Of a stretch of 64,000 nt of DNA, positions 1 to 64,000 are shown in pieces. Made by a program: the position numbers and the translations under genes. Source of the DNA: Cytophagaceae bacterium (GTDB lineage Bacteria; Bacteroidota; Bacteroidia; Cytophagales; Flexibacteraceae); NCBI GenBank assembly GCA_947458545.1, contig CANGYH010000001.1, forward strand, positions 1,674,001 to 1,738,000, written 5' to 3'. Position 1 is the first letter of the stretch, and each line of letters begins with the position of its first letter. Under the pieces are notes generated by a model. It was given only the letters and a program-made list of their open reading frames with translations, did not search any database and had not been told where the DNA came from.

Positions 1-636
1 GATGGAGAGGCTGCTGGTTTCGTCGCCATAAACGGGGCGCATGGGCACGTCTCGCACTACGGCCTGCGCCAGCCCGAGGCGGAAGAGCATGTCGCTCTCA
101 AAGAAGTAGCGCCGCTCTATGCGCTCGGCACTCAGCAGCGGATACATCTGCGCGGCAAGGGCGGTGTAGCCGTTGGTGGGGTCCATAACGTCCCAATAGC
201 CTGAGCTAAGCTTAGACACGAAGCTGAGCACCAGGTTGCCAAACAACCGGATGCGGGGCATAACGGCCAGGTAGCGTGGGTCGAAAAAGCGGTTGCCCTT
301 CGTATAGTCTGCCTGGCCTGCCAGGATGGGCTCTACGAAGTGTGGTATCAGGGCAGGGTCCATCTGCCCGTCGCCGTCCACCTTTACTACTACTTTGGCG
401 CCTTCTTCGTAAGCGGCCTTGTAGCCGCTCAGGGTGGCCCCGCCTACCCCTTGGTTTTGGGTATGAAAGATGACGCGTACCCGCCCATCGGTACAGTGGG
501 CCTGCACGAACAGGCCGCTTTGCTCGGGGCAGCAGTCGTCTACGACGTAAATGCGGCTGACAATCGAGGGCATACCCTCGATTACGCCCAATACGTGACG
601 CTTAACACGGTAGCTCGGGATGACGACGGCAATCAT
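1..636 (-). CDS. Family 2 glycosyltransferase, C-terminus cut by window edge
   Basis: This reading frame starts at ATG 636 and runs off the left edge, leaving 212 codons. The N-terminus (MIAVVIPSYR) and VDD about 26 residues later form the nucleotide-binding start of a GT-A fold. A DGDGQMDP segment gives the DxD metal site, and NQGVGGATLSGY is typical of dolichyl-phosphate mannosyltransferase (DPM1)-like GT2 enzymes, which move a sugar from a nucleotide donor to a lipid carrier or glycan. The later KGNRF and DPTNGYTA motifs also fit that group. Its start overlaps the stop of the polymerase gene upstream by four bases (ATGA, 633-636), so the two are probably translationally coupled in a surface polysaccharide operon. 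The missing C-terminus could hold membrane segments. Family call firm; substrate unknown. Confidence 0.85.
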   Translation of the reverse strand, partial: MIAVVIPSYRVKRHVLGVIEGMPSIVSRIYVVDDCCPEQSGLFVQAHCTDGRVRVIFHTQNQGVGGATLSGYKAAYEEGAKVVVKVDGDGQMDPALIPHFVEPILAGQADYTKGNRFFDPRYLAVMPRIRLFGNLVLSFVSKLSSGYWDVMDPTNGYTALAAQMYPLLSAERIERRYFFESDMLFRLGLAQAVVRDVPMRPVYGDETSSLSI

Positions 637-2051
637 GCAGGCTGCTCTTGGGTTTTGGCGATATCGTCTAGGCGGGCCTGGGCCTTGGCCAGGGCACCCA
701 TGCGCTGGGCATTTTGCACAGAGGCAAACCAGGCATTGAACTTGGCCGAGTACTTGCCATAACCGCGCATAAAGATAAAGACAGGCCAATACGACATCCC
801 GATAAAGGCAACGATGCCGGCCAGATCTCCCCCTCGGATCAAAGCAATGAGCGAGGCAGCCACCATGCCCTTGATCAGAAAGCGCATGTCAGACTTGTAC
901 CGCTCTGAGCGGCGCACGATGTAAGCAAAAAAAGCGCCATACACCAAACTGAGCAAGATGATGCCGCCCACGCCGCCCTCTCCGTAAAAAGTGCCGTACA
1001 TAGACTCTGAGATGCCGATCGTCAGGCCAGAGTTGCTACCAAAGTCGTTGAGGCCTAGCTTGTTGGCATAGCCACCCACGGGCTTATCTGGCCAAATGGC
1101 ACGAGGAATTGGCCGCAGCAATATCTCCAAGTGCTGGAAGCCGTACTGATAGGGCAAGTTTTCTGGATAGACCTGCAGGGCCATCATGAAGCCGTCTAGC
1201 AGGTTTTGGTCTTCGGCTGTCTCCAGGCGCTCTAGGGCCAGCTCTACCTGTTGCTCCATAGGCAGCAAGAACGCACCCGGGGTACGGGCAAGGCCAGCAA
1301 TAGAGTACACCACCAGCAGGCCAGCCAGGCCAATGGTATAAACACGCACCTTGCGCCATACCGGCAGGTTGCCCACATAAATGATGCCCACCACAATGAC
1401 CCAAGAGAGGAAGTTGAACCGCGCGCCTGGGTTGTAGCTCAAAAAGGCACCATAGATCAACACAAGGGCAAAGCCGAGTTTGCTGGTAGGGTCTGTACGG
1501 GCATCTATGGCACGCCAGGCAATAAAAATCAGGATGACGATACCCCCTAGCGCAAAGGGCAGAAACAGAAAGTAGGATACCCCAGTGGCCGAGTTGTAGT
1601 AACCATCTGCCAAGGCCCTGGCTACCAAGAAGGACTGCGAAAAGAAGATGGCAATGTTTACGGCCAGAAAAATGCTCAGCAGCAGCGTACGCTTTTGCAG
1701 CATATACTGCCCCAGCATCTGTTTTACATCCTTTTCTACCTGTGGCTTCCCGATAAGGGTCTTGGTAACGATGTAGCCCAGCACAAACAGCGCTGTACCC
1801 AGAAAATATAGGTTGAGCGCCCTGAGCGCCAGCTCATTGTCTAGATTAAAAATGCTACGGGCGTAAGCCACCACTACCCACCCTACGGCCCGCTGGTTGG
1901 GGTTTTCTACTACGATGTAATACCTGTAGAGCCCGCTGCCTGCATACAGCAACGTCATCAGCATGGGTATCTCATCTGCATTGTAGATGAAGTACACCAC
2001 ACCGAAAAGGAACAGTGCTAGGCTGCCGTAGAGAATGCCGTCAAATTCCAT
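633..2051 (-). CDS. O-antigen/oligosaccharide repeat-unit polymerase, Wzy-like
   Basis: This is an integral membrane protein of about 472 residues with roughly ten to twelve hydrophobic segments. Near residue 330 it carries PIPRAIWPDKP followed by GG, the PR-x-x-W-P-x-K-P pattern of oligosaccharide repeat-unit polymerases. These join lipid-linked repeat units on the periplasmic face of the inner membrane. I prefer the start at 2051 (MEFDGILYGS), directly before the first membrane segment; an upstream in-frame ATG at 2090 would add 13 residues with no membrane character. Its stop overlaps the start of the glycosyltransferase gene (ATGA). Wzy proteins diverge strongly in sequence, so the call rests on the motif, topology and neighbour. 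Confidence 0.75.
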   Translation of the reverse strand: MEFDGILYGSLALFLFGVVYFIYNADEIPMLMTLLYAGSGLYRYYIVVENPNQRAVGWVVVAYARSIFNLDNELALRALNLYFLGTALFVLGYIVTKTLIGKPQVEKDVKQMLGQYMLQKRTLLLSIFLAVNIAIFFSQSFLVARALADGYYNSATGVSYFLFLPFALGGIVILIFIAWRAIDARTDPTSKLGFALVLIYGAFLSYNPGARFNFLSWVIVVGIIYVGNLPVWRKVRVYTIGLAGLLVVYSIAGLARTPGAFLLPMEQQVELALERLETAEDQNLLDGFMMALQVYPENLPYQYGFQHLEILLRPIPRAIWPDKPVGGYANKLGLNDFGSNSGLTIGISESMYGTFYGEGGVGGIILLSLVYGAFFAYIVRRSERYKSDMRFLIKGMVAASLIALIRGGDLAGIVAFIGMSYWPVFIFMRGYGKYSAKFNAWFASVQNAQRMGALAKAQARLDDIAKTQEQPA

Positions 2052-2141
2052 GCAGGGTAAGGCAAGACTGCCTCGGCCAAAACGGGCCATACGCCTTGGC
2101 CGTAACCAGGGAGCGTGGCACTAAAGTTCTGGCATTGCAAG

Positions 2142-3134
2142 TTACGTCTTTACCCCGCCTTGGCGGTGCAGCAGCATAAACACCCCTAGGCAGAAGGTGG
2201 TCCGGCTTAGGCGTACCTCAGGGATCTCGGCAGATGGGCGGGTAGAAAACAGGTGGCTGGCCTGGAAAGATGCCCCCGCCCACGGCAACAGCTTGAACTG
2301 CACCCCGGCCCCAAGGCGCAAGGCCGCCTGGGTGGAGGCAAAATCGGCGGTTACTACTTTGGGGCCGCGCCAGGCCTCTTGCAGGTATTGGGGCCCGAAA
2401 GCCACGGTAAAATGGCCGTTGGCGTAAGGCGTTACCGCCTGCAGACCCAGCTCTGGCCCTAAGAAACGGAGGTCGGCCCGGTTGTAAGTGCCCTTGGCCA
2501 GGTCGCTACTGCGGATGGCCATTGCATCGTAGGCCAGGCCGAAGATGACGCCGTTCTTGATTACGCGCACGCCCGTCTGAAAGACCATTCCGCTGACTTG
2601 GCGAGGGTTATCAATGGCACCTTGGCTGTTTTGGACGATGAATTCGCTTGGTAAGGCGGCCGAGCGCCCCCCTACCCCCGCCATCCCGTAGAGCTGGACA
2701 CCGTTGTGCGGATTGTCTGCCGCAAGCCGTGCCAAGAGGGGGTCTAGGGTGGCTTGCGGGCGGGCCACCCCACCTACAGAGGTCACCAATGGCTGCTCGG
2801 CAAATCGCCCGCTTGTGTCTAGTTGTTGTTGGCGCATGGCCAACCGCAGCCCGAGCCTGTCTTGCGATGGAAGAGAATAAAAGTTGAGTTTTATGGCCTT
2901 AATTCGGTGCAACCTGATAAAGTGCTTGCGGAGCTTGCCCTGTTGGTTGTAGCGGGCCACTACGGCAACACGTTGCCTGTAACCCAACACAAAGACAGGC
3001 TCTTGCATGCCGTTAACGTATTCAACCTGGTCTGGCAAGGCAGGTGCAGGTGCTTGGGCGTAGGCAGACAACGGAAGGCAGCCGGCCATAAAAAGGGCCG
3101 CATAGAAAGCAAGCAGGCAAAAGGACTTAAGCAT
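2142..3134 (-). CDS. Secreted protein of unknown function, probable outer-membrane beta-barrel
   Basis: 330 residues. The N-terminus is a clear signal peptide (MLKSFCLLAFYAALFMAGC, then AYAQA). Cleavage by signal peptidase I after AYAQA is likely; a lipoprotein reading at the MAGC cysteine is possible but not canonical. The C-terminal half alternates hydrophobic and polar residues with many Gly and aromatic positions (for example FTVAFGPQYL and LGAGVQFKLLPWAG), which suggests membrane beta strands. I do not recognise a named family. It lies upstream of the polysaccharide genes on the same strand and is divergent from dusB. A role in envelope assembly is only a guess from context. Confidence 0.6.
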   Translation of the reverse strand: MLKSFCLLAFYAALFMAGCLPLSAYAQAPAPALPDQVEYVNGMQEPVFVLGYRQRVAVVARYNQQGKLRKHFIRLHRIKAIKLNFYSLPSQDRLGLRLAMRQQQLDTSGRFAEQPLVTSVGGVARPQATLDPLLARLAADNPHNGVQLYGMAGVGGRSAALPSEFIVQNSQGAIDNPRQVSGMVFQTGVRVIKNGVIFGLAYDAMAIRSSDLAKGTYNRADLRFLGPELGLQAVTPYANGHFTVAFGPQYLQEAWRGPKVVTADFASTQAALRLGAGVQFKLLPWAGASFQASHLFSTRPSAEIPEVRLSRTTFCLGVFMLLHRQGGVKT

Positions 3135-3252
3135 AAGAAATTGGTAGTATGGCTAGGATGTACAAGGCTAAGAACGGCAAGGCATACCCATACCGCCAAA
3201 CTCAGTGCCCAGGCGCGGCGTCAAAACTTTTCGGGCCCGGCATGGCGTTTCG

Positions 3253-3260
3253 TACCTTTG
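3253..3260 (+). promoter_or_regulatory. Bacteroidota -7 promoter element before dusB
   Basis: TACCTTTG matches the Bacteroidota consensus TAnnTTTG and ends 8 bases before the dusB ATG. No good TTG is seen 17-23 bases upstream. The very short distance implies an almost leaderless transcript. Confidence 0.55.
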
Positions 3261-3268
3261 GGTAAGAG

Positions 3269-4258
3269 ATGGTCAAGATCAGGGACATAGCATTCGACGA
3301 GTTTCCGCTGCTGCTGGCACCGATGGAGGACGTGTCTGACCCGCCGTTCCGCGCCGTTTGCAAGCTTGGCGGGGCCGATTTGATGTACACCGAGTTCATC
3401 AGCTCGGAGGGGCTCATCCGCGATGCGGCCAAGAGCGTGCAGAAGCTGGACATCTTCGAGTATGAGCGGCCAATCGGTATCCAGCTCTTTGGCTCAGACA
3501 TAGAGTCTATGCGACGCAGTGCCGAGATTGCCACCGCCGCCAACCCGGACCTGATCGACATCAACTACGGCTGCCCCGTCAAAAACGTGGCCTGCAAGGG
3601 GGCCGGGGCTGCCCTGCTGCGCGACATCGACAAGATGGTAGCCATGACGCAGGCCGTGATCGATGCCACGCACCTACCCGTCACCGTCAAAACACGCCTC
3701 GGCTGGGACGACAGCACCAAGAACGTGCCCGAGGTGGCCGAGCGCCTGCAAGACATCGGCGTGGCGGCACTGACGATACATGGGCGCACGCGCGTGCAGA
3801 TGTACAAGGGCGATGCCGACTGGACGCTGATTGGCCAGATCAAAGACAATCCGCGGATCCAGATACCGATCTTCGGCAACGGAGACGTGGACAGCCCCGA
3901 GCGCGCCCTGGAGTGGCGCAACCGTTACGGCGTAGATGGCATCATGATCGGGCGGGCCAGTATTGGCAATCCGTGGATTTTTAACCGCATAAAGCACTTT
4001 TTTGCTACGGGCGAGCACTTGCCAGACCCTACGCTGGAGGAGCGCGTGCGCGTGTGCCGGCAGCACCTGGACTTTAGCCTGCGGTGGAAGGGCCCCGTAC
4101 TGGGTGTGGTAGAGATGCGCCGGCATTATGCCAACTACTTCCGCAACCTGCCCGATTTTAAGCCCTACCGCACCCGCCTGGTAGAGGAGCGCGAGCCGCA
4201 GGTGCTGTTCGAGATCCTGGAAGAGGTGGCTACCTCGTATGCCCTGGTAGAGCGTTAG
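3269..4258 (+). CDS. dusB: tRNA-dihydrouridine synthase DusB
   Basis: 329 residues, the usual length. DusB enzymes use FMN and NADPH to reduce uridines in the tRNA D-loop. The start of the TIM barrel reads APMEDVSD at residues 17-24 (APMAGVTD in many relatives). The catalytic cysteine is Cys102 in INYGCPVKNV. TVKTRLGWDD gives the conserved phosphate and FMN contact region, followed by LTIHGRTR and then GNGD and GIMIGRASIGNPWIF, all standard in this family. The ATG lies just after a TACCTTTG promoter element. msrB follows 34 bases downstream on the same strand and may be co-transcribed. Confidence 0.95.
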   Translation: MVKIRDIAFDEFPLLLAPMEDVSDPPFRAVCKLGGADLMYTEFISSEGLIRDAAKSVQKLDIFEYERPIGIQLFGSDIESMRRSAEIATAANPDLIDINYGCPVKNVACKGAGAALLRDIDKMVAMTQAVIDATHLPVTVKTRLGWDDSTKNVPEVAERLQDIGVAALTIHGRTRVQMYKGDADWTLIGQIKDNPRIQIPIFGNGDVDSPERALEWRNRYGVDGIMIGRASIGNPWIFNRIKHFFATGEHLPDPTLEERVRVCRQHLDFSLRWKGPVLGVVEMRRHYANYFRNLPDFKPYRTRLVEEREPQVLFEILEEVATSYALVER

Positions 4259-4292
4259 GAAACCTATTGCAGCCTGGCCCGGTTTTTAGGTT

Positions 4293-4664
4293 ATGACTGA
4301 AAAGCCCTGGAACCCCCTCACGCCCGAGGAGGCCCGTGTCATCGTCCACAAAGGGACGGAGTTTCCCTTTACGGGGGAGTTTACCAACCACAAGGCTGCG
4401 GGCACCTACGTCTGCCGGCGGTGCGAGGCGCCGCTGTACCACTCGGCCGACAAGTTTGACTCGCGCTGTGGCTGGCCGAGCTTTGACGACGAGATACCCG
4501 GGGCCGTGCGCCGCGAGACGGATGCCGACGGCCACCGGGTAGAGATTCTGTGCGCCAACTGCGGTGGCCACCTGGGCCACGTCTTTGAGGGCGAGCGGTT
4601 TACGGCCAAAAACGTGCGCCACTGCGTCAACAGCATTTCGCTGAAGTTTGTGGCAGGGGCGTAG
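4293..4664 (+). CDS. msrB: Peptide-methionine (R)-S-oxide reductase MsrB
   Basis: 123 residues, a single-domain MsrB. It repairs R-methionine sulfoxide in proteins using thioredoxin. Cys41/Cys44 (CRRC) and Cys87/Cys90 (CANC) form the structural zinc site. The catalytic cysteine is Cys111 in RHCVNSISL, and Cys59 in RCGWPSF is a possible resolving residue. GHLGHVF is the conserved strand before the active site. There is no signal peptide, so it acts in the cytoplasm. It follows dusB closely and converges with the VOC gene, with only 10 bases between the stops. Confidence 0.95.
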
Positions 4665-4674
4665 TGCCCTGGGG

Positions 4675-5118
4675 TTAGGCCATCAGGGTCTCGGGCTGGC
4701 CTGGTTCTTTGGGGGCCAGGTCGTGGTTGCACATCCAGGCGATGCCGAACTTGTCTATGCAGATGCCGAAGCGGGCGTTCCAGAACGTGTCTTGCAGGGG
4801 CATTTGCACCTGGCCGCCTTCGGCGAGCATAGCAAAGACCCGGTCTATCTGATTGCCGTCCGTAAAATCCAGCGATAGGTAGGTACGGGCCTCGGGAGAA
4901 GTAGGCACATCGGGCCCATCGGATACCAGTAGGCGTACACCCTCTGCCATAAACTCGGCATGGAGTACATGGTTGGGGTCTTGGCCGGGCTGTGCGCCGC
5001 CGGGCATATCGCCAAAGCGCTGGATAAACAGCACCTGGCCGCCGAGGGCTTCTGTGTAAAGGTTTAGGGCAGCTTCTGCCGTTCCGGGGAAGTTGAGGTA
5101 TGGGGTGAGGGTTGTCAT
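4675..5118 (-). CDS. VOC superfamily protein, PhnB-like
   Basis: 147 residues from the ATG at 5118 (MTTLTPYLNF). It has the two beta-alpha-beta-beta-beta modules of the vicinal oxygen chelate fold, in the PhnB/YjdN arrangement: LNFPGTAEAALNLYTEAL near the start, NHVLHAEFMAEGVRLLVSD in the middle, and DGNQIDRVFAMLAEGGQVQMPLQDTFWNA followed by GIAWMCNH at the end. The FGICIDKFGIAWM ending is typical of this group. The reaction of most PhnB-like proteins is unknown and no operon partner narrows it here. An in-frame start at 5196 would add 26 residues without domain character and was not used. Confidence 0.85.
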   Translation of the reverse strand: MTTLTPYLNFPGTAEAALNLYTEALGGQVLFIQRFGDMPGGAQPGQDPNHVLHAEFMAEGVRLLVSDGPDVPTSPEARTYLSLDFTDGNQIDRVFAMLAEGGQVQMPLQDTFWNARFGICIDKFGIAWMCNHDLAPKEPGQPETLMA

Positions 5119-5247
5119 ACTAGACGGGTCTTGGTAAGGGCCTGCAAAGAACGGCAGGTGGCAACCACCAACCGCCTTCATCTGTATATTGCCCATCTAA
5201 ATCTGGGGTGCAGGCGCCGAAAACTGCCGCGCTACCCTATCTCCTCC

Positions 5248-6897
5248 ATGACAAACAACACTGCCACGCAGCAACTGCAAGACCGCCTGACGGCCGCTTT
5301 TCCGACCGCTGACGCAATCCCCGAGGCCTTCCGCCTGCATGCCCCGCTGGAGCAGCGCGAGGTTCTCGTCAACGGTAGGCTTATCCCTTTTGAGGGTGAG
5401 CTGCAAGACGTGCTGTCGCCGGTGCAGGTGGTGGATGGTGCCGGTAACCGGGCGCCCTACTTGGTAGGCCGCTACCCCATCGGCACCGAGGCGCAGGCCT
5501 TGCAGGCGCTGGAGGCCGCCGTGGCTGCCTACGACGGGGGCCGGGGCACCTGGCCTACCATGGGCATAGAGGGTCGCATTGCCGCCATGGAGCACTTTAC
5601 CCGGCTTATGGTAACCAAAAAGGCCGAGGTGGTGCGCCTGCTGATGTGGGAGATTGGCAAGAGCCTGACCGATGCCACCAAAGAGTTTGACCGCACCGTT
5701 ACCTACATCTACGACACGATAGAGGCGCTAAAGGAGATGGACCGGGAGGGCTCTCGCTTTCAGATTGTGGAGGGAGTCATCGCGCAGATACGCCGGGCAC
5801 CGCTGGGGGTGATGCTCTCGATGGGGCCGTTCAACTATCCGCTGAACGAGACCTACTGCATGCTGATTCCGGCGCTGCTGATGGGCAATACGGTCGTTTT
5901 CAAAACGCCCAAGCACGGCACGCTGCTGCACTACCCGTTGCTGGAGTGCTTTGCGCAGGCTTTTCCGCCCGGGGTGGTCAACACCATCTATGGGCGGGGG
6001 GCGGCCGTGGTGCCTGCCTTGCTGGCCACGGGCAAGATTGATGTGCTGGGCTTTATCGGCAGCAGCAAGGTGGCCAACGGGCTCAAGAAGCAGCACCCAA
6101 AGGTGAACCGCCTGCGCTCTGTGCTGGGCCTGGATGCCAAGAACGTGGGCATCGTGCTGCCGTCTGCAGACCTGGACGATACCGTGAAGGAGTGCATCCT
6201 GGGTACACTGAGCTTTAACGGGCAGCGGTGCACGGCCCTCAAGGTGCTGTTTGTGCACCAAGACGTGGCCGAGGCCTTTGTAGCCAAGCTCTCCGAGGCG
6301 GTGGGCAAGCTGAAGGTGGGTATGCCTTGGGACGAGAAGGTCAACATTACCCCCCTACCCGAGCCCGGAAAACCCGCCTATCTGCGCGAGGTAACGGAGG
6401 ATGCCCTGGCCAAAGGGGCCCGCATCGTAAACGAGGGCGGTGGGGCGCAGGCAGGCTCGCTGGTGTATCCGGCCGTGCTGTACCCGGTGGCACATGGCAT
6501 GCGCGTTTACCGCGAGGAGCAGTTTGGGCCCATCATTCCGGTGGTGCCGTTTGCCGATATAGACGAGCCCATCCGCTACATGCAGACGAGCGACCACGGG
6601 CAGCAGGTGTCCATCTTCGGCCAAGATGCCGAGCAGATGGCCCACCTGGTGGACCCGATGGTGAACATGGTCTGCCGCGTGAACCTGAACGCCCAGTGCC
6701 AGCGCGGGCCCGACGTTTTTCCGTTTACGGGCCGGAAGGACTCGGCCGAGGGTACGCTGTCGGTGGTGGATGCGCTGCGGAGCTTTTCTATCCGCAGCAT
6801 GGTGGCCACCAAAGCCACCGACAAAGACAAGGCCATCTTGAACACGATGGTGGAGAACCGCGACAGCAGCTTTGTGAGTACGCGGTTTTTGTTGTAA
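5248..6897 (+). CDS. NADP-dependent glyceraldehyde-3-phosphate dehydrogenase-like aldehyde dehydrogenase (GapN type)
   Basis: 549 residues from ATG 5248. GapN enzymes oxidise glyceraldehyde-3-phosphate to 3-phosphoglycerate without phosphate, making NADPH. Visible features: SMGPFNYPLN (transition-state Asn196), TPKHG cofactor contact, the FIGSS turn, catalytic Cys328 in NGQRCTALK, EEQFGPIIPV, and a QRGPDVFPFTGRKDS ending, the substrate-site pattern of GapN. Oddly, the usual ELGGK general-base motif reads GLDAKN, so the residue 34 positions before the cysteine is Gly294 rather than Glu. It is divergent from the VOC gene. Exact substrate is inferred. Confidence 0.8.
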   Translation: MTNNTATQQLQDRLTAAFPTADAIPEAFRLHAPLEQREVLVNGRLIPFEGELQDVLSPVQVVDGAGNRAPYLVGRYPIGTEAQALQALEAAVAAYDGGRGTWPTMGIEGRIAAMEHFTRLMVTKKAEVVRLLMWEIGKSLTDATKEFDRTVTYIYDTIEALKEMDREGSRFQIVEGVIAQIRRAPLGVMLSMGPFNYPLNETYCMLIPALLMGNTVVFKTPKHGTLLHYPLLECFAQAFPPGVVNTIYGRGAAVVPALLATGKIDVLGFIGSSKVANGLKKQHPKVNRLRSVLGLDAKNVGIVLPSADLDDTVKECILGTLSFNGQRCTALKVLFVHQDVAEAFVAKLSEAVGKLKVGMPWDEKVNITPLPEPGKPAYLREVTEDALAKGARIVNEGGGAQAGSLVYPAVLYPVAHGMRVYREEQFGPIIPVVPFADIDEPIRYMQTSDHGQQVSIFGQDAEQMAHLVDPMVNMVCRVNLNAQCQRGPDVFPFTGRKDSAEGTLSVVDALRSFSIRSMVATKATDKDKAILNTMVENRDSSFVSTRFLL

Positions 6898-6919
6898 TAG
6901 GGGAAGTTTGCCTTTGGAG

Positions 6920-6969
6920 CCGGTTACAAACCGGCAACCTTGGGTGGGTCCCGGTTGCAAACCGGGACC
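6920..6969. repeat. Two adjacent intergenic palindromes sharing a CCGGTTxxxAACCGG core
   Basis: The first palindrome pairs 6920-6925 with 6929-6934 (CCGGTT/AACCGG). The second pairs 6947-6956 with 6960-6969 (GGTCCCGGTT/AACCGGGACC, 10 bp perfect). They share the same core and three-base loop and lie just after the GapN-like gene. They resemble REP-type extragenic palindromes or stacked terminator hairpins; no T-run follows. Confidence 0.6.
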
Positions 6970-7044
6970 AGGTACCTAGGATCTGCAAGGTCCTTCCTTA
7001 GTTAGCCTAAAGTAACGCTGGGAAAGCACCCCCTCACCCCCCAA

Positions 7045-7073
7045 CCCCCTCTCCCCCTCCTGGGGAGAGGGGG
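7045..7073. repeat. Perfect 12-bp inverted repeat in C-rich intergenic sequence
   Basis: Arms 7045-7056 (CCCCCTCTCCCC) and 7062-7073 are exact reverse complements around a five-base loop. The sequence just before it (7031-7049) is a C-rich track of the kind often scattered through bacterial genomes as an extragenic repeat. It sits between the convergent GapN-like and miaA genes and could act as a bidirectional terminator; no U-tract is visible. Confidence 0.6.
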
Positions 7074-7132
7074 AGCTGGCCTTCTGATCAGTATGGAGTT
7101 ACATCAAACAAATACTAGGGCAAAGTCTTGAT

Positions 7133-8014
7133 TCAATCTATTAGCAAGGCTGCCCGAGCCTCTGCCACTGGGAGGAAACGGACGCCGGGTTGGGCGCGGA
7201 ACCAGGTTAGCTGGCGCTTGGCGTAGCGGCGGGTGTTTTGCTGGATGCGGGCCACAGCCTCAGGGAGGGTGGAGAGGCCGTCGAGGTAATCGAAGAGCTC
7301 TCGGTAGCCTACGGTTTGGAGGCTGGGGAGGTGGCGCAGGGGGTAGAGGGCGGTGGCCTCGGCAAGCAGGCCGGCTTCCATCATGAGCTCTACGCGGCGG
7401 TCTATGCGGGCGTAGAGTTCGGAGCGGGGCATGTCGAGGCAGTAGAAATCTACGGGATAGGGCAGCGGGTCTGCCCCCTGGCCCAGGTGCTGGGTAAAGG
7501 GCTTGCCCGTGCCAAGCGTAACCTCCAGCGCGCGTAAAACCCGGCGGGGGTTGGCCAGATCTACCCGCTCGGCGGCGGCGGGGTCTAGGCGGCAGAGCTC
7601 TGCGGCCAGTTGGGCCAGGCCCTCCTGGGCCAGGCGGTTGGTCAGGTGCTGGCGCAGGGCCTCGTCGGCGGGGGGCAGGTCGTCGAAGCCTTGGAGCAGG
7701 GCCTTGATGTAGAGTCCGCTGCCGCCCACCAACAGCGCCCGGCCGTGGGCTTGCAGGCTGGCCTCTAGCACAGGTCGGGCCTGTTGGGCGTAGCGGTTGG
7801 CATCCAACAAGTCTGTTACCGGGCGGTCTGCCACAAAGTAGTGGGGCACGGCAGCGCGCTGGGCCGGGCTCGGCGGTGCAGACCCTATGGCCAGCTCGGC
7901 ATAGCACTGCCGCGCATCTGCCGATACGATGGGTACGCCCCAATGCTGGGCCAGCTCGATGCTCAGGTCTGTTTTGCCAATGCCGGTGGGGCCTGCCAGA
8001 ACGGTGATACGCAT
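7133..8014 (-). CDS. miaA: tRNA dimethylallyltransferase MiaA
   Basis: 293 residues from ATG 8014 (MRITVLAGPTGIGKTD). MiaA transfers a dimethylallyl group to N6 of adenine 37 in tRNAs that read codons starting with U. The P-loop GPTGIGKT is at residues 8-15, the catalytic Asp is in SADARQCY (a Ser-to-Ala variant of the common SADSRQ), GGSGLYIKAL forms the dimethylallyl-diphosphate pocket, and VGYRELFDYLDG and TRRYAKRQLTWFR give the tRNA-binding end. An in-frame start at 8050 would put 12 unneeded residues before the P-loop strand. It lies 42 bases after the DUF4342 gene on the same strand. Confidence 0.95.
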   Translation of the reverse strand: MRITVLAGPTGIGKTDLSIELAQHWGVPIVSADARQCYAELAIGSAPPSPAQRAAVPHYFVADRPVTDLLDANRYAQQARPVLEASLQAHGRALLVGGSGLYIKALLQGFDDLPPADEALRQHLTNRLAQEGLAQLAAELCRLDPAAAERVDLANPRRVLRALEVTLGTGKPFTQHLGQGADPLPYPVDFYCLDMPRSELYARIDRRVELMMEAGLLAEATALYPLRHLPSLQTVGYRELFDYLDGLSTLPEAVARIQQNTRRYAKRQLTWFRAQPGVRFLPVAEARAALLID

Positions 8015-8056
8015 TTCGGCCTGCAAGTTGGGAGGTGGCCGCCGCACCACAGGAGC

Positions 8057-8350
8057 CTAGTGCCTTGGCTCGTCGGCAGGGGCAACGTCGGGCGGGGGCG
8101 TTTCCGTAGGGCCGCTGGTGCGTTCAACGCTTAGCGTACAATCACCCACGAGGGCAGCCAGGGCCCCAATAGCAGCCAGCACAGGCGCCAATACGGCGCC
8201 CACCACACCTACCGTAAGCGGAAAGCTCATCAGCTCTTTGCCGTCTCGGCTGTGGATGACGATTTTGCGCACATTGCCCTCGGCAATAAGGGCCTTGACC
8301 TTATCTAACAGTTGCGCGCCAGAGAGGTTGAAAGATTCGAACTGTGCCAT
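8057..8350 (-). CDS. DUF4342 domain protein
   Basis: 97 residues. The N-terminal part (LLDKVKALIAEGNVRKIVI, then DGKELMSFPLTVGVVGAV, then LAAIGALAALV) matches the DUF4342 pattern: a short helical and beta region followed by one hydrophobic segment at about residues 47-70. The last 25 residues are rich in Pro, Glu and Thr and look disordered. The family is common in Bacteroidota and Firmicutes, sometimes fused to other domains, and has no established function. It lies directly upstream of miaA and may share its transcript. A membrane location is inferred from the hydrophobic stretch. Confidence 0.75.
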   Translation of the reverse strand: MAQFESFNLSGAQLLDKVKALIAEGNVRKIVIHSRDGKELMSFPLTVGVVGAVLAPVLAAIGALAALVGDCTLSVERTSGPTETPPPDVAPADEPRH

Positions 8351-8466
8351 AGTTTGCTTGGGTACGGAGGTTTGCCAGACAAGTTAAACCCTGCCTGGCC
8401 ATGTCTTGATGCTGCCTTATCCTTTATTTTGCCAAAGTAAACCACACAAAAACCTTATTAAGAGCC

Positions 8467-9588
8467 ATGGAGCCACTGCCATTTGCCTTCAACGTTTGCA
8501 CCTATCTCTGCGTAGATACCGAAGAGAGCGACGAAGGCGTAGAGTACCCGCTGATGGGCAGCCTCTCTGCCGACGAGCGGCGCATTTTCTATTGGAGGCT
8601 GGCCCTGGTACTAATGATTACCAGCAAACGCTGCAACCCCAACCAGCGGCATGTCATCATCACCAACGACAAGGCCGATGTGGTGTACCAGGGGCAAGAC
8701 CTCCGCGCATGGCTGGCCGTGCATGGCATAGAGACGGCCTACCTGCCCTTTAAGGCTTTCCGCTGGCCGAAGGGCACCAGCAAGCGCTTTACCAATGCCT
8801 ACTACAAGCTAGAGTGCCAGGGCCTGATGGCCACCTGGGGCAAGCCCAGCATCTTGCTAGATACAGACGTAGTTTGGGCCCGCCGCGACGCTGGCCTAGA
8901 GCAAGCCTTAGCCGCTGGCCAAACCCTGATGTATGACCCCCACGAGCGCGGGGCAGACCCAGACAGCCGCCAATACGGTGCCACCAGTATGCGAGACTTT
9001 GGCAACATCTTCCGCGAGCTGGACCCTACCTACCCCAACCCTACCCCAGTAGCCTTGGGAGGCGAGGTAGCAGCTGCCAGCCCTGCCGTATGCGCCGAAA
9101 TATACCGCGACTGCCTGCACGGCTTTAACCTGGTGGTAGAGCGCCTACACAAAGGCCAGCCGCTACCCGACGAGCCCCGGGGATTACACCTGGTAAACAG
9201 TGCCGACACCCTGCTGAGCTTTGGGGTATGCCGCCGGACAGACCTGGTCTGGATAAACCCTTGGCTGAAGCGGATGTACAACATCGGGTTCCTCAACAAC
9301 CTAAAACCCGGCGATGAGCAAAAGCCCCTCTGGCACCTACCCGGAGAGAAGCACCGCGGCTTATCTAACCTCTATGCCTTTATCATGGAAGGCGACCCCA
9401 GGTTCTGGCAGGCTGACGATGAGGCCCGGGCCAGGTTTCTAGGGGCAGTATGCGGAGTGCCCAGGCGCACCATCCGCCGCAGCACAGACCCCAGCTGGTG
9501 GCAAGAGCAAGTCCGTATTGCCAAGGGCCGGGCGGGTATCTGGCGGGGCAAGGTTTTGCAACGGCTGGGGCTTTTCCACCACCGGTAG
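8467..9588 (+). CDS. Putative GT-A-fold glycosyltransferase-like protein
   Basis: 373 residues without a signal peptide. SILLDTDVVWARRD at about residues 136-149 has the hydrophobic-DxD pattern of GT-A transferases, where the two Asp hold the metal and sugar nucleotide. Upstream, NQRHVIITND resembles a Rossmann strand followed by an Asp, and later NSADTLLSFGV may be an acceptor-side loop. I do not recognise a specific family. It stands alone, divergent from DUF4342 and convergent with the YcxB-like gene (7 bases between the stops). A glycan-related role is inferred from the DxD motif only; other nucleotide-sugar enzymes remain possible. Confidence 0.6.
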   Translation: MEPLPFAFNVCTYLCVDTEESDEGVEYPLMGSLSADERRIFYWRLALVLMITSKRCNPNQRHVIITNDKADVVYQGQDLRAWLAVHGIETAYLPFKAFRWPKGTSKRFTNAYYKLECQGLMATWGKPSILLDTDVVWARRDAGLEQALAAGQTLMYDPHERGADPDSRQYGATSMRDFGNIFRELDPTYPNPTPVALGGEVAAASPAVCAEIYRDCLHGFNLVVERLHKGQPLPDEPRGLHLVNSADTLLSFGVCRRTDLVWINPWLKRMYNIGFLNNLKPGDEQKPLWHLPGEKHRGLSNLYAFIMEGDPRFWQADDEARARFLGAVCGVPRRTIRRSTDPSWWQEQVRIAKGRAGIWRGKVLQRLGLFHHR

Positions 9589-9595
9589 GGCCGAA

Positions 9596-10090
9596 CTAGG
9601 CCGCGGCGGTTGGCAGCAGCTTTTTGCGGCGCAAGACGGTCTCTACCCAGCGGCGGTCGTTGTCGGAGGCGAAGATGTCGAAGGGTAGGTAGAAGAACTG
9701 GAACTTACCCACCCACAGCAGCAGGGCGTCGGCCCGCAGCTCGGCTTGTTGTATCTGCGCCCAGGGCAGCACCATGCCCTCTTTCTCGCTCTTTTTGATG
9801 ATGACGTGCTCGTTTTTGAACTCGTAGCTGTAACGCTCAAACAGGGTTTTGCCCTGGGGCAACTGGGTGATGCCATAAAACTGCACGTACCAAAACAGCA
9901 GATACAGCAATGTGAGCACCATCGCCCCTATGGCCAGCCAGAGCAGGGCATCGGTAAAATAGAGGCCGGGCAGCACCAGGGCCACCGGTACCAGAAAAGC
10001 CCACCAATACCGCTGCAGAGCAGTGGCAAAGCCGATCTTGATAAAAGTCTGGGTGGGTAGCTGGTAGCGTTTGGTTTTTACGGAAAGCAT
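9596..10090 (-). CDS. YcxB-like membrane protein
   Basis: 164 residues with two hydrophobic segments at about residues 30-48 and 49-70, then a soluble domain. The soluble part (EFKNEHVIIKKSEKEGMVLPW, AQIQQAELRADALLLWVGKFQFFYLPFDIF) matches the YcxB-like pattern of a small PH-like beta domain: a pair of strands, a W-x-x-I segment and the phrase about reading a local value as the preferred one. It is the last gene of the minus-strand run queA, yidD, lipoprotein, YcxB. Function is unknown in the family. Confidence 0.7.
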   Translation of the reverse strand: MLSVKTKRYQLPTQTFIKIGFATALQRYWWAFLVPVALVLPGLYFTDALLWLAIGAMVLTLLYLLFWYVQFYGITQLPQGKTLFERYSYEFKNEHVIIKKSEKEGMVLPWAQIQQAELRADALLLWVGKFQFFYLPFDIFASDNDRRWVETVLRRKKLLPTAAA

Positions 10091-10174
10091 GAGAGGCGAT
10101 GGCCCGGATGAAAAGGCATAACGGCCCGGGGGCCGCCGATGGCTGAAGGGTTAAAGAGAGAGTAAAAGAAAGCC

Positions 10175-11230
10175 TTAGGGCCTAAAGCGCAACTTGGCGT
10201 AGCGCGAGGTACCCATGGCCGTGTTGATGTCTGGCGCAGAAGGGCGCACGGCAAACGTAGAAATGTTGCGGCTGCCTACCACGCCTACGCCACCCAATAC
10301 GTTGGTGTAAAAAGGGCGGGTCTGCGTCAGCACGTTGAAGTCTCGCACGGCGCTGATGTATTGGGTGAGCCGGTTGTTGATGGTACTGATGCGCAGGGTC
10401 ATCTGGTCGAAACGGCGCACGAGGAGGTTGGGGTCTGTCGTGTCTAGTTGGGTGCGCAGAAAGTCGTAAAAGGCAAACCGGTCGTTGCCGACGGCGTCGT
10501 AGCTGACAGTGACCTGCCCGCCGCTAAGGTTTCCCCGGGGCTCGCGGTCTATGACGGGGTTCCAGGTTATGTTGCGGAAGCGGACGGTGCTGTCGCCTTG
10601 GCCTGCCCCGTACACCTCGCGGATGCGCATATCTACAGCCACGCTGTAGCGGCGCACAGAGTCTTGCCGGACGTTGAAGCGGATGTTGGTGTTGATGCCT
10701 CGCAGGAAACGCTGCCCCCCTACCCCGACGGCAGGCACCAGAATGTCTGCATCCGTCAGGTTGGGCAGCACGTTGGTTAGGGCGGTAACGCGCAGCTCAG
10801 AGTTAGGGCGCTCCACTACGATTTGGTACAGACGTGTAGCGTCTAGCCGGAAGCCCGCCGGGGTGCGGAAGACAAGCTGGTCTCCACCTGCAAACAGGCC
10901 CGTGTCTTTGGCAATGGTGGTGTCGGCCAGGGTGACGACGGGTGTCAGCAGTGCGCCGTTGGCTCTGTTTACCGGGCGCATCGTTACGCGGATGGCACCG
11001 GGGCGGTAGTAGATGCTGTCGCGGTTTTTGGCGATGTTGTTGGCGTCTGGGTCGTTAATGGTCAAAAAAGACCGCTGCACCCGCACCAGTTGCACCGGCG
11101 CGGCCGCATCCAGTGCCGCATAGATGACAGGCCGCTCTTTGAAAGGCGCATTCAGCTCCACGTCGGTAGAGCAGGCGGCCAGGCTGGCCAGAGCCAGGCC
11201 CATCAGGAGTGGTTTGCAGGCGCGTATCAT
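10175..11230 (-). CDS. Lipoprotein of unknown function, possibly DUF4249-like
   Basis: 351 residues from ATG 11230 (MIRACKPLLMGLALASLAACSTDVEL). The lipobox LAAC predicts cleavage before Cys20 and lipid attachment, so the protein is envelope-anchored; in Bacteroidota such proteins often end on the outer membrane. The start of the mature part (ELNAPFKERPVIYAALD) and the later beta-rich sequence (YRPGAIRVTMRPVN, FRTPAGFRLDATRLYQIVVERP) suggest stacked beta-sandwich domains, resembling DUF4249-type lipoproteins. No catalytic motif is visible. It follows yidD by 57 bases on the same strand. An in-frame start at 11263 would weaken the signal peptide. Confidence 0.65.
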   Translation of the reverse strand: MIRACKPLLMGLALASLAACSTDVELNAPFKERPVIYAALDAAAPVQLVRVQRSFLTINDPDANNIAKNRDSIYYRPGAIRVTMRPVNRANGALLTPVVTLADTTIAKDTGLFAGGDQLVFRTPAGFRLDATRLYQIVVERPNSELRVTALTNVLPNLTDADILVPAVGVGGQRFLRGINTNIRFNVRQDSVRRYSVAVDMRIREVYGAGQGDSTVRFRNITWNPVIDREPRGNLSGGQVTVSYDAVGNDRFAFYDFLRTQLDTTDPNLLVRRFDQMTLRISTINNRLTQYISAVRDFNVLTQTRPFYTNVLGGVGVVGSRNISTFAVRPSAPDINTAMGTSRYAKLRFRP

Positions 11231-11286
11231 TTCGGGTGCAAAGATGGGACTTGCCGGGGCCAAGTGGCAGGGCGGGCGGGGGTAAA

Positions 11287-11526
11287 CTAGGGCACGGGGT
11301 CGTAGCCGCTGCCGCCCCAGGGATGGCAGCGCCGCAGCCGCTTAAGGGCCAGCCACCCGCCTTGCAGGGCCCCGTATTTGCGCACGGCCTCTACGGCATA
11401 TTGGCTGCAGGTGGGCGTGTAGCGGCAGGTGGCCGGGTATAGCGGACTGATGGCCCCTTGGTAAAACCGCAGCAACCCCAGCACCAGGGCGCGCGCCAGG
11501 CGCTGGGCAAGGTTGGGCTGGGGCAT
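11287..11526 (-). CDS. yidD: Membrane protein insertion efficiency factor YidD
   Basis: 79 residues, the usual size. The family signature is complete: [30 protein letters not shown], with paired cysteines in CRYTPTC, then [21 protein letters not shown]. YidD is a small amphipathic protein at the inner face of the plasma membrane that helps YidC insert proteins. In many bacteria it neighbours rnpA and yidC; here it instead follows queA by 17 bases on the same strand, so co-transcription with queA is likely. Confidence 0.93.
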
Positions 11527-11543
11527 GGTGGGGTGGTTAGAGG

Positions 11544-12731
11544 TTAGCGCAGCAGCAGCGAGCTGTCGCCGTAGCTAAGGAAGCGGTAGCCGTTGTCTAA
11601 GGCGGTTTGGTAGATAGTGCGCCACCGATCGCCCACCAAGGCCGCCACCAAGGCCATAAGCGTAGAGCCCGGCTGGTGGAAGTTGGTGATGAGCCCGGCG
11701 CAGCTCTTGTAGCTGTAACCCGGCAGAATGTAGAGCGCCGTAGAGCCGCTGCAGGTGCTGTGCCCATCGGCGGCCACGCGGTCTGCCAGAGCCTGCAGGG
11801 CTTGGCCAAAGGTGATGGCCTCTGCCTCGGCTGCCAGCTCGTAGCTGAGCTTGCTGGGCAGGGCGGGCTGGTCTTGCCCGCGGAGCAGAATGCTGGCCCC
11901 GCGCCAGTAGAGCGTCTCGAGCGTGCGCAGGCTGGTGGTGCCTACGGGGATGATGGGCCGCGCCTCGGCGGCCAGGGTTCGGAGGGTCTCTATGGGAAGT
12001 TGGTAGCGCTCGGAGTGGATTTCGTGATCCTCCAGGTGCTCGGCTTTGACGGGTTTGAAGGTGCCAGCCCCTACGTGTAGCGTGAGGCGGTGGTGGGGGT
12101 GGCCTTGCGTCTCAAGCTCGGCCAGCAGCTCGGGGGTTAAGTGCAGGCCTGCGGTGGGAGCTGCCACGGCGCCGGCCTCTTGGGCAAAGACGGTTTGGTA
12201 GCGCTCTTTGTCCTTTTGGGTGGCCTTGCGGTGCAGGTAAGGCGGCAGGGGCATCTGGCCGACGGTGTCTAGCACTTCGGCCAGGGTCAGGTCTTCGGGT
12301 TGCCAGTTTAGGCGGACCTGGTCTTGGTCACGGTCGTGCCAGAAGGCCTGCACATCTAGGCGGGTGTGGCTGTCCAGATAGACGGGCACGTCGCCCTTCC
12401 ATCGGCGTTTGCCGCCGACCATGCACGTCCACACGGCCGAGCCACGCTGGGCCAGGGCCTCGGCGGCAGAGCCTTCGGCGGGCTCTAGCAACAGAAGCTC
12501 TAGCGGATGGCCCTGGGCAGTGAGCATGGGCAGGCGTGCGGCCAGCACGCGGGTGTCGTTGAGCACCAGCACGGCGTCTTTGGGCAGGTGCTGGCCGATC
12601 TCGAAGAAGCGGGCGTGGGTGATGCCGGCTTCGGGCTTGTATACCAGCAGCTTACTGGCCGAGCGCTCGGGCAGGGGATGCGTGGCGATGCGCTCGTCGG
12701 GCAGGTCGTAGAGGAAGTCGGACGTGAGCAT
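11544..12731 (-). CDS. queA: S-adenosylmethionine:tRNA ribosyltransferase-isomerase QueA
   Basis: 395 residues. QueA builds epoxyqueuosine in tRNA by moving and isomerising the ribosyl part of SAM. Diagnostic segments: [25 protein letters not shown] at the start, [36 protein letters not shown] followed by [10 protein letters not shown], and the end [17 protein letters not shown] and YRFLSYGD. It is somewhat longer than the E. coli enzyme because of inserts near residues 90-110 and 285-300. A TACCTTTG promoter element lies 11 bases before the ATG on the minus strand. yidD follows. Confidence 0.95.
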
Positions 12732-12735
12732 AGGA

Positions 12736-12816
12736 GGGGTGCAAAGGTACGATTCTTACCCAGAGCGATATATCTAACTAGGGAGGGTGCAACCACATTA
12801 CCAATTTGGGGTGCAA
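12736..12816. repeat. Three GGGTGCAA direct repeats between queA and the DUF262 gene
   Basis: GGGGTGCAA occurs at 12736-12744 and 12808-12816, and AGGGTGCAA at 12784-12792. Start-to-start distances are 48 and 24 bases. The first lies in the queA promoter and the last directly before the TACTTTTG element of the DUF262 gene. They could be operator sites; chance similarity is not excluded. Confidence 0.4.
12742..12749 (-). promoter_or_regulatory. Bacteroidota -7 promoter element before queA
   Basis: On the minus strand this reads TACCTTTG, a full match to TAnnTTTG, ending 10 bases before the queA ATG at 12731. No TTG is found at the expected distance. The element overlaps the first of three GGGTGCAA boxes in this region. 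Confidence 0.5.
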
Positions 12817-12819
12817 CGT

Positions 12820-12827
12820 TACTTTTG
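12820..12827 (+). promoter_or_regulatory. Probable -7 promoter element of the DUF262 gene
   Basis: TACTTTTG matches TAnnTTTG and ends 19 bases before the preferred ATG at 12847. A TTTG lies at 12805-12808, only 11 bases upstream, closer than the usual 17-23. Confidence 0.45.
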
Positions 12828-12846
12828 CTTATCGAGCGACTCGTAT

Positions 12847-14511
12847 ATGCCCAGCTTCAACGATCCTAACATCCAATCTTTCAATCGATTGTTCGGCAAT
12901 GGCATCACCTATGAGGTGCCTAAATTTCAGCGCGACTACAACTGGGACAACGAACAATGGGATGACCTCTGGCAGGACATCATTTTGCTCGAAAATGAGG
13001 AAGAAAGAGATCACTACATGGGGTACCTGGTGCTTCAAGAGGTGGAGCGCCAAAAGTTTATCATCGTGGACGGGCAACAGCGTTTGACGACCTTATGTTT
13101 GGTTGTACTTGCTGCCGCAAGGGTATTGAAGAAGTTTGAGGCTACAGGTATAGAGCAAAGCTCAACCCGACGAACTGATCTGCTGAGGAGGTTTATTGGC
13201 ACCATTGACCTCAAAACCTTAATTCCTAAGAATAAACTTGAGCTAAATCGAAATAACAACAACTATTATAAGCGAAATATCGTAACCTTAGAGCCACTGC
13301 CCAATTACGGATTAAATAGCAGTGAAAGGCTCTTGCGCAATGCCATCTTATGGTTTGAAAAGAAAATTCAGGAACACTATAGCACGGGCGTAGATATTGC
13401 TTCATTCATAGAAATTATCTCGACAAGGTTACTTTTTAGCGTTATTCAAGTCTCAGACACTGCCAGCGCGTATCGCGTTTTTGAAACCTTAAATGCGCGG
13501 GGAGTGCAGCTTAGCGCCTCAGATTTGCTCAAGAATTACTTTTTTCAGGTTGTTGACGGGCAGAATGGAGACCCGGAGCAAATTAATGAAATAGATGCAT
13601 GGTGGACAGAGATCGTAAATAAGCTAGGAGAAGAAAACACTGCCGAGTTTATTAGAATCTATTGGAACAGCTACAACCCTCTAGTGAGGAAGCAACAACT
13701 TTTCAAAGTATTGCGCCAATCTATTGCGAGCATAGAATCTGTTTTTTCGTTTCTCAGAGGGCTTCTGAATGCTGCTGATACCTATAAAGCTATCCAAGAC
13801 CCTAGCACCGGCTTTTGGAAGGAGCGGCCACAGGTTGCCCGCTTGCTCGGAGAGCTTAGAACCTTATCCGTCAAGCAACCCTATGCTGCCATGTTAGCCG
13901 GTTACGAAAATCTAGAAGCATCTAGGTTCGAAACCTTGATCCGGGCCATAGTAACACTTACTGTACGCTACAATACCATATCAAATCTGAATCCGAATGA
14001 TCAAGAAACCGCGTACAACGAATTAGCCAGAAGCATCTCTCACAGTAAAAGAATAGATTACAGTATAATGAAGAAAATTTATGTTAGCGACGAAGAGTTT
14101 GAGGCTAACTTCAACTACAAAGAACTAGGCCCTAGGAGCGAAAGGATAGCCAAATACCTACTACTCAAGCTTGAGGAACAAAACACAAATTCTAGTACAG
14201 AATCTATTTATGACGATTTAACGCTAGAGCACATAGCTCCTCAGAACTTAAACGAAGACTGGCAAGAAAGGAAATTAATGGAGTATTGCTACAGATTAGG
14301 CAACCTTGCACTGCTAGAAAAAAACCTCAATAAAGAGGCTGCCAATAAAAGCTATGAGATAAAGAAAGGAATATTGAGTAAAAGCCGCTATAAGCTAACT
14401 CGCTCTATACCAGAGCGCTTTAATCAGTGGGATTCAGAACGGATTCAGGCCCGGCAGGCAGATATGGCCAAGCAAGCCATCCTCCTATGGCGGATTGAAT
14501 TCCCCGGGTGA
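12847..14511 (+). CDS. DUF262/DUF1524 protein, GmrSD-like putative anti-phage nuclease
   Basis: 554 residues from ATG 12847 (MPSFNDPNIQSFNRLFG). The N-terminal DUF262 domain shows VPKFQRDYNWD (about residues 28-38) and the nucleotide-handling motif IVDGQQRLTTL (about 74-84). The C-terminal DUF1524 HNH-type nuclease domain shows LTLEHIAPQNLNEDW with the catalytic His, then LGNLALLEKNLN, about residues 458-500. This pairing is that of GmrSD-type type IV restriction enzymes, which cut modified phage DNA. The gene is visibly AT-rich against its neighbours queA and mfd and stands alone with its own promoter, suggesting horizontal transfer. Family firm; the target is inferred. Confidence 0.85.
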   Translation: MPSFNDPNIQSFNRLFGNGITYEVPKFQRDYNWDNEQWDDLWQDIILLENEEERDHYMGYLVLQEVERQKFIIVDGQQRLTTLCLVVLAAARVLKKFEATGIEQSSTRRTDLLRRFIGTIDLKTLIPKNKLELNRNNNNYYKRNIVTLEPLPNYGLNSSERLLRNAILWFEKKIQEHYSTGVDIASFIEIISTRLLFSVIQVSDTASAYRVFETLNARGVQLSASDLLKNYFFQVVDGQNGDPEQINEIDAWWTEIVNKLGEENTAEFIRIYWNSYNPLVRKQQLFKVLRQSIASIESVFSFLRGLLNAADTYKAIQDPSTGFWKERPQVARLLGELRTLSVKQPYAAMLAGYENLEASRFETLIRAIVTLTVRYNTISNLNPNDQETAYNELARSISHSKRIDYSIMKKIYVSDEEFEANFNYKELGPRSERIAKYLLLKLEEQNTNSSTESIYDDLTLEHIAPQNLNEDWQERKLMEYCYRLGNLALLEKNLNKEAANKSYEIKKGILSKSRYKLTRSIPERFNQWDSERIQARQADMAKQAILLWRIEFPG

Positions 14512-14526
14512 TTAGTCCTCACACTT

Positions 14527-17922
<3,396 letters not shown>

Positions 17923-18068
17923 GCCAGTGTCGAATACGAAAAGCCGACCATCAGGGATGGGCGGCCTCTTGCGTGGGGCAAAGTTCGCACCCCGAGCGAG
18001 GATATCGGCGGGTAGAGAAAGCGGCCGCGAGGCCTTTTGGCGTATGGGCAGCCTTGCCGGCTCAGCTC

Positions 18069-19157
18069 TTACTTGTACACGTCTTGGTCTGCGGCCAGGC
18101 CCGAGACGATCTCGATGTAGTCAGCATCCTGCACACCGGTCACTACGGGGCGGCGCACGTAGTCGCCGTCTATGCAGAGGGTGACACTGTCTTGCAGCAC
18201 AAAGGCGCGGGGCAGCACCAGGGCCTGCTTCTTTTGCTGGCAGACGATGTTGGCCTCTAGCGTAGAGCCTGCAAAAACGGTTTTGCCCGGCGGCAACTCC
18301 AGCGTACTGATGGCTTTGACAGACTTGCTGGTGGCGCTGATCTTGGGGTACACCTTGGTGATGGTGCCTTGGGCCAGGGCTTTGCCGAGTGCCTCGGCCG
18401 CATAGTAAACGCGCTGGCCGGGGCGCACCAGGTTTAGGTCAGCTTCGTCTATGGCCAGCTCTACCTCGTAGGTAGCCGTCTCGCCTAACTCTACCACTAC
18501 GGTGGCGGGCCCTACGAACTCACCTACGCGGGGCAGCTGGTCGTACACCATGCCTGCCAGGGCGCTGTACACCGTGTAGGTGTTTTGGCCTGCCTTCAGG
18601 GCCTGGTAGGCGGCCTGGGCGTTGGCCCGTTCGGTGGCCACGCGTTGGCGTGTGGCCTCCAGATTGCTAAGGGCGCGGCGGTAGGTGGCCAAGCTGGTTT
18701 GGTACTGTGTGCTTGCTTGGTCTAGGCTTTGGCGGGTGCCTGCCCCGGCCTCTTGCAGATTGGCCAGGCGGGCCAGGCTCAGGCTGTCCAGGGCCAGGCG
18801 GGCGCGGGCGGCTTCTACGTCTTGGCGGGCGGCGCGCAGCAGAGGGCTGGCAGGGCCTGCATTGCGCTCGGCCTGGGCCAGGGTGTTTTGGCTGGCCTCA
18901 AGGTTAAAGGCACCCACCTCATTTTTAACCGTAAAAAGGGGCTGGCCCAGGCGCACGGTGTCTCCTACGCGCACCAGTACTTTGTCTAGATAACCGGGCA
19001 CCGACGCCACCACGCGGTAGTAGCCCGTAGGGTAGGCTTTGCCGCTGGCATAAACGGCTTGCACAATGTCTCGGCGCACGGGCCGCACCGGCGGCTGACG
19101 CCGCTGGCAGGCCGCCAGGGCCACCATCAAACCTAAAACGAAAAGCCTCTGCACCAC
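18069..19157 (-). CDS. Efflux transporter periplasmic adaptor (HlyD/RND membrane-fusion type)
   Basis: 362 residues. MVQRLFVLGLMVALAAC is a lipoprotein signal with a LAAC lipobox, as in many RND adaptors. The mature part has VVASVPGYLDKVLVRVGDTVRLGQPLFTV, half of a biotinyl-lipoyl-like domain, then a long coiled-coil hairpin (ASQNTLAQAERN to RQRVATERANAQAAYQALKAGQ), the second half YTVYSALAGMVYDQLPRVGEFV, and a beta-barrel domain. Such adaptors link an inner-membrane pump to a TolC-like channel. No pump or channel gene is next to it in this window, so its partner is unknown. It is divergent from the sulfatase-like gene. Confidence 0.8.
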   Translation of the reverse strand: MVQRLFVLGLMVALAACQRRQPPVRPVRRDIVQAVYASGKAYPTGYYRVVASVPGYLDKVLVRVGDTVRLGQPLFTVKNEVGAFNLEASQNTLAQAERNAGPASPLLRAARQDVEAARARLALDSLSLARLANLQEAGAGTRQSLDQASTQYQTSLATYRRALSNLEATRQRVATERANAQAAYQALKAGQNTYTVYSALAGMVYDQLPRVGEFVGPATVVVELGETATYEVELAIDEADLNLVRPGQRVYYAAEALGKALAQGTITKVYPKISATSKSVKAISTLELPPGKTVFAGSTLEANIVCQQKKQALVLPRAFVLQDSVTLCIDGDYVRRPVVTGVQDADYIEIVSGLAADQDVYK

Positions 19158-19264
19158 AAACCCGTATCGGGGCTACAAAGATGCAGGTTGGCAGTGGGCT
19201 TGGCCAATGCCAGCCCTGCCCGATGCAAGGCTACCGTGCCAAGAGGCCCGGCAGCGGCCTACCC

Positions 19265-19296
19265 TTGCGGGCTTAGATAACCGTTTGGTAACTTTG
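19265..19296 (+). promoter_or_regulatory. Bacteroidota promoter of the LTA-synthase-like gene
   Basis: TTG at 19265-19267 and TAACTTTG at 19289-19296 are separated by 21 bases, a good match to TTG-N17-23-TAnnTTTG. The ATG at 19307 follows 10 bases after the element, so the leader is very short. Confidence 0.6.
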
Positions 19297-19306
19297 TAAT
19301 AACGAT

Positions 19307-21196
19307 ATGTCCAGCACCCTTTTACCTGCGCCGGCGGTGCCCAAGGCACAACTGCCAGCCCCCAGGTGCCGGTTCGAGGGGCGAGACTTCAGGCTACTGG
19401 CCCGGCGGCTGGGGCTGGTTTTGGGGGCTTTCACCCTTGCGCGGGCATTTTTTGCGCTCAACAACTTGCAGTTGCTTGCTGGTGCCCCCTGGCAGGCCGT
19501 GGCGCAGGCCTTTTGGCTAGGCCTCCGCTACGACGTGTCGGCCGTGTTGAGCATTAATCTGCCGTTTATTGCCGTATCTGTGCTGCCGCTGGCTTTCAGA
19601 CACAAGTTGGGTTACCGGCTGGGGCTCAAGGTGTGGTTTTTGGCCACCAATGCCGCTTTTCTACTGGCAGACCTGGCCGATGCCGAATACAGCAAGTACA
19701 CCCGCCGCCGCACCGGCGTAGATGTGCTGGGCATTCTGCCCGACGTGGTGGCCCAGGCGCCGCAACTGTTGCTGCACTATGCCTACATCCCAACGGTGGC
19801 CGTGGCGCTGGGCTATGTAATGGCCCGCCTGTATGCAGAGCGCATTGCAAACCCCTGGCCTATGGCAGCCCGGCAAGGGGTGCTGGCCTATTTGGTGATG
19901 GCCGTACTGGTGGTGCTGGGCATCCGCGGCACTACAGACGAGCGGCCCCTTGGGCCAGGCGCGGCCTATGGCCTGCAGCCGTCTCGGCTGGGTACGCTGG
20001 CACTCAATACGCCATTTGTCTTTTTTAAGAGCTTAGAGAGCCAGGGTGCCCGCACCCTGGCCTGGGCAGGCACCCCTGCACAGGCCAGGGCAGTATTTAC
20101 CCAGCCGGTTGCTACTGCGCCACCGCCGCTGCTGCCGGGCTACAACGTGGTGGTGGTGCTGTTAGAAAGCTTTGGCACCGAGTACACGGCGCTAGAAGAT
20201 GCCGGTACCTACACGCCCTTCTTCGACTCGCTGGCGCGGGCGGGCACCTGGTTGCCCCACTTTTATGCCAACGGACGCCGCAGCATAGAGGCCATGCCCG
20301 CCGTGTACGGCCAGATACCCAGCCTGGAAGAAGAGGCCCTCATTACTGGCCCGTACGCCGCCAATACCGTGCAGAGCTGGGTGCAGCGGTTGGGGCAGGC
20401 AGGCTACAGCTCGGCCTTTTACCATGGCGGCCACAACGGCACCATGGGCTTCAATGTATATGCACGCCAGGCAGGCTTTGCCCGGTATGTGGGCAAAGAC
20501 GAGTACCCCGGCCCTTCGGCCGATTACGATGGGCACTGGGGCATTTTCGACCGGCCATTCCTGCAGTTTGTGGCCCAAGACCTTGGCACCCTGCCCCCGC
20601 CTTTTGTGGCAGGCCTTTTTACGCTCAGCAGCCACCAGCCTTATAAAATCGAGCCTGGCTACGAGCAGCGGTTCTCTAAAGGCACACTGCCCATCCACGA
20701 GAGCCTGGGCTATGCCGACGAGGCGCTGCGCCAGTTTTTTGCCTCGGCCAAGCGGCAACCTTGGTACGACAACACCCTCTTTGTGCTGACGGCCGACCAT
20801 ACCCAGCAGAGCGAGTCGGCCCGGTTCTGGGATCCGCGGGGCAGTTACGACGTACCCTGCGTGCTGTTGGCACCCGGGCGCCGCATCGGGGTAGATACCG
20901 CCCAGGCCCGCCAGCATGCCGATATTGGCCCGACGGTGCTCGATTTGCTGGGCATAACCGCCAAAGGGCTGGGGCCTTTTGGGCAGAGTATGCTCAGGCC
21001 CACGCCTAGCCGCATCCTAAGCTGGGCCGACAATCAGTATATGCTTATAGAGCGGGCAGGCTATACCCGCCTGTCACCCGAGGGAAAGGTAGCCAGTACA
21101 TTGCCCGCTGGCGATACCGCCAGGGCACTGAGGTTGCTCAAAGCAGGCAGCCAGGTTTATACCGACGGCCTGCGCGGCAATAGCCTGTATCGCTAG
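19307..21196 (+). CDS. LTA synthase/MdoB-like phosphoglycerol transferase (alkaline-phosphatase fold)
   Basis: 629 residues with about five membrane segments in the first 220, then a periplasmic sulfatase-fold domain. NVVVVLLESFGTEYT provides the first metal-binding Glu; YANGRRSIEAMPAV is the nucleophile region, with Ser where LtaS has Thr; LFTLSSHQPY gives a metal His and FVLTADHTQQ the Asp-His pair. Relatives transfer phosphoglycerol or phosphoethanolamine to envelope glycans or lipids. Because Bacteroidota lack lipoteichoic acid, the acceptor is unknown. The next gene starts 14 bases downstream, which suggests an operon. Confidence 0.85.
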   Translation: MSSTLLPAPAVPKAQLPAPRCRFEGRDFRLLARRLGLVLGAFTLARAFFALNNLQLLAGAPWQAVAQAFWLGLRYDVSAVLSINLPFIAVSVLPLAFRHKLGYRLGLKVWFLATNAAFLLADLADAEYSKYTRRRTGVDVLGILPDVVAQAPQLLLHYAYIPTVAVALGYVMARLYAERIANPWPMAARQGVLAYLVMAVLVVLGIRGTTDERPLGPGAAYGLQPSRLGTLALNTPFVFFKSLESQGARTLAWAGTPAQARAVFTQPVATAPPPLLPGYNVVVVLLESFGTEYTALEDAGTYTPFFDSLARAGTWLPHFYANGRRSIEAMPAVYGQIPSLEEEALITGPYAANTVQSWVQRLGQAGYSSAFYHGGHNGTMGFNVYARQAGFARYVGKDEYPGPSADYDGHWGIFDRPFLQFVAQDLGTLPPPFVAGLFTLSSHQPYKIEPGYEQRFSKGTLPIHESLGYADEALRQFFASAKRQPWYDNTLFVLTADHTQQSESARFWDPRGSYDVPCVLLAPGRRIGVDTAQARQHADIGPTVLDLLGITAKGLGPFGQSMLRPTPSRILSWADNQYMLIERAGYTRLSPEGKVASTLPAGDTARALRLLKAGSQVYTDGLRGNSLYR

Positions 21197-21210
21197 GCCA
21201 TCTTTACGTT

Positions 21211-22494
21211 ATGGAGGCCCTGGACTTTGTACGCAGCCATTACGCAGACCTACGCTCGATAACAGGCGAGGGCAACCGCCGGCTGCTGCGGGCCGTGCAG
21301 GCCCATTTCTTGCCCGAGATGCACCTGCACGAGGTGCCCAGCGGCACCCCTTGCCTAGACTGGACCGTGCCCCCAGAGTGGAACTGCCGCTCGGCCCGCC
21401 TGTGGGACCCTGCCGGCAACCTTGTGGTAGATATTGCCCAGCATAACCTTCACGTGCTCAACTACAGCATACCCTTTGCAGGCCAGCTTACCTGGGCAGA
21501 GCTAGAGCCCCACCTGCACAGTTTGCCCGATAAGCCAGGGCTTATTCCCTACAAAACCAGCTATTACCGAAGAGACTGGGGCCTATGCCTGCCCCACGCC
21601 GTAAAAGAAGCTCTGCCCCGCACAGGCACCTACCGCGTAGAGATTGACGCCACCTTAGACGACCAAGGCAGCCTCAGCTACGGAGAGTGGTTTTTGCCCG
21701 GCCAAACGGCAGACGAGGTTCTGCTCTCGGCCCACATTTGCCACCCACAGCTGGCCATAGACAACCTGAGCAGTGTGGCCGTGCTGGCCGCTTTGGGCAG
21801 GCAACTGGCCCAGGCCGGGCCGCAGCGGCTGGGGGTGCGCATCTTGCTGGTGCCCGGCACCATAGGGCCGGTGGTGTGGCTTAGCCGCAACCCCAGGTAT
21901 ATGGCCCAGCCACCGGCCTATGCCTTTGTTGTGGCATTGGCAGGAGCCCCGGGCCCGCTGCACCTCAAACAGCCACCCGCGCAGGGCCACCAGCATAGCT
22001 GGGCCCTGGCCCGCCATACGGCAGAAGCCACCCGGCGCCCCTACACCGCCCTACCCTACGAGCCCTACGGCTACGACGAGCGCCAGTACAATACGCTGGG
22101 CCCCGCCATGCAAGCCGTCCGCATTGGCCGGGCCAACTACGGAGGCTATGCAGCTTACCATACATCGGCAGACGACCTTAGCCTGCTATCGGCAGGAGGT
22201 ATGGCCGATACGCTTGCCTACCTGCAAGATTTGCTGGCCGCCTGCCAGGCCCTGCCACGCTACACAAGCCAGGTGCGGCATGGCGAGCCGCAATACAGCA
22301 AGCACGGGGCTTTTGAGGCAATAGGCCCCGTCTGGCCAGACAGGCACGCGCGCGAGCAAGCCCTCTATTGGCTAATGAGCCATGCCGATGCCACACCCCT
22401 GCCTGCCCTGGCCCAACAAAGTGGCCTGCCCCTACACTTACTAGAGCTTGTGGCAGAGGCGTTGGTAGCGCTCGGGCTTTTAGAAAAAGCCTGA
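21211..22494 (+). CDS. DUF4910/DUF2172 aminopeptidase-like protein with C-terminal helix-turn-helix
   Basis: 427 residues. The start (FVRSHYADLRSITGEGNRRLL) and the first domain match DUF2172/DUF4910 proteins. LSAHICHPQLAIDNLSS holds His175, His178 and Asp184, the metal-binding positions of an M28-like peptidase fold, and YHTSADDLSLL near residue 325 supplies a further His and Asp. The last 70 residues look like a small winged-helix domain. These proteins are typically found in polysaccharide biosynthesis clusters and are thought to act on carbohydrate-linked amides; that reaction is not established. It follows the LTA-synthase-like gene by 14 bases. Confidence 0.75.
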   Translation: MEALDFVRSHYADLRSITGEGNRRLLRAVQAHFLPEMHLHEVPSGTPCLDWTVPPEWNCRSARLWDPAGNLVVDIAQHNLHVLNYSIPFAGQLTWAELEPHLHSLPDKPGLIPYKTSYYRRDWGLCLPHAVKEALPRTGTYRVEIDATLDDQGSLSYGEWFLPGQTADEVLLSAHICHPQLAIDNLSSVAVLAALGRQLAQAGPQRLGVRILLVPGTIGPVVWLSRNPRYMAQPPAYAFVVALAGAPGPLHLKQPPAQGHQHSWALARHTAEATRRPYTALPYEPYGYDERQYNTLGPAMQAVRIGRANYGGYAAYHTSADDLSLLSAGGMADTLAYLQDLLAACQALPRYTSQVRHGEPQYSKHGAFEAIGPVWPDRHAREQALYWLMSHADATPLPALAQQSGLPLHLLELVAEALVALGLLEKA

Positions 22495-22737
22495 GCCTTG
22501 GGGCCAGACGCTACACCGGCGTAAGGAATATAACGTACTTGCAACCATTTGCGTACTTCAATGTGTTATAATTGAAGAAGTTATCTTCCTGTTTAATATG
22601 TTGGCACTTGCCTGCTAAGGCGCAAGAATATATGGCTCCAAAATAGTTTGAGCCGGAAGGCATCTGGCACCTTTACGCTGTCACTGTCTCTTGCAGGTTC
22701 TAAAGGCAACCATTCTGAAAAAACCCCATCAATCTTC

Positions 22738-24087
22738 ATGTACGAGCTCACCTTTGCCGAAACGATAGCCGTGCAAAGCCTGCCATGCAGCCAGGCACTG
22801 CAGGCACGTTTCCACAAAGCCATCCCGGGGGGCAGCCATACTTACGCCAAGGGCGACGATCAGTTTCCGGCCTGGTTTACGGCCTATATGACGCATGGCC
22901 ACGGCTGCCACGTGTGGGATGCCGACGGCAACCGCTACATCGAGTATGGGGCAGGCCTGCGCTCCGTTACCCTGGGCCATGCCTACGAGCCCGTGCTTGA
23001 GGCCATCCGCCAAGAGCTGCCCAGGGGCGTAAACTTTGGCCGCCCCGCCGTCATCGAGCTAGAAGCCGCCGAGCGCCTACTGGCGCTGGTGCCGGGGGCA
23101 GAGATGGTCAAATTCGGCAAAAACGGCTCTGACGCTACCAGCGGTGCCGTATGGCTTGCCCGCGCCTACACCGGCCGAGACAAGGTAGCCATCTGTGGAG
23201 ACCAGCCCTTCTTCTCCATCCACGAGTGGTTTATTGGCACTACGGCCATAGACGCCGGCGTGCCTAAGGCCATCTCAGACCTCACGCTCAAGTTTGGTTA
23301 TAACGACATCGGCAGCCTGCAGCGCCTCTTTAGCGAGCATCCCGGCCAGATAGCCTGCGTGGTGATGGAGGCCGAGCGCGAGGTGCCCCCCGCCCCCGGC
23401 TACCTGCAAGCCGTACGAGACCTTTGCACCCGCCAGGGGGCCCTCCTCGTTTTCGACGAGATCGTGGCCGGCTTTCGCTACCACATAGCCGGCGGCCAGG
23501 GTATCCACGGTGTTGTGCCAGACCTGTCGGCCTTTGGCAAGGCACTTGGCAACGGCTTTTCTATCTCTGCCCTGCTGGGCAAGCGCGAGTTTATGCGCCT
23601 GGGCGGGCTAGACCATACCGACAAAGACCGTGTCTTTTTGCTCAGCACCACCTACGGAGCCGAGTACCACCATCTGGCCGCCGCCATGGCCGTGATGGAC
23701 ATTTACACCGAGCACGACGTGCCCGCTGCCCTGCGGCAAAAAGGCGCGCGACTGCGCAGGCAGGTAGCCAAGTCTGTGGCCGAGTTTGGCCTGCAGGCCC
23801 AGGTGCCGCTCATGGGGCGCGACGAGTGCTTCTTTTACGGCAGCAGAGACGAGGCCGGGCACCCGAGCCAGGGGTATCGCACGCTGTTTTTGCAAGAGAC
23901 ACTGCGCCGGGGGCTGATAATGCCAAGCATGATCGTCAACTACAGCCATACAGACGCAGATTTAGACGAAACAGCCGAAAAGGTGCACGAGGCCCTCTAC
24001 ATCTACCGCCGCGCCCTAGACGAGGGGCTAGATAAGTATCTGATCGGCAGGCCCGTGCAGAGCGTGTACCGGCGGAGGAATGGGTAA
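22738..24087 (+). CDS. Class III aminotransferase, glutamate-1-semialdehyde aminomutase-like
   Basis: 449 residues from ATG 22738 (MYELTFAETI). It is a PLP enzyme of the GSAM group: IPGGSHTYAKGDD near the start, FGKNGSDATSGAVWLARAYTGRDKV for PLP phosphate and substrate contacts, VFDEIVAGFR with Asp240 and the PLP lysine Lys268 in SAFGKALGNGF. Differences from true HemL (for example the ICGDQPFFSIHEWF segment and the long C-terminus) and its place after the DUF4910 gene suggest a sugar or surface-glycan aminotransferase rather than tetrapyrrole synthesis. An in-frame TTG at 22648 would add 30 residues outside the fold. Function is inferred. Confidence 0.8.
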   Translation: MYELTFAETIAVQSLPCSQALQARFHKAIPGGSHTYAKGDDQFPAWFTAYMTHGHGCHVWDADGNRYIEYGAGLRSVTLGHAYEPVLEAIRQELPRGVNFGRPAVIELEAAERLLALVPGAEMVKFGKNGSDATSGAVWLARAYTGRDKVAICGDQPFFSIHEWFIGTTAIDAGVPKAISDLTLKFGYNDIGSLQRLFSEHPGQIACVVMEAEREVPPAPGYLQAVRDLCTRQGALLVFDEIVAGFRYHIAGGQGIHGVVPDLSAFGKALGNGFSISALLGKREFMRLGGLDHTDKDRVFLLSTTYGAEYHHLAAAMAVMDIYTEHDVPAALRQKGARLRRQVAKSVAEFGLQAQVPLMGRDECFFYGSRDEAGHPSQGYRTLFLQETLRRGLIMPSMIVNYSHTDADLDETAEKVHEALYIYRRALDEGLDKYLIGRPVQSVYRRRNG

Positions 24088-24129
24088 CAAGCACAAGCGC
24101 CGGCACAGTTGTACCGGCGCTTGTGCTTG
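24088..24129. terminator. Bidirectional terminator hairpin with a 16-bp perfect stem
   Basis: 24088-24103 is the exact reverse complement of 24114-24129, around a ten-base loop. It lies directly after the aminotransferase stop and 15 bases from the stop of the convergent secreted-protein gene. There is no long T-run. Confidence 0.75.
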
Positions 24130-24144
24130 TTAGACCATGATGGC

Positions 24145-24576
24145 CTATTTGAAGAAATCGCTCCAGGGCATGGTTTGGCGGTGTACGCCTCCATCGTCTG
24201 TAAACTCTACTTGTACACCAGCCTTGGCCATGTAGATGTTGATGTTCAGGTCTGGCTTACCGATCAGGCTGTCAATCTCTCTAATCTCCACATCTTCCTC
24301 ATGGGCAAAACCTTCTGAGAGCGTGTGGCTGATAAAGGAGAAAAGCATCAAGAAGTTATCGCGGCTGATCGTGCCGGCAGCAGGTGCTTCGGCATGCGCC
24401 ATCACTTGCAGGGTTGTTCCATCGTCTTTGCTAACGATGTAATACTCGGTAGCCAGCATCTTACCGCCCTCTACCTTTACGATGTTGGCCATCAGGTCTT
24501 CTTGGTAAGACTGGGCCTGTGCGCCCAACCCAGAGCCTGCGGCAAGGAGCAATACGATTAAAAACAATTTTTTCAT
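24145..24576 (-). CDS. Small secreted protein of unknown function
   Basis: 143 residues from ATG 24576. MKKLFLIVLLLAAGSGLGAQAQ is a clear signal peptide, so the protein is exported. The mature part is acidic and mixed alpha/beta: EDLMANIVKVEGGKMLATEYYIVS, then ISRDNFLMLFSFISHTLSEGFAHEED, ending TMPWSDFFK. I recognise no domain. The start is supported by a TACATTTG promoter element just upstream; an in-frame start at 24645 would place 23 residues before the signal peptide. It converges with the aminotransferase gene. Confidence 0.65.
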   Translation of the reverse strand: MKKLFLIVLLLAAGSGLGAQAQSYQEDLMANIVKVEGGKMLATEYYIVSKDDGTTLQVMAHAEAPAAGTISRDNFLMLFSFISHTLSEGFAHEEDVEIREIDSLIGKPDLNINIYMAKAGVQVEFTDDGGVHRQTMPWSDFFK

Positions 24577-24581
24577 CAAAG

Positions 24582-24609
24582 CAAATGTATCGAGCAAATG
24601 GTTTCTCAA
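24582..24609 (-). promoter_or_regulatory. Bacteroidota promoter of the small secreted protein gene
   Basis: On the minus strand TTG (24609..24607) and TACATTTG (24589..24582) are 17 bases apart. The ATG at 24576 follows 5 bases after the element. Confidence 0.55.
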
Positions 24610-24690
24610 AAAGTTAAAATGTGCACACAATCTATGTTTAACCAATTTTAAGTTTGTAGCATTTCTGAGTGGTTGTTACAACCATGATAC

Positions 24691-25524
24691 ATGCCTGGCC
24701 CGTATGCATGCATTGATGCATCATTTTTGCGATCGGGCAATCATCCTCAGACAAGATTGAATAGCAACTCTACCACTCTTACAGGCCGGCAAGCCGTCCT
24801 CACCGGTGTGACGGGGGGCATGGGCGAGGCCATTCTGCAGGGTTTGTTGGCTGCCGGGTGCCATGTGGCCACCATCGGCCGAGACCCTGCCCGCCTGCAG
24901 GCCGTGTTAGACCGTGCCGCCACCGCCGGGCACACGGGCCGGGCCACAGCCCACATGGCAGACCTGGCCGACGAGGGCCAACTCCGCGCCGCCGTGGCGG
25001 AGATCCTAGCGCTCAGCCAGGGCCGGGCAGATGTCTTTATCCATGCAGCAGGCGTAATGGAAGAGGCCGCTTGGCAAGACCTGACCACCGAGCAGATGAG
25101 CCGGCTCTTTGCCGTCAATACACTGGCGCCTATGGTGCTTTGCCAGGCCCTGGCCGATGCCCTGGTGGCTACCGAGGGGCAGGTGGTGTTTATCAACTCT
25201 AGCTCTGTGCAGACGGTGCGGGCCACCAAGACCCCCTACACCGTGGCCAAAACGGCGCTCAAGGCCCTGGCCGATAGCTTTAGGGTTGAGTTTAACCCCA
25301 AGGGGGTGCGCACGCTGTCGGTGTTTCCGGGCCGGACGGGGACAGACATGCAGCGCCGCCTACACGAGGGCCGCGGCGAGGAGTTCCACCCAGAGCTGTT
25401 CATCCAACCCAGCGACGTGGCTTCTACTGTGCTGCACCTGCTCCAACTGCCCCGCACGGTAGAGGTTACAGAGATTTTCATGCGCCCTATGCGCAACTGG
25501 ATGAAGCCCGGCGCCGCGCTCTAG
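24691..25524 (+). CDS. Short-chain dehydrogenase/reductase (SDR)
   Basis: 277 residues from ATG 24691. TGVTGGMGEA is the NAD(P)-binding TGxxxGxG motif, HAAGV the adenine-ring strand, NSSSVQTV the catalytic Ser region, and PYTVAKTAL the YxxxK motif. After it VFPGRTGTDMQR fits cofactor binding. The first 30 residues before TGRQAVLTG are unlike the family, and an in-frame TTG at 24757 could be the true start. Substrate cannot be read from the sequence. It converges with the PglF-like gene, with 5 bases between the stops. Confidence 0.85.
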   Translation: MPGPYACIDASFLRSGNHPQTRLNSNSTTLTGRQAVLTGVTGGMGEAILQGLLAAGCHVATIGRDPARLQAVLDRAATAGHTGRATAHMADLADEGQLRAAVAEILALSQGRADVFIHAAGVMEEAAWQDLTTEQMSRLFAVNTLAPMVLCQALADALVATEGQVVFINSSSVQTVRATKTPYTVAKTALKALADSFRVEFNPKGVRTLSVFPGRTGTDMQRRLHEGRGEEFHPELFIQPSDVASTVLHLLQLPRTVEVTEIFMRPMRNWMKPGAAL

Positions 25525-25529
25525 CCCGC

Positions 25530-27437
25530 CTAGTGGGCGCGGTCTAGGTTTTGGAACACGGAGTTGTTGCTCAGAAACTCGGGCACTATCTGCTTCATTT
25601 TCCTGACGATGGCCTTGTCGTCATGGCTGTCGAGGATCTGCAGCAGTATTTCGATTTCGGCACGCACTTCTTGGAAACTGGCAGGCCGCACCTTGGCAAT
25701 CATGATCTTGTCGTGGTGGGTGGGCAAGGTGTTCTCTTTGGCGGCCAGCAGCTCTTCTTCAATCTTCTCGCCGGGGCGCAAGCCCGTATAGACGATTTCT
25801 ATGTCTTTGCCCGGCGTAAAGCCCGAGAGCTTTATCATCTTGGCGGCCAGGTCTGCAATGCGGACAGACTTGCCCATGTCGAAGATGTAAATCTCGCCTC
25901 CCTGGCCCATGGCCCCGGCCTCCAGCACAAGCTGGCAGGCTTCGGGTATGGTCATAAAGTAGCGGGTGATGTTGGGGTTCGTAACCGTGACGGGGCCGCC
26001 CATCTCAATCTGGCGGCGGAACCGAGGGATGACCGACCCATTAGAGCCCAGCACGTTGCCAAAGCGCGTCGTAATGAAGCGGGGCCCGTCGGTATCCTCT
26101 AGGTAACTATTGAGGGCCTGGGTGTAAATCTCGGCAATGCGCTTGCTGGAGCCCATCACGTTGGTGGGGTTTACGGCCTTGTCCGTCGAGACCATCACAA
26201 ACGTATCTACCCCATGTTTGACGGCCAGGTCTGCCAGGTTTTTGGTGCCCAACACGTTGACGCGGACGGCCTCGTAGGGGATACGCTCCATGATGGGTAC
26301 GTGCTTGTAGGCAGCGGCGTGGAAGACGACCTCGGGCTTGTAGAGCTCGAAGAGGTGGTCCATCCGGGCCTGGTTGGTTACATCGGCCACCAGGGCATCT
26401 ACCCGTGTAAAGCCAAGCTCCTCTAGCAGCTCTAGGTGCAGCTCTACCAGGGGGCTTTCGGCCTGATCTACCAGCACCAGCTTATGCGGCTCAAAGGCCG
26501 TAAGCTGCCGCACAATCTCTGAGCCTATGCTGCCTGCAGCCCCGGTGATGAGCACCGTTTTGCCTGCCACCTTGCGCTGGATAGACTCCGAGCGCAGCAC
26601 GATGGGATCTCTGTCGAGCAGGTCCTCAATTTTGACGTTGCGGATCTGGTTGGTCTGCAGCTCGCCGTGCAGCCACTTGCTGGCGGGGGGCACGGCCATC
26701 ACCTGCACGTCTAGCTCCAGGCACAGGTCTATAAAGGCCTGTTTGCGCTCGTGGTCTATGTGCTGCATAGAGATGATGGCGCGTTTCACACCTTGGCGGC
26801 GCACCAGATCTTCCAGCTCTGCAGGGTTGTAGATGGTAACGCCCTCCAGCATTTTGCCGTGGAGGCGGGGGTTGTCATCCAGATAAGCCACCACCTGCAT
26901 GGGCGTAGAGCCCTCGTTGTCTAGCGCGCGCTTGGTTATCAACCCAGAGCGCCCTGCCCCGAAGATGACCGTAGCCTGCCGAGGCCCGCGCGGGGCAAGG
27001 CCCTTGGCAATCTCGCGGTAGGTCCACTTCACGCCGATTTTGAAGGCCATCAGCAGAAAGAAGGCCATCACAAAGTCTATCACAATGACAGACAACGGCA
27101 AGAAGACCTGCGGCAACAGGTGCGAGTACGGATTGAAGACCAGCAGGCAAAGCGTAGAGAAAGCCAGGGCTGCCAGCACCCGCTTGGCATCTTTCTCTGA
27201 CGTATATTTGATTACGCCCGAGTAGCTCTTGAACAAAAAGAAGCCCAGCGCCCGCGCCGCCAGTGTAAGGCCCAGGGTGGGTAGCAGCAGGTCTTCTACA
27301 AATAGGGGCAGGTCGAAGTTGAACCGCAGCAGCATGGCCACCAGGGTAGAGGCCAAGCAAAGCGCAAGGTCTATGCCCAGTATGACAAAGCGAGATACCA
27401 GCAGTACCCCTCCGATGTCTCTTATGGATTTTACCAT
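25530..27437 (-). CDS. UDP-GlcNAc 4,6-dehydratase, PglF/WbpM/CapD family
   Basis: 635 residues: four membrane segments in the first 135, a CoA-binding-like Rossmann domain (VIFGAGRSG, residues 157-165) and a C-terminal dehydratase domain with TGAAGSIG at 298-305. The catalytic region VSTDKAVNPTNVMGSSKR carries Asp419, Met428 replacing the usual Tyr, and Lys432, as expected for inverting or retaining 4,6-dehydratases of this family. These enzymes make 4-keto-6-deoxy sugars for surface glycans such as O-antigen, capsule or glycoprotein sugars. The ATG at 27437 has no close promoter motif; a TATCTTTG lies about 300 bases upstream. Confidence 0.93.
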   Translation of the reverse strand: MVKSIRDIGGVLLVSRFVILGIDLALCLASTLVAMLLRFNFDLPLFVEDLLLPTLGLTLAARALGFFLFKSYSGVIKYTSEKDAKRVLAALAFSTLCLLVFNPYSHLLPQVFLPLSVIVIDFVMAFFLLMAFKIGVKWTYREIAKGLAPRGPRQATVIFGAGRSGLITKRALDNEGSTPMQVVAYLDDNPRLHGKMLEGVTIYNPAELEDLVRRQGVKRAIISMQHIDHERKQAFIDLCLELDVQVMAVPPASKWLHGELQTNQIRNVKIEDLLDRDPIVLRSESIQRKVAGKTVLITGAAGSIGSEIVRQLTAFEPHKLVLVDQAESPLVELHLELLEELGFTRVDALVADVTNQARMDHLFELYKPEVVFHAAAYKHVPIMERIPYEAVRVNVLGTKNLADLAVKHGVDTFVMVSTDKAVNPTNVMGSSKRIAEIYTQALNSYLEDTDGPRFITTRFGNVLGSNGSVIPRFRRQIEMGGPVTVTNPNITRYFMTIPEACQLVLEAGAMGQGGEIYIFDMGKSVRIADLAAKMIKLSGFTPGKDIEIVYTGLRPGEKIEEELLAAKENTLPTHHDKIMIAKVRPASFQEVRAEIEILLQILDSHDDKAIVRKMKQIVPEFLSNNSVFQNLDRAH

Positions 27438-27768
27438 GTCGCTTTCAAATTAATACTTATGGGCTATGCCATTGGCGGCCTTGCGGTGCTGGTAAACCGG
27501 CAAAACCAGGCAGTGCCCGGGTGGGTCTTGGTAGGCCTTGCCGCTTGCAAAACCCGCAGGCCAGGGCCTTTGGTTTTACAAGCTGCAACAAAGCCCGTAG
27601 TATAAGGCAAAGACGAGCTTGACTTTGCCGGGTTGGGCATATGCGGCTGTCATACAACTGAATGCATCTACCAAGCCTAAGGTAACCCCCTCGGCAGGTT
27701 TATGCACCAATCGCATAAGGCCCTATACCCAACCGACAAAGATACGGCCCGGCCTTAGGCTTGGGCAC
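27438..27768 (-). other. Intergenic leader of the PglF-like gene with a long hairpin
   Basis: No gene is seen in this 331-base gap. Bases 27543-27554 and 27572-27583 form a 12-pair stem with one mismatch, enclosing a smaller stem (AGGCC 27558-27562 with GGCCT 27565-27569). A TATCTTTG element is on the minus strand at 27744..27737. If that is the promoter, the PglF-like mRNA has a structured 5' leader of about 295 bases. The rest shows nothing I recognise. Confidence 0.4.
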
Positions 27769-28356
27769 CTACTGTACAGCGCCTGGCTGATATGTTTGCA
27801 AAAACTGCTCTATGACGGTCGGATAATGCTGCAGCTCTAACGCGCGCACCTGGGCCTCTATCTCAGCGGCCGTGGCGCCGGGTGCCAGAGGCGTCCGCGC
27901 CTGGAAGAGGACCTGGCCCCTGTCGTACACCTCGTCGGCCAAATGGATGGTGATGCCCGACTCTGGCCTGCCCGCCGCCGCCACCGCCGCATGCACCCTG
28001 TGGCCATACATGCCCGGGCCGCCAAAATCGGGCAGCAGGGCCGGGTGGATGTTCAGCACTCGGCCGGGGTAGCGCCGCAAGAGGCGGGCAGGCACCAACC
28101 ACAGAAAGCCGGCCAGCACCAGGCAAGTGGTGCCATGCTCTGCCAGAAAGGCATCTACTGCGGTTTGCTCGTTGAGCATGGCCTTGTCGAAAACGAGCGT
28201 CGGGATGCCAGCCTTCCGTGCCCGCTCCAGGGCAAAGGCATCTGCCTTGTTGGCCAGCAGGCAGCCTACCCGGATGGTAGGGTGGCCTGCAAAATGATCA
28301 ATAATGGCTTGGGCATTGGTGCCAGAGCCAGAGCAAAAAAGGGCAAGACGCTCCAT
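27769..28356 (-). CDS. purN: Phosphoribosylglycinamide formyltransferase PurN
   Basis: 195 residues from ATG 28356 (MERLALFCSGSGTNAQAII). PurN adds a formyl group from 10-formyl-THF to GAR, the third step of purine synthesis. FCSGSGTNAQ binds the phosphate, NIHPALLP gives the catalytic Asn and His, GMYGHRVHAAV follows, and GITIHLADEVYDRG carries the catalytic Asp. Length is typical. A TACTTTTG promoter element sits 11 bases upstream on the minus strand. It is divergent from a small membrane protein. Confidence 0.94.
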   Translation of the reverse strand: MERLALFCSGSGTNAQAIIDHFAGHPTIRVGCLLANKADAFALERARKAGIPTLVFDKAMLNEQTAVDAFLAEHGTTCLVLAGFLWLVPARLLRRYPGRVLNIHPALLPDFGGPGMYGHRVHAAVAAAGRPESGITIHLADEVYDRGQVLFQARTPLAPGATAAEIEAQVRALELQHYPTVIEQFLQTYQPGAVQ

Positions 28357-28367
28357 AGCTATGGGCC

Positions 28368-28401
28368 CAAAAGTACGCCTTTGCCGTTGGCCCGCGCCCA
28401 A
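28368..28401 (-). promoter_or_regulatory. Bacteroidota promoter of purN
   Basis: Minus strand TTG (28401..28399) and TACTTTTG (28375..28368), 23 bases apart; purN ATG begins 11 bases after the element. Confidence 0.5.
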
Positions 28402-28428
28402 ACACATTAAAACGCACAACTTTGCCAA

Positions 28429-28737
28429 ATGCAGTGGTGGCACAACCTGAAGCGCAAGTGGGGCATAGCCAGCGATGCCCGCATGGTCAAGCTTTGGGTG
28501 GTATTTGCCCTAACGGGGTCTGCCTCGGCATGGGCCTCGCGTCCGCTTACAGACTGGCTCGGCCTGCCCGGGCTAGATGCCTGGCTGCGGATTCCACTGC
28601 GGCTGGTGCTGATTTTCCCCTTTTACTCCGTACTCCTGTTATTGCTAGGGAGCCTGGCAGGCGAGCGGCGCTGGTACGGTTGGTTTGTGCGGCGCATGTG
28701 GCGCCTTACGCGCAGCGGCCCACCGGCCGGGCGCTAG
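28429..28737 (+). CDS. Small membrane protein, DUF6787-like
   Basis: 102 residues with two hydrophobic segments (about 21-38 and 55-75). The pattern KWGIASDARMVKLWVVFALTGSASAWASRPL followed by LRIPLRLVLIFPFYSVLLLLLGSL resembles small DUF6787-type membrane proteins of Bacteroidota. The C-terminus is basic (RRMWRLTR). Function unknown. Its TAG stop and the TAG stop of feoB on the other strand share the palindrome CTAG at 28734-28737. Confidence 0.6.
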   Translation: MQWWHNLKRKWGIASDARMVKLWVVFALTGSASAWASRPLTDWLGLPGLDAWLRIPLRLVLIFPFYSVLLLLLGSLAGERRWYGWFVRRMWRLTRSGPPAGR

Positions 28738-30749
28738 TCTAGCAAGACAAACACAATCCAACTGCAAAGCCAGGCCAGGGCCGTCATCCCGACGAGCTGG
28801 CCGCTGGCCCAGGCCCAGCTCTGCGTCTCGCGGCGGACGATGGCAAACGTGCTCATGCACTGCATGGCCAGCAGATAGAACACCATAAGCGAGAAGGCCA
28901 CCGAGGGGCGGTAGCTAGGCTGCCCCGTTTCAGGATCGCGGGCCTGGCGCAGGCGATCTATGAGCGTTTGCTCGTCGGCAAAGTCTTGCCCGATGCTGTG
29001 GATGGTGGCCATGGTACCCACAAACACCTCGCGGGCGGCAAAGCTGGCGATGAGCGAAATGCCAATGCGCCAGTCGAACCCGAGCGGGCGGATGGCAGGC
29101 TCTAGCGCATGGCCCAGCAGGCCTGCATAGCTGGCCTCTAGGCGGGCGGTAGCGGCGTAGGCAGCTACCTCTGCCTCCGTAGCCCGGTTGAGGGTGGCAG
29201 CCGTACGAGCGCGCGCCTCGGCCTGGTCCATGGCCTGGCCGGGGCCGTAGCTGGCCAAAAACCAAAGCACCAGACTGATGACAAGGATTACCCGCCCGGC
29301 ATCCAGCACAAACGTGCGGCTTTTCACAAAAGCCTCCATGGCTACGGCCTGCCAGCGCGGGGCCTTAAACCACGGCAACTCCAGCATAAAGACCGTCCGC
29401 CCCCGCGCAGGCACAAACTGCTTAAGCACCCAGGCCGACGCCAAAGCAAAGAACGAGCCTGCCAGATACATGGCCATCAACACCAGGCCCTGCAACGAGA
29501 AGATGCCCCAAACTCGAGCTTCTGGCACGGCCAGGGCCGTCAGCACGGTAAAAACGGGCAACCTTGCCGAGCAGCTCATAAAAGGCGTCACCAATATGGT
29601 CAGCAGCCGCTCACGGCGGTTTTCTATCGTCCGCGCCGCCATGATGGCAGGCACCGCACAGGCCAGGCCCGAGAAAAGCGGCACGACAGACCTGCCCGAC
29701 AGGCCAAAGCGCCGCATGATCTTGTCTGACATGAAAACCACGCGCGCCATATACCCCGTATCCTCAAGGATAGCGATAAGGGTAAACAGAATGGCGATCT
29801 GCGGCACGAAAACGAGTATGCCTCCGATGCCGGGTACTAGCCCCTCCGTCAGCAGGCGGGTGTACCAGGCATCGGGCAGCAGGGCTTGCAGCGCTTCAGA
29901 TGCCCAGGCCACGCCTGCATCTATGGCATCCATCGGGTAGGCAGCCAAAGCAAACACGGCCTGGAAAACGGCAAAAAGCACCAGCAAAAAGGTTGCATAG
30001 CCCCAGAGCGGGTGCAGCAGCACTTTGTCTAACCGTTGGGTGATAGACTGCCGAAGGCTGGGGCGCTGGCTTTGTACCTGGGCGGTGATGGCCTCTAGCT
30101 GCTTGTAGCGGGCAATGGTATCGGCGGCAAGTTGGCCTTTGTGGGCAGGCTGGCCGGCCAACGCCAGCAGACGGCGATAGGCCTCGGCATCTGCGTATAA
30201 AAATTGACGAGGCGGTGGCGCAAGCGGTGTGGCCAGCGCAGCCAACAACCCCTCTTTGCCCTGGCCCGTACGCGGATTTACGGCCACCACCGGCACACCC
30301 AGCCTCTGGGCCAGGGCGGCCGTATCGGTGTAGATACCATACCGCTCGGCCATGTCTTGCAAGGTGAGGGCTACCACGGCAGGCAGGCCCAGCTCTAGCA
30401 CCTGGCTGGCCAAGTAGAGATTCCGCTTTAGGTTGCTTGCATCTGCCACCAGCACCACGGCCTGCGGGTGCATGGCATGGCCCTCGTCTAGCAAGACGTC
30501 GGTAACAACGGCCTCGTCAGGCGAGCGGGCAATGAGCGAGTATAGCCCTGGCAGATCCAGCAGTTGCAGCGCTTGCCCGTCGGGCAGGGTAAGGTCGCCC
30601 GTACGCCGCTCTACCGTTACGCCCGGAAAGTTGCCAACCTTCTGACGAAGGCCCGTCAGTAAATTAAAGAGCGATGATTTGCCCGTATTGGGGTTGCCTA
30701 CAAGGGCCACCAACCGGGGGCGGTGCAGTGCATCGTCGGGCGTGGCCAA
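28734..30749 (-). CDS. feoB: Ferrous iron transporter FeoB
   Basis: About 671 residues. FeoB moves Fe2+ across the inner membrane and has a cytosolic GTPase domain. G1 is GNPNTGKSS, G3 is DLPGLYSL; the G4 site reads TLQD where NxxD is usual. The membrane part shows the Gate motifs FMSCSARLPVF and SFAAREVFVGTM. The start is uncertain: the ATG at 30824 would overlap feoA by 70 bases and give a basic, proline-rich leader; a TTG at 30749, six bases after the feoA stop, gives a normal N-terminus, and I prefer it. It pairs with feoA directly upstream. Confidence 0.9.
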   Translation of the reverse strand: MATPDDALHRPRLVALVGNPNTGKSSLFNLLTGLRQKVGNFPGVTVERRTGDLTLPDGQALQLLDLPGLYSLIARSPDEAVVTDVLLDEGHAMHPQAVVLVADASNLKRNLYLASQVLELGLPAVVALTLQDMAERYGIYTDTAALAQRLGVPVVAVNPRTGQGKEGLLAALATPLAPPPRQFLYADAEAYRRLLALAGQPAHKGQLAADTIARYKQLEAITAQVQSQRPSLRQSITQRLDKVLLHPLWGYATFLLVLFAVFQAVFALAAYPMDAIDAGVAWASEALQALLPDAWYTRLLTEGLVPGIGGILVFVPQIAILFTLIAILEDTGYMARVVFMSDKIMRRFGLSGRSVVPLFSGLACAVPAIMAARTIENRRERLLTILVTPFMSCSARLPVFTVLTALAVPEARVWGIFSLQGLVLMAMYLAGSFFALASAWVLKQFVPARGRTVFMLELPWFKAPRWQAVAMEAFVKSRTFVLDAGRVILVISLVLWFLASYGPGQAMDQAEARARTAATLNRATEAEVAAYAATARLEASYAGLLGHALEPAIRPLGFDWRIGISLIASFAAREVFVGTMATIHSIGQDFADEQTLIDRLRQARDPETGQPSYRPSVAFSLMVFYLLAMQCMSTFAIVRRETQSWAWASGQLVGMTALAWLCSWIVFVLLD

Positions 30750-30754
30750 GGCAA

Positions 30755-30973
30755 CTAACTGATATGTACCTGAGCGGCGGCGTCTCGGCGGATGGTGAGC
30801 ATGGAGCGGTCGATCTGCAGGCAAACCGGACAGCCCAGCGGCGCCACCTTGTTAAGCCTGATCTGGCAACCTGGCAAACATCCCATCTCCATCAGCTTAA
30901 GGCCCAGCTCATCGTCTGCGATGTGCTGCACGGTCGCCGTTTCGCCGGGCTTTAGGTCAACTAAGGTGCGCAT
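30755..30973 (-). CDS. feoA: Ferrous iron transport protein A, FeoA
   Basis: 72 residues forming an SH3-like FeoA domain. LKPGETATVQHIADDE starts the barrel, LKLMEMGCLPGCQIRL is the family core and IRRDAAAQVHI the last strand. FeoA helps FeoB import Fe2+ from the cytoplasmic side. It lies immediately before feoB on the same strand. No separate feoC or Fur gene is present. Confidence 0.93.
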   Translation of the reverse strand: MRTLVDLKPGETATVQHIADDELGLKLMEMGCLPGCQIRLNKVAPLGCPVCLQIDRSMLTIRRDAAAQVHIS

Positions 30974-31127
30974 GCCGTTTTGTGGAAGAAGGGTTATCTG
31001 AAAGCCGGGTTATTAGCCTTATTTAGACTAACACCAAACAAGACCTCAAAGTTAAAGCCCGCCCCTAAAAAGTAGGCAATAGTTTTTAGCTGACTTTTAT
31101 CATGCCTTGGCTTGTGTACCCCTAGCC

Positions 31128-32156
31128 CTAATGGGTGTTGAGCTTACTCCGGCGCACCTCGCGCCGGGCACGGCGAGCCCCGAGCCAGTCAGGCTCCACA
31201 GGCAAAAAGGTGCGAACTGTGTTGATTGTGCGTAGCCGGGACAACAATTGGGGCTCTGGCGGCGGCAGGCCTAGGCAGGCTGACACCTTAGGGCCTAACA
31301 GAGCTGCCATCAGGGCAGGGGCGTGCTCGGCTATCAACGCGGGGGCTTGGCTGTCTTTAAAGCTCTCTAACAAGGCCTGGATCAGTTGCAAGCCAGCCGG
31401 GCTTTCTCTATGGTGCCTGCGCTCAATGGCAGAGGCCAAGGCATAAGCTTGAGCTTGAGAGGCCGGGCTGAAAGGCTGTTCTACCCCAAGCCAAGTGCCC
31501 AGCACAGAAAACCATCCTAGGTAAGCCTCTGCCTCGGCTGCACTTAGAGGCAGGCCCAGCAGCCGCAAGCCGCGCACCGTCAAATAGCCAAATGCTAGGT
31601 TGGTACCTGCCATATCCTCTTGGTTAACGGGTAGCCCAAGCTGGGCCACAGGCCAGTCCTTCTGCAGAAGGTGATGCCGCACCAAGGCATGGATAAGCCG
31701 CACATGCAAACAGGCCTGGCGAGCCTCTAGCTCGGTGCCTGCCAGCACGGTATGCACAAAACGGGCCGTCTCTTGCAGGCGTACCAGCGCCTGGGCAGAG
31801 CCAGAGAGCCGCCCCGTAGCCACCAATACGGCGGCACCGTCTGCGGCCGCGTAGCAGTAAGGCAAACTGTAGAGCCCAAGCAGCAGCAGCACCTCGGCAC
31901 CGCGTTTGGCAAATACCTGCTGTGCCTCTGCACGCCAAAAGGGCTTAGCGCCCGTCGGCCAAGCACCCACGGCAGCCTGCAGCCCCTCATCAGTCTTGGC
32001 TACATAGGCCCAGAGTGCTTCAGAGCCCTGGCCCAGGGCCTGGTAAAAGGCTGCCTTGGTCTCGGCCAATGCCAACTGCCTGGCCAGAAAATCATCGGCC
32101 CAGGCATCGCCTCGTTGGCGGGCGGCCTGGAGGGCATCATCCGATAAGGAAGGCAT
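31128..32156 (-). CDS. MpaB-family (DUF2236) haem oxygenase-like protein
   Basis: 342 residues, all helical in character. The family motifs are LQETARFVHTVLAG, VRLIHALVRHHLL and PVNQEDMAGTNLAF, matching the catalytic domain shared by fungal MpaB and bacterial latex-clearing proteins, which bind b-type haem through a histidine. RLIHALVRH supplies candidate haem ligands. The reaction here is unknown; relatives include oxidative cleavage enzymes for isoprenoids. No signal peptide. It lies 54 bases after nuoC on the same strand. Confidence 0.8.
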   Translation of the reverse strand: MPSLSDDALQAARQRGDAWADDFLARQLALAETKAAFYQALGQGSEALWAYVAKTDEGLQAAVGAWPTGAKPFWRAEAQQVFAKRGAEVLLLLGLYSLPYCYAAADGAAVLVATGRLSGSAQALVRLQETARFVHTVLAGTELEARQACLHVRLIHALVRHHLLQKDWPVAQLGLPVNQEDMAGTNLAFGYLTVRGLRLLGLPLSAAEAEAYLGWFSVLGTWLGVEQPFSPASQAQAYALASAIERRHHRESPAGLQLIQALLESFKDSQAPALIAEHAPALMAALLGPKVSACLGLPPPEPQLLSRLRTINTVRTFLPVEPDWLGARRARREVRRSKLNTH

Positions 32157-32210
32157 AGCATTACAACCGCCTTATGGCACCCAGGGTTCTACACGGCGAG
32201 CAAATAAGAA

Positions 32211-32636
32211 TCAGGCCTCCTTACGGCCCATCCCGATGCCATGCCACTGGGTGGGGTCTTCTGCATCCTTGCGCAAGGGATAGCCGGGCCAGTCGGCCGG
32301 CATCAGGATGCGCCGAAGATCCGGGTGCCCTTCAAAAACGAACCCGAACATGTCATAAATCTCTCGCTCTTGCCAGTTTGCCGAGGGGTAAATGCCGGCC
32401 AGGCTAGGCACAACGGTACCAGGCTGCCGAGAGATGGTCACCTTGTAACAAGCCTCTGCCCCCGTTGCCGCCGATCTGAAAACATACAACAGGTCTGCCA
32501 GGCCAGCCGCGGGGCCATGGTCTTGGCAGAAGATACCGTGGAGCTGATCTATGTACAGGGCCGGATCGTCGCGGTCTGCCAAGGCAGTTGGCCGCAGGGC
32601 ATCAGGCTCCAGTTGTTTAAAGGTTGCTTCTGGCAT
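32211..32636 (-). CDS. nuoC: NADH-quinone oxidoreductase subunit C, isolated gene
   Basis: 141 residues, on the short side for NuoC (commonly 150-200). The family signature is present: [26 protein letters not shown], with the HPDLRRIL ending. NuoC is part of the peripheral arm of complex I, where it stabilises the hydrophilic domain near NuoD. Unusually, no other nuo gene is next to it: MpaB follows, a PID-CTERM gene precedes. The remaining complex I genes may lie elsewhere, or this may be a leftover copy. The N-terminal part is short but contains the expected beta region. Confidence 0.88.
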
Positions 32637-32665
32637 GGTGGTAAACAGAAGGTACTAAACACCAA

Positions 32666-32693
32666 ACCCCCGCTGCCAAGCGGCAACGGGGGT
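32666..32693 (-). terminator. Terminator-like hairpin after the PID-CTERM gene
   Basis: ACCCCC (32666-32671) pairs with GGGGGT (32688-32693), and TGCC (32674-32677) with GGCA (32682-32685), giving a stem of about 12 pairs with one mismatch and a four-base loop. It lies between the PID-CTERM stop and the nuoC start; no clear T-run. Confidence 0.5.
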
Positions 32694-32746
32694 AGGTTAT
32701 GTAGAGAGCTACTACCGTTGTGGTGCAGCTAACTTAGGCTAGGAAA

Positions 32747-32947
32747 CTAGGCAGCAACCTTGCGGGCAGCTTTCTTAGCACGCAGGCGCTTTACAGCGTA
32801 CCCAATGCCGCCAGCAGCCAAAAGGCTTGCGCCGCCGTCAACGGGGATAGGGTCAGGGCTGCCGCCGATGGGTGGGGGATCGTCTGCAAGGGCTGGCAGA
32901 GCGAAGACGACCGATAAGGTCAGCAGCATAGGAAGAAACTTTTTCAT
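32747..32947 (-). CDS. PID-CTERM protein-sorting-domain microprotein
   Basis: 66 residues from ATG 32947. MKKFLPMLLTLSVVFALPALA is a signal peptide. The mature peptide is short: DDPPPIGGSPDPIPVDGGASLLAAGGIGYAVKRLRAKKAAR. The P-x-DGG segment, a hydrophobic stretch, G-x-G-x-A and a basic tail match the PID-CTERM C-terminal sorting signal of Bacteroidota. Such tripartite tails resemble exosortase substrates and may direct anchoring or processing at the envelope. An in-frame start at 33040 runs through the terminator of the gene upstream and was not used. A TATATTTG element precedes the ATG. Confidence 0.7.
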   Translation of the reverse strand: MKKFLPMLLTLSVVFALPALADDPPPIGGSPDPIPVDGGASLLAAGGIGYAVKRLRAKKAARKVAA

Positions 32948-32977
32948 CCTTGATAGAACACGTGAATGATTAGGTGA

Positions 32978-32985
32978 CAAATATA
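32978..32985 (-). promoter_or_regulatory. Probable -7 promoter element of the PID-CTERM gene
   Basis: On the minus strand TATATTTG (32985..32978) matches TAnnTTTG and lies 30 bases before the ATG at 32947, between it and the terminator of the T9SS gene. Confidence 0.5.
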
Positions 32986-33015
32986 GGGGGGCCGGTTGAA
33001 ATTTTCCGGCCCCCC
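32986..33015 (-). terminator. Terminator hairpin of the giant T9SS gene
   Basis: GGGGGGCCGG (32986-32995) and CCGGCCCCCC (33006-33015) pair perfectly over 10 bases around a ten-base AT-rich loop, 11 bases after the stop of the 1706-codon gene. Confidence 0.7.
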
Positions 33016-33026
33016 GTTGGAGAAAG

Positions 33027-36000
33027 TTATTGCTGAACAACCAGACGCGTGGCCATGGTGGTGGACGCCGCTGTGCAACGCACCGTGTAGGTGCCGGCAG
33101 ACAGGCTGGTGCGGATAGGATACGTCTCCTCGGCGCGGCCGGTTAGGGCCAGAGCTTGGGTGTATACCAGGCGACCAGCGGCGTCGTACACCTGCAGGGT
33201 AGCAGCACCGCTGAGCAGGCCGCTAACGGCTACAGATACCTGCTCGTTGCTGCTGGCAGGGTTAGGCCAGGCAGAGAGTGCAGGAGCAGACAGGTTTGCC
33301 TTCAGATCCGTAACGCGTGCATCGTTGAAGACGAGCTCGAAGCGGTTGAGGCCCTGGCTGGCAGGGTTGGCCGTGATGCTGAAGCTCACGCTAGGCTGAC
33401 GGCGCAGGTTGGTCATGGCACCGGTGAGGTGGTCAACCAAGACGATGTCCATGTAAGACTCAAAAGTCTCCAGCTCAGAGAAGTCCAGGCTGTAGTTGCC
33501 TGCGCCCATCCAGCTGCGAACGTTCAGCCACACTGAGCGGCGGCCCGTGAAGAGCGGCAGCGTGTTGATGTCCAGGCTCTCGTTCAGGCCTTGAGCACGA
33601 GAGGCTACTGATACGTAGTCTCCGCCCATAGAGCCAGCGTCAGTGGCTAGGTCGTAGCCTTCTGTAGAACCGGCGCGGAAGCGGATGACGGCTTCGTCCC
33701 AACGGTTGCTGGGGCCACGCATCGTTACACGCAGACGGTCTGCCACGGCACCCGTACGTACGAAGGTGCGGTTGTTATCGGCTACCTTATCATTCTCCTC
33801 GAAGCTGAGGGTAGAGTTGCTGGCCGTGCGTACGAAGAAGGCCTGAGAGCTAGCCAAGCGGTTGGCGTTAGGGCCGGGGATGTTTACAGCAACACCCTCG
33901 TCGTTGCCAGAAGCGCCGACGTACACTTGGTACTGGCCAGCCTGGCCGTCGTAGATAAAGTAGGCGTTGTTGACACCGGTACCCTTAGTCACCACATCAA
34001 AGTCGATGGTTGACATGTACGGGTTGGCAATCAGGTTGTAACCACCGTTGAAGTACTGGCCAGCCGTGCGCGTTACCGGCACAGAAACGTTGCCAATGTA
34101 AGGCGTACCAGCGGCAGCCAGGCGAGGGTTGTTGTTCAAGAACAGGCTGCGCAGGTACAGGCGGTGCCCACGGATGTTGCCACCTGGGTTGATAAGACCC
34201 GTTGTAGAGGCAGGAATACGCCAGCCATAACGCTCTACCACAGTGCCATTGTCGAAGGTGCGCGAAGAGTCAGACTCTTGGAACCAGAACAGTGAGGCGT
34301 TGTTGGTCGGGTTGATAGTGGGCGAAGCTTCTGCCCACTCGTTGTAGGTAGCACCCGTTACAGGAGCGCCTACGAAGGCCCAGCGAGCACCGCGGGCAGG
34401 ATCCATCCAGCGCTCTTGTGCCATTTGGCCAGTGCCAGAGTAAGATGCACCGAGTACTACAGGCGCCAGATAAGCCGTGCCTGAAGGGCCAGACTGGAAG
34501 GTCACCAGGCCGTTGTTGGCAAAAGGCGTGTTGGCACCGATCGTCATCGAGTTGCTGATGTTGATGGAGTTACCACCGCCGAGGTTCACACCCGTAGGGT
34601 TCTGCAGCAGCAGATTCTGGATGGTACCGTTGGTCATGGTGATGTTGCTGGCCTGAGAACCGCCAGAGGTCATGATGACCTGGCCGTTGATGGTGCCGCC
34701 ACCCGTCAGAGTGCCACCGGTAGCGCCGTCGTTCCGTACGGTAATGGAGCTACCACCGGCAACTGTCAGCGTAGCGCCGGCATCAACACGCAGGTTGAGG
34801 ACGGTAGCGTTGGTGTTCAGCACAGGCTGGATGGCCTGCGGACGGATGATAGCGCCGGTAGTTGAGCTAGGCACAAAACCATCGCACCAGTTGCCGGCCG
34901 TGTTCCAGTCGGTAGTGGTGCCCGTCCAGCCGCCGTCGATGCTGACGCGGATGTTGAAGCGACCCTCCGTACCGGCAGCGCCGGCACCATATACGCGGAT
35001 CTTGTAGGCCTGGCCTACGGTTAGGTTGGTTACCAGCAGGGCCTCGTTCTGGCCAGCCGTGCGGAAGTTCTCGCAGAGCAGGTTGACGTTGGCCGCATTG
35101 CGGAAGTCAATCACAGGGTCGAACACCGCGTCAATGGGGTTAACCTGAATACGGTGCGTCACAGACGTGGCCACGAAGGTGTACCATACGTCGTCGTTGG
35201 GGTTGCCATCGCAAGCACCGGCAGGGGCCGACTGCGTCGCGTTGTTGGTAAATCCGAACGTAGCAGGCGTACAAGGCACCAGCAGCGTTGGCAGTGCCGT
35301 TGAGTCGTTGTCTGGGCGAGGGGCTACAGTAAAGCTCCAGGTGGGGCAGCCCGTAGCAGCACCTGCAACGTTGCGAGGTACAACACGCCAGTAGTAAGTA
35401 GTGCCCGGCGTCAGGTTGCTGGCAGCAGCCTGGGCGTTACAGGTGTTAGACAGCGCAAGGGTCAGCGCAGCAGGGTTGGTACCGAAGAACACATCGTAAC
35501 CAGAGGCTGAAGCACCTACCGTAGGCGCGCTCCAGGTGAGAGGCAGGGTGCGGCTTTGGAAAACGGCAGCGTCAGCAGGGTTAGGCGTAGAAGCGCAGTT
35601 GGGCGCAGAACCAGCTACCTCGAGAACAGCCTCGATAGAGAGGCGGAAGGGAGAGCCAGGTGCAGGCACGGCGAAGTCAGACCAGTCGGCCGAGCGGGTG
35701 TTGTCACCTGCAACGGCGCCACCTTCAGCTACAGGAGAGCAGAAGAAGAACGTGTTGGCCCGGATGGGGCTCTCAGACTGATAGCTGAAACCTACGTTAG
35801 AGGTACCGAACTGGCGAATACCAACATAGAAATCACCGTTTACCGCTACAGAGGGGCAGATCGGAATGTTTACCGTACCACCACCTGCTGGCGATGTCAA
35901 AACGTTAGAGATGTAAACCAGCGTCTCTGGCTTGCCAACGCTGTCGCTGTAAACAACCAGTTGGTACTGAATGGCCCCGGGAGGCTGGAAGTCAACCCGT

Positions 36001-38147
36001 ACGTTGTTGAGGTTGTTGGTTGTGTTGCTGTTGAATTTAGCAATGAATACGCCCGTGCCACCCGTGAAACCAACACCACCAGAGTTGCTCTGAGATGGGT
36101 TCTTGTACGAGTAGGTGTTGGCGTTCACATCCATCGTCCAGTTGCGGTTGTTGTTGCCGTTGTTGTCGTCCAGCGGTACGCTCATCTGCACGTTGGTGCT
36201 GCCGATGGTGGCTGGAGAGAAGTTACCAAAATCAACCAGGGCGCTGCCGCCTGGAGCAATGGCAGGAATAACAGCCGTACCCGTACCCGAGTTGGCGCCG
36301 CTCAACGTGATGGTGGCGTTACCACCGCCAGCATAGGCGTTGTTGCCTACGTTGCGGACAATACCCTGGATACCGGTAGGGTTGGCAAACGGCGTTGGCA
36401 GTTTGCCCAGGGTGTAGATAAAGTCTGGGCGCAGGTCGTTGTCGAAAGAGATGGGGAAGGCATAAGTCTGCCCGGCGGTAGGCCTGCCAGTAGCAGCACG
36501 GCCAACAATCATAGACGTGATTGAACCAAAGTGCGTAAGCGGAGAGCGGCTCCACGTAACAGAGCCCCAGCGGTCAGATGAGTTAGAGCCAGCGCCGGCA
36601 CCTACTACCTGGGCAGGTACCGCCGTAGTGCCGCGGATACCGATACAGGATTGTTTGATAGCAGTGGCAGTGCCACCTGCAGCTGCGGCAAAAGTGCCGT
36701 ATGCAAACTCGATGCGGCTCTGGTTCTCATACAGCCTTACCTGGAAACGGATGTTGTCGAAAAGAATCTCGTTACCGGTTGGCAGGATGCCGTTTAATTT
36801 ATCGCGAACGTTTGTCCATTGGATGGTACATATGCGGTTACCTGCAGTGCCCGTCGTATGGACACGATATTCAGCAGCAGATGTACCTGCCTGCAGGTCC
36901 ATGTTGAAAGGCACCAGCAGGTTTTGGTCGGCAGCAGCTGAAGAGAACAGAGGGCCACCGCCGGTGGGCTGGCCAGCCGTCGGGAAGAACAGGTTGGCCG
37001 TAGGTGCACTCATACCCGTAGTACCCAACTTGATGTATCCGTTGGTGTTCAGGATAAAGTGCGTCATCGGCGTAACACCGTAGCTGAAGGTAAACCCGAT
37101 GGGTACCTCGGCCGAGTTGGCATCGTCGTTGTTGGCCGTAGCGATGGTAGTACCCAGGCTACCGGCAGAGAGGTCGGTAAAGGTTGTGTTGCTGCTCTCT
37201 ACCGTTACAGGGCTATAGAACAGTGTACCTGGCCAAGGGCTGACGGGCGTCAAGCGGTAGGTCTGGCCAGAAGCAGGATGGAGAGTAGCATTGACGGCCC
37301 AAGGGGTTGTACCGTTACGCGACCGGCTGGTCAAACACTGGGCTGCAGTGCCCGAAGCGCCCGTCATCGCGTGGCGCGCGGTAACGGCAGAAGCCCAAGA
37401 CGTTAGCGAAGTTTTTACCAAAACAAGCGTGTTCTCTGGCGTTTGCCCTGCGGCGCGCACACCTACACCAGCGGTAACAAAGGCGCCATTGGTAGCGTTG
37501 CCCACCGCTGCGGTGGCTGTAAACGTGCCATACACAAACTCGATTACGCCAGTAGTTTCATACAGCTTTGCCTGAAAGTTGATGCTAGCCCAAACTTCGT
37601 TGCCTGCAGAAACCGGGAAGTCGCGCATGTTCTTCCACTGCACCGTCAATACACGGTTGGGGGCGCTGCCCGTTACCTCGTAGCTGAAGGGATCCAGCGG
37701 CGAAACCGTATTCGGCTCCAGATCCAGGTTGAAAGGCGATATGGCGTTATTGTTGGCTGCGTTTGCGCTCAACAGCACACCGTTGGCATCGTACTGCGTT
37801 TTGGCAGCACCTCCAAACAAGGCCGAGCTAGGCGGTGCCATAGCACCAGATGTGCCCAGCTTGATGAAGCCGTTGGAGGACATCACGAAGTGGGTCATCA
37901 CCTGCCCGTTGTAGGGGAAGTTGAAGCCTATCGGCTGTACACCAGAGAGGCCTTCGTCGTTGTTAGGCGTCATGGCTACCAGGGTGGCCGAGCCTGATAC
38001 GGGCGTGTAGGTGCCAGATAAGGCAGAGAAACTGGCCGGATTGAAGCGCAAGGCATCGACCTGGGCGCTTGCCCCAGGGCCCGAAGCCAGCGCCGCCAGC
38101 AGGGTTGCCGCCATGGCGGCCGAGCGTGTGCGTGTAAAGAGTCTCAT
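33027..38147 (-). CDS. Giant T9SS type A sorting domain protein, multidomain adhesin-like
   Basis: 1706 residues with a signal peptide ending near ALASGPGASAQ. Two copies of a roughly 260-residue module follow (about residues 30-300 and 305-570), each with IGFxFxYxG, a NGxIKLGT turn, and SPFNLDL- or VPFNMDL-like cores. Next come a CARDB-like region (IQGIVRNVGNNAYAGG), an Fn3-like region (LPLTWSAPTVGASASGYDV), a PPC-like domain, and a repetitive beta-helix-like stretch (NWCDGFVP). The C-terminal part includes YNLIANPY. The last 90 residues (AWPNPAS to TYTVRCTA) are the T9SS type A signal, so the protein is likely surface-exposed or secreted. Substrate or ligand unknown. Confidence 0.85.
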   Translation of the reverse strand: MRLFTRTRSAAMAATLLAALASGPGASAQVDALRFNPASFSALSGTYTPVSGSATLVAMTPNNDEGLSGVQPIGFNFPYNGQVMTHFVMSSNGFIKLGTSGAMAPPSSALFGGAAKTQYDANGVLLSANAANNNAISPFNLDLEPNTVSPLDPFSYEVTGSAPNRVLTVQWKNMRDFPVSAGNEVWASINFQAKLYETTGVIEFVYGTFTATAAVGNATNGAFVTAGVGVRAAGQTPENTLVLVKTSLTSWASAVTARHAMTGASGTAAQCLTSRSRNGTTPWAVNATLHPASGQTYRLTPVSPWPGTLFYSPVTVESSNTTFTDLSAGSLGTTIATANNDDANSAEVPIGFTFSYGVTPMTHFILNTNGYIKLGTTGMSAPTANLFFPTAGQPTGGGPLFSSAAADQNLLVPFNMDLQAGTSAAEYRVHTTGTAGNRICTIQWTNVRDKLNGILPTGNEILFDNIRFQVRLYENQSRIEFAYGTFAAAAGGTATAIKQSCIGIRGTTAVPAQVVGAGAGSNSSDRWGSVTWSRSPLTHFGSITSMIVGRAATGRPTAGQTYAFPISFDNDLRPDFIYTLGKLPTPFANPTGIQGIVRNVGNNAYAGGGNATITLSGANSGTGTAVIPAIAPGGSALVDFGNFSPATIGSTNVQMSVPLDDNNGNNNRNWTMDVNANTYSYKNPSQSNSGGVGFTGGTGVFIAKFNSNTTNNLNNVRVDFQPPGAIQYQLVVYSDSVGKPETLVYISNVLTSPAGGGTVNIPICPSVAVNGDFYVGIRQFGTSNVGFSYQSESPIRANTFFFCSPVAEGGAVAGDNTRSADWSDFAVPAPGSPFRLSIEAVLEVAGSAPNCASTPNPADAAVFQSRTLPLTWSAPTVGASASGYDVFFGTNPAALTLALSNTCNAQAAASNLTPGTTYYWRVVPRNVAGAATGCPTWSFTVAPRPDNDSTALPTLLVPCTPATFGFTNNATQSAPAGACDGNPNDDVWYTFVATSVTHRIQVNPIDAVFDPVIDFRNAANVNLLCENFRTAGQNEALLVTNLTVGQAYKIRVYGAGAAGTEGRFNIRVSIDGGWTGTTTDWNTAGNWCDGFVPSSTTGAIIRPQAIQPVLNTNATVLNLRVDAGATLTVAGGSSITVRNDGATGGTLTGGGTINGQVIMTSGGSQASNITMTNGTIQNLLLQNPTGVNLGGGNSINISNSMTIGANTPFANNGLVTFQSGPSGTAYLAPVVLGASYSGTGQMAQERWMDPARGARWAFVGAPVTGATYNEWAEASPTINPTNNASLFWFQESDSSRTFDNGTVVERYGWRIPASTTGLINPGGNIRGHRLYLRSLFLNNNPRLAAAGTPYIGNVSVPVTRTAGQYFNGGYNLIANPYMSTIDFDVVTKGTGVNNAYFIYDGQAGQYQVYVGASGNDEGVAVNIPGPNANRLASSQAFFVRTASNSTLSFEENDKVADNNRTFVRTGAVADRLRVTMRGPSNRWDEAVIRFRAGSTEGYDLATDAGSMGGDYVSVASRAQGLNESLDINTLPLFTGRRSVWLNVRSWMGAGNYSLDFSELETFESYMDIVLVDHLTGAMTNLRRQPSVSFSITANPASQGLNRFELVFNDARVTDLKANLSAPALSAWPNPASSNEQVSVAVSGLLSGAATLQVYDAAGRLVYTQALALTGRAEETYPIRTSLSAGTYTVRCTAASTTMATRLVVQQ

Positions 38148-38295
38148 ACGCGGGTTAGATGAACAATTGGGTTAAATAAGGTCTGAAGGCAACTGATGAG
38201 GCGATACAGACAGGTTGAAAGAAAAAAGGACGATTACACAAGAAAAAAATAGATGAAGCTTTGGAGCCCTAAACCAGCCGGTAAAAAACCAGCGA

Positions 38296-38649
38296 TTATT
38301 TAGGGCTTCCTTTAGGTGTCTCAGGTGCTACCTTAAATCCATCGGGCGAGACGCCGGGCACCTCTGCGTCGGTGGTGGGGGCCGCAAGCGGGGTTGCCAC
38401 CGTAGCAGAGAGGGTAGCTTCTACTTGGTTGGCCCCGGCAGGCGTCTCTAGCGTCGGGGCTTCTGTAATGATGGCACGATCTGCGGGCGCTTGGCTTGTG
38501 GCTACAACAGAAGGTGCCTTCTTTTTCTTTTTGACTGCCCTTTGCTTGGCTGCTCCTTTAGACACCAAACGTGCCTTCCGCGGCGGTTGGCTGAAAACCC
38601 CGCCACACACCCCAAGGATGAGCCCCAACAATAAGATAAGTCTCAGCAT
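38296..38649 (-). CDS. Small secreted Ala/Thr/Pro-rich protein of unknown function
   Basis: 117 residues from ATG 38649 (MLRLILLLGLILGVCGGVFSQ), a clear signal peptide, followed by a strongly basic segment (KKKKK near residue 45) and a long low-complexity tail rich in Ala, Thr, Pro and Glu (for example TLETPAGANQVEATLSATVA). No domain is recognised; the tail looks disordered. An upstream in-frame TTG at 38658 adds three residues. A Bacteroidota promoter motif lies 127 bases upstream. It sits between the two T9SS protein genes. Confidence 0.55.
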   Translation of the reverse strand: MLRLILLLGLILGVCGGVFSQPPRKARLVSKGAAKQRAVKKKKKAPSVVATSQAPADRAIITEAPTLETPAGANQVEATLSATVATPLAAPTTDAEVPGVSPDGFKVAPETPKGSPK

Positions 38650-38658
38650 AGCGTTCAA

Positions 38659-39084
38659 ACAGACGTTTATAATGGTGTTGATACCGACTGGCGGCGGCTT
38701 GTAACCGGCAGAGCGGCTACTGTTACCCGGCCATTACGGTGTGTAAAGTTTGCGGGCAAACCTTGCACAGGTCAGCAAATATAAATTGTTTGACCATTAC
38801 AACAAGCCTTTGCAAAAGAAATGTTTGGCTAAACCTAAAGTTTTTTTGGCCATGGGCGCCTTTTAGCCAGCACCAACAAAACAATGCATGGCTAAGGATA
38901 CTTTATGCGATATTTGCTTTGCCTACACGCCAGAGCCCCTTTTGGCATCCCTCCATAAAATGGAAATGAAGTTTCTCCTTAAACTTCAAATATGCCAGAC
39001 AGTTTAGGTTACGGCGGTGTTAACGTGTTCTAACAGTTGTTTTGCCACACATTTCAACCATCTGCGCTTGAGCGCAACGTCTGC
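38659..39084. other. AT-richer intergenic region between divergent genes, with one promoter motif
   Basis: No convincing gene is seen in these 426 bases. The minus-strand promoter motif for the small secreted protein is at 38776-38805. No TAnnTTTG element was found close to the T9SS gene on the plus strand; the last 50 bases are AT-rich. Confidence 0.5.
38776..38805 (-). promoter_or_regulatory. Bacteroidota promoter of the small secreted protein gene
   Basis: On the minus strand TTG (38805..38803) and TATATTTG (38783..38776) are 19 bases apart, the centre of the known range. The ATG at 38649 lies about 125 bases downstream, so the leader would be long. Confidence 0.5.
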
Positions 39085-41040
39085 ATGTTCAAAATCTGCA
39101 AATCCGTGGGCCTCTTGGCCGCCGCCTTTATCTCGTTGGTGCCCTTTAGGGGTAGCGCGCAAACCAGCCCCGTGCTGCAAGACGTGCCCGCGCAGCTAGA
39201 AACAACTGCCCGTACCACCCCTCCCCCGCCTCCTTCAACGGCTGCCGTCCGCCCTCTGGGTTATCTGGCGCCCAACGTCATAAACTTCGGCGGGGTTTGG
39301 GCGCCGCTGCCAGCAACCGCCCAGCGCGTCCGCATGCCCAACAACACAGATAACGACTACTCGAGGGCGCTCACCATTGGTTTCCCTTTCCAGTGGCGGG
39401 GGCGCACCTACAACAACGTGGTGATGAACACCAACGGGTTTGTGGTGCTAGGCAGCAACCCAGGCTCCGTGCCAGATCTGTTTTTTTCTGGCCCGCAGTC
39501 CAATACGGGGGGTGCGCTGTTTTCTGGTGCAGTGGCCGATACCAATATCATCAGCGTCTTCAACGTAGATTTAGAGAATTCAGACTCGGGCACGGCTGAG
39601 TTCCGCCAGCAAACCACAGGCACAGCCCCCAACCGCGTCTTTACACTGGAGTGGCGCAACGTGAAAGACAAAGCAGGCTTGCAGCTCTCCAGGGCTACCT
39701 TCCAGCTCAAGCTTTACGAGACCACAAACTTTATCGACTTCGTTTACGGCCCATTCATCGCCAGCAACGATGCGCCGGTCTTCCGCTCGTCAGCCGTGGG
39801 CCTCAAGGGTGCCCCGGGGCAGATACTGTTCGGCTCTAAGTTCAGCGGTGCCCCCTGGACGGCGACCACCTGGCTATCAGACCCCAACAACGTCAACCAG
39901 CACAACTACCGCAACGCTTTCTTGCCCGACGAAGGCCGCACCTACCGCTTCACCACAACGCTACAGCGCAACGTAGGTGTAGCGGCGGTGCTCCGCCTGC
40001 CTGGCCCTGCCTGCAACCAAGGCATAATTGATTCCGTCGGTGTGGTGGTCGTAAACTCGGGCAGCCAGCGGCAGACAGGCATCCCCATAACGATGCGGAT
40101 CAACGGCACCACCATAGGCTCGGCCACGGTGCCTGGGCTAGACTCTGGCCGGCGAGACACGGTCTTTTTCCGCAACATAGATTTTAGCCGCACGGGCAAC
40201 TACGGCATCACGGCCTTTACAGCCCTGCCCAACGACCAACTGAACGGCAACGACACCCTCCGGCCAGACTCTGTCCGCAACCTGCGCCCCCGCCTGCCCG
40301 ACGGCCGCGTGAACAGCTTTGAGGGCGAAAACGACGTCCAGGGCTACATTTTCCGCAACCTGAACGCCAACGGCTTCAACTGGCTCATCGGCAACGACCC
40401 CACCCGCGCCCGCACCGGAGACCGTTTCTTGTATCTCTCCAACAGTACTTCGGCCGGCTCAGACAACATCCTCTATTCTGGCTGCTACGGCCTGTTGGGC
40501 CGCAACCGTTACAAGGTCAAATTCGGGTTTGCCAACATCAACACCTCTGGCGCAATAGATTTTGAGCTGCTGGCCATGCGCAGCCAGTCTGCCGATACCA
40601 CGGGGGCCATCCACATCGCTCGTATAGAGAACTATACCCGCACGCTTGCCACAGGCGGCTGGTCTGACACGACGGTCCGCTTCTTTGCCCTAGACACTGG
40701 TGCCTACTACCTGGCCTGGTACTGCTACTCGCCGCCCAACAACTCCTTCTTTGCGCTAGACGATATAGCCGTAGACACCGCCGCAGGCCTGTTGCCGGTA
40801 GGGCTGCCTACCGCCCAAAGCGCAACCTTACGCGTGGTGCCCAACCCAGCCAACGGCCAAGGCTTTGCCATAGCCGGGCTCACCCAGCCCAGCGTACCAG
40901 CCATGCTGGTAGATGCCCTTGGCCGCCGACGCAACCTGATGCTGCGCCGCAGCGATGGATACCGCGTAGAGGGGCCTTTGGCGCCGGGCTTGTATCTGAT
41001 GCAGGTACAGGGCCGCAGCCTGCGCCTAGCGGTAGAATAA
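39085..41040 (+). CDS. T9SS type A sorting domain protein
   Basis: 651 residues from ATG 39085 (MFKICKSVGLLAAAFISLVPFRGSAQ), a signal peptide. Residues about 60-290 form a module also present twice in the giant T9SS protein (IGFPFQWRG, NTNGFVVLGS, ISVFNVDLENSDSG, TLEWRNVKD, FVYGPF). A CARDB-like segment follows (GIIDSVGVVVVNSGSQ), then a jelly-roll-like region with YLSNSTSAGSDN. The last 70 residues (RVVPNPANGQG to GLYLMQVQGRSLRLAVE) are a T9SS type A sorting signal, so the protein is secreted. Ligand unknown. An upstream in-frame ATG at 39037 would put 16 residues before the signal peptide. Confidence 0.83.
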   Translation: MFKICKSVGLLAAAFISLVPFRGSAQTSPVLQDVPAQLETTARTTPPPPPSTAAVRPLGYLAPNVINFGGVWAPLPATAQRVRMPNNTDNDYSRALTIGFPFQWRGRTYNNVVMNTNGFVVLGSNPGSVPDLFFSGPQSNTGGALFSGAVADTNIISVFNVDLENSDSGTAEFRQQTTGTAPNRVFTLEWRNVKDKAGLQLSRATFQLKLYETTNFIDFVYGPFIASNDAPVFRSSAVGLKGAPGQILFGSKFSGAPWTATTWLSDPNNVNQHNYRNAFLPDEGRTYRFTTTLQRNVGVAAVLRLPGPACNQGIIDSVGVVVVNSGSQRQTGIPITMRINGTTIGSATVPGLDSGRRDTVFFRNIDFSRTGNYGITAFTALPNDQLNGNDTLRPDSVRNLRPRLPDGRVNSFEGENDVQGYIFRNLNANGFNWLIGNDPTRARTGDRFLYLSNSTSAGSDNILYSGCYGLLGRNRYKVKFGFANINTSGAIDFELLAMRSQSADTTGAIHIARIENYTRTLATGGWSDTTVRFFALDTGAYYLAWYCYSPPNNSFFALDDIAVDTAAGLLPVGLPTAQSATLRVVPNPANGQGFAIAGLTQPSVPAMLVDALGRRRNLMLRRSDGYRVEGPLAPGLYLMQVQGRSLRLAVE

Positions 41041-41161
41041 GCAAGAGGAAACAAAGCAACGGCCACGCCCCGGTTGCTCGGCATATTGTTGGCTTTCAAC
41101 GATTTTGTGCCGAACATTTTGGGGCGTGGCCGTATTTTTACACTACATAGGGCCCATCACC

Positions 41162-41704
41162 ATGGAAGGTGTATTTCTGATACTGGTACTGTTCTTTTAC
41201 CTGCTGGTGCGGATGCTCTTTTGGCTGCGGCCCGACGAGCGCCGCAAAGACCGTAAGCGACTGGCGCCTGCCCTAGAGCTGCTGGCCTGCCGTCAGTTCG
41301 CAGAGGCGCTGCCCTTATTAGATGCCCACCTGGCCCAGCACCCCCGCTCGGTAGAAGGGCTGCTGGCAAGGGCACGCTGCCATTTTGAAGAAAAGGAATA
41401 CCTCCTCTGCGTGGCTGACAATTGCAAGGCCATCAACCAAGACAGCCACCTGCCCCAGGCCTACCTGCTAAAGGGCAAAGCGTTTTTTGCCATGGGCCAC
41501 CTAGACGAAGCCCTGGTAGAGTTTGACCGCGCCGCCTGGTACGACAGAGAAAACCCCGAGCCTTACACCTGGCGCGGGCTGGTACACCGGCAAATGGGCC
41601 AAGAGGGCAAAGCCTACGCAGACCTGCAAACAGCCCTGCGCATGGGCGACGAGAACGCCAGCTTCTACCTGCGCACTGCCGCATACAGCGGCACCTGGCG
41701 CTAG
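41162..41704 (+). CDS. Membrane-anchored TPR protein
   Basis: 180 residues from ATG 41162. One N-terminal membrane segment (MEGVFLILVLFFYLLVRMLFWL) is followed by about four tetratricopeptide repeats, for example FAEALPLLDAHLAQHPRSVEGLLARARCHFEE and PQAYLLKGKAFFAMGHLDEALVEFDRAA. TPR proteins mediate protein contacts; the partner is unknown. Its TAG stop shares the CTAG palindrome with the TAG stop of the WecB-like gene on the other strand (41701-41704). An in-frame start at 41105 lacks domain support. Confidence 0.75.
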   Translation: MEGVFLILVLFFYLLVRMLFWLRPDERRKDRKRLAPALELLACRQFAEALPLLDAHLAQHPRSVEGLLARARCHFEEKEYLLCVADNCKAINQDSHLPQAYLLKGKAFFAMGHLDEALVEFDRAAWYDRENPEPYTWRGLVHRQMGQEGKAYADLQTALRMGDENASFYLRTAAYSGTWR

Positions 41705-42465
41705 TGGCCGCGCAGCACCTTACACAAAAAGCGGGTGTTGGTAATGGCGTAGCGCTTAAACAGCCGCCTTGGCTCTAGCGCCAAGCGATAGAGCCATTCA
41801 ATGGGCAGCTTGCGCAATGCAGGCGGCAGCCTCTTCTCTAGCCCGGCGTAGGTTAAAAAAGCCTGCCCTACCCCAAGCATACAGGCTTTGATGCTGCCCT
41901 TGTGCTGGGCCATCCATTTCTCTTGCTTGGGGCAGCCCAGGGCCACAAAGAGCAGATCCGGGTCGGCCTGGTTTATCTCGGCCAGATATGCCGCCTGTTC
42001 GGCCTCGGTAAGCTGGCGGTAGGGTGGCGAGATGGCGCCTGTCACCTTCAGCGTCGGCAGCTCGGCCGCAATGCGGGCCTGTAAGGCAACCAGCACATGC
42101 GGAGCCCCGCCATAAAAACAAACAGACTTTTGGCGCCGGGCGGCCTCCGCCAGTAGCTGGGGCAGCAGATCCATACCAGGCTGGCGGGCCTGGGGTAGCT
42201 TGTAGCGACGTTGCAGGTAAAGCGCCACAGGGGCACCATCTGGCAGGGCCATGTCTGCCTCGTTGAGTATCTGCTGGAAGCCGGGGTCTGCCTCAGCCTC
42301 CATCAACATATGGACGTTGGCAAAGCAGACGTAGCTACCCTGCCGGCCAGCAGCCAACCCAAAGATGGCCTCTACCACCTCAGGCGTTGCAGCTGTCGTT
42401 ATCAGCGATTTGAAAACAGCCCTTTTGGGCAAAGGGGCCTTGGGAGCGGTCTGCATTCCGGGCAT
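41701..42465 (-). CDS. WecB/TagA/CpsF-family glycosyltransferase
   Basis: 254 residues. GT26 family enzymes add a sugar such as N-acetylmannosamine from a UDP donor to a lipid-linked acceptor. Typical segments: FANVHMLMEAEADPGFQQIL, ADMALPDGAPVALYLQ with the catalytic Asp region, SVCFYGGAP, INQADPDLLFVALGCPKQEKW, and the C-terminal LEWLYRLALEPRRLFKRY-like tail (here IEWLYRLALEPRRLFKRY) that docks on the membrane. Surface polysaccharide synthesis is likely, but it is not in a cluster here. Confidence 0.9.
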   Translation of the reverse strand: MPGMQTAPKAPLPKRAVFKSLITTAATPEVVEAIFGLAAGRQGSYVCFANVHMLMEAEADPGFQQILNEADMALPDGAPVALYLQRRYKLPQARQPGMDLLPQLLAEAARRQKSVCFYGGAPHVLVALQARIAAELPTLKVTGAISPPYRQLTEAEQAAYLAEINQADPDLLFVALGCPKQEKWMAQHKGSIKACMLGVGQAFLTYAGLEKRLPPALRKLPIEWLYRLALEPRRLFKRYAITNTRFLCKVLRGH

Positions 42466-42504
42466 AAATCTAAGGGCATGGCCAGGCCCTGAGGCAATAA
42501 AAAG

Positions 42505-42524
42505 CCCCTGCTGTAGGGCAGGGG
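42505..42524 (-). terminator. Rho-independent terminator of the DksA-like gene
   Basis: CCCCTGC (42505-42511) pairs with GCAGGGG (42518-42524) around a six-base loop. On the minus strand the stem is followed by GCTTTTTATTG, a proper T-run. It lies 70 bases after the stop of the DksA-like gene. Confidence 0.8.
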
Positions 42525-42594
42525 TAAGTATGCTTGTCAGTTTGATAATGATTTGGTGCGATGCAGCCGTAGCTGGTCAGATGGCTGGCCGAGG

Positions 42595-42975
42595 CTACAA
42601 CGTGCCCATCTTAGCCTCTATAGAGTGCTGGGTGTGGGGTACGGCACGCAGCCGCTCTTTGGGGATCAGCTTGCCAGATGCTACACACACGCCATACGTG
42701 CCGTTTTTGATACGGATGGCGGCAAACTCCAACTGTTGGATGAACTTCTGCAGGCGGCCCGCCATCGCAGAGAGGCTCTCCTTCTCTGCTGTCTCGGCGC
42801 CGTCGTCTAGGCTGCGGTACTCGCTGGCTGTGTTCTCCGTGCCCGGATCGTTCTTACGGCTGAGCGCCTCTTTGATGTAGGTCAGCTCTTTGCGGGCATT
42901 GGCCAGCTTTTCAGAGATGATCTGATCAAATTCTTTGAGGTCATCGGCCGAATATCTGAGGGTAGAATCTTTCAT
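42595..42975 (-). CDS. TraR/DksA-family transcription regulator
   Basis: 126 residues. An N-terminal coiled-coil hairpin (about residues 10-85, with DDGAETAEKES at the tip region) is followed by IKNGTYGVCVASGKLIPKERLRAVPHTQHS. DksA proteins bind the RNA polymerase secondary channel. The usual four zinc cysteines are mostly gone: the C-x2-C/C-x2-C pairs read C-x2-S and P-x2-T. That degenerate form is seen in Bacteroidota and the fold can persist without zinc. A good terminator follows. Confidence 0.88.
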   Translation of the reverse strand: MKDSTLRYSADDLKEFDQIISEKLANARKELTYIKEALSRKNDPGTENTASEYRSLDDGAETAEKESLSAMAGRLQKFIQQLEFAAIRIKNGTYGVCVASGKLIPKERLRAVPHTQHSIEAKMGTL

Positions 42976-43218
42976 TCGGATGAAAGGGAGGGAAAAAATT
43001 AAACGGAGGCTGTCTTAAGGGGTACCCAAGGTTAGTCCTTAAACGCTTTGTGAAGATAGCAAGGTTTCATGCACATGCACAAAACAATACCCAGCGGGTG
43101 CTTGCGCAACTACCGTAAGCCGTAACAACAATTCTTATTATAATTCCATTAATAGCCTCCGTTATTTATGCTTTATGCAACGATTGCAATTCACCCCAAG
43201 CATCACCGGCAATCAAAG

Positions 43219-43704
43219 CTACTTGCCCGCACGGCTGCGTTGCCCATAGAGCTGCCCGGTTTTCATTTTGTGCACCAGCTGTTCTGCCCTCGTAAACCGG
43301 GTTTCTGCACGCTTGGCAGAGGTAATGTAGTAGCAGAGTGACCGCTGGTAGCCAGGCGTGAGGCCTTCCCAGATTTTGGCGGCCTGTTCGTCTTGCTCCA
43401 GCCAGGCAGCCAACTCTTCAGGCAACTCCCAGACGTCGGGATGGGGGTCACTCTCAATCTGGTAGTGGAGGGTACTGCCCGCTTGCGCCCCAACCTGACG
43501 TATAATGTCTCGGCCAAAAATCACGGCCATGCCTTCAATGTCAGCCCATGTACCCAGGGCTCGCCGCAGGGTAATGCCCTCAATGTGCAGCAGTACGCGC
43601 CTGTGCCCGGCTGCCATAAGCTGCACGCCCACCTCTGCTGGCACGGGCAAATAATGGTAGCCCGACGCAGCAGACCTGCCTATGATGCCTGTTAATGAAT
43701 GCAT
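43219..43704 (-). CDS. YdeI/DUF1905-type protein (OmpD-associated family)
   Basis: 161 residues. The first half (YHYLPVPAEVGVQLMAAGHRRVLLHIEG) is the DUF1905 beta-barrel pattern. The second half (WELPEELAAWLEQDEQAAKIWEGLTPGYQRSLCYYITSAKRAETR) is the YdeI helical tail with the W-x-x-L and AKRxETR signature. YdeI-like proteins have been linked to bacteriocin resistance and envelope stress in some bacteria, but their molecular role is unclear. It lies 9 bases after the PIN gene on the same strand. Confidence 0.8.
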   Translation of the reverse strand: MHSLTGIIGRSAASGYHYLPVPAEVGVQLMAAGHRRVLLHIEGITLRRALGTWADIEGMAVIFGRDIIRQVGAQAGSTLHYQIESDPHPDVWELPEELAAWLEQDEQAAKIWEGLTPGYQRSLCYYITSAKRAETRFTRAEQLVHKMKTGQLYGQRSRAGK

Positions 43705-43713
43705 AAATAGCCC

Positions 43714-44139
43714 TTAAACTAGCCAGATTGGCTTAACAAAAGGATTTATCAACGTAAGCCGCCCCTCGATTAACTGGCCATGTTGCATGTCTTCCGTATA
43801 GAGCCTGTCGCACCCGGCCTCTAGGGCTGCCGCTATGATCTGGGCATCGTATTGGGTGTATTTGTAGACTTGGCGTATTTGTAATGCCTTTTTTAGAACC
43901 GAAAGGGTCATGGGTACTACTTCAAATCGACCACTTAAAGTAGCCAATATCCGATTGCAGGCCTGGTCACCAACCTTGAATTTACGCTGGCTCACATAGA
44001 GCACCTCGCTAATAACCTGAGTACTGATAATCGTATCCTGCAGTACAACCTGGGATGCAAGCTCACTTTTGCCTGCGTCTTGGCCCTGGTGTAACCCATA
44101 AAGCAAAATGTTGCTGTCAATAAAGGCCAAGCCGTTCAT
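43714..44139 (-). CDS. PIN-domain toxin, VapC-like
   Basis: 141 residues. The PIN RNase acidic residues are visible: FIDSN (Asp8), QVISEVL (Glu), TQYDAQIIAAA (Asp) and YTEDMQHG (Asp). VapC toxins cut tRNA or rRNA. Its start overlaps the stop of the antitoxin gene by four bases (44136-44139), the usual coupling in toxin-antitoxin operons. Confidence 0.87.
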   Translation of the reverse strand: MNGLAFIDSNILLYGLHQGQDAGKSELASQVVLQDTIISTQVISEVLYVSQRKFKVGDQACNRILATLSGRFEVVPMTLSVLKKALQIRQVYKYTQYDAQIIAAALEAGCDRLYTEDMQHGQLIEGRLTLINPFVKPIWLV

Positions 44140-44372
44140 GGTTGCCTTTGAGCCTCGTCGCGATTAAATCTCCAACCTGCAGGGGCTTGAATCATAAACT
44201 CATTCGCAATCGCCCTCAAGTCTGACCATGGGGTAGAGGCTTCTATTTGGTCAGAAGCGACCTGCTCCATAGGAACCAAGGTAATCGTGTACCGACCTGG
44301 CTCAATGGAGTCTGGCAGCCGCACATGCAGTTCGTGCGATTGGATATCGACTTCGGTAGTAAACTCTTTCAT
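44136..44372 (-). CDS. Putative antitoxin of the PIN-domain toxin
   Basis: 78 residues. MKEFTTEVDIQSHELHVRLPDSIEPGRYTITLV looks like an AbrB-like beta half, and DLRAIANEFMIQAPAGWRFNRDEA a C-terminal toxin-binding tail. No named antitoxin family is certain. It comes first and overlaps the toxin start, so the assignment rests mainly on position and size. Confidence 0.75.
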   Translation of the reverse strand: MKEFTTEVDIQSHELHVRLPDSIEPGRYTITLVPMEQVASDQIEASTPWSDLRAIANEFMIQAPAGWRFNRDEAQRQP

Positions 44373-44447
44373 AGGCTATTGAGTCCAATCCTATGACAAT
44401 TTACGCTCCAGACTGAAAAAAAGTACCGTGGCCAGGTAAAACTCCGC

Positions 44448-46334
44448 CTACCCCATCCGCTCCACCAGTTGCTCCCACGCTTTGGTTTGGGCGGCCAGGG
44501 CCTGCTCAATGTCGTAGAGGGCCTTCTGGGCGTTCTTCAGGCGGGTCTGGTCGTTGTAGAGACTTTGGTCTCCCAGGGCGCCACGGGCGTAGTCGCGCTC
44601 TTGCTCCAGTTTAGCGATGGCTTCTTCTAGCTGGGCCAGGCGCTTCTTGTCTTGGTCGGGCCCTTCAGATTTTGAGGCGGGGGCTGCCTTGGCCTGTGGT
44701 TTGGCTGGTGCGGGCGTGCTGGCATGGGCAGCATGGGGCCGCAGATTCTCGGCCCAGTAGAGGTACTCCTCCCAGGTGCCAGGGTACTGCTTCAGCTGCC
44801 GGTCTTCTATGTACCAGATGGAGTTGGCAATCTGGCTCACAAAGTGCCTGTCGTGGCTTACGACGACGAACGTACCTTCATACTGCTGCAGCGCCTGGGC
44901 CAGGATGTTGACCGACTGCATGTCGAGGTGGTTGGTCGGCTCGTCCAACAGCAAGAAGTTAGACTCTGAGATGAGCGTCTTGGCCAGGGCTACCCGGCTC
45001 TTTTCGCCCCCAGAGAGCACCTTGATCTTTTTGAAAACCTCGTCGTTGGTAAACAGAAAGCAACCCAGCACCGTGCGCAGCTCTTGCTCGGTTTTGCCGC
45101 TGCCGGCCTGCTTCAGTTCGTCAATAATGCTGTTCTCTACGTTAAGGGCCTCCAACTGGTGCTGGGCAAAAAAGGCTTCGCGCACGTTGTAGCCAATCTC
45201 ACGCTCGCCCTCTATGGGCTCTTGCCCGGCAATGATGCGCAGCAGCGTGGTTTTGCCCTTGCCATTGGCGCCTACCAGGGCAATCTTCTGGCCACGCTCC
45301 AGGTTCAGGCTGGTGTTGGCCAGCACCTTGTTGGTGCCAAAGCTCTTGCTGATGCCTTTGAGCTGCACCACCTGCCGCCCCGAAGGCTGCCCTACTTTAA
45401 AGCGAAAATTGACGCGGGCCGTATCATCCACCACGTCTTCCACCAGATCAAGCCGCTCCAGGGCTTTGACCCGGCTCTGCACCTGCCGGGCCTTGCTGGC
45501 CTTGGCGCGGAAGGTCTCGATAAACCGCTCCGTCTGCCGAATCTGCGCCTGCTGGTTCTCGAAGGCCCCCCGTTGGATCTCCTGCCGCAGATTCTTTTCT
45601 TCCAGGTAGAAATCGTAGTTACCGGCGTAATACTCCAGCCTGCCACCGCGCACCTCTACAATGGTGTTGCAGAGGCGGTTCAAAAACTCCCTATCGTGGC
45701 TGACAGTTACGATGGCCCCCTCATAGTCTTGCAGATACTCTTCTATCCATTGGATAGAGGGCAGGTCCAGGTGGTTGGTCGGCTCGTCTAGCAGCAGCAG
45801 GCTAGGCTTTTGCAGCAGCAACTTGGCCAACATCACCCGCATGCGCCATCCGCCAGAGAATGTGCGCAACGGCTTTTGCAGATCCTCCGTCTTAAAGCCG
45901 AGGCCCTCCAGCACCTCGTCGGTGCGGCTCTCCAGGGTATAGCCATCGAGCCCCTCAAACTCGGCTTGCAACTGGCCGAGCTCCTCGATCATCTCGTCGG
46001 TGTAGTCGGTCTCCAGCTTTTTGAGGATTTCTTCAATCTTGGCGTGTACCTCTAGGGCACGGGCAAAGGCCTGCATGGCCACGGCCCTGATGGGCTCGTC
46101 GGTCTGGTAGCTGAGCAGGTCCTGGTTCAGAAAGCCGATGGTGCAGTCTCTGCTCATAGAGATGCTGCCTTCATCGGGCTTATAGTCGCCGGTGATGAGC
46201 TTGAGCAGGGTAGACTTTCCCTGGCCGTTGGGCCCAATCAGGCCGATACGGTCTTTGGGCTTGATGTGGAGGTTGGCGTCTTTGTAGAGCGGCCGGCTGC
46301 CGAAGTAGAACGACAGGTCGGTAATGGAGACCAT
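44448..46334 (-). CDS. ABC-F family ATPase (Uup/EttA-like), ribosome-associated
   Basis: 628 residues from ATG 46334 (MVSITDLSFYFGS). Two ATPase domains without membrane segments: GPNGQGKST and GANGKGKTT as Walker A, TFSGGWRMRVMLAK and VLSGGEKSRVALAK as signatures, LLLDEPTNHLD twice. A linker between domains binds the ribosome, and a C-terminal coiled coil (LAQLEEAIAKLEQERDYARG) resembles Uup. ABC-F proteins modulate translation and can protect ribosomes from drugs. The frame stays open to 46673 but that part lies in DUF5615 sequence and has no fold. A TACCTTTG element lies 4 bases before the start. Confidence 0.93.
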   Translation of the reverse strand: MVSITDLSFYFGSRPLYKDANLHIKPKDRIGLIGPNGQGKSTLLKLITGDYKPDEGSISMSRDCTIGFLNQDLLSYQTDEPIRAVAMQAFARALEVHAKIEEILKKLETDYTDEMIEELGQLQAEFEGLDGYTLESRTDEVLEGLGFKTEDLQKPLRTFSGGWRMRVMLAKLLLQKPSLLLLDEPTNHLDLPSIQWIEEYLQDYEGAIVTVSHDREFLNRLCNTIVEVRGGRLEYYAGNYDFYLEEKNLRQEIQRGAFENQQAQIRQTERFIETFRAKASKARQVQSRVKALERLDLVEDVVDDTARVNFRFKVGQPSGRQVVQLKGISKSFGTNKVLANTSLNLERGQKIALVGANGKGKTTLLRIIAGQEPIEGEREIGYNVREAFFAQHQLEALNVENSIIDELKQAGSGKTEQELRTVLGCFLFTNDEVFKKIKVLSGGEKSRVALAKTLISESNFLLLDEPTNHLDMQSVNILAQALQQYEGTFVVVSHDRHFVSQIANSIWYIEDRQLKQYPGTWEEYLYWAENLRPHAAHASTPAPAKPQAKAAPASKSEGPDQDKKRLAQLEEAIAKLEQERDYARGALGDQSLYNDQTRLKNAQKALYDIEQALAAQTKAWEQLVERMG

Positions 46335-46338
46335 ACCA

Positions 46339-46346
46339 CAAAGGTA
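46339..46346 (-). promoter_or_regulatory. Bacteroidota -7 promoter element before the ABC-F gene
   Basis: On the minus strand TACCTTTG (46346..46339), ending four bases before the ATG at 46334. A TTG is not found at the usual distance. The transcript would be nearly leaderless. Confidence 0.55.
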
Positions 46347-46516
46347 ACCTATTGGCCATCGGGGCGCAGGCCCGCCCCCCGCTACCTGCCGGCAGAGGCC
46401 GCCCACTCCTACCCCTAAGGCCGAAACCCGCTTGCCCGTGGTGCGCCGCAAGGTGGTACAAGCGCTGGCCAGGTGACAGGAGGAGGGTGGCAGTGCGATA
46501 AATAGCCCCCAAAAAT

Positions 46517-46873
46517 TTATATTATTACCAAAGGGCTGCCCGAACGGATAGACGCTATGGCCGAGGGCAAGACGGTTGTTAAGTGCCTGCGTAAGGCTTC
46601 GTTGCGACAGTTGTGCAGGCTTAGGATGATAACCTGAGGAGGCGGGCCCCATTGGCGTACCATAGTAGCCCAATCATCGTCTTTGGAAAGAACAACGGTG
46701 CCAGGTTGTGCAAATTCCTTAAACAGCAATTGATCTGACTTACCCAAGCTGGCAAGAAATGCAAGCGAAAAGGCCTCTATTCCCGGAAAGTTAGCGCAAA
46801 GCCACGGAGCTAATGCAGGCGGCAATTGTTCATCAATAATCAAGCGAAGTGTGCTGCCACCTCCTACTTCCAT
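46517..46873 (-). CDS. DUF5615 PIN-like toxin
   Basis: 118 residues. LRLIIDEQLPPALAPWL is the family start with the first acidic residue in DEQLPP, FSLAFLASLGKSD and TVVLSKDDDWATM (the DDDW acidic site) follow, and PPQVIILSLHNCRN is the family ending. DUF5615 proteins are PIN-like nucleases, usually paired with DUF433 antitoxins (VapBC45-like). It starts inside the last 10 bases of the DUF433 gene. Confidence 0.85.
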   Translation of the reverse strand: MEVGGGSTLRLIIDEQLPPALAPWLCANFPGIEAFSLAFLASLGKSDQLLFKEFAQPGTVVLSKDDDWATMVRQWGPPPQVIILSLHNCRNEALRRHLTTVLPSAIASIRSGSPLVII

Positions 46874-47313
46874 TGCGACTGGGCAGCTACGAACCTGACA
46901 GCCGCCTCTATATCGGCCTCTCTTAGCGAGGGATAATCATTTTGGATTTCGGCCAAGGTAGCTCCTGCCGCAAGCAAGTCAATCACATCATGTACCCGTA
47001 TCCGTGTCCCGGCTATGGCAGGCTTTCCTCCCACAACAGCAGGGTCCATTGCAATGCGCTGTTGCCAATGCGCTGTGGGCGCTTTGGACAACAACGCCTC
47101 GATGCTACGAGCAGCTTCTGCAGGGCTGGCCGGGATGGTAACAGGCTCGCGCGCGGCCATCTTCATCTCTGCATGGGCATTCCAGAAAGGTTGCAGTGGC
47201 AGATCACCCTCTGCCGGTATCTGCGCGTGCACATGGCCCATACCGAGTGCCTGTAAAATATGGCGCAACAAACCGCTACCATAAGGCGGCACCTCTATCT
47301 GGATAGTACTCAT
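46864..47313 (-). CDS. DUF433 antitoxin with an N-terminal extension
   Basis: 149 residues from ATG 47313 (MSTIQIEVPPYG). The last 70 residues are DUF433: IAMDPAVVGGKPAIAGTRIRVHDVIDLLAAGATLAEIQNDYPSL with the helix-turn-helix-like core. The first 75 residues (including SGLLRHILQALG and FWNAHAEMKMAAREP) are not part of the usual short DUF433 protein. Position before DUF5615 makes an antitoxin role likely. The frame is open upstream to 47532, but that portion lies antiparallel within the acyl-CoA synthetase gene in another frame. Confidence 0.8.
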   Translation of the reverse strand: MSTIQIEVPPYGSGLLRHILQALGMGHVHAQIPAEGDLPLQPFWNAHAEMKMAAREPVTIPASPAEAARSIEALLSKAPTAHWQQRIAMDPAVVGGKPAIAGTRIRVHDVIDLLAAGATLAEIQNDYPSLREADIEAAVRFVAAQSQWK

Positions 47314-47326
47314 ACCAAACCCTAAG

Positions 47327-49087
47327 TTACGCATACAATGCTTCCATCTGCGCCTTGTAGTTGTGCAGAATGGCCTTGCGCCGCAGCTTGAGGGTAGGTG
47401 TAATCTCGCCGCGCTCAATCGTCCAGAGGGCAGGCAGCAGGCAGAACTTCTTAATCTTCTCGTACTGGGCCAGGTCTGCGTTGAGCTTGTCAAGCTCGGC
47501 CTGGAACTTATCCAGCACGGCCGGATGCTCAATCATCTGCGCGTCCGTCGTATAGACAATGCCTTTCAGCCTGCACCAGCTCCGCAAGGGCTCAAAGGCC
47601 GGCACAATCAGCGCCGAGGGGAAACGCTCCCCTTCTCCCACCACCATCACCTGCTCAACCACCATGCTCTCTTTGAGCTTGTTCTCCAGCGGTTGGGGGG
47701 CAATGTACTTGCCGCCGCTGGTCTTGAAGATCTCCTTCTTGCGGTCGGTAATCTTTAAGAACTTGCCCTCGGTAATCTCGCCAATGTCTCCGGTATGGAA
47801 CCAGCCCTCGGTGTCGATGGCCTCGTCGGTCAGGTCGGGGCGGTTCCAGTAGCCCAAAAAGACGCTGGGGCCCTTCACCAGAATCTCGCCGTCGTCGGCA
47901 ATGCGGACTTGCACATTGTCTATTACCAGGCCCACAGTACCCACGCGGCAGCCGGTCTCTTCCATGCGGTTTACAGAGATGACGGGGCTGGTCTCCGTCA
48001 GCCCGTAGCCCTCCATCACGGCAATACGCGCCGCGCGGAACACCCGCGCCAGCCTAGGCTGCAGTGCCGCCGCCCCGCTCACGATGGCCAGTACATTGCC
48101 GCCCAGTGCCTCGCGCCATTTAGAGAAGATGAGTTTGTTGGCAAGGCTCAATTGCAGGTCGTACCAGGCGCCCATGGGCTTGCCGATTTCGTAGCGGTGG
48201 CCCAGCTCCAGCGCCCAAAAGAACAGCGCCCGCTTGATGCCCGTCAGCTCCCGGCCTTTGGCGACGATCTTGTCGTACACCTTCTCTAGCAGGCGGGGCA
48301 CGGTCGTAAACAGCTGTGGCCGCACCTCCTTCAGGTTGTCGCCGATGGTCTCCATGCTCTCGGCAAAGTACACGGCCACCCCGCAGCGCACGTAGATGCC
48401 CATCACCATCCGCTCATAGACGTGGCACAGGGGCAAGAACGACAGCGCCCGGGCATCGTGGTTGGCAGGCATGGCCGGCAGAGATCCGGTGATGTTGGCA
48501 ATCAGGTTGTGGTGGCTCAGCATCACCCCCTTGGGCACGCCCGTGGTGCCGCTGGTGTAGATGATGGTGTAGAGGTCGTCGGGCTGTACGGCGGCCATGC
48601 GTCGCTCCAGCTCGGCCTCGGGGGTTTGGGCCTCCAGGCCGATGATCTCGGCCCAATGGCGCGCCCCGGCCACCTGGTCAAAAGTGTAGAGCATGGGCGG
48701 CTCTGCCATACCCTCGGCGGCCTGGCGGGCTTTGCCCAGCAGCTCGTCTGTCCCGCAAAGCACCAGCTTGGTGCCAGAGTCTTGAAAGATGAACCTGTAA
48801 TCCTCTGGCGTAATGGTAGGATACAGCGGCACAGAGATGGCCCCGGCCATCTGGATGCCATAGTCGGCAATCACCCACTCGGGCCGGTTGGTAGAGATGA
48901 TGGCTACCCGGTCTTTGGGCTGCAGGCCCAACGCCGCCAGCCCCCGGGCCAGGCCACGTGCCTGGGCCACAAATTGCTCTGTAGAAGTTTGCACCCACTG
49001 CCCGTTTACCTTGGCGGCCAGGGCATCGGCTTGCGGAAAGTGGGCGGCCTGGTAGGCCAGCAGGTCAAAAACGCGGGTGGGCTCCAT
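47327..49087 (-). CDS. Long-chain fatty acid-CoA ligase (AMP-binding)
   Basis: 586 residues. It activates fatty acids with ATP and CoA. The AMP-binding motif YTSGTTGVPKGVMLSHHN is near residue 178; further motifs are EGYGLTETSPV, GWFHTGDIGE and LKITDRKKEIFKTSGGKYIAPQ with the adenylation region Lys near the C-terminus. Close to FadD15-type ligases in length. It lies upstream of the DUF433 gene on the same strand and is divergent from purE. Confidence 0.93.
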   Translation of the reverse strand: MEPTRVFDLLAYQAAHFPQADALAAKVNGQWVQTSTEQFVAQARGLARGLAALGLQPKDRVAIISTNRPEWVIADYGIQMAGAISVPLYPTITPEDYRFIFQDSGTKLVLCGTDELLGKARQAAEGMAEPPMLYTFDQVAGARHWAEIIGLEAQTPEAELERRMAAVQPDDLYTIIYTSGTTGVPKGVMLSHHNLIANITGSLPAMPANHDARALSFLPLCHVYERMVMGIYVRCGVAVYFAESMETIGDNLKEVRPQLFTTVPRLLEKVYDKIVAKGRELTGIKRALFFWALELGHRYEIGKPMGAWYDLQLSLANKLIFSKWREALGGNVLAIVSGAAALQPRLARVFRAARIAVMEGYGLTETSPVISVNRMEETGCRVGTVGLVIDNVQVRIADDGEILVKGPSVFLGYWNRPDLTDEAIDTEGWFHTGDIGEITEGKFLKITDRKKEIFKTSGGKYIAPQPLENKLKESMVVEQVMVVGEGERFPSALIVPAFEPLRSWCRLKGIVYTTDAQMIEHPAVLDKFQAELDKLNADLAQYEKIKKFCLLPALWTIERGEITPTLKLRRKAILHNYKAQMEALYA

Positions 49088-49247
49088 AGTCGGTTGGCAA
49101 GCAGTGTAGGTTAAGGTAGTCAGGTGTCCCGGTCGGGTGCAGAGCGGCCTGCCAGGCAGGCACTTTTCGCCTGAAAGTTACCGCAACATTACCCAAAAAA
49201 ATGCTAAGCAAACCCCATGCCGCCCAGCCGTGCCGCCAAGGCTGCCC

Positions 49248-49255
49248 TACCTTTG
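49248..49255 (+). promoter_or_regulatory. Bacteroidota -7 promoter element before purE
   Basis: TACCTTTG, a full match to TAnnTTTG, 27 bases before the purE ATG at 49283. No TTG is seen at the usual distance. Confidence 0.5.
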
Positions 49256-49282
49256 CGTAAGTCCCAAAAAGGCCCCCAAACT

Positions 49283-49771
49283 ATGACCCCAAACCCTGTG
49301 CTGGTAGGCCTGATCATGGGCTCAGACTCAGACTGGCCCGTAATGCAAAACGCGGCCGACATGCTGCGCCGCTTCGGCGTAGCCTACGAGGCCAAAGTGC
49401 TCTCTGCCCACCGCACGCCAGAGGCCATGCTGGCGTACGCCCAGGCGGCACATGGCCGCGGCCTGAAGGTAATCATCGCCGGGGCAGGTGGGGCGGCTCA
49501 CCTGCCGGGTATGGTGGCAGCGGCTACCATCTTGCCCGTCGTCGGCGTGCCCGTACGCAGCAGCAACAGCATAGACGGTTGGGACAGCATCTTGAGCATA
49601 TTGCAGATGCCAACAGGTGTGCCCGTGGCCACCGTAGCCCTCAACGGAGCAGGCAATGCGGGCCTGCTGGCCGTGCAGATGCTGGCCCTGGCCGACAAAC
49701 CCCTGGCCAAAGCCCTGGAGGCCTACAAGCAAGAGCTCAAAGACAAGGTGGCCGCCATGCGGCTGGCCTAA
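49283..49771 (+). CDS. purE: N5-carboxyaminoimidazole ribonucleotide mutase PurE
   Basis: 162 residues from ATG 49283. Class I PurE shifts a carboxyl group from N5-CAIR to give CAIR in purine synthesis. [41 protein letters not shown] and [26 protein letters not shown] are all present, including the catalytic His of AHR. An in-frame ATG at 49217 precedes the promoter element and was rejected. purK is not next to it. Confidence 0.95.
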
Positions 49772-49848
49772 GGCGGGGCAGGGCTAAGCTTAGGCCTTCC
49801 GGCCCCGGGTTGCGTACCTTGCAACCCCAATACACCACCCCGCGACCC

Positions 49849-50352
49849 ATGGCCGACGCTACCTACCGCATCACCGTTGACGAAATCTCTCTGGGTGCTA
49901 CCCCCGCAGGCAGCGCCGTAGTGCTCGACGGTGGCCGCCAGGCAGAGATTGTGGCCCTGCCCGGGGGCAGCTACCGCATCTTTTTGGGCCACCAGGTGCT
50001 GACGGGCTATGCCGTAGCCCAAGACCCTGCCACCAAAACGCTAACCGTGGCTGCCGGCGGCTACACCTTTACCTGCCGCCTGCAAGACCGCCTAGACCAG
50101 GTCTTGGAGAAGTTTGGCCTCAGCGGAGGTGCCGCCGCCAAAGTAGCCGACCTAAAGGCCCCCATGCCCGGCCTGGTGCGCCGCATCTTGGTGCAGCCCG
50201 GCCAGGCCGTAGAGAAGGGCACCCCCCTCCTGGTGCTGGAGGCCATGAAGATGGAAAACATGATCAAGGCACAGGCCGCCGCCACCGTCGGCAAAATAGC
50301 CGTAGCCGAGGGCGACAAGGTCGAGAAAGGCGCCGTTTTGATCGGCTTTTAG
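49849..50352 (+). CDS. Biotin carboxyl carrier protein domain (acyl-CoA/pyruvate carboxylase type)
   Basis: 167 residues from ATG 49849. The C-terminal biotinyl domain (about residues 100-167) has KAPMPGLVRRILVQPGQAVEKGTPLLVLEAMKMEN, with the biotinylation lysine Lys134 in EAMKM. The N-terminal 90 residues are a beta-rich linker. In Bacteroidota such a stand-alone carrier often serves propionyl- or methylmalonyl-CoA carboxylase, whose carboxyltransferase and biotin carboxylase genes are not next to it here. It starts 77 bases after purE. Confidence 0.85.
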   Translation: MADATYRITVDEISLGATPAGSAVVLDGGRQAEIVALPGGSYRIFLGHQVLTGYAVAQDPATKTLTVAAGGYTFTCRLQDRLDQVLEKFGLSGGAAAKVADLKAPMPGLVRRILVQPGQAVEKGTPLLVLEAMKMENMIKAQAAATVGKIAVAEGDKVEKGAVLIGF

Positions 50353-50451
50353 ACCTTAGAATGATAGACAGGGCAAGCACCCTCCCGAACAGGGAGGTGC
50401 GGGAGCCCATGCAAAACAGCCCTGATATAGAAGGGATTGCCTGTAAACAGC

Positions 50452-50485
50452 ACGGATGTGCCAGGGCACTGCCTGACACATCCGT
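50452..50485. terminator. Hairpin after the delta-60 T9SS gene
   Basis: ACGGATGTG (50452-50460) pairs with CACATCCGT (50477-50485), nine bases perfect, and CAGG (50462-50465) with CCTG (50472-50475) inside. It lies between convergent genes, 25 bases from the T9SS stop; the T-run is weak. Confidence 0.55.
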
Positions 50486-50510
50486 ACTAAAAGGGAAAGA
50501 AGCTTGCTTG

Positions 50511-53500
50511 CTACTCTACCACCACCGTGCCGCGCGCGGTGCCAGCACGCCAGTGGTACATGCCCGCCGGCAACAGACCAACCGCTATGGGCTGGCCCGG
50601 GCGCACCAGTACCTGCAAGACCTGCCGCCCCGTGGCATCGGTGAGCGTTACCTCTGCCGCTGTGGCCAGGCCCTCCAGCACAAAGCTATGGGCAGCCGGG
50701 TTGGGCACGGCCTGCAGACGCCGGCTGGCCAGATTGTCCAGCCCCGTTACGCTTGCCGGTGCAAGCACCAAGGCATAACGGCTGCCCGTTGACTCAGGAG
50801 ACAGGTTTAGGGTCTGGCCCCGGGTCAATGCGGTGGTACGGTTTAGCACCCGGTCTAGCAAGTACACCTGGCGCTGTGCCGTTTGCTCGGTAAGCCGCAG
50901 CGCCAACGTGCCTTGGCCCCGCACTTTGAGCACCACCGTATCGGCCGGGCCTAGCTCGGGCCAAGAGCCGATGGCCAGCGAGCGCCCGTCGGCAGAGACA
51001 GCCGTCAGGGCAAGGTCTCCGCCCATCTTCTCTGCATCTTCTATTGGGTTGAAGCTGCGGCTTGCCTGGGCCGAGAAAGCCAGCAAGAGCTCGTCTGACC
51101 CCTGGCCAGGAGCTGATAACTCGAGGCGAAGCACCTGATCGGCCTGGCCTTGGCGCAAGAAGCTGGCCTGGCCACCCAAGGCATGTGCCGCTGACACAGC
51201 CGCTGGCCGCACCGTCAGCCCGGGGCTGGCTGCCAGCGCCTTTACAAAGAAACTCTGGCCCACGGCAATCAGGCGGCTGCCGCCGTTGACGCCACCTACA
51301 CCTGGCAGGTAGGTAGCCCAGTTTGCAATAGAGCGATTATAGGTCCACCAAGCTGGTGATAGGTTTTGGCGCTGCCAACCTGAGGCTGCCTCCCAGTCTA
51401 GTGGGCCTGCATAGGGGTTGGCTACTAGGTTCCAGCCATTGTCTGCGCTTCCTTGGGGCCAGGCGCAGTTGCTTGGGCAGTATTGCAGCGTGTAGGTGTG
51501 ATCGCCCAGCTTAGGCGAACCCTGCTGCACAAACTTGCCACCTGCTGCATAGAAGGAGGGCTTGAGCCAAACGCGATAGCCACGCCCTACCGGTGCAGGG
51601 TCAGAGGCCGCCGCCCAAGAGCGCGTATAGCCGTTGTTTTGCAGCGGCAGGCGCGCAAACGGATCGTAGCTGAAGAGCGATGAGTTGGAGGCATTGCCCG
51701 CGTCAAAAGTAGAGGCCAGGTAGGTGTTGCTGGGGCTGGCCCAGCCATCCACACGCTGCCCTTCTACCATAGCACCAACAAAGGCCCAGTTGTTGAGGCC
51801 TGGCCCGGGCACAAAGCGCTCAACCGAAAGGTTCTGCGCGTTTTGCAAAGACCCTGCCGCAACCGTCTCCAGATAGGCCTGGCCAGATGCAGAAGACCGC
51901 AGCCGCAGCCGGTTGCCTTGCAGGTTAAAGGCCCCGGCCCCGCGCACGCCCAGCGAGCGCGTTACGCTTACCGTATTGTCGGTTAGCAAAACGGCTCCTT
52001 GGGCCGAGTTGATGGCCAGGGTACCAACAGCAACAGTGCCCGACACCTTGTGGCGCACGCTGCCTTGCAGCAACACCGTCCCGGCACCGTTTATGGCACC
52101 TTGCGCCCACAGGTTGCCCGACAGCTGCAGCGTAGAGCCTGCACCGAGCGCAAGCGAGGCCTGCGGCTGCACCTGCAGGCTCCGGGCCACAAGGGTAACC
52201 CCTGCCACAGAAGGCAGGTTGGCGCCCTGCGCAATCACCACCGAGTCTCCGGCAAGCGGCACGCCGGCAGGCGTCCAGTTGGCCGGGTTAGACCAGTCCT
52301 GAGATACATCTCCGTTCCATTGGGCAACGCACACGCCCGAGGCAGAGACTACCGCCGCAGCCGAGGCCACCGATTGGCAACCGTTGCCATCCGTCACGCG
52401 GACGGTATAGCTGCCAACCCCAGCATTGATGGCCCGCGTAGTGGCGCCACCCGGGCTCCAGGTGTAGGCGGCAAAGCCGGCGGGGGCTTCAAGACGCGTC
52501 TGGTCTCCGGTGCATACGGCCGTCGGCCCGTCGAAGGTGATCGCAGGCTGGGCAGGCAGCGTATCAACCGCCACCACCAAGGCATTGCTTACGGCAGACG
52601 TACAAGCTGCAACCGTAGAGCGTATCTGTAGTGTATAGCTGCCCGCCGTGCTTACGGTGATGTTTTGCGTGGTGGCACCCGTGCTCCACAGGTAAGCCTC
52701 GTTGGCACTCAGGGCCGGGCCCTGCAACTGCACCGAGCCCCCGGCGCAGAAGGTCGTCGGGCCTGCGGCGGTGATGGTGGGGGCGGCAAACGTTGGGCAT
52801 ACCACCGTAAAGGCTATGCGGTTGATGCTGCTTACAGGCGCAATGGCCTCCACATACTGGGCACCAAGCACAGCGCTCGCAGGTACGTTCACCAGGATCT
52901 GCGCAGCCGTGGCAGAGGTAACCGTGGCCACCGCGGTGCCAAAGCGCACCTGGGTGATGCCCGCAAGGTTCTGGCCCGTAAGCGTAACCGTTGTGCCAGC
53001 ACCGCCGGTAGCAGGTGAGATGCCCGTAAAGTATGGTACAGCCGAGCTGGCAAAGAGCCGGGCTATGAAGTTGCGGCCCGTACCGTTGTAGGAGGTAAAA
53101 TTGCCGCCCACCAGCACCTTGCCGTCGGGCTGTTGGGCGAGGGTCCAAACTGTATTATTAAACCCGGTGCCGACGCTAAAGCCGGCATCCAGGCCGCCAT
53201 CGGCATTCAGGCGGCAGATGCGGTTAACGGCTATGCCGTTATATGTGGTAAAAATGCCCCCCACCAGCACCTTGCCGTCTGGCTGTAGGGCAAGCGTAAG
53301 AACTGTATTATTAAACCCGGTGCCGATGCCAAAGCCGGCATCCAGGCTGCCGTCGGCATTCAGGCGGCAGATACGGACTCTGCTCGTGCCATTGTAGCTG
53401 GTGAAGTTGCCGCACACCAGCACCTTGCCGTCTGGCTGTAGGGCAAGCGTAAAAACTGTAAAGTTAAACCCGGTACCCACGCTAAAGCTGGCATCCAGGC

Positions 53501-54059
53501 CGCCATCGGCATTCAGGCGGCAGATACGGTTAACGGCCGTGCCGTTGTAGCTGGTAAATTCGCCCCCCATCAGTACCTTACCATCCGGTTGTAGGGCAAG
53601 CGTATAAACTGTATTATTAAACCCGGTGCCAGCGCCAAAGCCGGCATCCAGACTGCCGTCGGCATTCAGGCGGCAGATACGGTTAACGGCCGTGCCGTTA
53701 TATGTGGTAAAAAAGCCCCCCACCAGCACCTTGCCGTCTGGCTGTAGGGCAAGTATATTAACTGCATTATTAAACCCGGTGCCAGCGCTAAAGCTGGCAT
53801 CCAGGCTGCCGTCGGCATTCAGGCGGCAGATGCGGTTAACGGCTATGCCGTTGTAGCTGGTGAAGTTGCCGCCCACCAGCACCTTGCCGTCTGGCTGCAA
53901 GGCAAATGCCAAGGCTGAGCCATTAAACCCGGTGCCAGTCTGCGGAAAGCAAGTGTCTAGCGTGCCGCCCGGCTGGGGTGTGGGCATGGGGCACTGTGCA
54001 GACACAACGCGAGCCATCAGGCTAAGAACCAGTACAAAAAATAGACGAAGTCGTAGCAT
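50511..54059 (-). CDS. T9SS type A protein with six delta-60 repeats
   Basis: 1182 residues from ATG 54059 (MLRLRLFFVLVLSLMARVVSAQ), a signal peptide. Six near-identical repeats of 51 residues follow, each with ALQPDGKVLVGGNFTSYNG-like and ICRLNADGSLD segments, a delta-60 pattern. Then an IPT/TIG domain (GISPATGGAGTTVTLTGQNLAG), two PKD-like or Ig-like regions (AGPTTFCAGGSVQLQGP), an NW-x-x-A-G-V-P beta region, a NLVANPY region and the C-terminal T9SS signal (VPNPAAHSFVLEG). The frame stays open upstream to 54197, before the signal peptide. Surface or secreted location inferred. Confidence 0.85.
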   Translation of the reverse strand: MLRLRLFFVLVLSLMARVVSAQCPMPTPQPGGTLDTCFPQTGTGFNGSALAFALQPDGKVLVGGNFTSYNGIAVNRICRLNADGSLDASFSAGTGFNNAVNILALQPDGKVLVGGFFTTYNGTAVNRICRLNADGSLDAGFGAGTGFNNTVYTLALQPDGKVLMGGEFTSYNGTAVNRICRLNADGGLDASFSVGTGFNFTVFTLALQPDGKVLVCGNFTSYNGTSRVRICRLNADGSLDAGFGIGTGFNNTVLTLALQPDGKVLVGGIFTTYNGIAVNRICRLNADGGLDAGFSVGTGFNNTVWTLAQQPDGKVLVGGNFTSYNGTGRNFIARLFASSAVPYFTGISPATGGAGTTVTLTGQNLAGITQVRFGTAVATVTSATAAQILVNVPASAVLGAQYVEAIAPVSSINRIAFTVVCPTFAAPTITAAGPTTFCAGGSVQLQGPALSANEAYLWSTGATTQNITVSTAGSYTLQIRSTVAACTSAVSNALVVAVDTLPAQPAITFDGPTAVCTGDQTRLEAPAGFAAYTWSPGGATTRAINAGVGSYTVRVTDGNGCQSVASAAAVVSASGVCVAQWNGDVSQDWSNPANWTPAGVPLAGDSVVIAQGANLPSVAGVTLVARSLQVQPQASLALGAGSTLQLSGNLWAQGAINGAGTVLLQGSVRHKVSGTVAVGTLAINSAQGAVLLTDNTVSVTRSLGVRGAGAFNLQGNRLRLRSSASGQAYLETVAAGSLQNAQNLSVERFVPGPGLNNWAFVGAMVEGQRVDGWASPSNTYLASTFDAGNASNSSLFSYDPFARLPLQNNGYTRSWAAASDPAPVGRGYRVWLKPSFYAAGGKFVQQGSPKLGDHTYTLQYCPSNCAWPQGSADNGWNLVANPYAGPLDWEAASGWQRQNLSPAWWTYNRSIANWATYLPGVGGVNGGSRLIAVGQSFFVKALAASPGLTVRPAAVSAAHALGGQASFLRQGQADQVLRLELSAPGQGSDELLLAFSAQASRSFNPIEDAEKMGGDLALTAVSADGRSLAIGSWPELGPADTVVLKVRGQGTLALRLTEQTAQRQVYLLDRVLNRTTALTRGQTLNLSPESTGSRYALVLAPASVTGLDNLASRRLQAVPNPAAHSFVLEGLATAAEVTLTDATGRQVLQVLVRPGQPIAVGLLPAGMYHWRAGTARGTVVVE
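53070..53985. repeat. Six tandem 153-base repeats coding the delta-60 domain
   Basis: The anchor ACCTTGCCGTC (one copy diverged to ACCTTACCATC) occurs at 53116, 53269, 53422, 53575, 53728 and 53881, exactly 153 bases apart. Units are nearly identical in DNA, which suggests recent copying and possible change in copy number by recombination. Repeat borders are approximate. Confidence 0.85.
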
Positions 54060-54455
54060 ACCAAACACGGATATCGTTTTGCTGAGGTGGGGCATTGAGC
54101 GTCTCAAAAGGCAGTGGTCGCACAAATGGGTCCCCAAATCTAAATTTTGGCAATCATTTTTCCAGTTTTTGTAAAAAAGTTTCTTTTTCTGAGACAAAGA
54201 AAAGTCTGCAGCTCACCCCTTTTATCGGGCCAGTTTGGCTGTGCTACCAAGGCAGCTCATTGCCCCCCACATGTCTAAATCGCTTGGCTCCTAGGCCAAA
54301 CTACCAGCAAGGCACGGAGCCCCCGTACCGCACCCGCACCTGCCCTATGCTTCCCTTATAGATCGGCCCCAAGCACTTTGGCTGTGCCCAACGCTTGCAA
54401 CCCGCACAAGCGCCCCACAAAAAAGCCCCCAGCACACAGCCAGGGGCTTTTTTAG
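54060..54455. other. Gap between the delta-60 gene and tRNA-Arg with promoter and terminator
   Basis: On the minus strand TAGATTTG at 54142..54135 may be the promoter of the delta-60 T9SS gene, 76 bases before its ATG. The terminator of tRNA-Arg is at 54421-54451. Between 54200 and 54410 I see no gene. Confidence 0.45.
54421..54451 (-). terminator. Terminator of tRNA-Arg
   Basis: AAAAGCCCC (54421-54429) pairs with GGGGCTTTT (54443-54451), with an A-run beyond it that is a T-run on the minus strand, directly after the tRNA. Confidence 0.75.
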
Positions 54456-54527
54456 TGGTCCGACCAGGAATCGAACCTGGATCTAATGCTCCGGAGGCAT
54501 TCGTAGTATCCGTTCTACTATCGGACC
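54456..54527 (-). tRNA. tRNA-Arg, anticodon CCG
   Basis: The minus strand folds as a cloverleaf. The acceptor stem is GGTCCGA with TCGGACC (54457-54463 and 54521-54527 on the plus strand). The D stem is GTAG/CTAC. The anticodon stem is AATGC/GCATT with loop CTCCGGA, so the anticodon is CCG, reading CGG. The T arm is CCAGG-TTCGATT-CCTGG. CCA is not encoded. A TATCTTTG promoter element lies just upstream and a terminator downstream. Confidence 0.95.
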
Positions 54528-54535
54528 CGGGGGCG

Positions 54536-54567
54536 CAAAGATAGCGCCTGCCTGGCCCCAGGTACAA
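54536..54567 (-). promoter_or_regulatory. Bacteroidota promoter of tRNA-Arg
   Basis: On the minus strand TTG (54567..54565) and TATCTTTG (54543..54536) are 21 bases apart. The tRNA starts 8 bases after the element. Both parts match the consensus, and the product start is fixed, so this is one of the firmest promoters in the window. Confidence 0.7.
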
Positions 54568-54582
54568 AAGCAGGGCCGGGCA

Positions 54583-55422
54583 CTAGCGCACAACCAGGCG
54601 GCGGGCCACCACCTTATCTCCGGCCGTAAGGCGGAGGATGTACGTACCCGCGGCAGGGCGGCTATCAAACGCCCAGCGCAGGGTTTGGTTGCCGGCCTCG
54701 GCAAAGAAGGTGCGCTGCTGGGCCAGCAGGCCATCAGTTGTGTAGAGCTGTGCTTGTACCGGACTGCCCTGCGCCAGATGCAGGCCAACATGTACGGCAT
54801 CTGCACAAGGATTGGGGAAGATGCGCACCGACGACGACGCCAGCACATGCCTGGCTATGGCTGTGGTATTCTGCGGCAAGGCCAGCCGCCCCCGGTAGAT
54901 CAGGTCTCCCCCATCAGAGCTGCCGTTGGCGTTGCTGGCCATACCGGTGGCATAAAAGAAGGCACTGCTGGTATCTGTCAGTTGTGCCGGTGCCAGCCAG
55001 GCAAAGTCCCAACTGGTGGCCTGCGAGCCGCTGCTCGTTTGGCTGATGTAGGTACGCTGCCCGGCAGTGCTCAGGCGCGTGCCCGTAGCATCCGTACGCT
55101 CGATGCTGCCGTACGATTGGTTGGCGTTGTTGAGCACCGTAAGCTGAAAACCATTGCGCCGTGTGGCCGCGCTAAACAACTCTACCCGCATAGGGATACG
55201 CTCTCCCGCCCGGTACGAGGCAATACTGCCCACCGTAGAGATCTGAAAACGCGCGGCATCCGTGCGCACCTGGCCGCCGTGGCAGCGGGCGCAGGTATTG
55301 TCGCCGGGGGCACCGGTATTGCCGTTGGGCGGGCCGCTGCTGTTGCTGGTGCTGACGTGGGGCAAGGCGAAAACCAGCGCGCCTGCCACCAGCGAGGCAC
55401 CTAAGAGTCGAAATACGTTCAT
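54583..55422 (-). CDS. Choice-of-anchor V domain protein with CxxCH motif and T9SS signal
   Basis: 279 residues from ATG 55422 (MNVFRLLGASLVAGALVFALPHVSTSNSSG), a signal peptide. GAPGDNTCARCHGG places Cys44-x-x-Cys47-His48 right after the signal, a c-type haem attachment motif as found in choice-of-anchor V proteins. The middle is a beta-sandwich (PMRVELFSAATRRNGFQLTVLNN). The last 80 residues (IFPNPCADAVHVGL to TYILRLTAGDKVVARRLVVR) are a T9SS type A signal. The haem motif may be vestigial or structural; no cytochrome function is proved. The frame open to 55659 lies in the upstream gene's sequence. Confidence 0.8.
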   Translation of the reverse strand: MNVFRLLGASLVAGALVFALPHVSTSNSSGPPNGNTGAPGDNTCARCHGGQVRTDAARFQISTVGSIASYRAGERIPMRVELFSAATRRNGFQLTVLNNANQSYGSIERTDATGTRLSTAGQRTYISQTSSGSQATSWDFAWLAPAQLTDTSSAFFYATGMASNANGSSDGGDLIYRGRLALPQNTTAIARHVLASSSVRIFPNPCADAVHVGLHLAQGSPVQAQLYTTDGLLAQQRTFFAEAGNQTLRWAFDSRPAAGTYILRLTAGDKVVARRLVVR

Positions 55423-55507
55423 AGTCGAGTGGGCTTGGAGGGAGCTATGTGTCTTTGGAAGATAAAGCAGATTTAGCCTCAAAAGTTTTGCCAACGCTGC
55501 CGCCGGC

Positions 55508-55515
55508 CAAAGATA
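55508..55515 (-). promoter_or_regulatory. Possible -7 element of the choice-of-anchor V gene
   Basis: On the minus strand TATCTTTG matches TAnnTTTG and lies 86 bases before the ATG at 55422; no TTG at the usual spacing. Confidence 0.35.
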
Positions 55516-55538
55516 GTTGGGCCAGGGCTGCCCCTGTG

Positions 55539-57188
55539 TTATCCTGCAAGGTATGCGTGGACGAACTTGATGGCCATGGCACCCTCGCCCACGGCCGAGG
55601 CCACCCTGTTCAAGGCCCCGGCGCGCACGTCGCCGGCCGCAAAGACGCCGGGCGCGCAAGTCTCCAGCAAAAAGGGCGGGCGTTGTTTAAGGGGCCATGC
55701 CTGCGGGATGTGAGCCAGGTCTGGCCCGGTAATCAGGTAGCCCTTGCCATCCTTCTGCACGTTGAGGCCGATCCAGTCTGTAACAGGCCGAGTGCCTATG
55801 AAGATGAACAAGGCCGCTGCGGGCACTACCTCTGACGCACCTGTGGTGACGTTGCGGATGCAGAGGCGCTCAAGCCGCTCGTCGCCTTGTGCGGCGGCTA
55901 CCACGCAGCAGGGCCGTACTTCGATGTTGGGCTCGGAAGCAATCTGGTCTATGAGATACTGGCTCATGCTCGGGGCCAGGCCGTCAGGGTTGCGCACGAG
56001 CACCACCACCTTGGCTGCAAAGCGCGAGAGGTACATGGCGCATTGCCCGGCAGAGTTGCCGCCGCCCACCACAAACACGTCTGCCCCGGCGCAGGCCTGG
56101 GCTTCGGTATTGGCGGCTCCGTAATAGACGCCTGCCCCGTTAAAACGGTCTAGCCCGTCGGCCTCCAGCTTGCGGTACTCCACCCCGGTGGACAAAATCA
56201 GCGCCCTTGCGCGGATGATGCGCCCGTCGGGCGTGCGAAGCACCTTGTAGGCCCCTTCTTGGGCAATGGCCTCTACCTCGATGGGTGCCATAAACTCGGC
56301 CCCAAGGCGCTTGGCCTGGGTGATGGCGCGGCGGCTAAGCTCTTGGCCAGAGATGCCTTGGGGGAACCCCAGGTAGTTCTCGATGCGGCTGCTGGTGCCT
56401 GCCTGCCCGCCCGGTGCGCGCTTGTCTAGCAAGATGGTGCGAAGGCCCTCGCTGGCCCCATAGACGGCGGCAGCCAGCCCGGCAGGCCCAGCCCCTACGA
56501 TGGCTACGTCGTAAGGGCGCTCGCACTCGGCATCCGTCAGCCCCAGGGCCTCAGCTACCACGGCAGGGGTAGCTTGCCGCAGAGGCGGGGCATCGTCGGT
56601 AAGCAGAGCGGGCAGGTCTGCCCCCTGCAAACCGGTTTGGCTCAGCAGGTGCAGGCCTGCCGGGCCGTCTGCCTCCACAAAGCGGTAAGGGATCAGGTTG
56701 CCCGCCAAAAAGTCTTTGAGGGCGTGGGTCTGTGGGCTCCACTGGAACCCCAGCAGCCGGGTGCCGGTCTGCTCTGCCTGGGCCAGGGCCTGGTAGTCGT
56801 CCAGCAGCTCATCCAGCACGGGGTAGAGGCGCTCTTCGGCAGGCTCCCAGGGCTTGGTCAGGTAGTAGTGCACCTTGGCACTGTTGATGGCCCTGATGGC
56901 GGCCTCAGTGTCGGCGTAGGCTGTCAGCAACACACGGCGCGCATTGGGCCAGGTGTCTCGCACATGCCCCAGCAGGCTTACGCCGTCGCCGTCGGGCATG
57001 CGCTGGTCTGCCAATACCAAGGCCAGGGCAGCATGCTCGGCGGCCATGTCTGCCAGTAGCTGCCGGGCTGCGGTGGCACCATCGGCCTCAAGCACCTCGT
57101 AGCGGGGGCCATAGTGGCGGCGCATCTCCAGGCAGATGGCCCGCAGCACCTGAGGGTCGTCATCTACCAGCAGCAAGATGGGTTTCAT
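55539..57188 (-). CDS. Fused response regulator/thioredoxin-disulfide-reductase-like protein
   Basis: 549 residues from ATG 57188. Residues 1-125 are a receiver domain: VDDDP, phospho-acceptor Asp61 in LVLADQRMP, Thr89 and Lys112 (YLTKPW). Residues about 140-225 look like a thioredoxin/glutaredoxin remnant without its cysteines (FQWSPQTHALKDFL). From about 235 follows an FAD and NAD(P)H reductase: VAIVGAGPAGLAAAVY, FVVGGGNSAGQCAMYL and GVFAAGDVR. The redox CxxC of thioredoxin reductase is missing: VYYGAANTE stands there. The domain order is a known Bacteroidota and proteobacterial fusion, but its substrate is unknown. The gene lies 69 bases after DUF1573 on the same strand. Confidence 0.88.
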   Translation of the reverse strand: MKPILLLVDDDPQVLRAICLEMRRHYGPRYEVLEADGATAARQLLADMAAEHAALALVLADQRMPDGDGVSLLGHVRDTWPNARRVLLTAYADTEAAIRAINSAKVHYYLTKPWEPAEERLYPVLDELLDDYQALAQAEQTGTRLLGFQWSPQTHALKDFLAGNLIPYRFVEADGPAGLHLLSQTGLQGADLPALLTDDAPPLRQATPAVVAEALGLTDAECERPYDVAIVGAGPAGLAAAVYGASEGLRTILLDKRAPGGQAGTSSRIENYLGFPQGISGQELSRRAITQAKRLGAEFMAPIEVEAIAQEGAYKVLRTPDGRIIRARALILSTGVEYRKLEADGLDRFNGAGVYYGAANTEAQACAGADVFVVGGGNSAGQCAMYLSRFAAKVVVLVRNPDGLAPSMSQYLIDQIASEPNIEVRPCCVVAAAQGDERLERLCIRNVTTGASEVVPAAALFIFIGTRPVTDWIGLNVQKDGKGYLITGPDLAHIPQAWPLKQRPPFLLETCAPGVFAAGDVRAGALNRVASAVGEGAMAIKFVHAYLAG

Positions 57189-57257
57189 GGCAGCAGAGCC
57201 CCCTTCTGCCAAGGCAGAGGCAGCCGTGCCCACCAGCAAGGCAGGCAGTGGGCGGGC

Positions 57258-58382
57258 TTACTCTACGGCGGCTGCTTTTTTGCCGGGGGCGGGCGTAAAG
57301 TCTCCTTTCACGCTTAAAGACACCACCGGGTTGGCAGGGTCTGCCGTAAAGAGCGAAATGGCCTTGGCCGTGGGCCCCAGATACCCGTTGGCATCGAAGT
57401 GGACGTACAGCTCGGCCGTGCCGCCGGGGGCAATCTTCTGGCTTGTAAACTCGATGCGCAGGCAGCGGCAACCGGGCTTGGCGGCGTAGAGGGCCAGTGG
57501 CTTGGCACCCGTGTTGCGCAGCACAAACTTGCGGGTATAGACCTGGGCCGTAAAGCAGCGTCCAAAGTCTAGCTCGGTGCGGTCTAAAGTTAGTCGCGGG
57601 GCCTGGGCGGCTTGCTCGGGCGTAAGGGCCTGGGCGGGCGTTTGCAGGTTCACTGTTACAAACGCCTCTGAGCGGCGCTCGGGGCTAAGGCCAGTCGTTT
57701 TGAGGCGGATCGGATCTGTGACGTAGCCCCAGTCTTTGCGGGCCTTGCCGTTATAGCGGATGCTGAGCGTACCTCTGCCCATAGGCGGTAGGGGGCCAGG
57801 CAGTTTTACCTTCATCCACGGGCCGGTAGGCTCTGCCAGGGCCAGGCCCACGGTTTGGCTGCCCATGTTAACGACCTCGAAGCTGGCCTCGGCCTTGCCG
57901 CCCAGGGGCGAGACGTCGCCCAGGTTCAAATACCGGCTTATGATGCGCAGGCCCCCGCCAAGCGTATCGGGGTACTGGTCCTCCGGGCTCAAAGGCTTGG
58001 GGGTAACCTGCCCGCTGATGAGCAGCCGGGTGGCGCTGGGCTGCCCGTCGGTCTGCACGGTAACGTCTTTTTTGAAGGGCCCCGGGCGCCCGGCCGGGTG
58101 GTACACCACATCTACGTAGCCCGAGTCTTGCGGGGCAATTGGTGCCTTACTGTAGTCTGGCGAAGTGCAGCCGCAGCTGGCATTGGCCGCCAGCAGTTTG
58201 AGGGGGAGGGTGCCCGTGTTGTACACCACAAAGCGGTGGCGCAGGTCTCCGCCTTCTTCTTTAACGGTGCCAAAGTGGTGCTCCGTATGGCCGAAGCGGT
58301 AGGTGCTGCCCTGGCCCCAGGCCAGGCAGGGCAGCAGGGCGGCCAAGGCTATGGCTAGCCTTTCAGTGCAGACGAGACTCAT
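57258..58382 (-). CDS. DUF1573 protein
   Basis: 374 residues with a signal peptide (LAIALAALLPCLAWGQG). It holds DUF1573 Ig-like domains: FGTVKEEGGDLRHRFVVYNTGTLPLKLLAANASCGCTSPDY near the start and a second copy near the end, DFGRCFTAQVYTRKFVLRNTGAKPLALYAAKPGCRCLR. The CGCT- and CRC-containing segments are family marks. These proteins are exported in Bacteroidota and may be periplasmic or surface structural parts. The middle domain is less clear. No enzymatic role is known. Confidence 0.83.
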   Translation of the reverse strand: MSLVCTERLAIALAALLPCLAWGQGSTYRFGHTEHHFGTVKEEGGDLRHRFVVYNTGTLPLKLLAANASCGCTSPDYSKAPIAPQDSGYVDVVYHPAGRPGPFKKDVTVQTDGQPSATRLLISGQVTPKPLSPEDQYPDTLGGGLRIISRYLNLGDVSPLGGKAEASFEVVNMGSQTVGLALAEPTGPWMKVKLPGPLPPMGRGTLSIRYNGKARKDWGYVTDPIRLKTTGLSPERRSEAFVTVNLQTPAQALTPEQAAQAPRLTLDRTELDFGRCFTAQVYTRKFVLRNTGAKPLALYAAKPGCRCLRIEFTSQKIAPGGTAELYVHFDANGYLGPTAKAISLFTADPANPVVSLSVKGDFTPAPGKKAAAVE

Positions 58383-58450
58383 AACCGCAAAGTTCGGTAC
58401 AGAAATGCGAGTTAAGCGTGAAGAGTTGAGCGTTGCAAGGGCCTGCCCAC

Positions 58451-60718
58451 CTATCGCTGTGTAGGCCGCACCAGCCGGTAGGTTACCGACAGGTTGATGA
58501 CGCGGCCCTCAATAGGCGCCCAGAGCTGCCCGAAGCTCGGGTTGGTGGTAGGGCCGGTCAGCACGGCCTCGCGGCGGGTTTGGCGGTAGTCGTTCAGGTT
58601 TTCGCCGTTGAGCACCACCGTCCAGCGGCCGGTGCGGTAGCGCACCATGGCGGCGGCCACCACATAGCCGGGTGTGCGGCGTTGGGGGGCCTGGGGGCGG
58701 CCCAGCGCATCGGTGGTGGCTTGGTCTACGTACTGCGCACCGATGTAGCTGGCTTCTATGCCTACGCCCCAGTGCTCGCCCAGCTCGTGCACCAGCACGG
58801 TAGATACCTTGTGGCGGGCCGCCAGCTCTACGTTGGGGCGCAGCGCATCGTACTGGCGGCGGGCCTGGGTATAGACGTAGCCCAGGTACAGCTCCGTCTC
58901 TCTGGCTTGCAGGCGCAGGTAGCTCTCCAGCCCGCGGCTGATGAGCGGGCCACTGGCGTTCACCCAGGCCAGGGCGGTCGTGTCGGCCTGGTTGGGGTTG
59001 GGGCCTTGCAGCTCGGCCGGGTTGGCCAGGCGGGTGTAAAAGAACCCCTGGCTCAGCGTCAGGGTGGCTTCGTCGCCCAGGCGGCCCTTGTAGGTAACGT
59101 CGCCGTTGCAGCCTGCGCTGCGCTCGGCGGCGGTCGTCAGCGGCACGATGCGGGGCATGGCCCGCTCGTCCAGCTCGTTCACGTAAGGCACCACGGCCCG
59201 GTAGCCCAGCCCCCCGTTGAGGCGCAGCGTGGTGTGCTTGCCCACCTTTTGCAGCAGCGCCAAGCGGGGCAGCAGAAAGTTGCCGTAGCGGCTGTGGTGG
59301 TCTAGCCGCAGGCCGGCTTCTACCGTGGTGGTAGGCGTGGGCATATACACGGCTTGGCCGAAGGCCCCCACGGTGCGGAAGTCGTACCGGTTTTGCAGGG
59401 CACTTTCGTAGCCACCCGGGCGCAGGGCCTCCCCGTTGTAGTTGGCCCCCAGCACGATGCTGTGGCGGCCCAGCGGCAGCAGGTAGCTCAACTCCGAGAA
59501 GTACGACCGCTGGTTGGCCCCAAAGCCTACCGTGTTGGTCATCACCCGCCGCCTGAAGCCGGAGATGACGCCCTTGGCCGTGAGCGTACCCCGGCCCAGG
59601 GGCTGGGTGTAGATCAGGTCTGCCGTGTGGCGGCGGGTAAAGTTGTCCGTAAAGTAGGTCGTGTCTCGGTGGGCCCAATTCTCTAGGGCAACTACCCGGC
59701 CTGCCCAGCGGCTCTCCGTGGTGCCGGTATAGCCTGCCACCAGCGTGCCCTCTTTGCCGCCGATGCGGGGGTAAATGAACAGCCGGGGATGGACGACCAG
59801 GTTGGCAAAGTCGGGCACGTCGGTGTAGCCGTCTTTGTTTACGTCCACAAAGCGCTGGCGCGTGCCCCCTGCAAAGAAGGTGTAGCCCATCCGCTTGCCT
59901 CGGCCGCTGGTAAAGACGTTCAGGTTAGACTCTTGCAGGGTGCTTTGGTTGGCCGTGGCGCTCAGCTCTTGCTGGCCCAGCACGGGGGCCTTAGAGACCA
60001 GGTTGACCAACCCCGCAATGGCCCCACCCCCATATAGCGTAGAACTGGAGCCCTTGATGAGCTCGGCCTGGCGCAGGTCTAACGGGGGGATCTGCAGGAT
60101 AGAAAAGCCGCCCGCATAGCCCCCCAAAATGGGCATACCATCGCGCAGTATCTGCGCATACCGCCCCTGCAGCCCTTGGATGCGCAGGTCTGCATTGCCG
60201 GTGGTGGGGCTGGTGGGCTGTATCTGCGTGCCGGCAATGTCGCCCAGCAGGCTGGCGATGTTGCCGGGCTTGATGCCGTTCTCTTCCGTAAGCTCCTCCT
60301 CGCCCAGCACTTCTACACGGGTGGGCAGGTCCTCCAGCCGGGCGTTGGTGCGGGTAGATGTGATGACGACCTCCTCCAGGGCGGGGCCTTCAGTGCCCAT
60401 GCGCACCTGCAAGGGCACGCCCCCCGCGGGTACTTCCATCTGCACTTGCCTATAACCCACCAGAGAGACGACGATGCGCGTACCCGCCGCCGGGGCAGGG
60501 GAAAGGGTAGCCCGGCCCTGACCATCGGTCTGGGCCACGGTGGCGGTGCCCGGCACACCCACCGTGGCCGCTCCTAACGGCTGGCCGGTGGCAGAGTCTT
60601 GCACCTGCACCAAAAGGCCTGCGGTAGTTTGGGCCCAGGTAGGGCCGGGCATGGCCAGCAGGGCCATCAAAAAGGGTATGGCAAACCGCCATACCCTTGC
60701 AGACATCGCTTCGTGCAT
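58451..60718 (-). CDS. TonB-dependent outer-membrane receptor
   Basis: 755 residues. Signal peptide to MPGPTWAQ, then a CarboxypepD_reg-like domain (VQDSATGQPLGAATVGVPGTATVAQTDGQG), a TonB-box region (EEVVITSTRTNARLEDLPTRVEV), the plug (IRILGLQ-like ADLRIQGLQGRYAQILRDGMPILGG, then KGSSSTLYGGGAIAGLVN) and a 22-strand barrel ending in VINLSVTYRLVRP. It imports a bound compound using TonB energy; the substrate cannot be read, though iron or copper chelates are common for receptors of this length. The PepSY-like gene lies 27 bases upstream. Confidence 0.93.
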   Translation of the reverse strand: MHEAMSARVWRFAIPFLMALLAMPGPTWAQTTAGLLVQVQDSATGQPLGAATVGVPGTATVAQTDGQGRATLSPAPAAGTRIVVSLVGYRQVQMEVPAGGVPLQVRMGTEGPALEEVVITSTRTNARLEDLPTRVEVLGEEELTEENGIKPGNIASLLGDIAGTQIQPTSPTTGNADLRIQGLQGRYAQILRDGMPILGGYAGGFSILQIPPLDLRQAELIKGSSSTLYGGGAIAGLVNLVSKAPVLGQQELSATANQSTLQESNLNVFTSGRGKRMGYTFFAGGTRQRFVDVNKDGYTDVPDFANLVVHPRLFIYPRIGGKEGTLVAGYTGTTESRWAGRVVALENWAHRDTTYFTDNFTRRHTADLIYTQPLGRGTLTAKGVISGFRRRVMTNTVGFGANQRSYFSELSYLLPLGRHSIVLGANYNGEALRPGGYESALQNRYDFRTVGAFGQAVYMPTPTTTVEAGLRLDHHSRYGNFLLPRLALLQKVGKHTTLRLNGGLGYRAVVPYVNELDERAMPRIVPLTTAAERSAGCNGDVTYKGRLGDEATLTLSQGFFYTRLANPAELQGPNPNQADTTALAWVNASGPLISRGLESYLRLQARETELYLGYVYTQARRQYDALRPNVELAARHKVSTVLVHELGEHWGVGIEASYIGAQYVDQATTDALGRPQAPQRRTPGYVVAAAMVRYRTGRWTVVLNGENLNDYRQTRREAVLTGPTTNPSFGQLWAPIEGRVINLSVTYRLVRPTQR

Positions 60719-60745
60719 AGGAGGGTTTCGTCTCGGCAGGGGGCC

Positions 60746-61198
60746 TTACTCTGCCTTTTGGCCGTTGGGTAGGTACAGCACGTCGGTGGCCTTGCCTTTG
60801 AGCTTGATCTCGACCTCGTACACCTCCGACTTATCGGCGCGGGTAATCTTGGCAAACTCTTTAGGCTTGGCCTTGGGGTAGTCGTTCTGGAGGGCAGTGG
60901 CTACGGCCGGGGGCAGCTCGCTGGCTTCAATCTCTTGCTCGGTCTCTAGCAGGGTGCCATCCGGGGCGTAGGTCGCGCTGATTTCCGTCTCTGCCAAGAT
61001 GAACTCGGCCTCGTACTTGCCGTCAGACTCTTGCTCCCATTTGACCTTTTGCGCCTGCGGAAAGGCTTTGGCAAAGTGGGCCGTTACGGCAGCGGGTGGG
61101 GCGTCTTTGCCCTTTTGCGCATGCGCCGGGGCAGAGACAACCAGGGTAACGGCTATGCAATACGCTAGAAAAACAAAAAGACAGGTGTTCCTTTTCAT
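60746..61198 (-). CDS. PepSY-like periplasmic protein
   Basis: 150 residues with signal peptide MKRNTCLFVFLAYCIAVTLVVSAPAHAQ. Two PepSY-like (DUF2874) halves: AAVTAHFAKAFPQAQKVKWEQESDGKYEAEFILAETEISATYAPDGTLLETEQEI and LPPAVATALQNDYPKAKPKEFAKITRADKSEVYEVEI. Family members are exported and sometimes sense or inhibit peptidases; function is open. It is first in the run that continues with the TonB receptor. Confidence 0.85.
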   Translation of the reverse strand: MKRNTCLFVFLAYCIAVTLVVSAPAHAQKGKDAPPAAVTAHFAKAFPQAQKVKWEQESDGKYEAEFILAETEISATYAPDGTLLETEQEIEASELPPAVATALQNDYPKAKPKEFAKITRADKSEVYEVEIKLKGKATDVLYLPNGQKAE

Positions 61199-61391
61199 AA
61201 GTTTAAAGGTGTTTACAAGTAGCTAACCTAGTGGCCTTAGCAAGGTAAACCCAAAGAAGTTCAGCACCCATGGCAGGGGTATCTGCGGCTGGGTCTTTTC
61301 CGGCCAAAGCCGCAGGATATTAGGCAAGTGCTTGTCTTTATTTCCAGCCCCCTTTTGCGCCTTGGCTGTGCCCGGGCGTAGCTTGCGCCGT

Positions 61392-62666
61392 ATGCAAAGG
61401 TGGATACTTGGCCTATGGGCAGCCCTGCTGGCCCCGTCGGCCTGGGGGCAAGACCTGGTGGTACACTGCGGCCGCCTGCTCGATGGCACCGGCCGCCCAG
61501 CCCAAACGGCCGTCTCGCTCATCATCCAGGCAGGGCAGGTGGCCCGCATCGTGCCGGGCTACGACTCGCTGCCGGGGGTGGCGGTGCTCAACTGCCGCAA
61601 CCGCACCGTACTGCCGGGGCTGATAGACTGCCACGTACACCTAGACCACGAGCACAGCGAAGACGACCTGGCCATAGAGGTGCGCCGCGAGCCTGCCGAG
61701 CAGGCCTACTACGCCGCCGCCTACGCCAAGGCCACCCTCCGCGCCGGCTTTACCACCGTGCGAGACCTGGGCGGCAACGGCGTGAACCTGGCCCTGCGCA
61801 ATGCCATTGCCAAGGGCTTAGTACCGGGGCCACGGGTAATCTGCGCGGGTACGCCCATCGGCTCTACGGGCAGCCACATGGACCCTACCAACGGCTACAA
61901 CGCCACCTTCCGCACCGGGCTAGAGCCTGCCGCCGGCGTGGCCGACGGGGCAGACGCCGTGCGCCGGGCCGTGCGGCGGCAGATCCAGGCCGGGGCAGAC
62001 GTCATCAAAGTAGCAGCCACCGGCGGCGTGCTCAGCTATGTGAAAGACGGCAGCAAGCCCCAGTTTACCCAGACCGAGCTAGAGGCCGCCGTACAAACCG
62101 CCCAAGACTATGGACTGCGCGTAGCCGCCCACGCCCACGGGGCAGAGGGCATCAAACGGGCCCTGCGCGCCGGCGTGGCCAGCATAGAGCACGGCACGCT
62201 GATGGACGACGAGGCCATCGCCCTCTTTAAGCAAAAGGGCGCCTGGTATGTGCCGACGCTGACGGCCGGGCGCTCTGTAGCAGACTCTGCCCGCAAGCCG
62301 GGGCACTACCCGCCCATCATTGCCGAAAAAGCCCGCGCCCTGGGGCCCAAGATGATGGGCACCTTTGCCAAAGCCTACAAGGCCGGGGTCAAGATTGCCT
62401 TCGGCACCGATGCGGGTGTGTTTACCCACGGCCTCAACTACCTGGAGTTTGGCTACATGGTAGAGGCAGGCATGCCCCCCATGCAGGCCATTGTAAGCGC
62501 CACCCGCAGCGCCGCAGAGCTACTCGGCCTGCAAGACAAGATCGGTACCATAGAGCCCGGCAAAACAGCAGACATCATCGCTGTAGATGGCGACCCCCTG
62601 CAAGACATTGCCGCCCTGGGGCGGGTGCGCACGGTGGTGCAGGGGGGTAAGGTGGTTGAGTTTTAG
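61392..62666 (+). CDS. Secreted metal-dependent amidohydrolase
   Basis: 424 residues from ATG 61392 (MQRWILGLWAALLAPSAWGQ), a signal peptide. DCHVHLDHE gives the metal His81 and His83, ADVIKVAATGG the carboxylated Lys site, VAAHAHGAEG and SIEHGTL two more His and FGTDAGV the catalytic Asp. This is the imidazolonepropionase/prolidase-like amidohydrolase group; substrates may be dipeptides or related cyclic amides, not decided by sequence. Exported, so periplasmic. An in-frame start at 61332 would put 20 residues before the signal peptide. Confidence 0.88.
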   Translation: MQRWILGLWAALLAPSAWGQDLVVHCGRLLDGTGRPAQTAVSLIIQAGQVARIVPGYDSLPGVAVLNCRNRTVLPGLIDCHVHLDHEHSEDDLAIEVRREPAEQAYYAAAYAKATLRAGFTTVRDLGGNGVNLALRNAIAKGLVPGPRVICAGTPIGSTGSHMDPTNGYNATFRTGLEPAAGVADGADAVRRAVRRQIQAGADVIKVAATGGVLSYVKDGSKPQFTQTELEAAVQTAQDYGLRVAAHAHGAEGIKRALRAGVASIEHGTLMDDEAIALFKQKGAWYVPTLTAGRSVADSARKPGHYPPIIAEKARALGPKMMGTFAKAYKAGVKIAFGTDAGVFTHGLNYLEFGYMVEAGMPPMQAIVSATRSAAELLGLQDKIGTIEPGKTADIIAVDGDPLQDIAALGRVRTVVQGGKVVEF

Positions 62667-62844
62667 ATTTAAGGCTTGGGAGGAGGCCCTTATGGATTAA
62701 GTATGCCTCCATAAAGTGATGGCAGCCCAAATTGGTGCCAGCAGCTGTGAGGAATCGCTATGAATGAAGTATTGCTCGTATGGCCGGAAAGGTAGAGAAA
62801 GCAGTCAGGCGATCATTTATATTTATAATAATATTATTATACTA

Positions 62845-62877
62845 TTGTTTAAAAATGCAAATGGAGTATTATGTTTG
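62845..62877 (+). promoter_or_regulatory. Bacteroidota promoter of the GIY-YIG gene
   Basis: TTG at 62845-62847 and TATGTTTG at 62870-62877 are 22 bases apart. The ATG at 62882 follows 4 bases later, which supports that start over the ATG at 62780. Confidence 0.55.
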
Positions 62878-62881
62878 CCTT

Positions 62882-63355
62882 ATGTTTGAAAGCATTGAAT
62901 CCTATCTCAACTCCAAAACAATTGAACTTTTATCTCAACCCTCTCACAGCTTTTGTTTTAAAGCGAGAGGCTCTATGTCGATAAGCTTGCCGAATGTGGC
63001 AGGTGTTTATGCGATTTTCTTAGAAGAAAAGATGGTTTATGTTGGCGAATCAAAAAGCTTAAGGGAGAGATGGAGAGATATGTATGATTGTCGAAATCAC
63101 AATTTTCTACGAATTGTTGGTAATGAGTACCTTAAAGACATGAGTGGTTTCGAGCCTGCAACTTCATCGAGAAGGTACAGTGAACTTTTAACAAAAGAAT
63201 TATACCAATACTTAACTGATAATTTTAGCTTTAAGTACTTACCTGTCGACCTAGGTCGAAAGGAGTTAGAAGAATATATAACCAATCATCCTGAGTATTC
63301 AGCAACTTTAATGAATAGTAAGGGTAGGCGTGGGCAAAAGGGCTTGCGAATATAA
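62882..63355 (+). CDS. GIY-YIG nuclease-domain protein, AT-rich
   Basis: 157 residues from ATG 62882 (MFESIESYLNSKTIELL). NVAGVYAIFLEEKMVYVGESKSLRERWRDM carries the GIY-like GVY (residues 41-43), YIG-like YVG (53-55) and the catalytic Arg region of GIY-YIG nucleases. The C-terminus is helical and basic. Function is unknown; GIY-YIG domains cut or nick DNA in repair, recombination and restriction. The gene is clearly more AT-rich than its neighbours, pointing to transfer. Confidence 0.8.
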   Translation: MFESIESYLNSKTIELLSQPSHSFCFKARGSMSISLPNVAGVYAIFLEEKMVYVGESKSLRERWRDMYDCRNHNFLRIVGNEYLKDMSGFEPATSSRRYSELLTKELYQYLTDNFSFKYLPVDLGRKELEEYITNHPEYSATLMNSKGRRGQKGLRI

Positions 63356-63739
63356 CTCTAGCTTTTGACAAGAACTTTGCTACCCTTAGGCTTACACCAT
63401 AAGGCCTGCTATGCGGCCTACTGTGCTTATCTAGGATCTTGCTCTCTCTATCTCTCGGTAGGTTAAGGTCGCCCCAGACCTACGAGACTTTGCAATGTAG
63501 GAGTGTTGATGCTTCTAGGCTATCTTAAGGTCTTTAGGGACAGAAGATCAATGAGGCGGTTTGTTTCGAATGGACGATGCCCGCTCAATCCTTACCTCAC
63601 TCTCTATCAAGGGGAGCACAGGGAAGGAGCCGTTCAGCTAAAGAGTGTGATGTCTGCAATGGTAGGAAAATAAGCTTGCAAGTTTTGGTAGGCAGCCTTA
63701 CCTTTGCAGTCCTTTTTTACAAGAGAAAGTCCCTTAGCC
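63356..63739. other. Intergenic region between the GIY-YIG and the 49-residue protein genes
   Basis: No gene is seen in these 384 bases. A small hairpin pairs 63454-63462 with 63479-63486, with one bulged base. The promoter of the small gene lies at 63676-63706. The rest is unremarkable; it could contain decayed sequence, but I cannot show it. Confidence 0.4.
63676..63706 (+). promoter_or_regulatory. Bacteroidota promoter of the 49-residue protein gene
   Basis: TTG at 63676-63678 and TACCTTTG at 63699-63706 are 20 bases apart, a very good match. The ATG at 63740 lies 33 bases downstream. Confidence 0.65.
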
Positions 63740-63889
63740 ATGAGCGTAACCCGTCTGAAGCGCAAAGACCGTAAGAACAAGGCCCGGGCCAACAACCGCA
63801 TCGAGCGCATCAAGCAGTTGACGAAGCTGCCCGTCGTGGCCAAGGTTGACCTTGAGGAGCTCAAGGCCAAGTTCGCCAAAGCAGAGTAA
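63740..63889 (+). CDS. Short basic conserved-type protein of unknown function
   Basis: 49 residues from ATG 63740: MSVTRLKRKDRKNKARANN at the start, then RIERIKQLTKLPVVAKVDLEELKAKFAKAE. The N-terminal third is very rich in Lys and Arg, like a ribosome or nucleic-acid binding tail, and the rest is predicted helical. The pattern RLKRKxRKNxARANN is one I associate with a small unnamed Bacteroidota protein, but no function is known to me. It has its own promoter and terminator, so it is a real and probably well-expressed gene. An ATG at 63704 would add 12 residues and overlap the promoter. Confidence 0.7.
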   Translation: MSVTRLKRKDRKNKARANNRIERIKQLTKLPVVAKVDLEELKAKFAKAE

Positions 63890-63899
63890 TTCTTGCCGT

Positions 63900-63965
63900 C
63901 TGGGGCAAGCCCCAGATGCTTTGCCCGATATCAAAAAAGCCATCCTCGCAAGGGATGGCTTTTTT
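63900..63965 (+). terminator. Two hairpins terminating the 49-residue protein gene
   Basis: CTGGGG (63900-63905) pairs with CCCCAG (63910-63915). Then AAAAAAGCCATCC (63933-63945) pairs with GGATGGCTTTTTT (63953-63965), a 13-bp stem followed by a T-run on the plus strand and an A-run before it, so it can act in both directions. Confidence 0.85.
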
Positions 63966-64000
63966 GCGTTGTAGCAAGGCTACCTCCTACTTCTTGTTAA

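Follow-up and report, generated by a model that had tools for sequence, protein, structure and literature searches.

A solitary HEC-06/GmrSD-type gene between queA and mfd, probably encoding a single-protein phage defence enzyme

The window, i.e. the whole stretch of 64,000 nucleotides analysed here, carries an open reading frame for a 554-residue protein between queA and mfd. Both flanking genes scored above their NCBIfam equivalog cut-offs, in line with the location given in an earlier sequence-only reading. The close packing against the mfd stop was also seen; the two stop codons are 15 bases apart. The features of the locus are:

11544-12731, minus strand: queA, 395 aa
12742-12749, minus strand: TACCTTTG, divergent promoter-like element of queA, TAnnTTTG pattern
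12820-12827, plus strand: TACTTTTG, promoter -7-like element (TAnnTTTG) of the gene, 19 nt before the ATG
12847-14511, plus strand: HEC-06/GmrSD-type gene with ATG start, 554 aa (ORF, Pfam and PADLOC; N-terminus aligned with relatives)
14527-17922, minus strand: mfd, 1131 aa

The span had been given as 12736-14511. Its end was correct, but its start takes in intergenic sequence and the ATG is at 12847. A GTG at 12787, 60 nt before this ATG, would add 20 residues and yield a protein of 574 residues. In the alignment the N-termini of relatives matched ATG 12847, not GTG 12787. The TAnnTTTG element, which we take to be the -7 box of Bacteroidota, falls between the two candidate starts. The pattern was found 28 times in the window on both strands against 21 expected and, because 7 of 100 shuffles reached 28, the promoter reading is suggestive only. 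A scan for E. coli-type sigma-70 promoters found nothing upstream of the gene, and E. coli-type promoter and terminator scans yielded no more matches than shuffles. Thus, the claim that the gene has its own promoter is retained as a suggestive Bacteroidota-like element, but not as a sigma-70 promoter. At three of 40 ORFs the pattern lies just 8-10 nt before the assigned start (3253-3260, 12742-12749 and 19289-19296), which would imply leaderless transcripts or very short leaders there.

Both promoter-like elements coincide in part with direct repeats of 14-15 nt located around 12731-12822, and these repeats do not enclose the gene. Among the 14 repeat families listed (repeats of at least 10 nt) none had one copy on each side of the ORF. 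The corresponding interval was sought in relatives of the same family. In eight of nine, queA and mfd are on separate contigs; in the ninth they share a contig at a distance of about 72 kb. mfd was found in none of nine fetched queA regions and queA in none of five fetched mfd regions; because some contigs are short, the two genes may be adjacent in some of these genomes. A homolog locus in genome G357 was compared with its congener G059. The homolog DNA had no match in G059 and the comparison gave no clean junction because the flanking genes sit on different contigs. A second, lower-scoring QueA-like place was present in the own genome (C2) and in all nine relatives of the family that were searched; in these additional copies nothing matches residues ~277-326 of the window QueA.

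The gene is alone, as had been proposed. None of ten flanking ORFs (five on each side, at least 150 aa; shorter ones such as 8057-8350 were outside the scan) had a PADLOC match at E 1e-10, and Pfam and PADLOC recognised no modification gene among them. Their Pfam matches are ordinary, i.e. QueA, Mfd, IPP transferase, DUF4249, HlyD-type, sulfatase, DUF4910 and aminotransferase, and two ORFs have none. By these annotations the gene looks like a one-gene unit.

Its base composition departs from that of the window. GC is 0.43 and GC3 0.49, compared with means of 0.60 and 0.72 for the remaining 39 ORFs of 150 aa or more. The gene had been called the only AT-rich one. This holds in its neighbourhood but not in the whole window because the ORF at 62780-63355 has a GC of 0.356, the sole one of the 39 below that of the gene. 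This most AT-rich ORF counted in the window (191 aa) had no Pfam match at E 0.001. Another AT-rich ORF (43714-44139, GC 0.469) encodes a PIN-domain protein, possibly a VapC-like toxin. AT-richness is in part a family trait. Among 77 of 80 relatives' loci, those with enough flanking coding sequence, the gene was more AT-rich than its neighbours in 69 (mean difference -0.063). Nine same-class loci from eight genomes agree with this; in all of them the GC of the gene was below the locus mean, in one by very little (0.31 versus 0.318). The gap of the window gene, about -0.17 against the ORF average, is near the extreme (the lowest of the 77 were -0.19, -0.18 and -0.15).

The three peptides quoted in the sequence-only reading, FQRDYNWD, VDGQQRLTTL and LEHIAPQNL, are all present in the translation, and both Pfam domains were detected in one chain well above cut-off, PF03235 with 131.9 bits (cut-off 33.2) and PF07510 with 87 bits (cut-off 23). 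Thus, the protein has the N-terminal DUF262 and C-terminal DUF1524 domains of a single-chain GmrSD-family member:

12886-13545, plus strand: GmrSD_N/DUF262 (ParB/Srx-like NTPase and sensor), residues 14-233, Pfam PF03235, E 4.3e-38
13069-13083, plus strand: DGQQR NTP-pocket motif, residues 75-79, same in 81 of 81 aligned sequences
14083-14472, plus strand: GmrSD_C/DUF1524 His-Me (HNH) nuclease domain, residues 413-542, Pfam PF07510, E 1.4e-24
14230-14232, plus strand: predicted catalytic His462 (EHIAP), 81 of 81, and 12 of 13 in another set
14302-14304, plus strand: Asn486, part of the E-H-N-N set, 81 of 81
14329-14331, plus strand: Asn495, completes the E-H-N-N set, 81 of 81

The motifs listed for GmrS in PMC11411939, QR (Q28 R29), DGQQR (D75-R79) and FxxxN (F212/N216), were each conserved in 81 of 81 sequences, a count which includes all 80 relatives described below. 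F212, N216 and N230 lie in the patterns used to find these relatives and are therefore invariant partly by selection. The E/D-H-N-N (EHxxP) nuclease motif listed for GmrD (PMC4619093; PMC12707154) is represented by E461, H462, N486 and N495 (81 of 81) and P465 (80 of 81); the catalytic role of His462 and the Asn set is drawn from PMC4619093 and PMC11411939. At each of 20 motif and active-site positions the window protein had the majority residue of the 81 sequences, and I463, P465 and G485 vary in some rows. Thus, the active sites are intact. A 44%-identical homolog in genome G281 (L066, 1501-3171) has Tyr in place of the catalytic His of the EHIxP motif and may therefore be nuclease-dead.

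The best PADLOC model was HEC-06 (PDLC04154), which matched over residues 6-551 with 624 bits. Orf5 followed with 574 bits, and the SspE and type IV REase models were far weaker. The HEC-06 label is not sharp against Orf5 because all 40 members of alignment A2 match both models and the best Orf5 E-value among them beats the best HEC-06 E-value. A2 contains 39 of the 80 relatives, chosen by the author; L088, L097 and L109, each with one stop codon in its matched stretch, were excluded. The window protein is divergent. At 14 of 122 columns that are conserved in at least 95% of the 80 relatives it is off consensus, more than any other sequence, yet these changes spare the catalytic positions checked. 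Its branch in the tree, a quick build with SH-aLRT support only, is long (1.29), and because of this length and the 14 changed columns its placement is unsure. Its pairing with a Salmonella plasmid sequence had a support of 56 and was not relied on.

An AlphaFold2 model had a mean pLDDT of 89 and a pTM of 0.79. Its best structural match was DndI, with a TM of 0.76 in Foldseek and a Z of 27.6 over 527 residues (rmsd 4.4) in VIA-align. SspE (Z 19.2-23.5) and BrxU (Z 13) followed. The predicted fold is that of BrxU, SspE and DndI, all characterised defence enzymes with DUF262 and DUF1524. The rmsd over full SspE and BrxU chains was high (16-20), which suggests that in the predicted model the domains are arranged differently. 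The best PDB sequence match was also DndI (E 1.7e-15); the sensing Tyr25 of DndI aligned with Phe27. At the family level, the proposed GmrSD-type defence reading is borne out by Pfam, PADLOC HEC-06, intact motifs and these fold matches.

A single-protein search of genome contigs found no relatives. A search with alignment A1 confirmed at least 534 of 591 candidate stretches, of which the best 80 were retained; counts on these 80 describe the closest relatives with one of two sequence patterns, not the whole family. The distribution is patchy. In the own family, three of ten relatives had any match, all three partial and weak. Of 395 genomes drawn from the class, 8 matched at E 1e-60 or better; these include the own genome, and the best other sequence was 44% identical. 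The best 80 GTDB loci are spread over 12 phylum labels, and phyla are intermingled in the tree, e.g. a Nitrospirota sequence lies within an otherwise Bacteroidota group. Matches were found in 67 plasmid records (34 over at least 80% of the query), 3 phage records and 11 viral contigs. Of 5426 E. coli genomes, 31 contained DNA related to that of the Salmonella plasmid relative. All 31 places were chromosomal and in the 60-80% identity band; the ten listed were at 75%. Two E. coli copies were opened (L197 and L198, each at 6001-7683). Each is flanked by a DUF977 gene on one side and a TPR gene on the other, and the surrounding prophage, which we read as Rac-type, has kilR, sieB and ydaF. There, the DUF262 gene is prophage cargo downstream of the DUF977 gene.

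The settings of relatives differ. A Paracoccus plasmid copy is part of a type I operon (hsdM, DUF262 gene, hsdS, hypothetical gene, hsdR), and a Pseudanabaena plasmid copy stands apart and has Tn3 and IS630 transposase genes nearby. A panel of 12 query proteins for BREX, type I and type III-like systems detected markers in 16 of the 80 loci, seven BREX, eight type III-like and one type I; queries were labelled type III-like for their PF01555 and ResIII matches, and in locus L096 the sole marker is a BrxC match. Of the 44 loci flanked on each side by 3 kb or more, 10 had a marker and 34 had none of those tested. With the same queries, 14 control loci taken around queA or mfd yielded no marker; this control is weak because these loci were drawn from other genomes. 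Of 16 immediate neighbours in the nine same-class loci, 13 gave no PADLOC hit at E 1e-10 and three matched generic enzyme models (subtilase, UvrD-like helicase, ABC-type ATPase). Two Bacteroidota relatives have a small ORF that overlaps the DUF262 gene at its start (L096, 9642-9977; L101, 9612-9977). That of L096 encodes a helix-turn-helix protein, a possible regulator.

In the own genome, DndC, the only dnd/ssp gene searched for, had no TIGR03183 match. BREX was rejected; the sole PglZ hit was a response regulator-PglZ fusion, presumably PorX-like. Two other loci with GmrSD_N proteins were observed in this genome. A type I RM operon (contig C6; 4974-15031 of L059, 40001-60000) encodes HsdM, HsdS and HsdR; embedded between hsdS and hsdR are the genes of a Schlafen/AlbA_2 protein and of another DUF262 protein, which has 663 aa and GmrSD_N only. 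Elsewhere (contig C7; 9199-11449 of L060, 48001-68000) an EcoRI-type adenine methylase overlaps a 419-aa protein with GmrSD_N and a C-terminal HNH domain, possibly a compact two-gene RM unit.

Low GC3, presence in 8 of 395 class genomes, relatives in 12 phyla and copies on mobile elements and in RM loci together make horizontal acquisition a well-supported reading of the sequence data.

We consider it probable (about 0.78) that the gene encodes a single-polypeptide GmrSD-family antiphage nuclease of the HEC-06 type which was acquired horizontally as a lone gene. In the GmrSD family, NTP together with Mg2+ or Mn2+ stimulates the restriction of modified-cytosine DNA. For GmrSD and BrxU, DUF262 is reported to be tied to NTP use, the target is modified cytosine and DUF1524 is the nuclease (PMC10952713; PMC12707154). 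Judged by its relatives, the window protein would act against phages in a comparable manner. The N-terminal DUF262 domain would bind NTP via the DGQQR pocket and sense how DNA is chemically marked. If incoming DNA carried a disallowed mark, by analogy with GmrSD and BrxU most likely modified cytosine, NTP hydrolysis and a conformational change would follow. This would release the C-terminal His-Me (HNH) nuclease, which then may nick or cut phage DNA, as its relatives suggest. Most likely the enzyme leaves host DNA alone and is of type IV, i.e. modification-dependent, because no modification partner is beside the gene and a partner-free, host-tolerated enzyme is simplest as type IV. Modification dependence is not guaranteed because DndI, the closest solved relative, is reported to be nuclease-active even without phosphorothioation (PMC11662687).

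This property of DndI, together with its rank as best match in structure and in PDB sequence, leads to another view of the protein, i.e. an orphan constitutive nickase which attacks unmodified DNA while a phosphorothioate or other mark shields the host. Against this view, the DndC search was negative and none of the five large ORFs on each side was recognised as a modification gene. Moreover, DndI which lacks its mark is reported to harm its own host (PMC11662687), and its sensing tyrosine is replaced by Phe27. We therefore rate an unpartnered DndI-like nickase as quite unlikely. Alternatively, the gene may be an accessory captured from an operon of the BREX or type I/III kind, which today works, if at all, with an RM system elsewhere in the host genome. 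Some relatives do lie inside BREX, type I or type III-like loci, and the host genome has the type I RM locus with its embedded DUF262 gene as well as the EcoRI-type methylase. The immediate neighbours in same-class loci argue against such an association, with 13 of 16 lacking any PADLOC match and three matching generic models; in addition, independent action is reported for HEC-06 and BrxU (PMC11411939). A captured RM accessory is thus unlikely, though the least so of the alternatives weighed here.

Finally, the long branch and the 14 changed conserved columns might be signs of decay or of a non-defence gene retained by chance. A decaying gene would hardly be expected to keep an open frame, intact catalytic residues, a confidently predicted fold and a promoter-like element of its own, and we regard this as very unlikely. 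As a speculation, and an improbable one, HEC-06 genes may spread as self-sufficient single-gene units between housekeeping genes without a mobility gene of their own, with this lineage reading a mark other than modified cytosine.

A horizontally acquired, single-polypeptide GmrSD-family nuclease thus is the preferred reading. The gene belongs to an already described defence family and, by this membership, a role in phage defence is probable. The protein, a divergent HEC-06/GmrSD member that is intact and solitary, comes from a GC-rich Bacteroidota-like genome, a lineage read from DUF4249 and named relatives. It joins a set of relatives which span 12 phyla and are found in BREX, type I and type III-like settings, on plasmids, in prophages and alone. 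No concept is changed; the protein is a useful test subject for recognition by lone GmrSD-type enzymes.

Among known systems, HEC-06 of PADLOC (Hma-embedded candidate, GmrSD-like) is closest by profile, with a full-length match. Several HECs, HEC-06 included, are reported to have antiviral activity (PMC12988326), and HEC-06 and HEC-05 (BrxU) are described as GmrSD-like single-gene proteins that function independently (PMC11411939). In contrast to the eponymous candidates, the window gene is on a divergent branch and stands alone between queA and mfd. The helicase-methylase-ATPase (Hma) embedding, the context of HEC-06 discovery and no requirement of the family, was absent among the ten large neighbours searched with PADLOC. 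DndI of Salmonella (PDB 9JFL) has the same order of DGQQR and HNH domain and aligns over nearly the whole chain (527 residues), yet identity is 18% and DndI works with iscS-dndBCDE, whereas the window genome has no DndC match. SspE and DndI share the architecture and are reported to sense phosphorothioation and nick (PMC11662687). SspE resembles the window protein in its DUF262 and DUF1524 domains, its fold and an EHxAPQ-type motif. It differs in that full chains have 771 aa and work with SspABCD phosphorothioation, of which nothing was recognised beside the window gene. BrxU (PDB 7P9K; HEC-05) likewise is a single chain of DUF262 and DUF1524, which acts on modified cytosine and has a matching fold; identity is 14-15% and specificity for modified cytosine is a feature of BrxU. 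Eco94GmrSD, likened here by description alone, also combines DUF262 and DUF1524 in a single chain and acts on modified cytosine.
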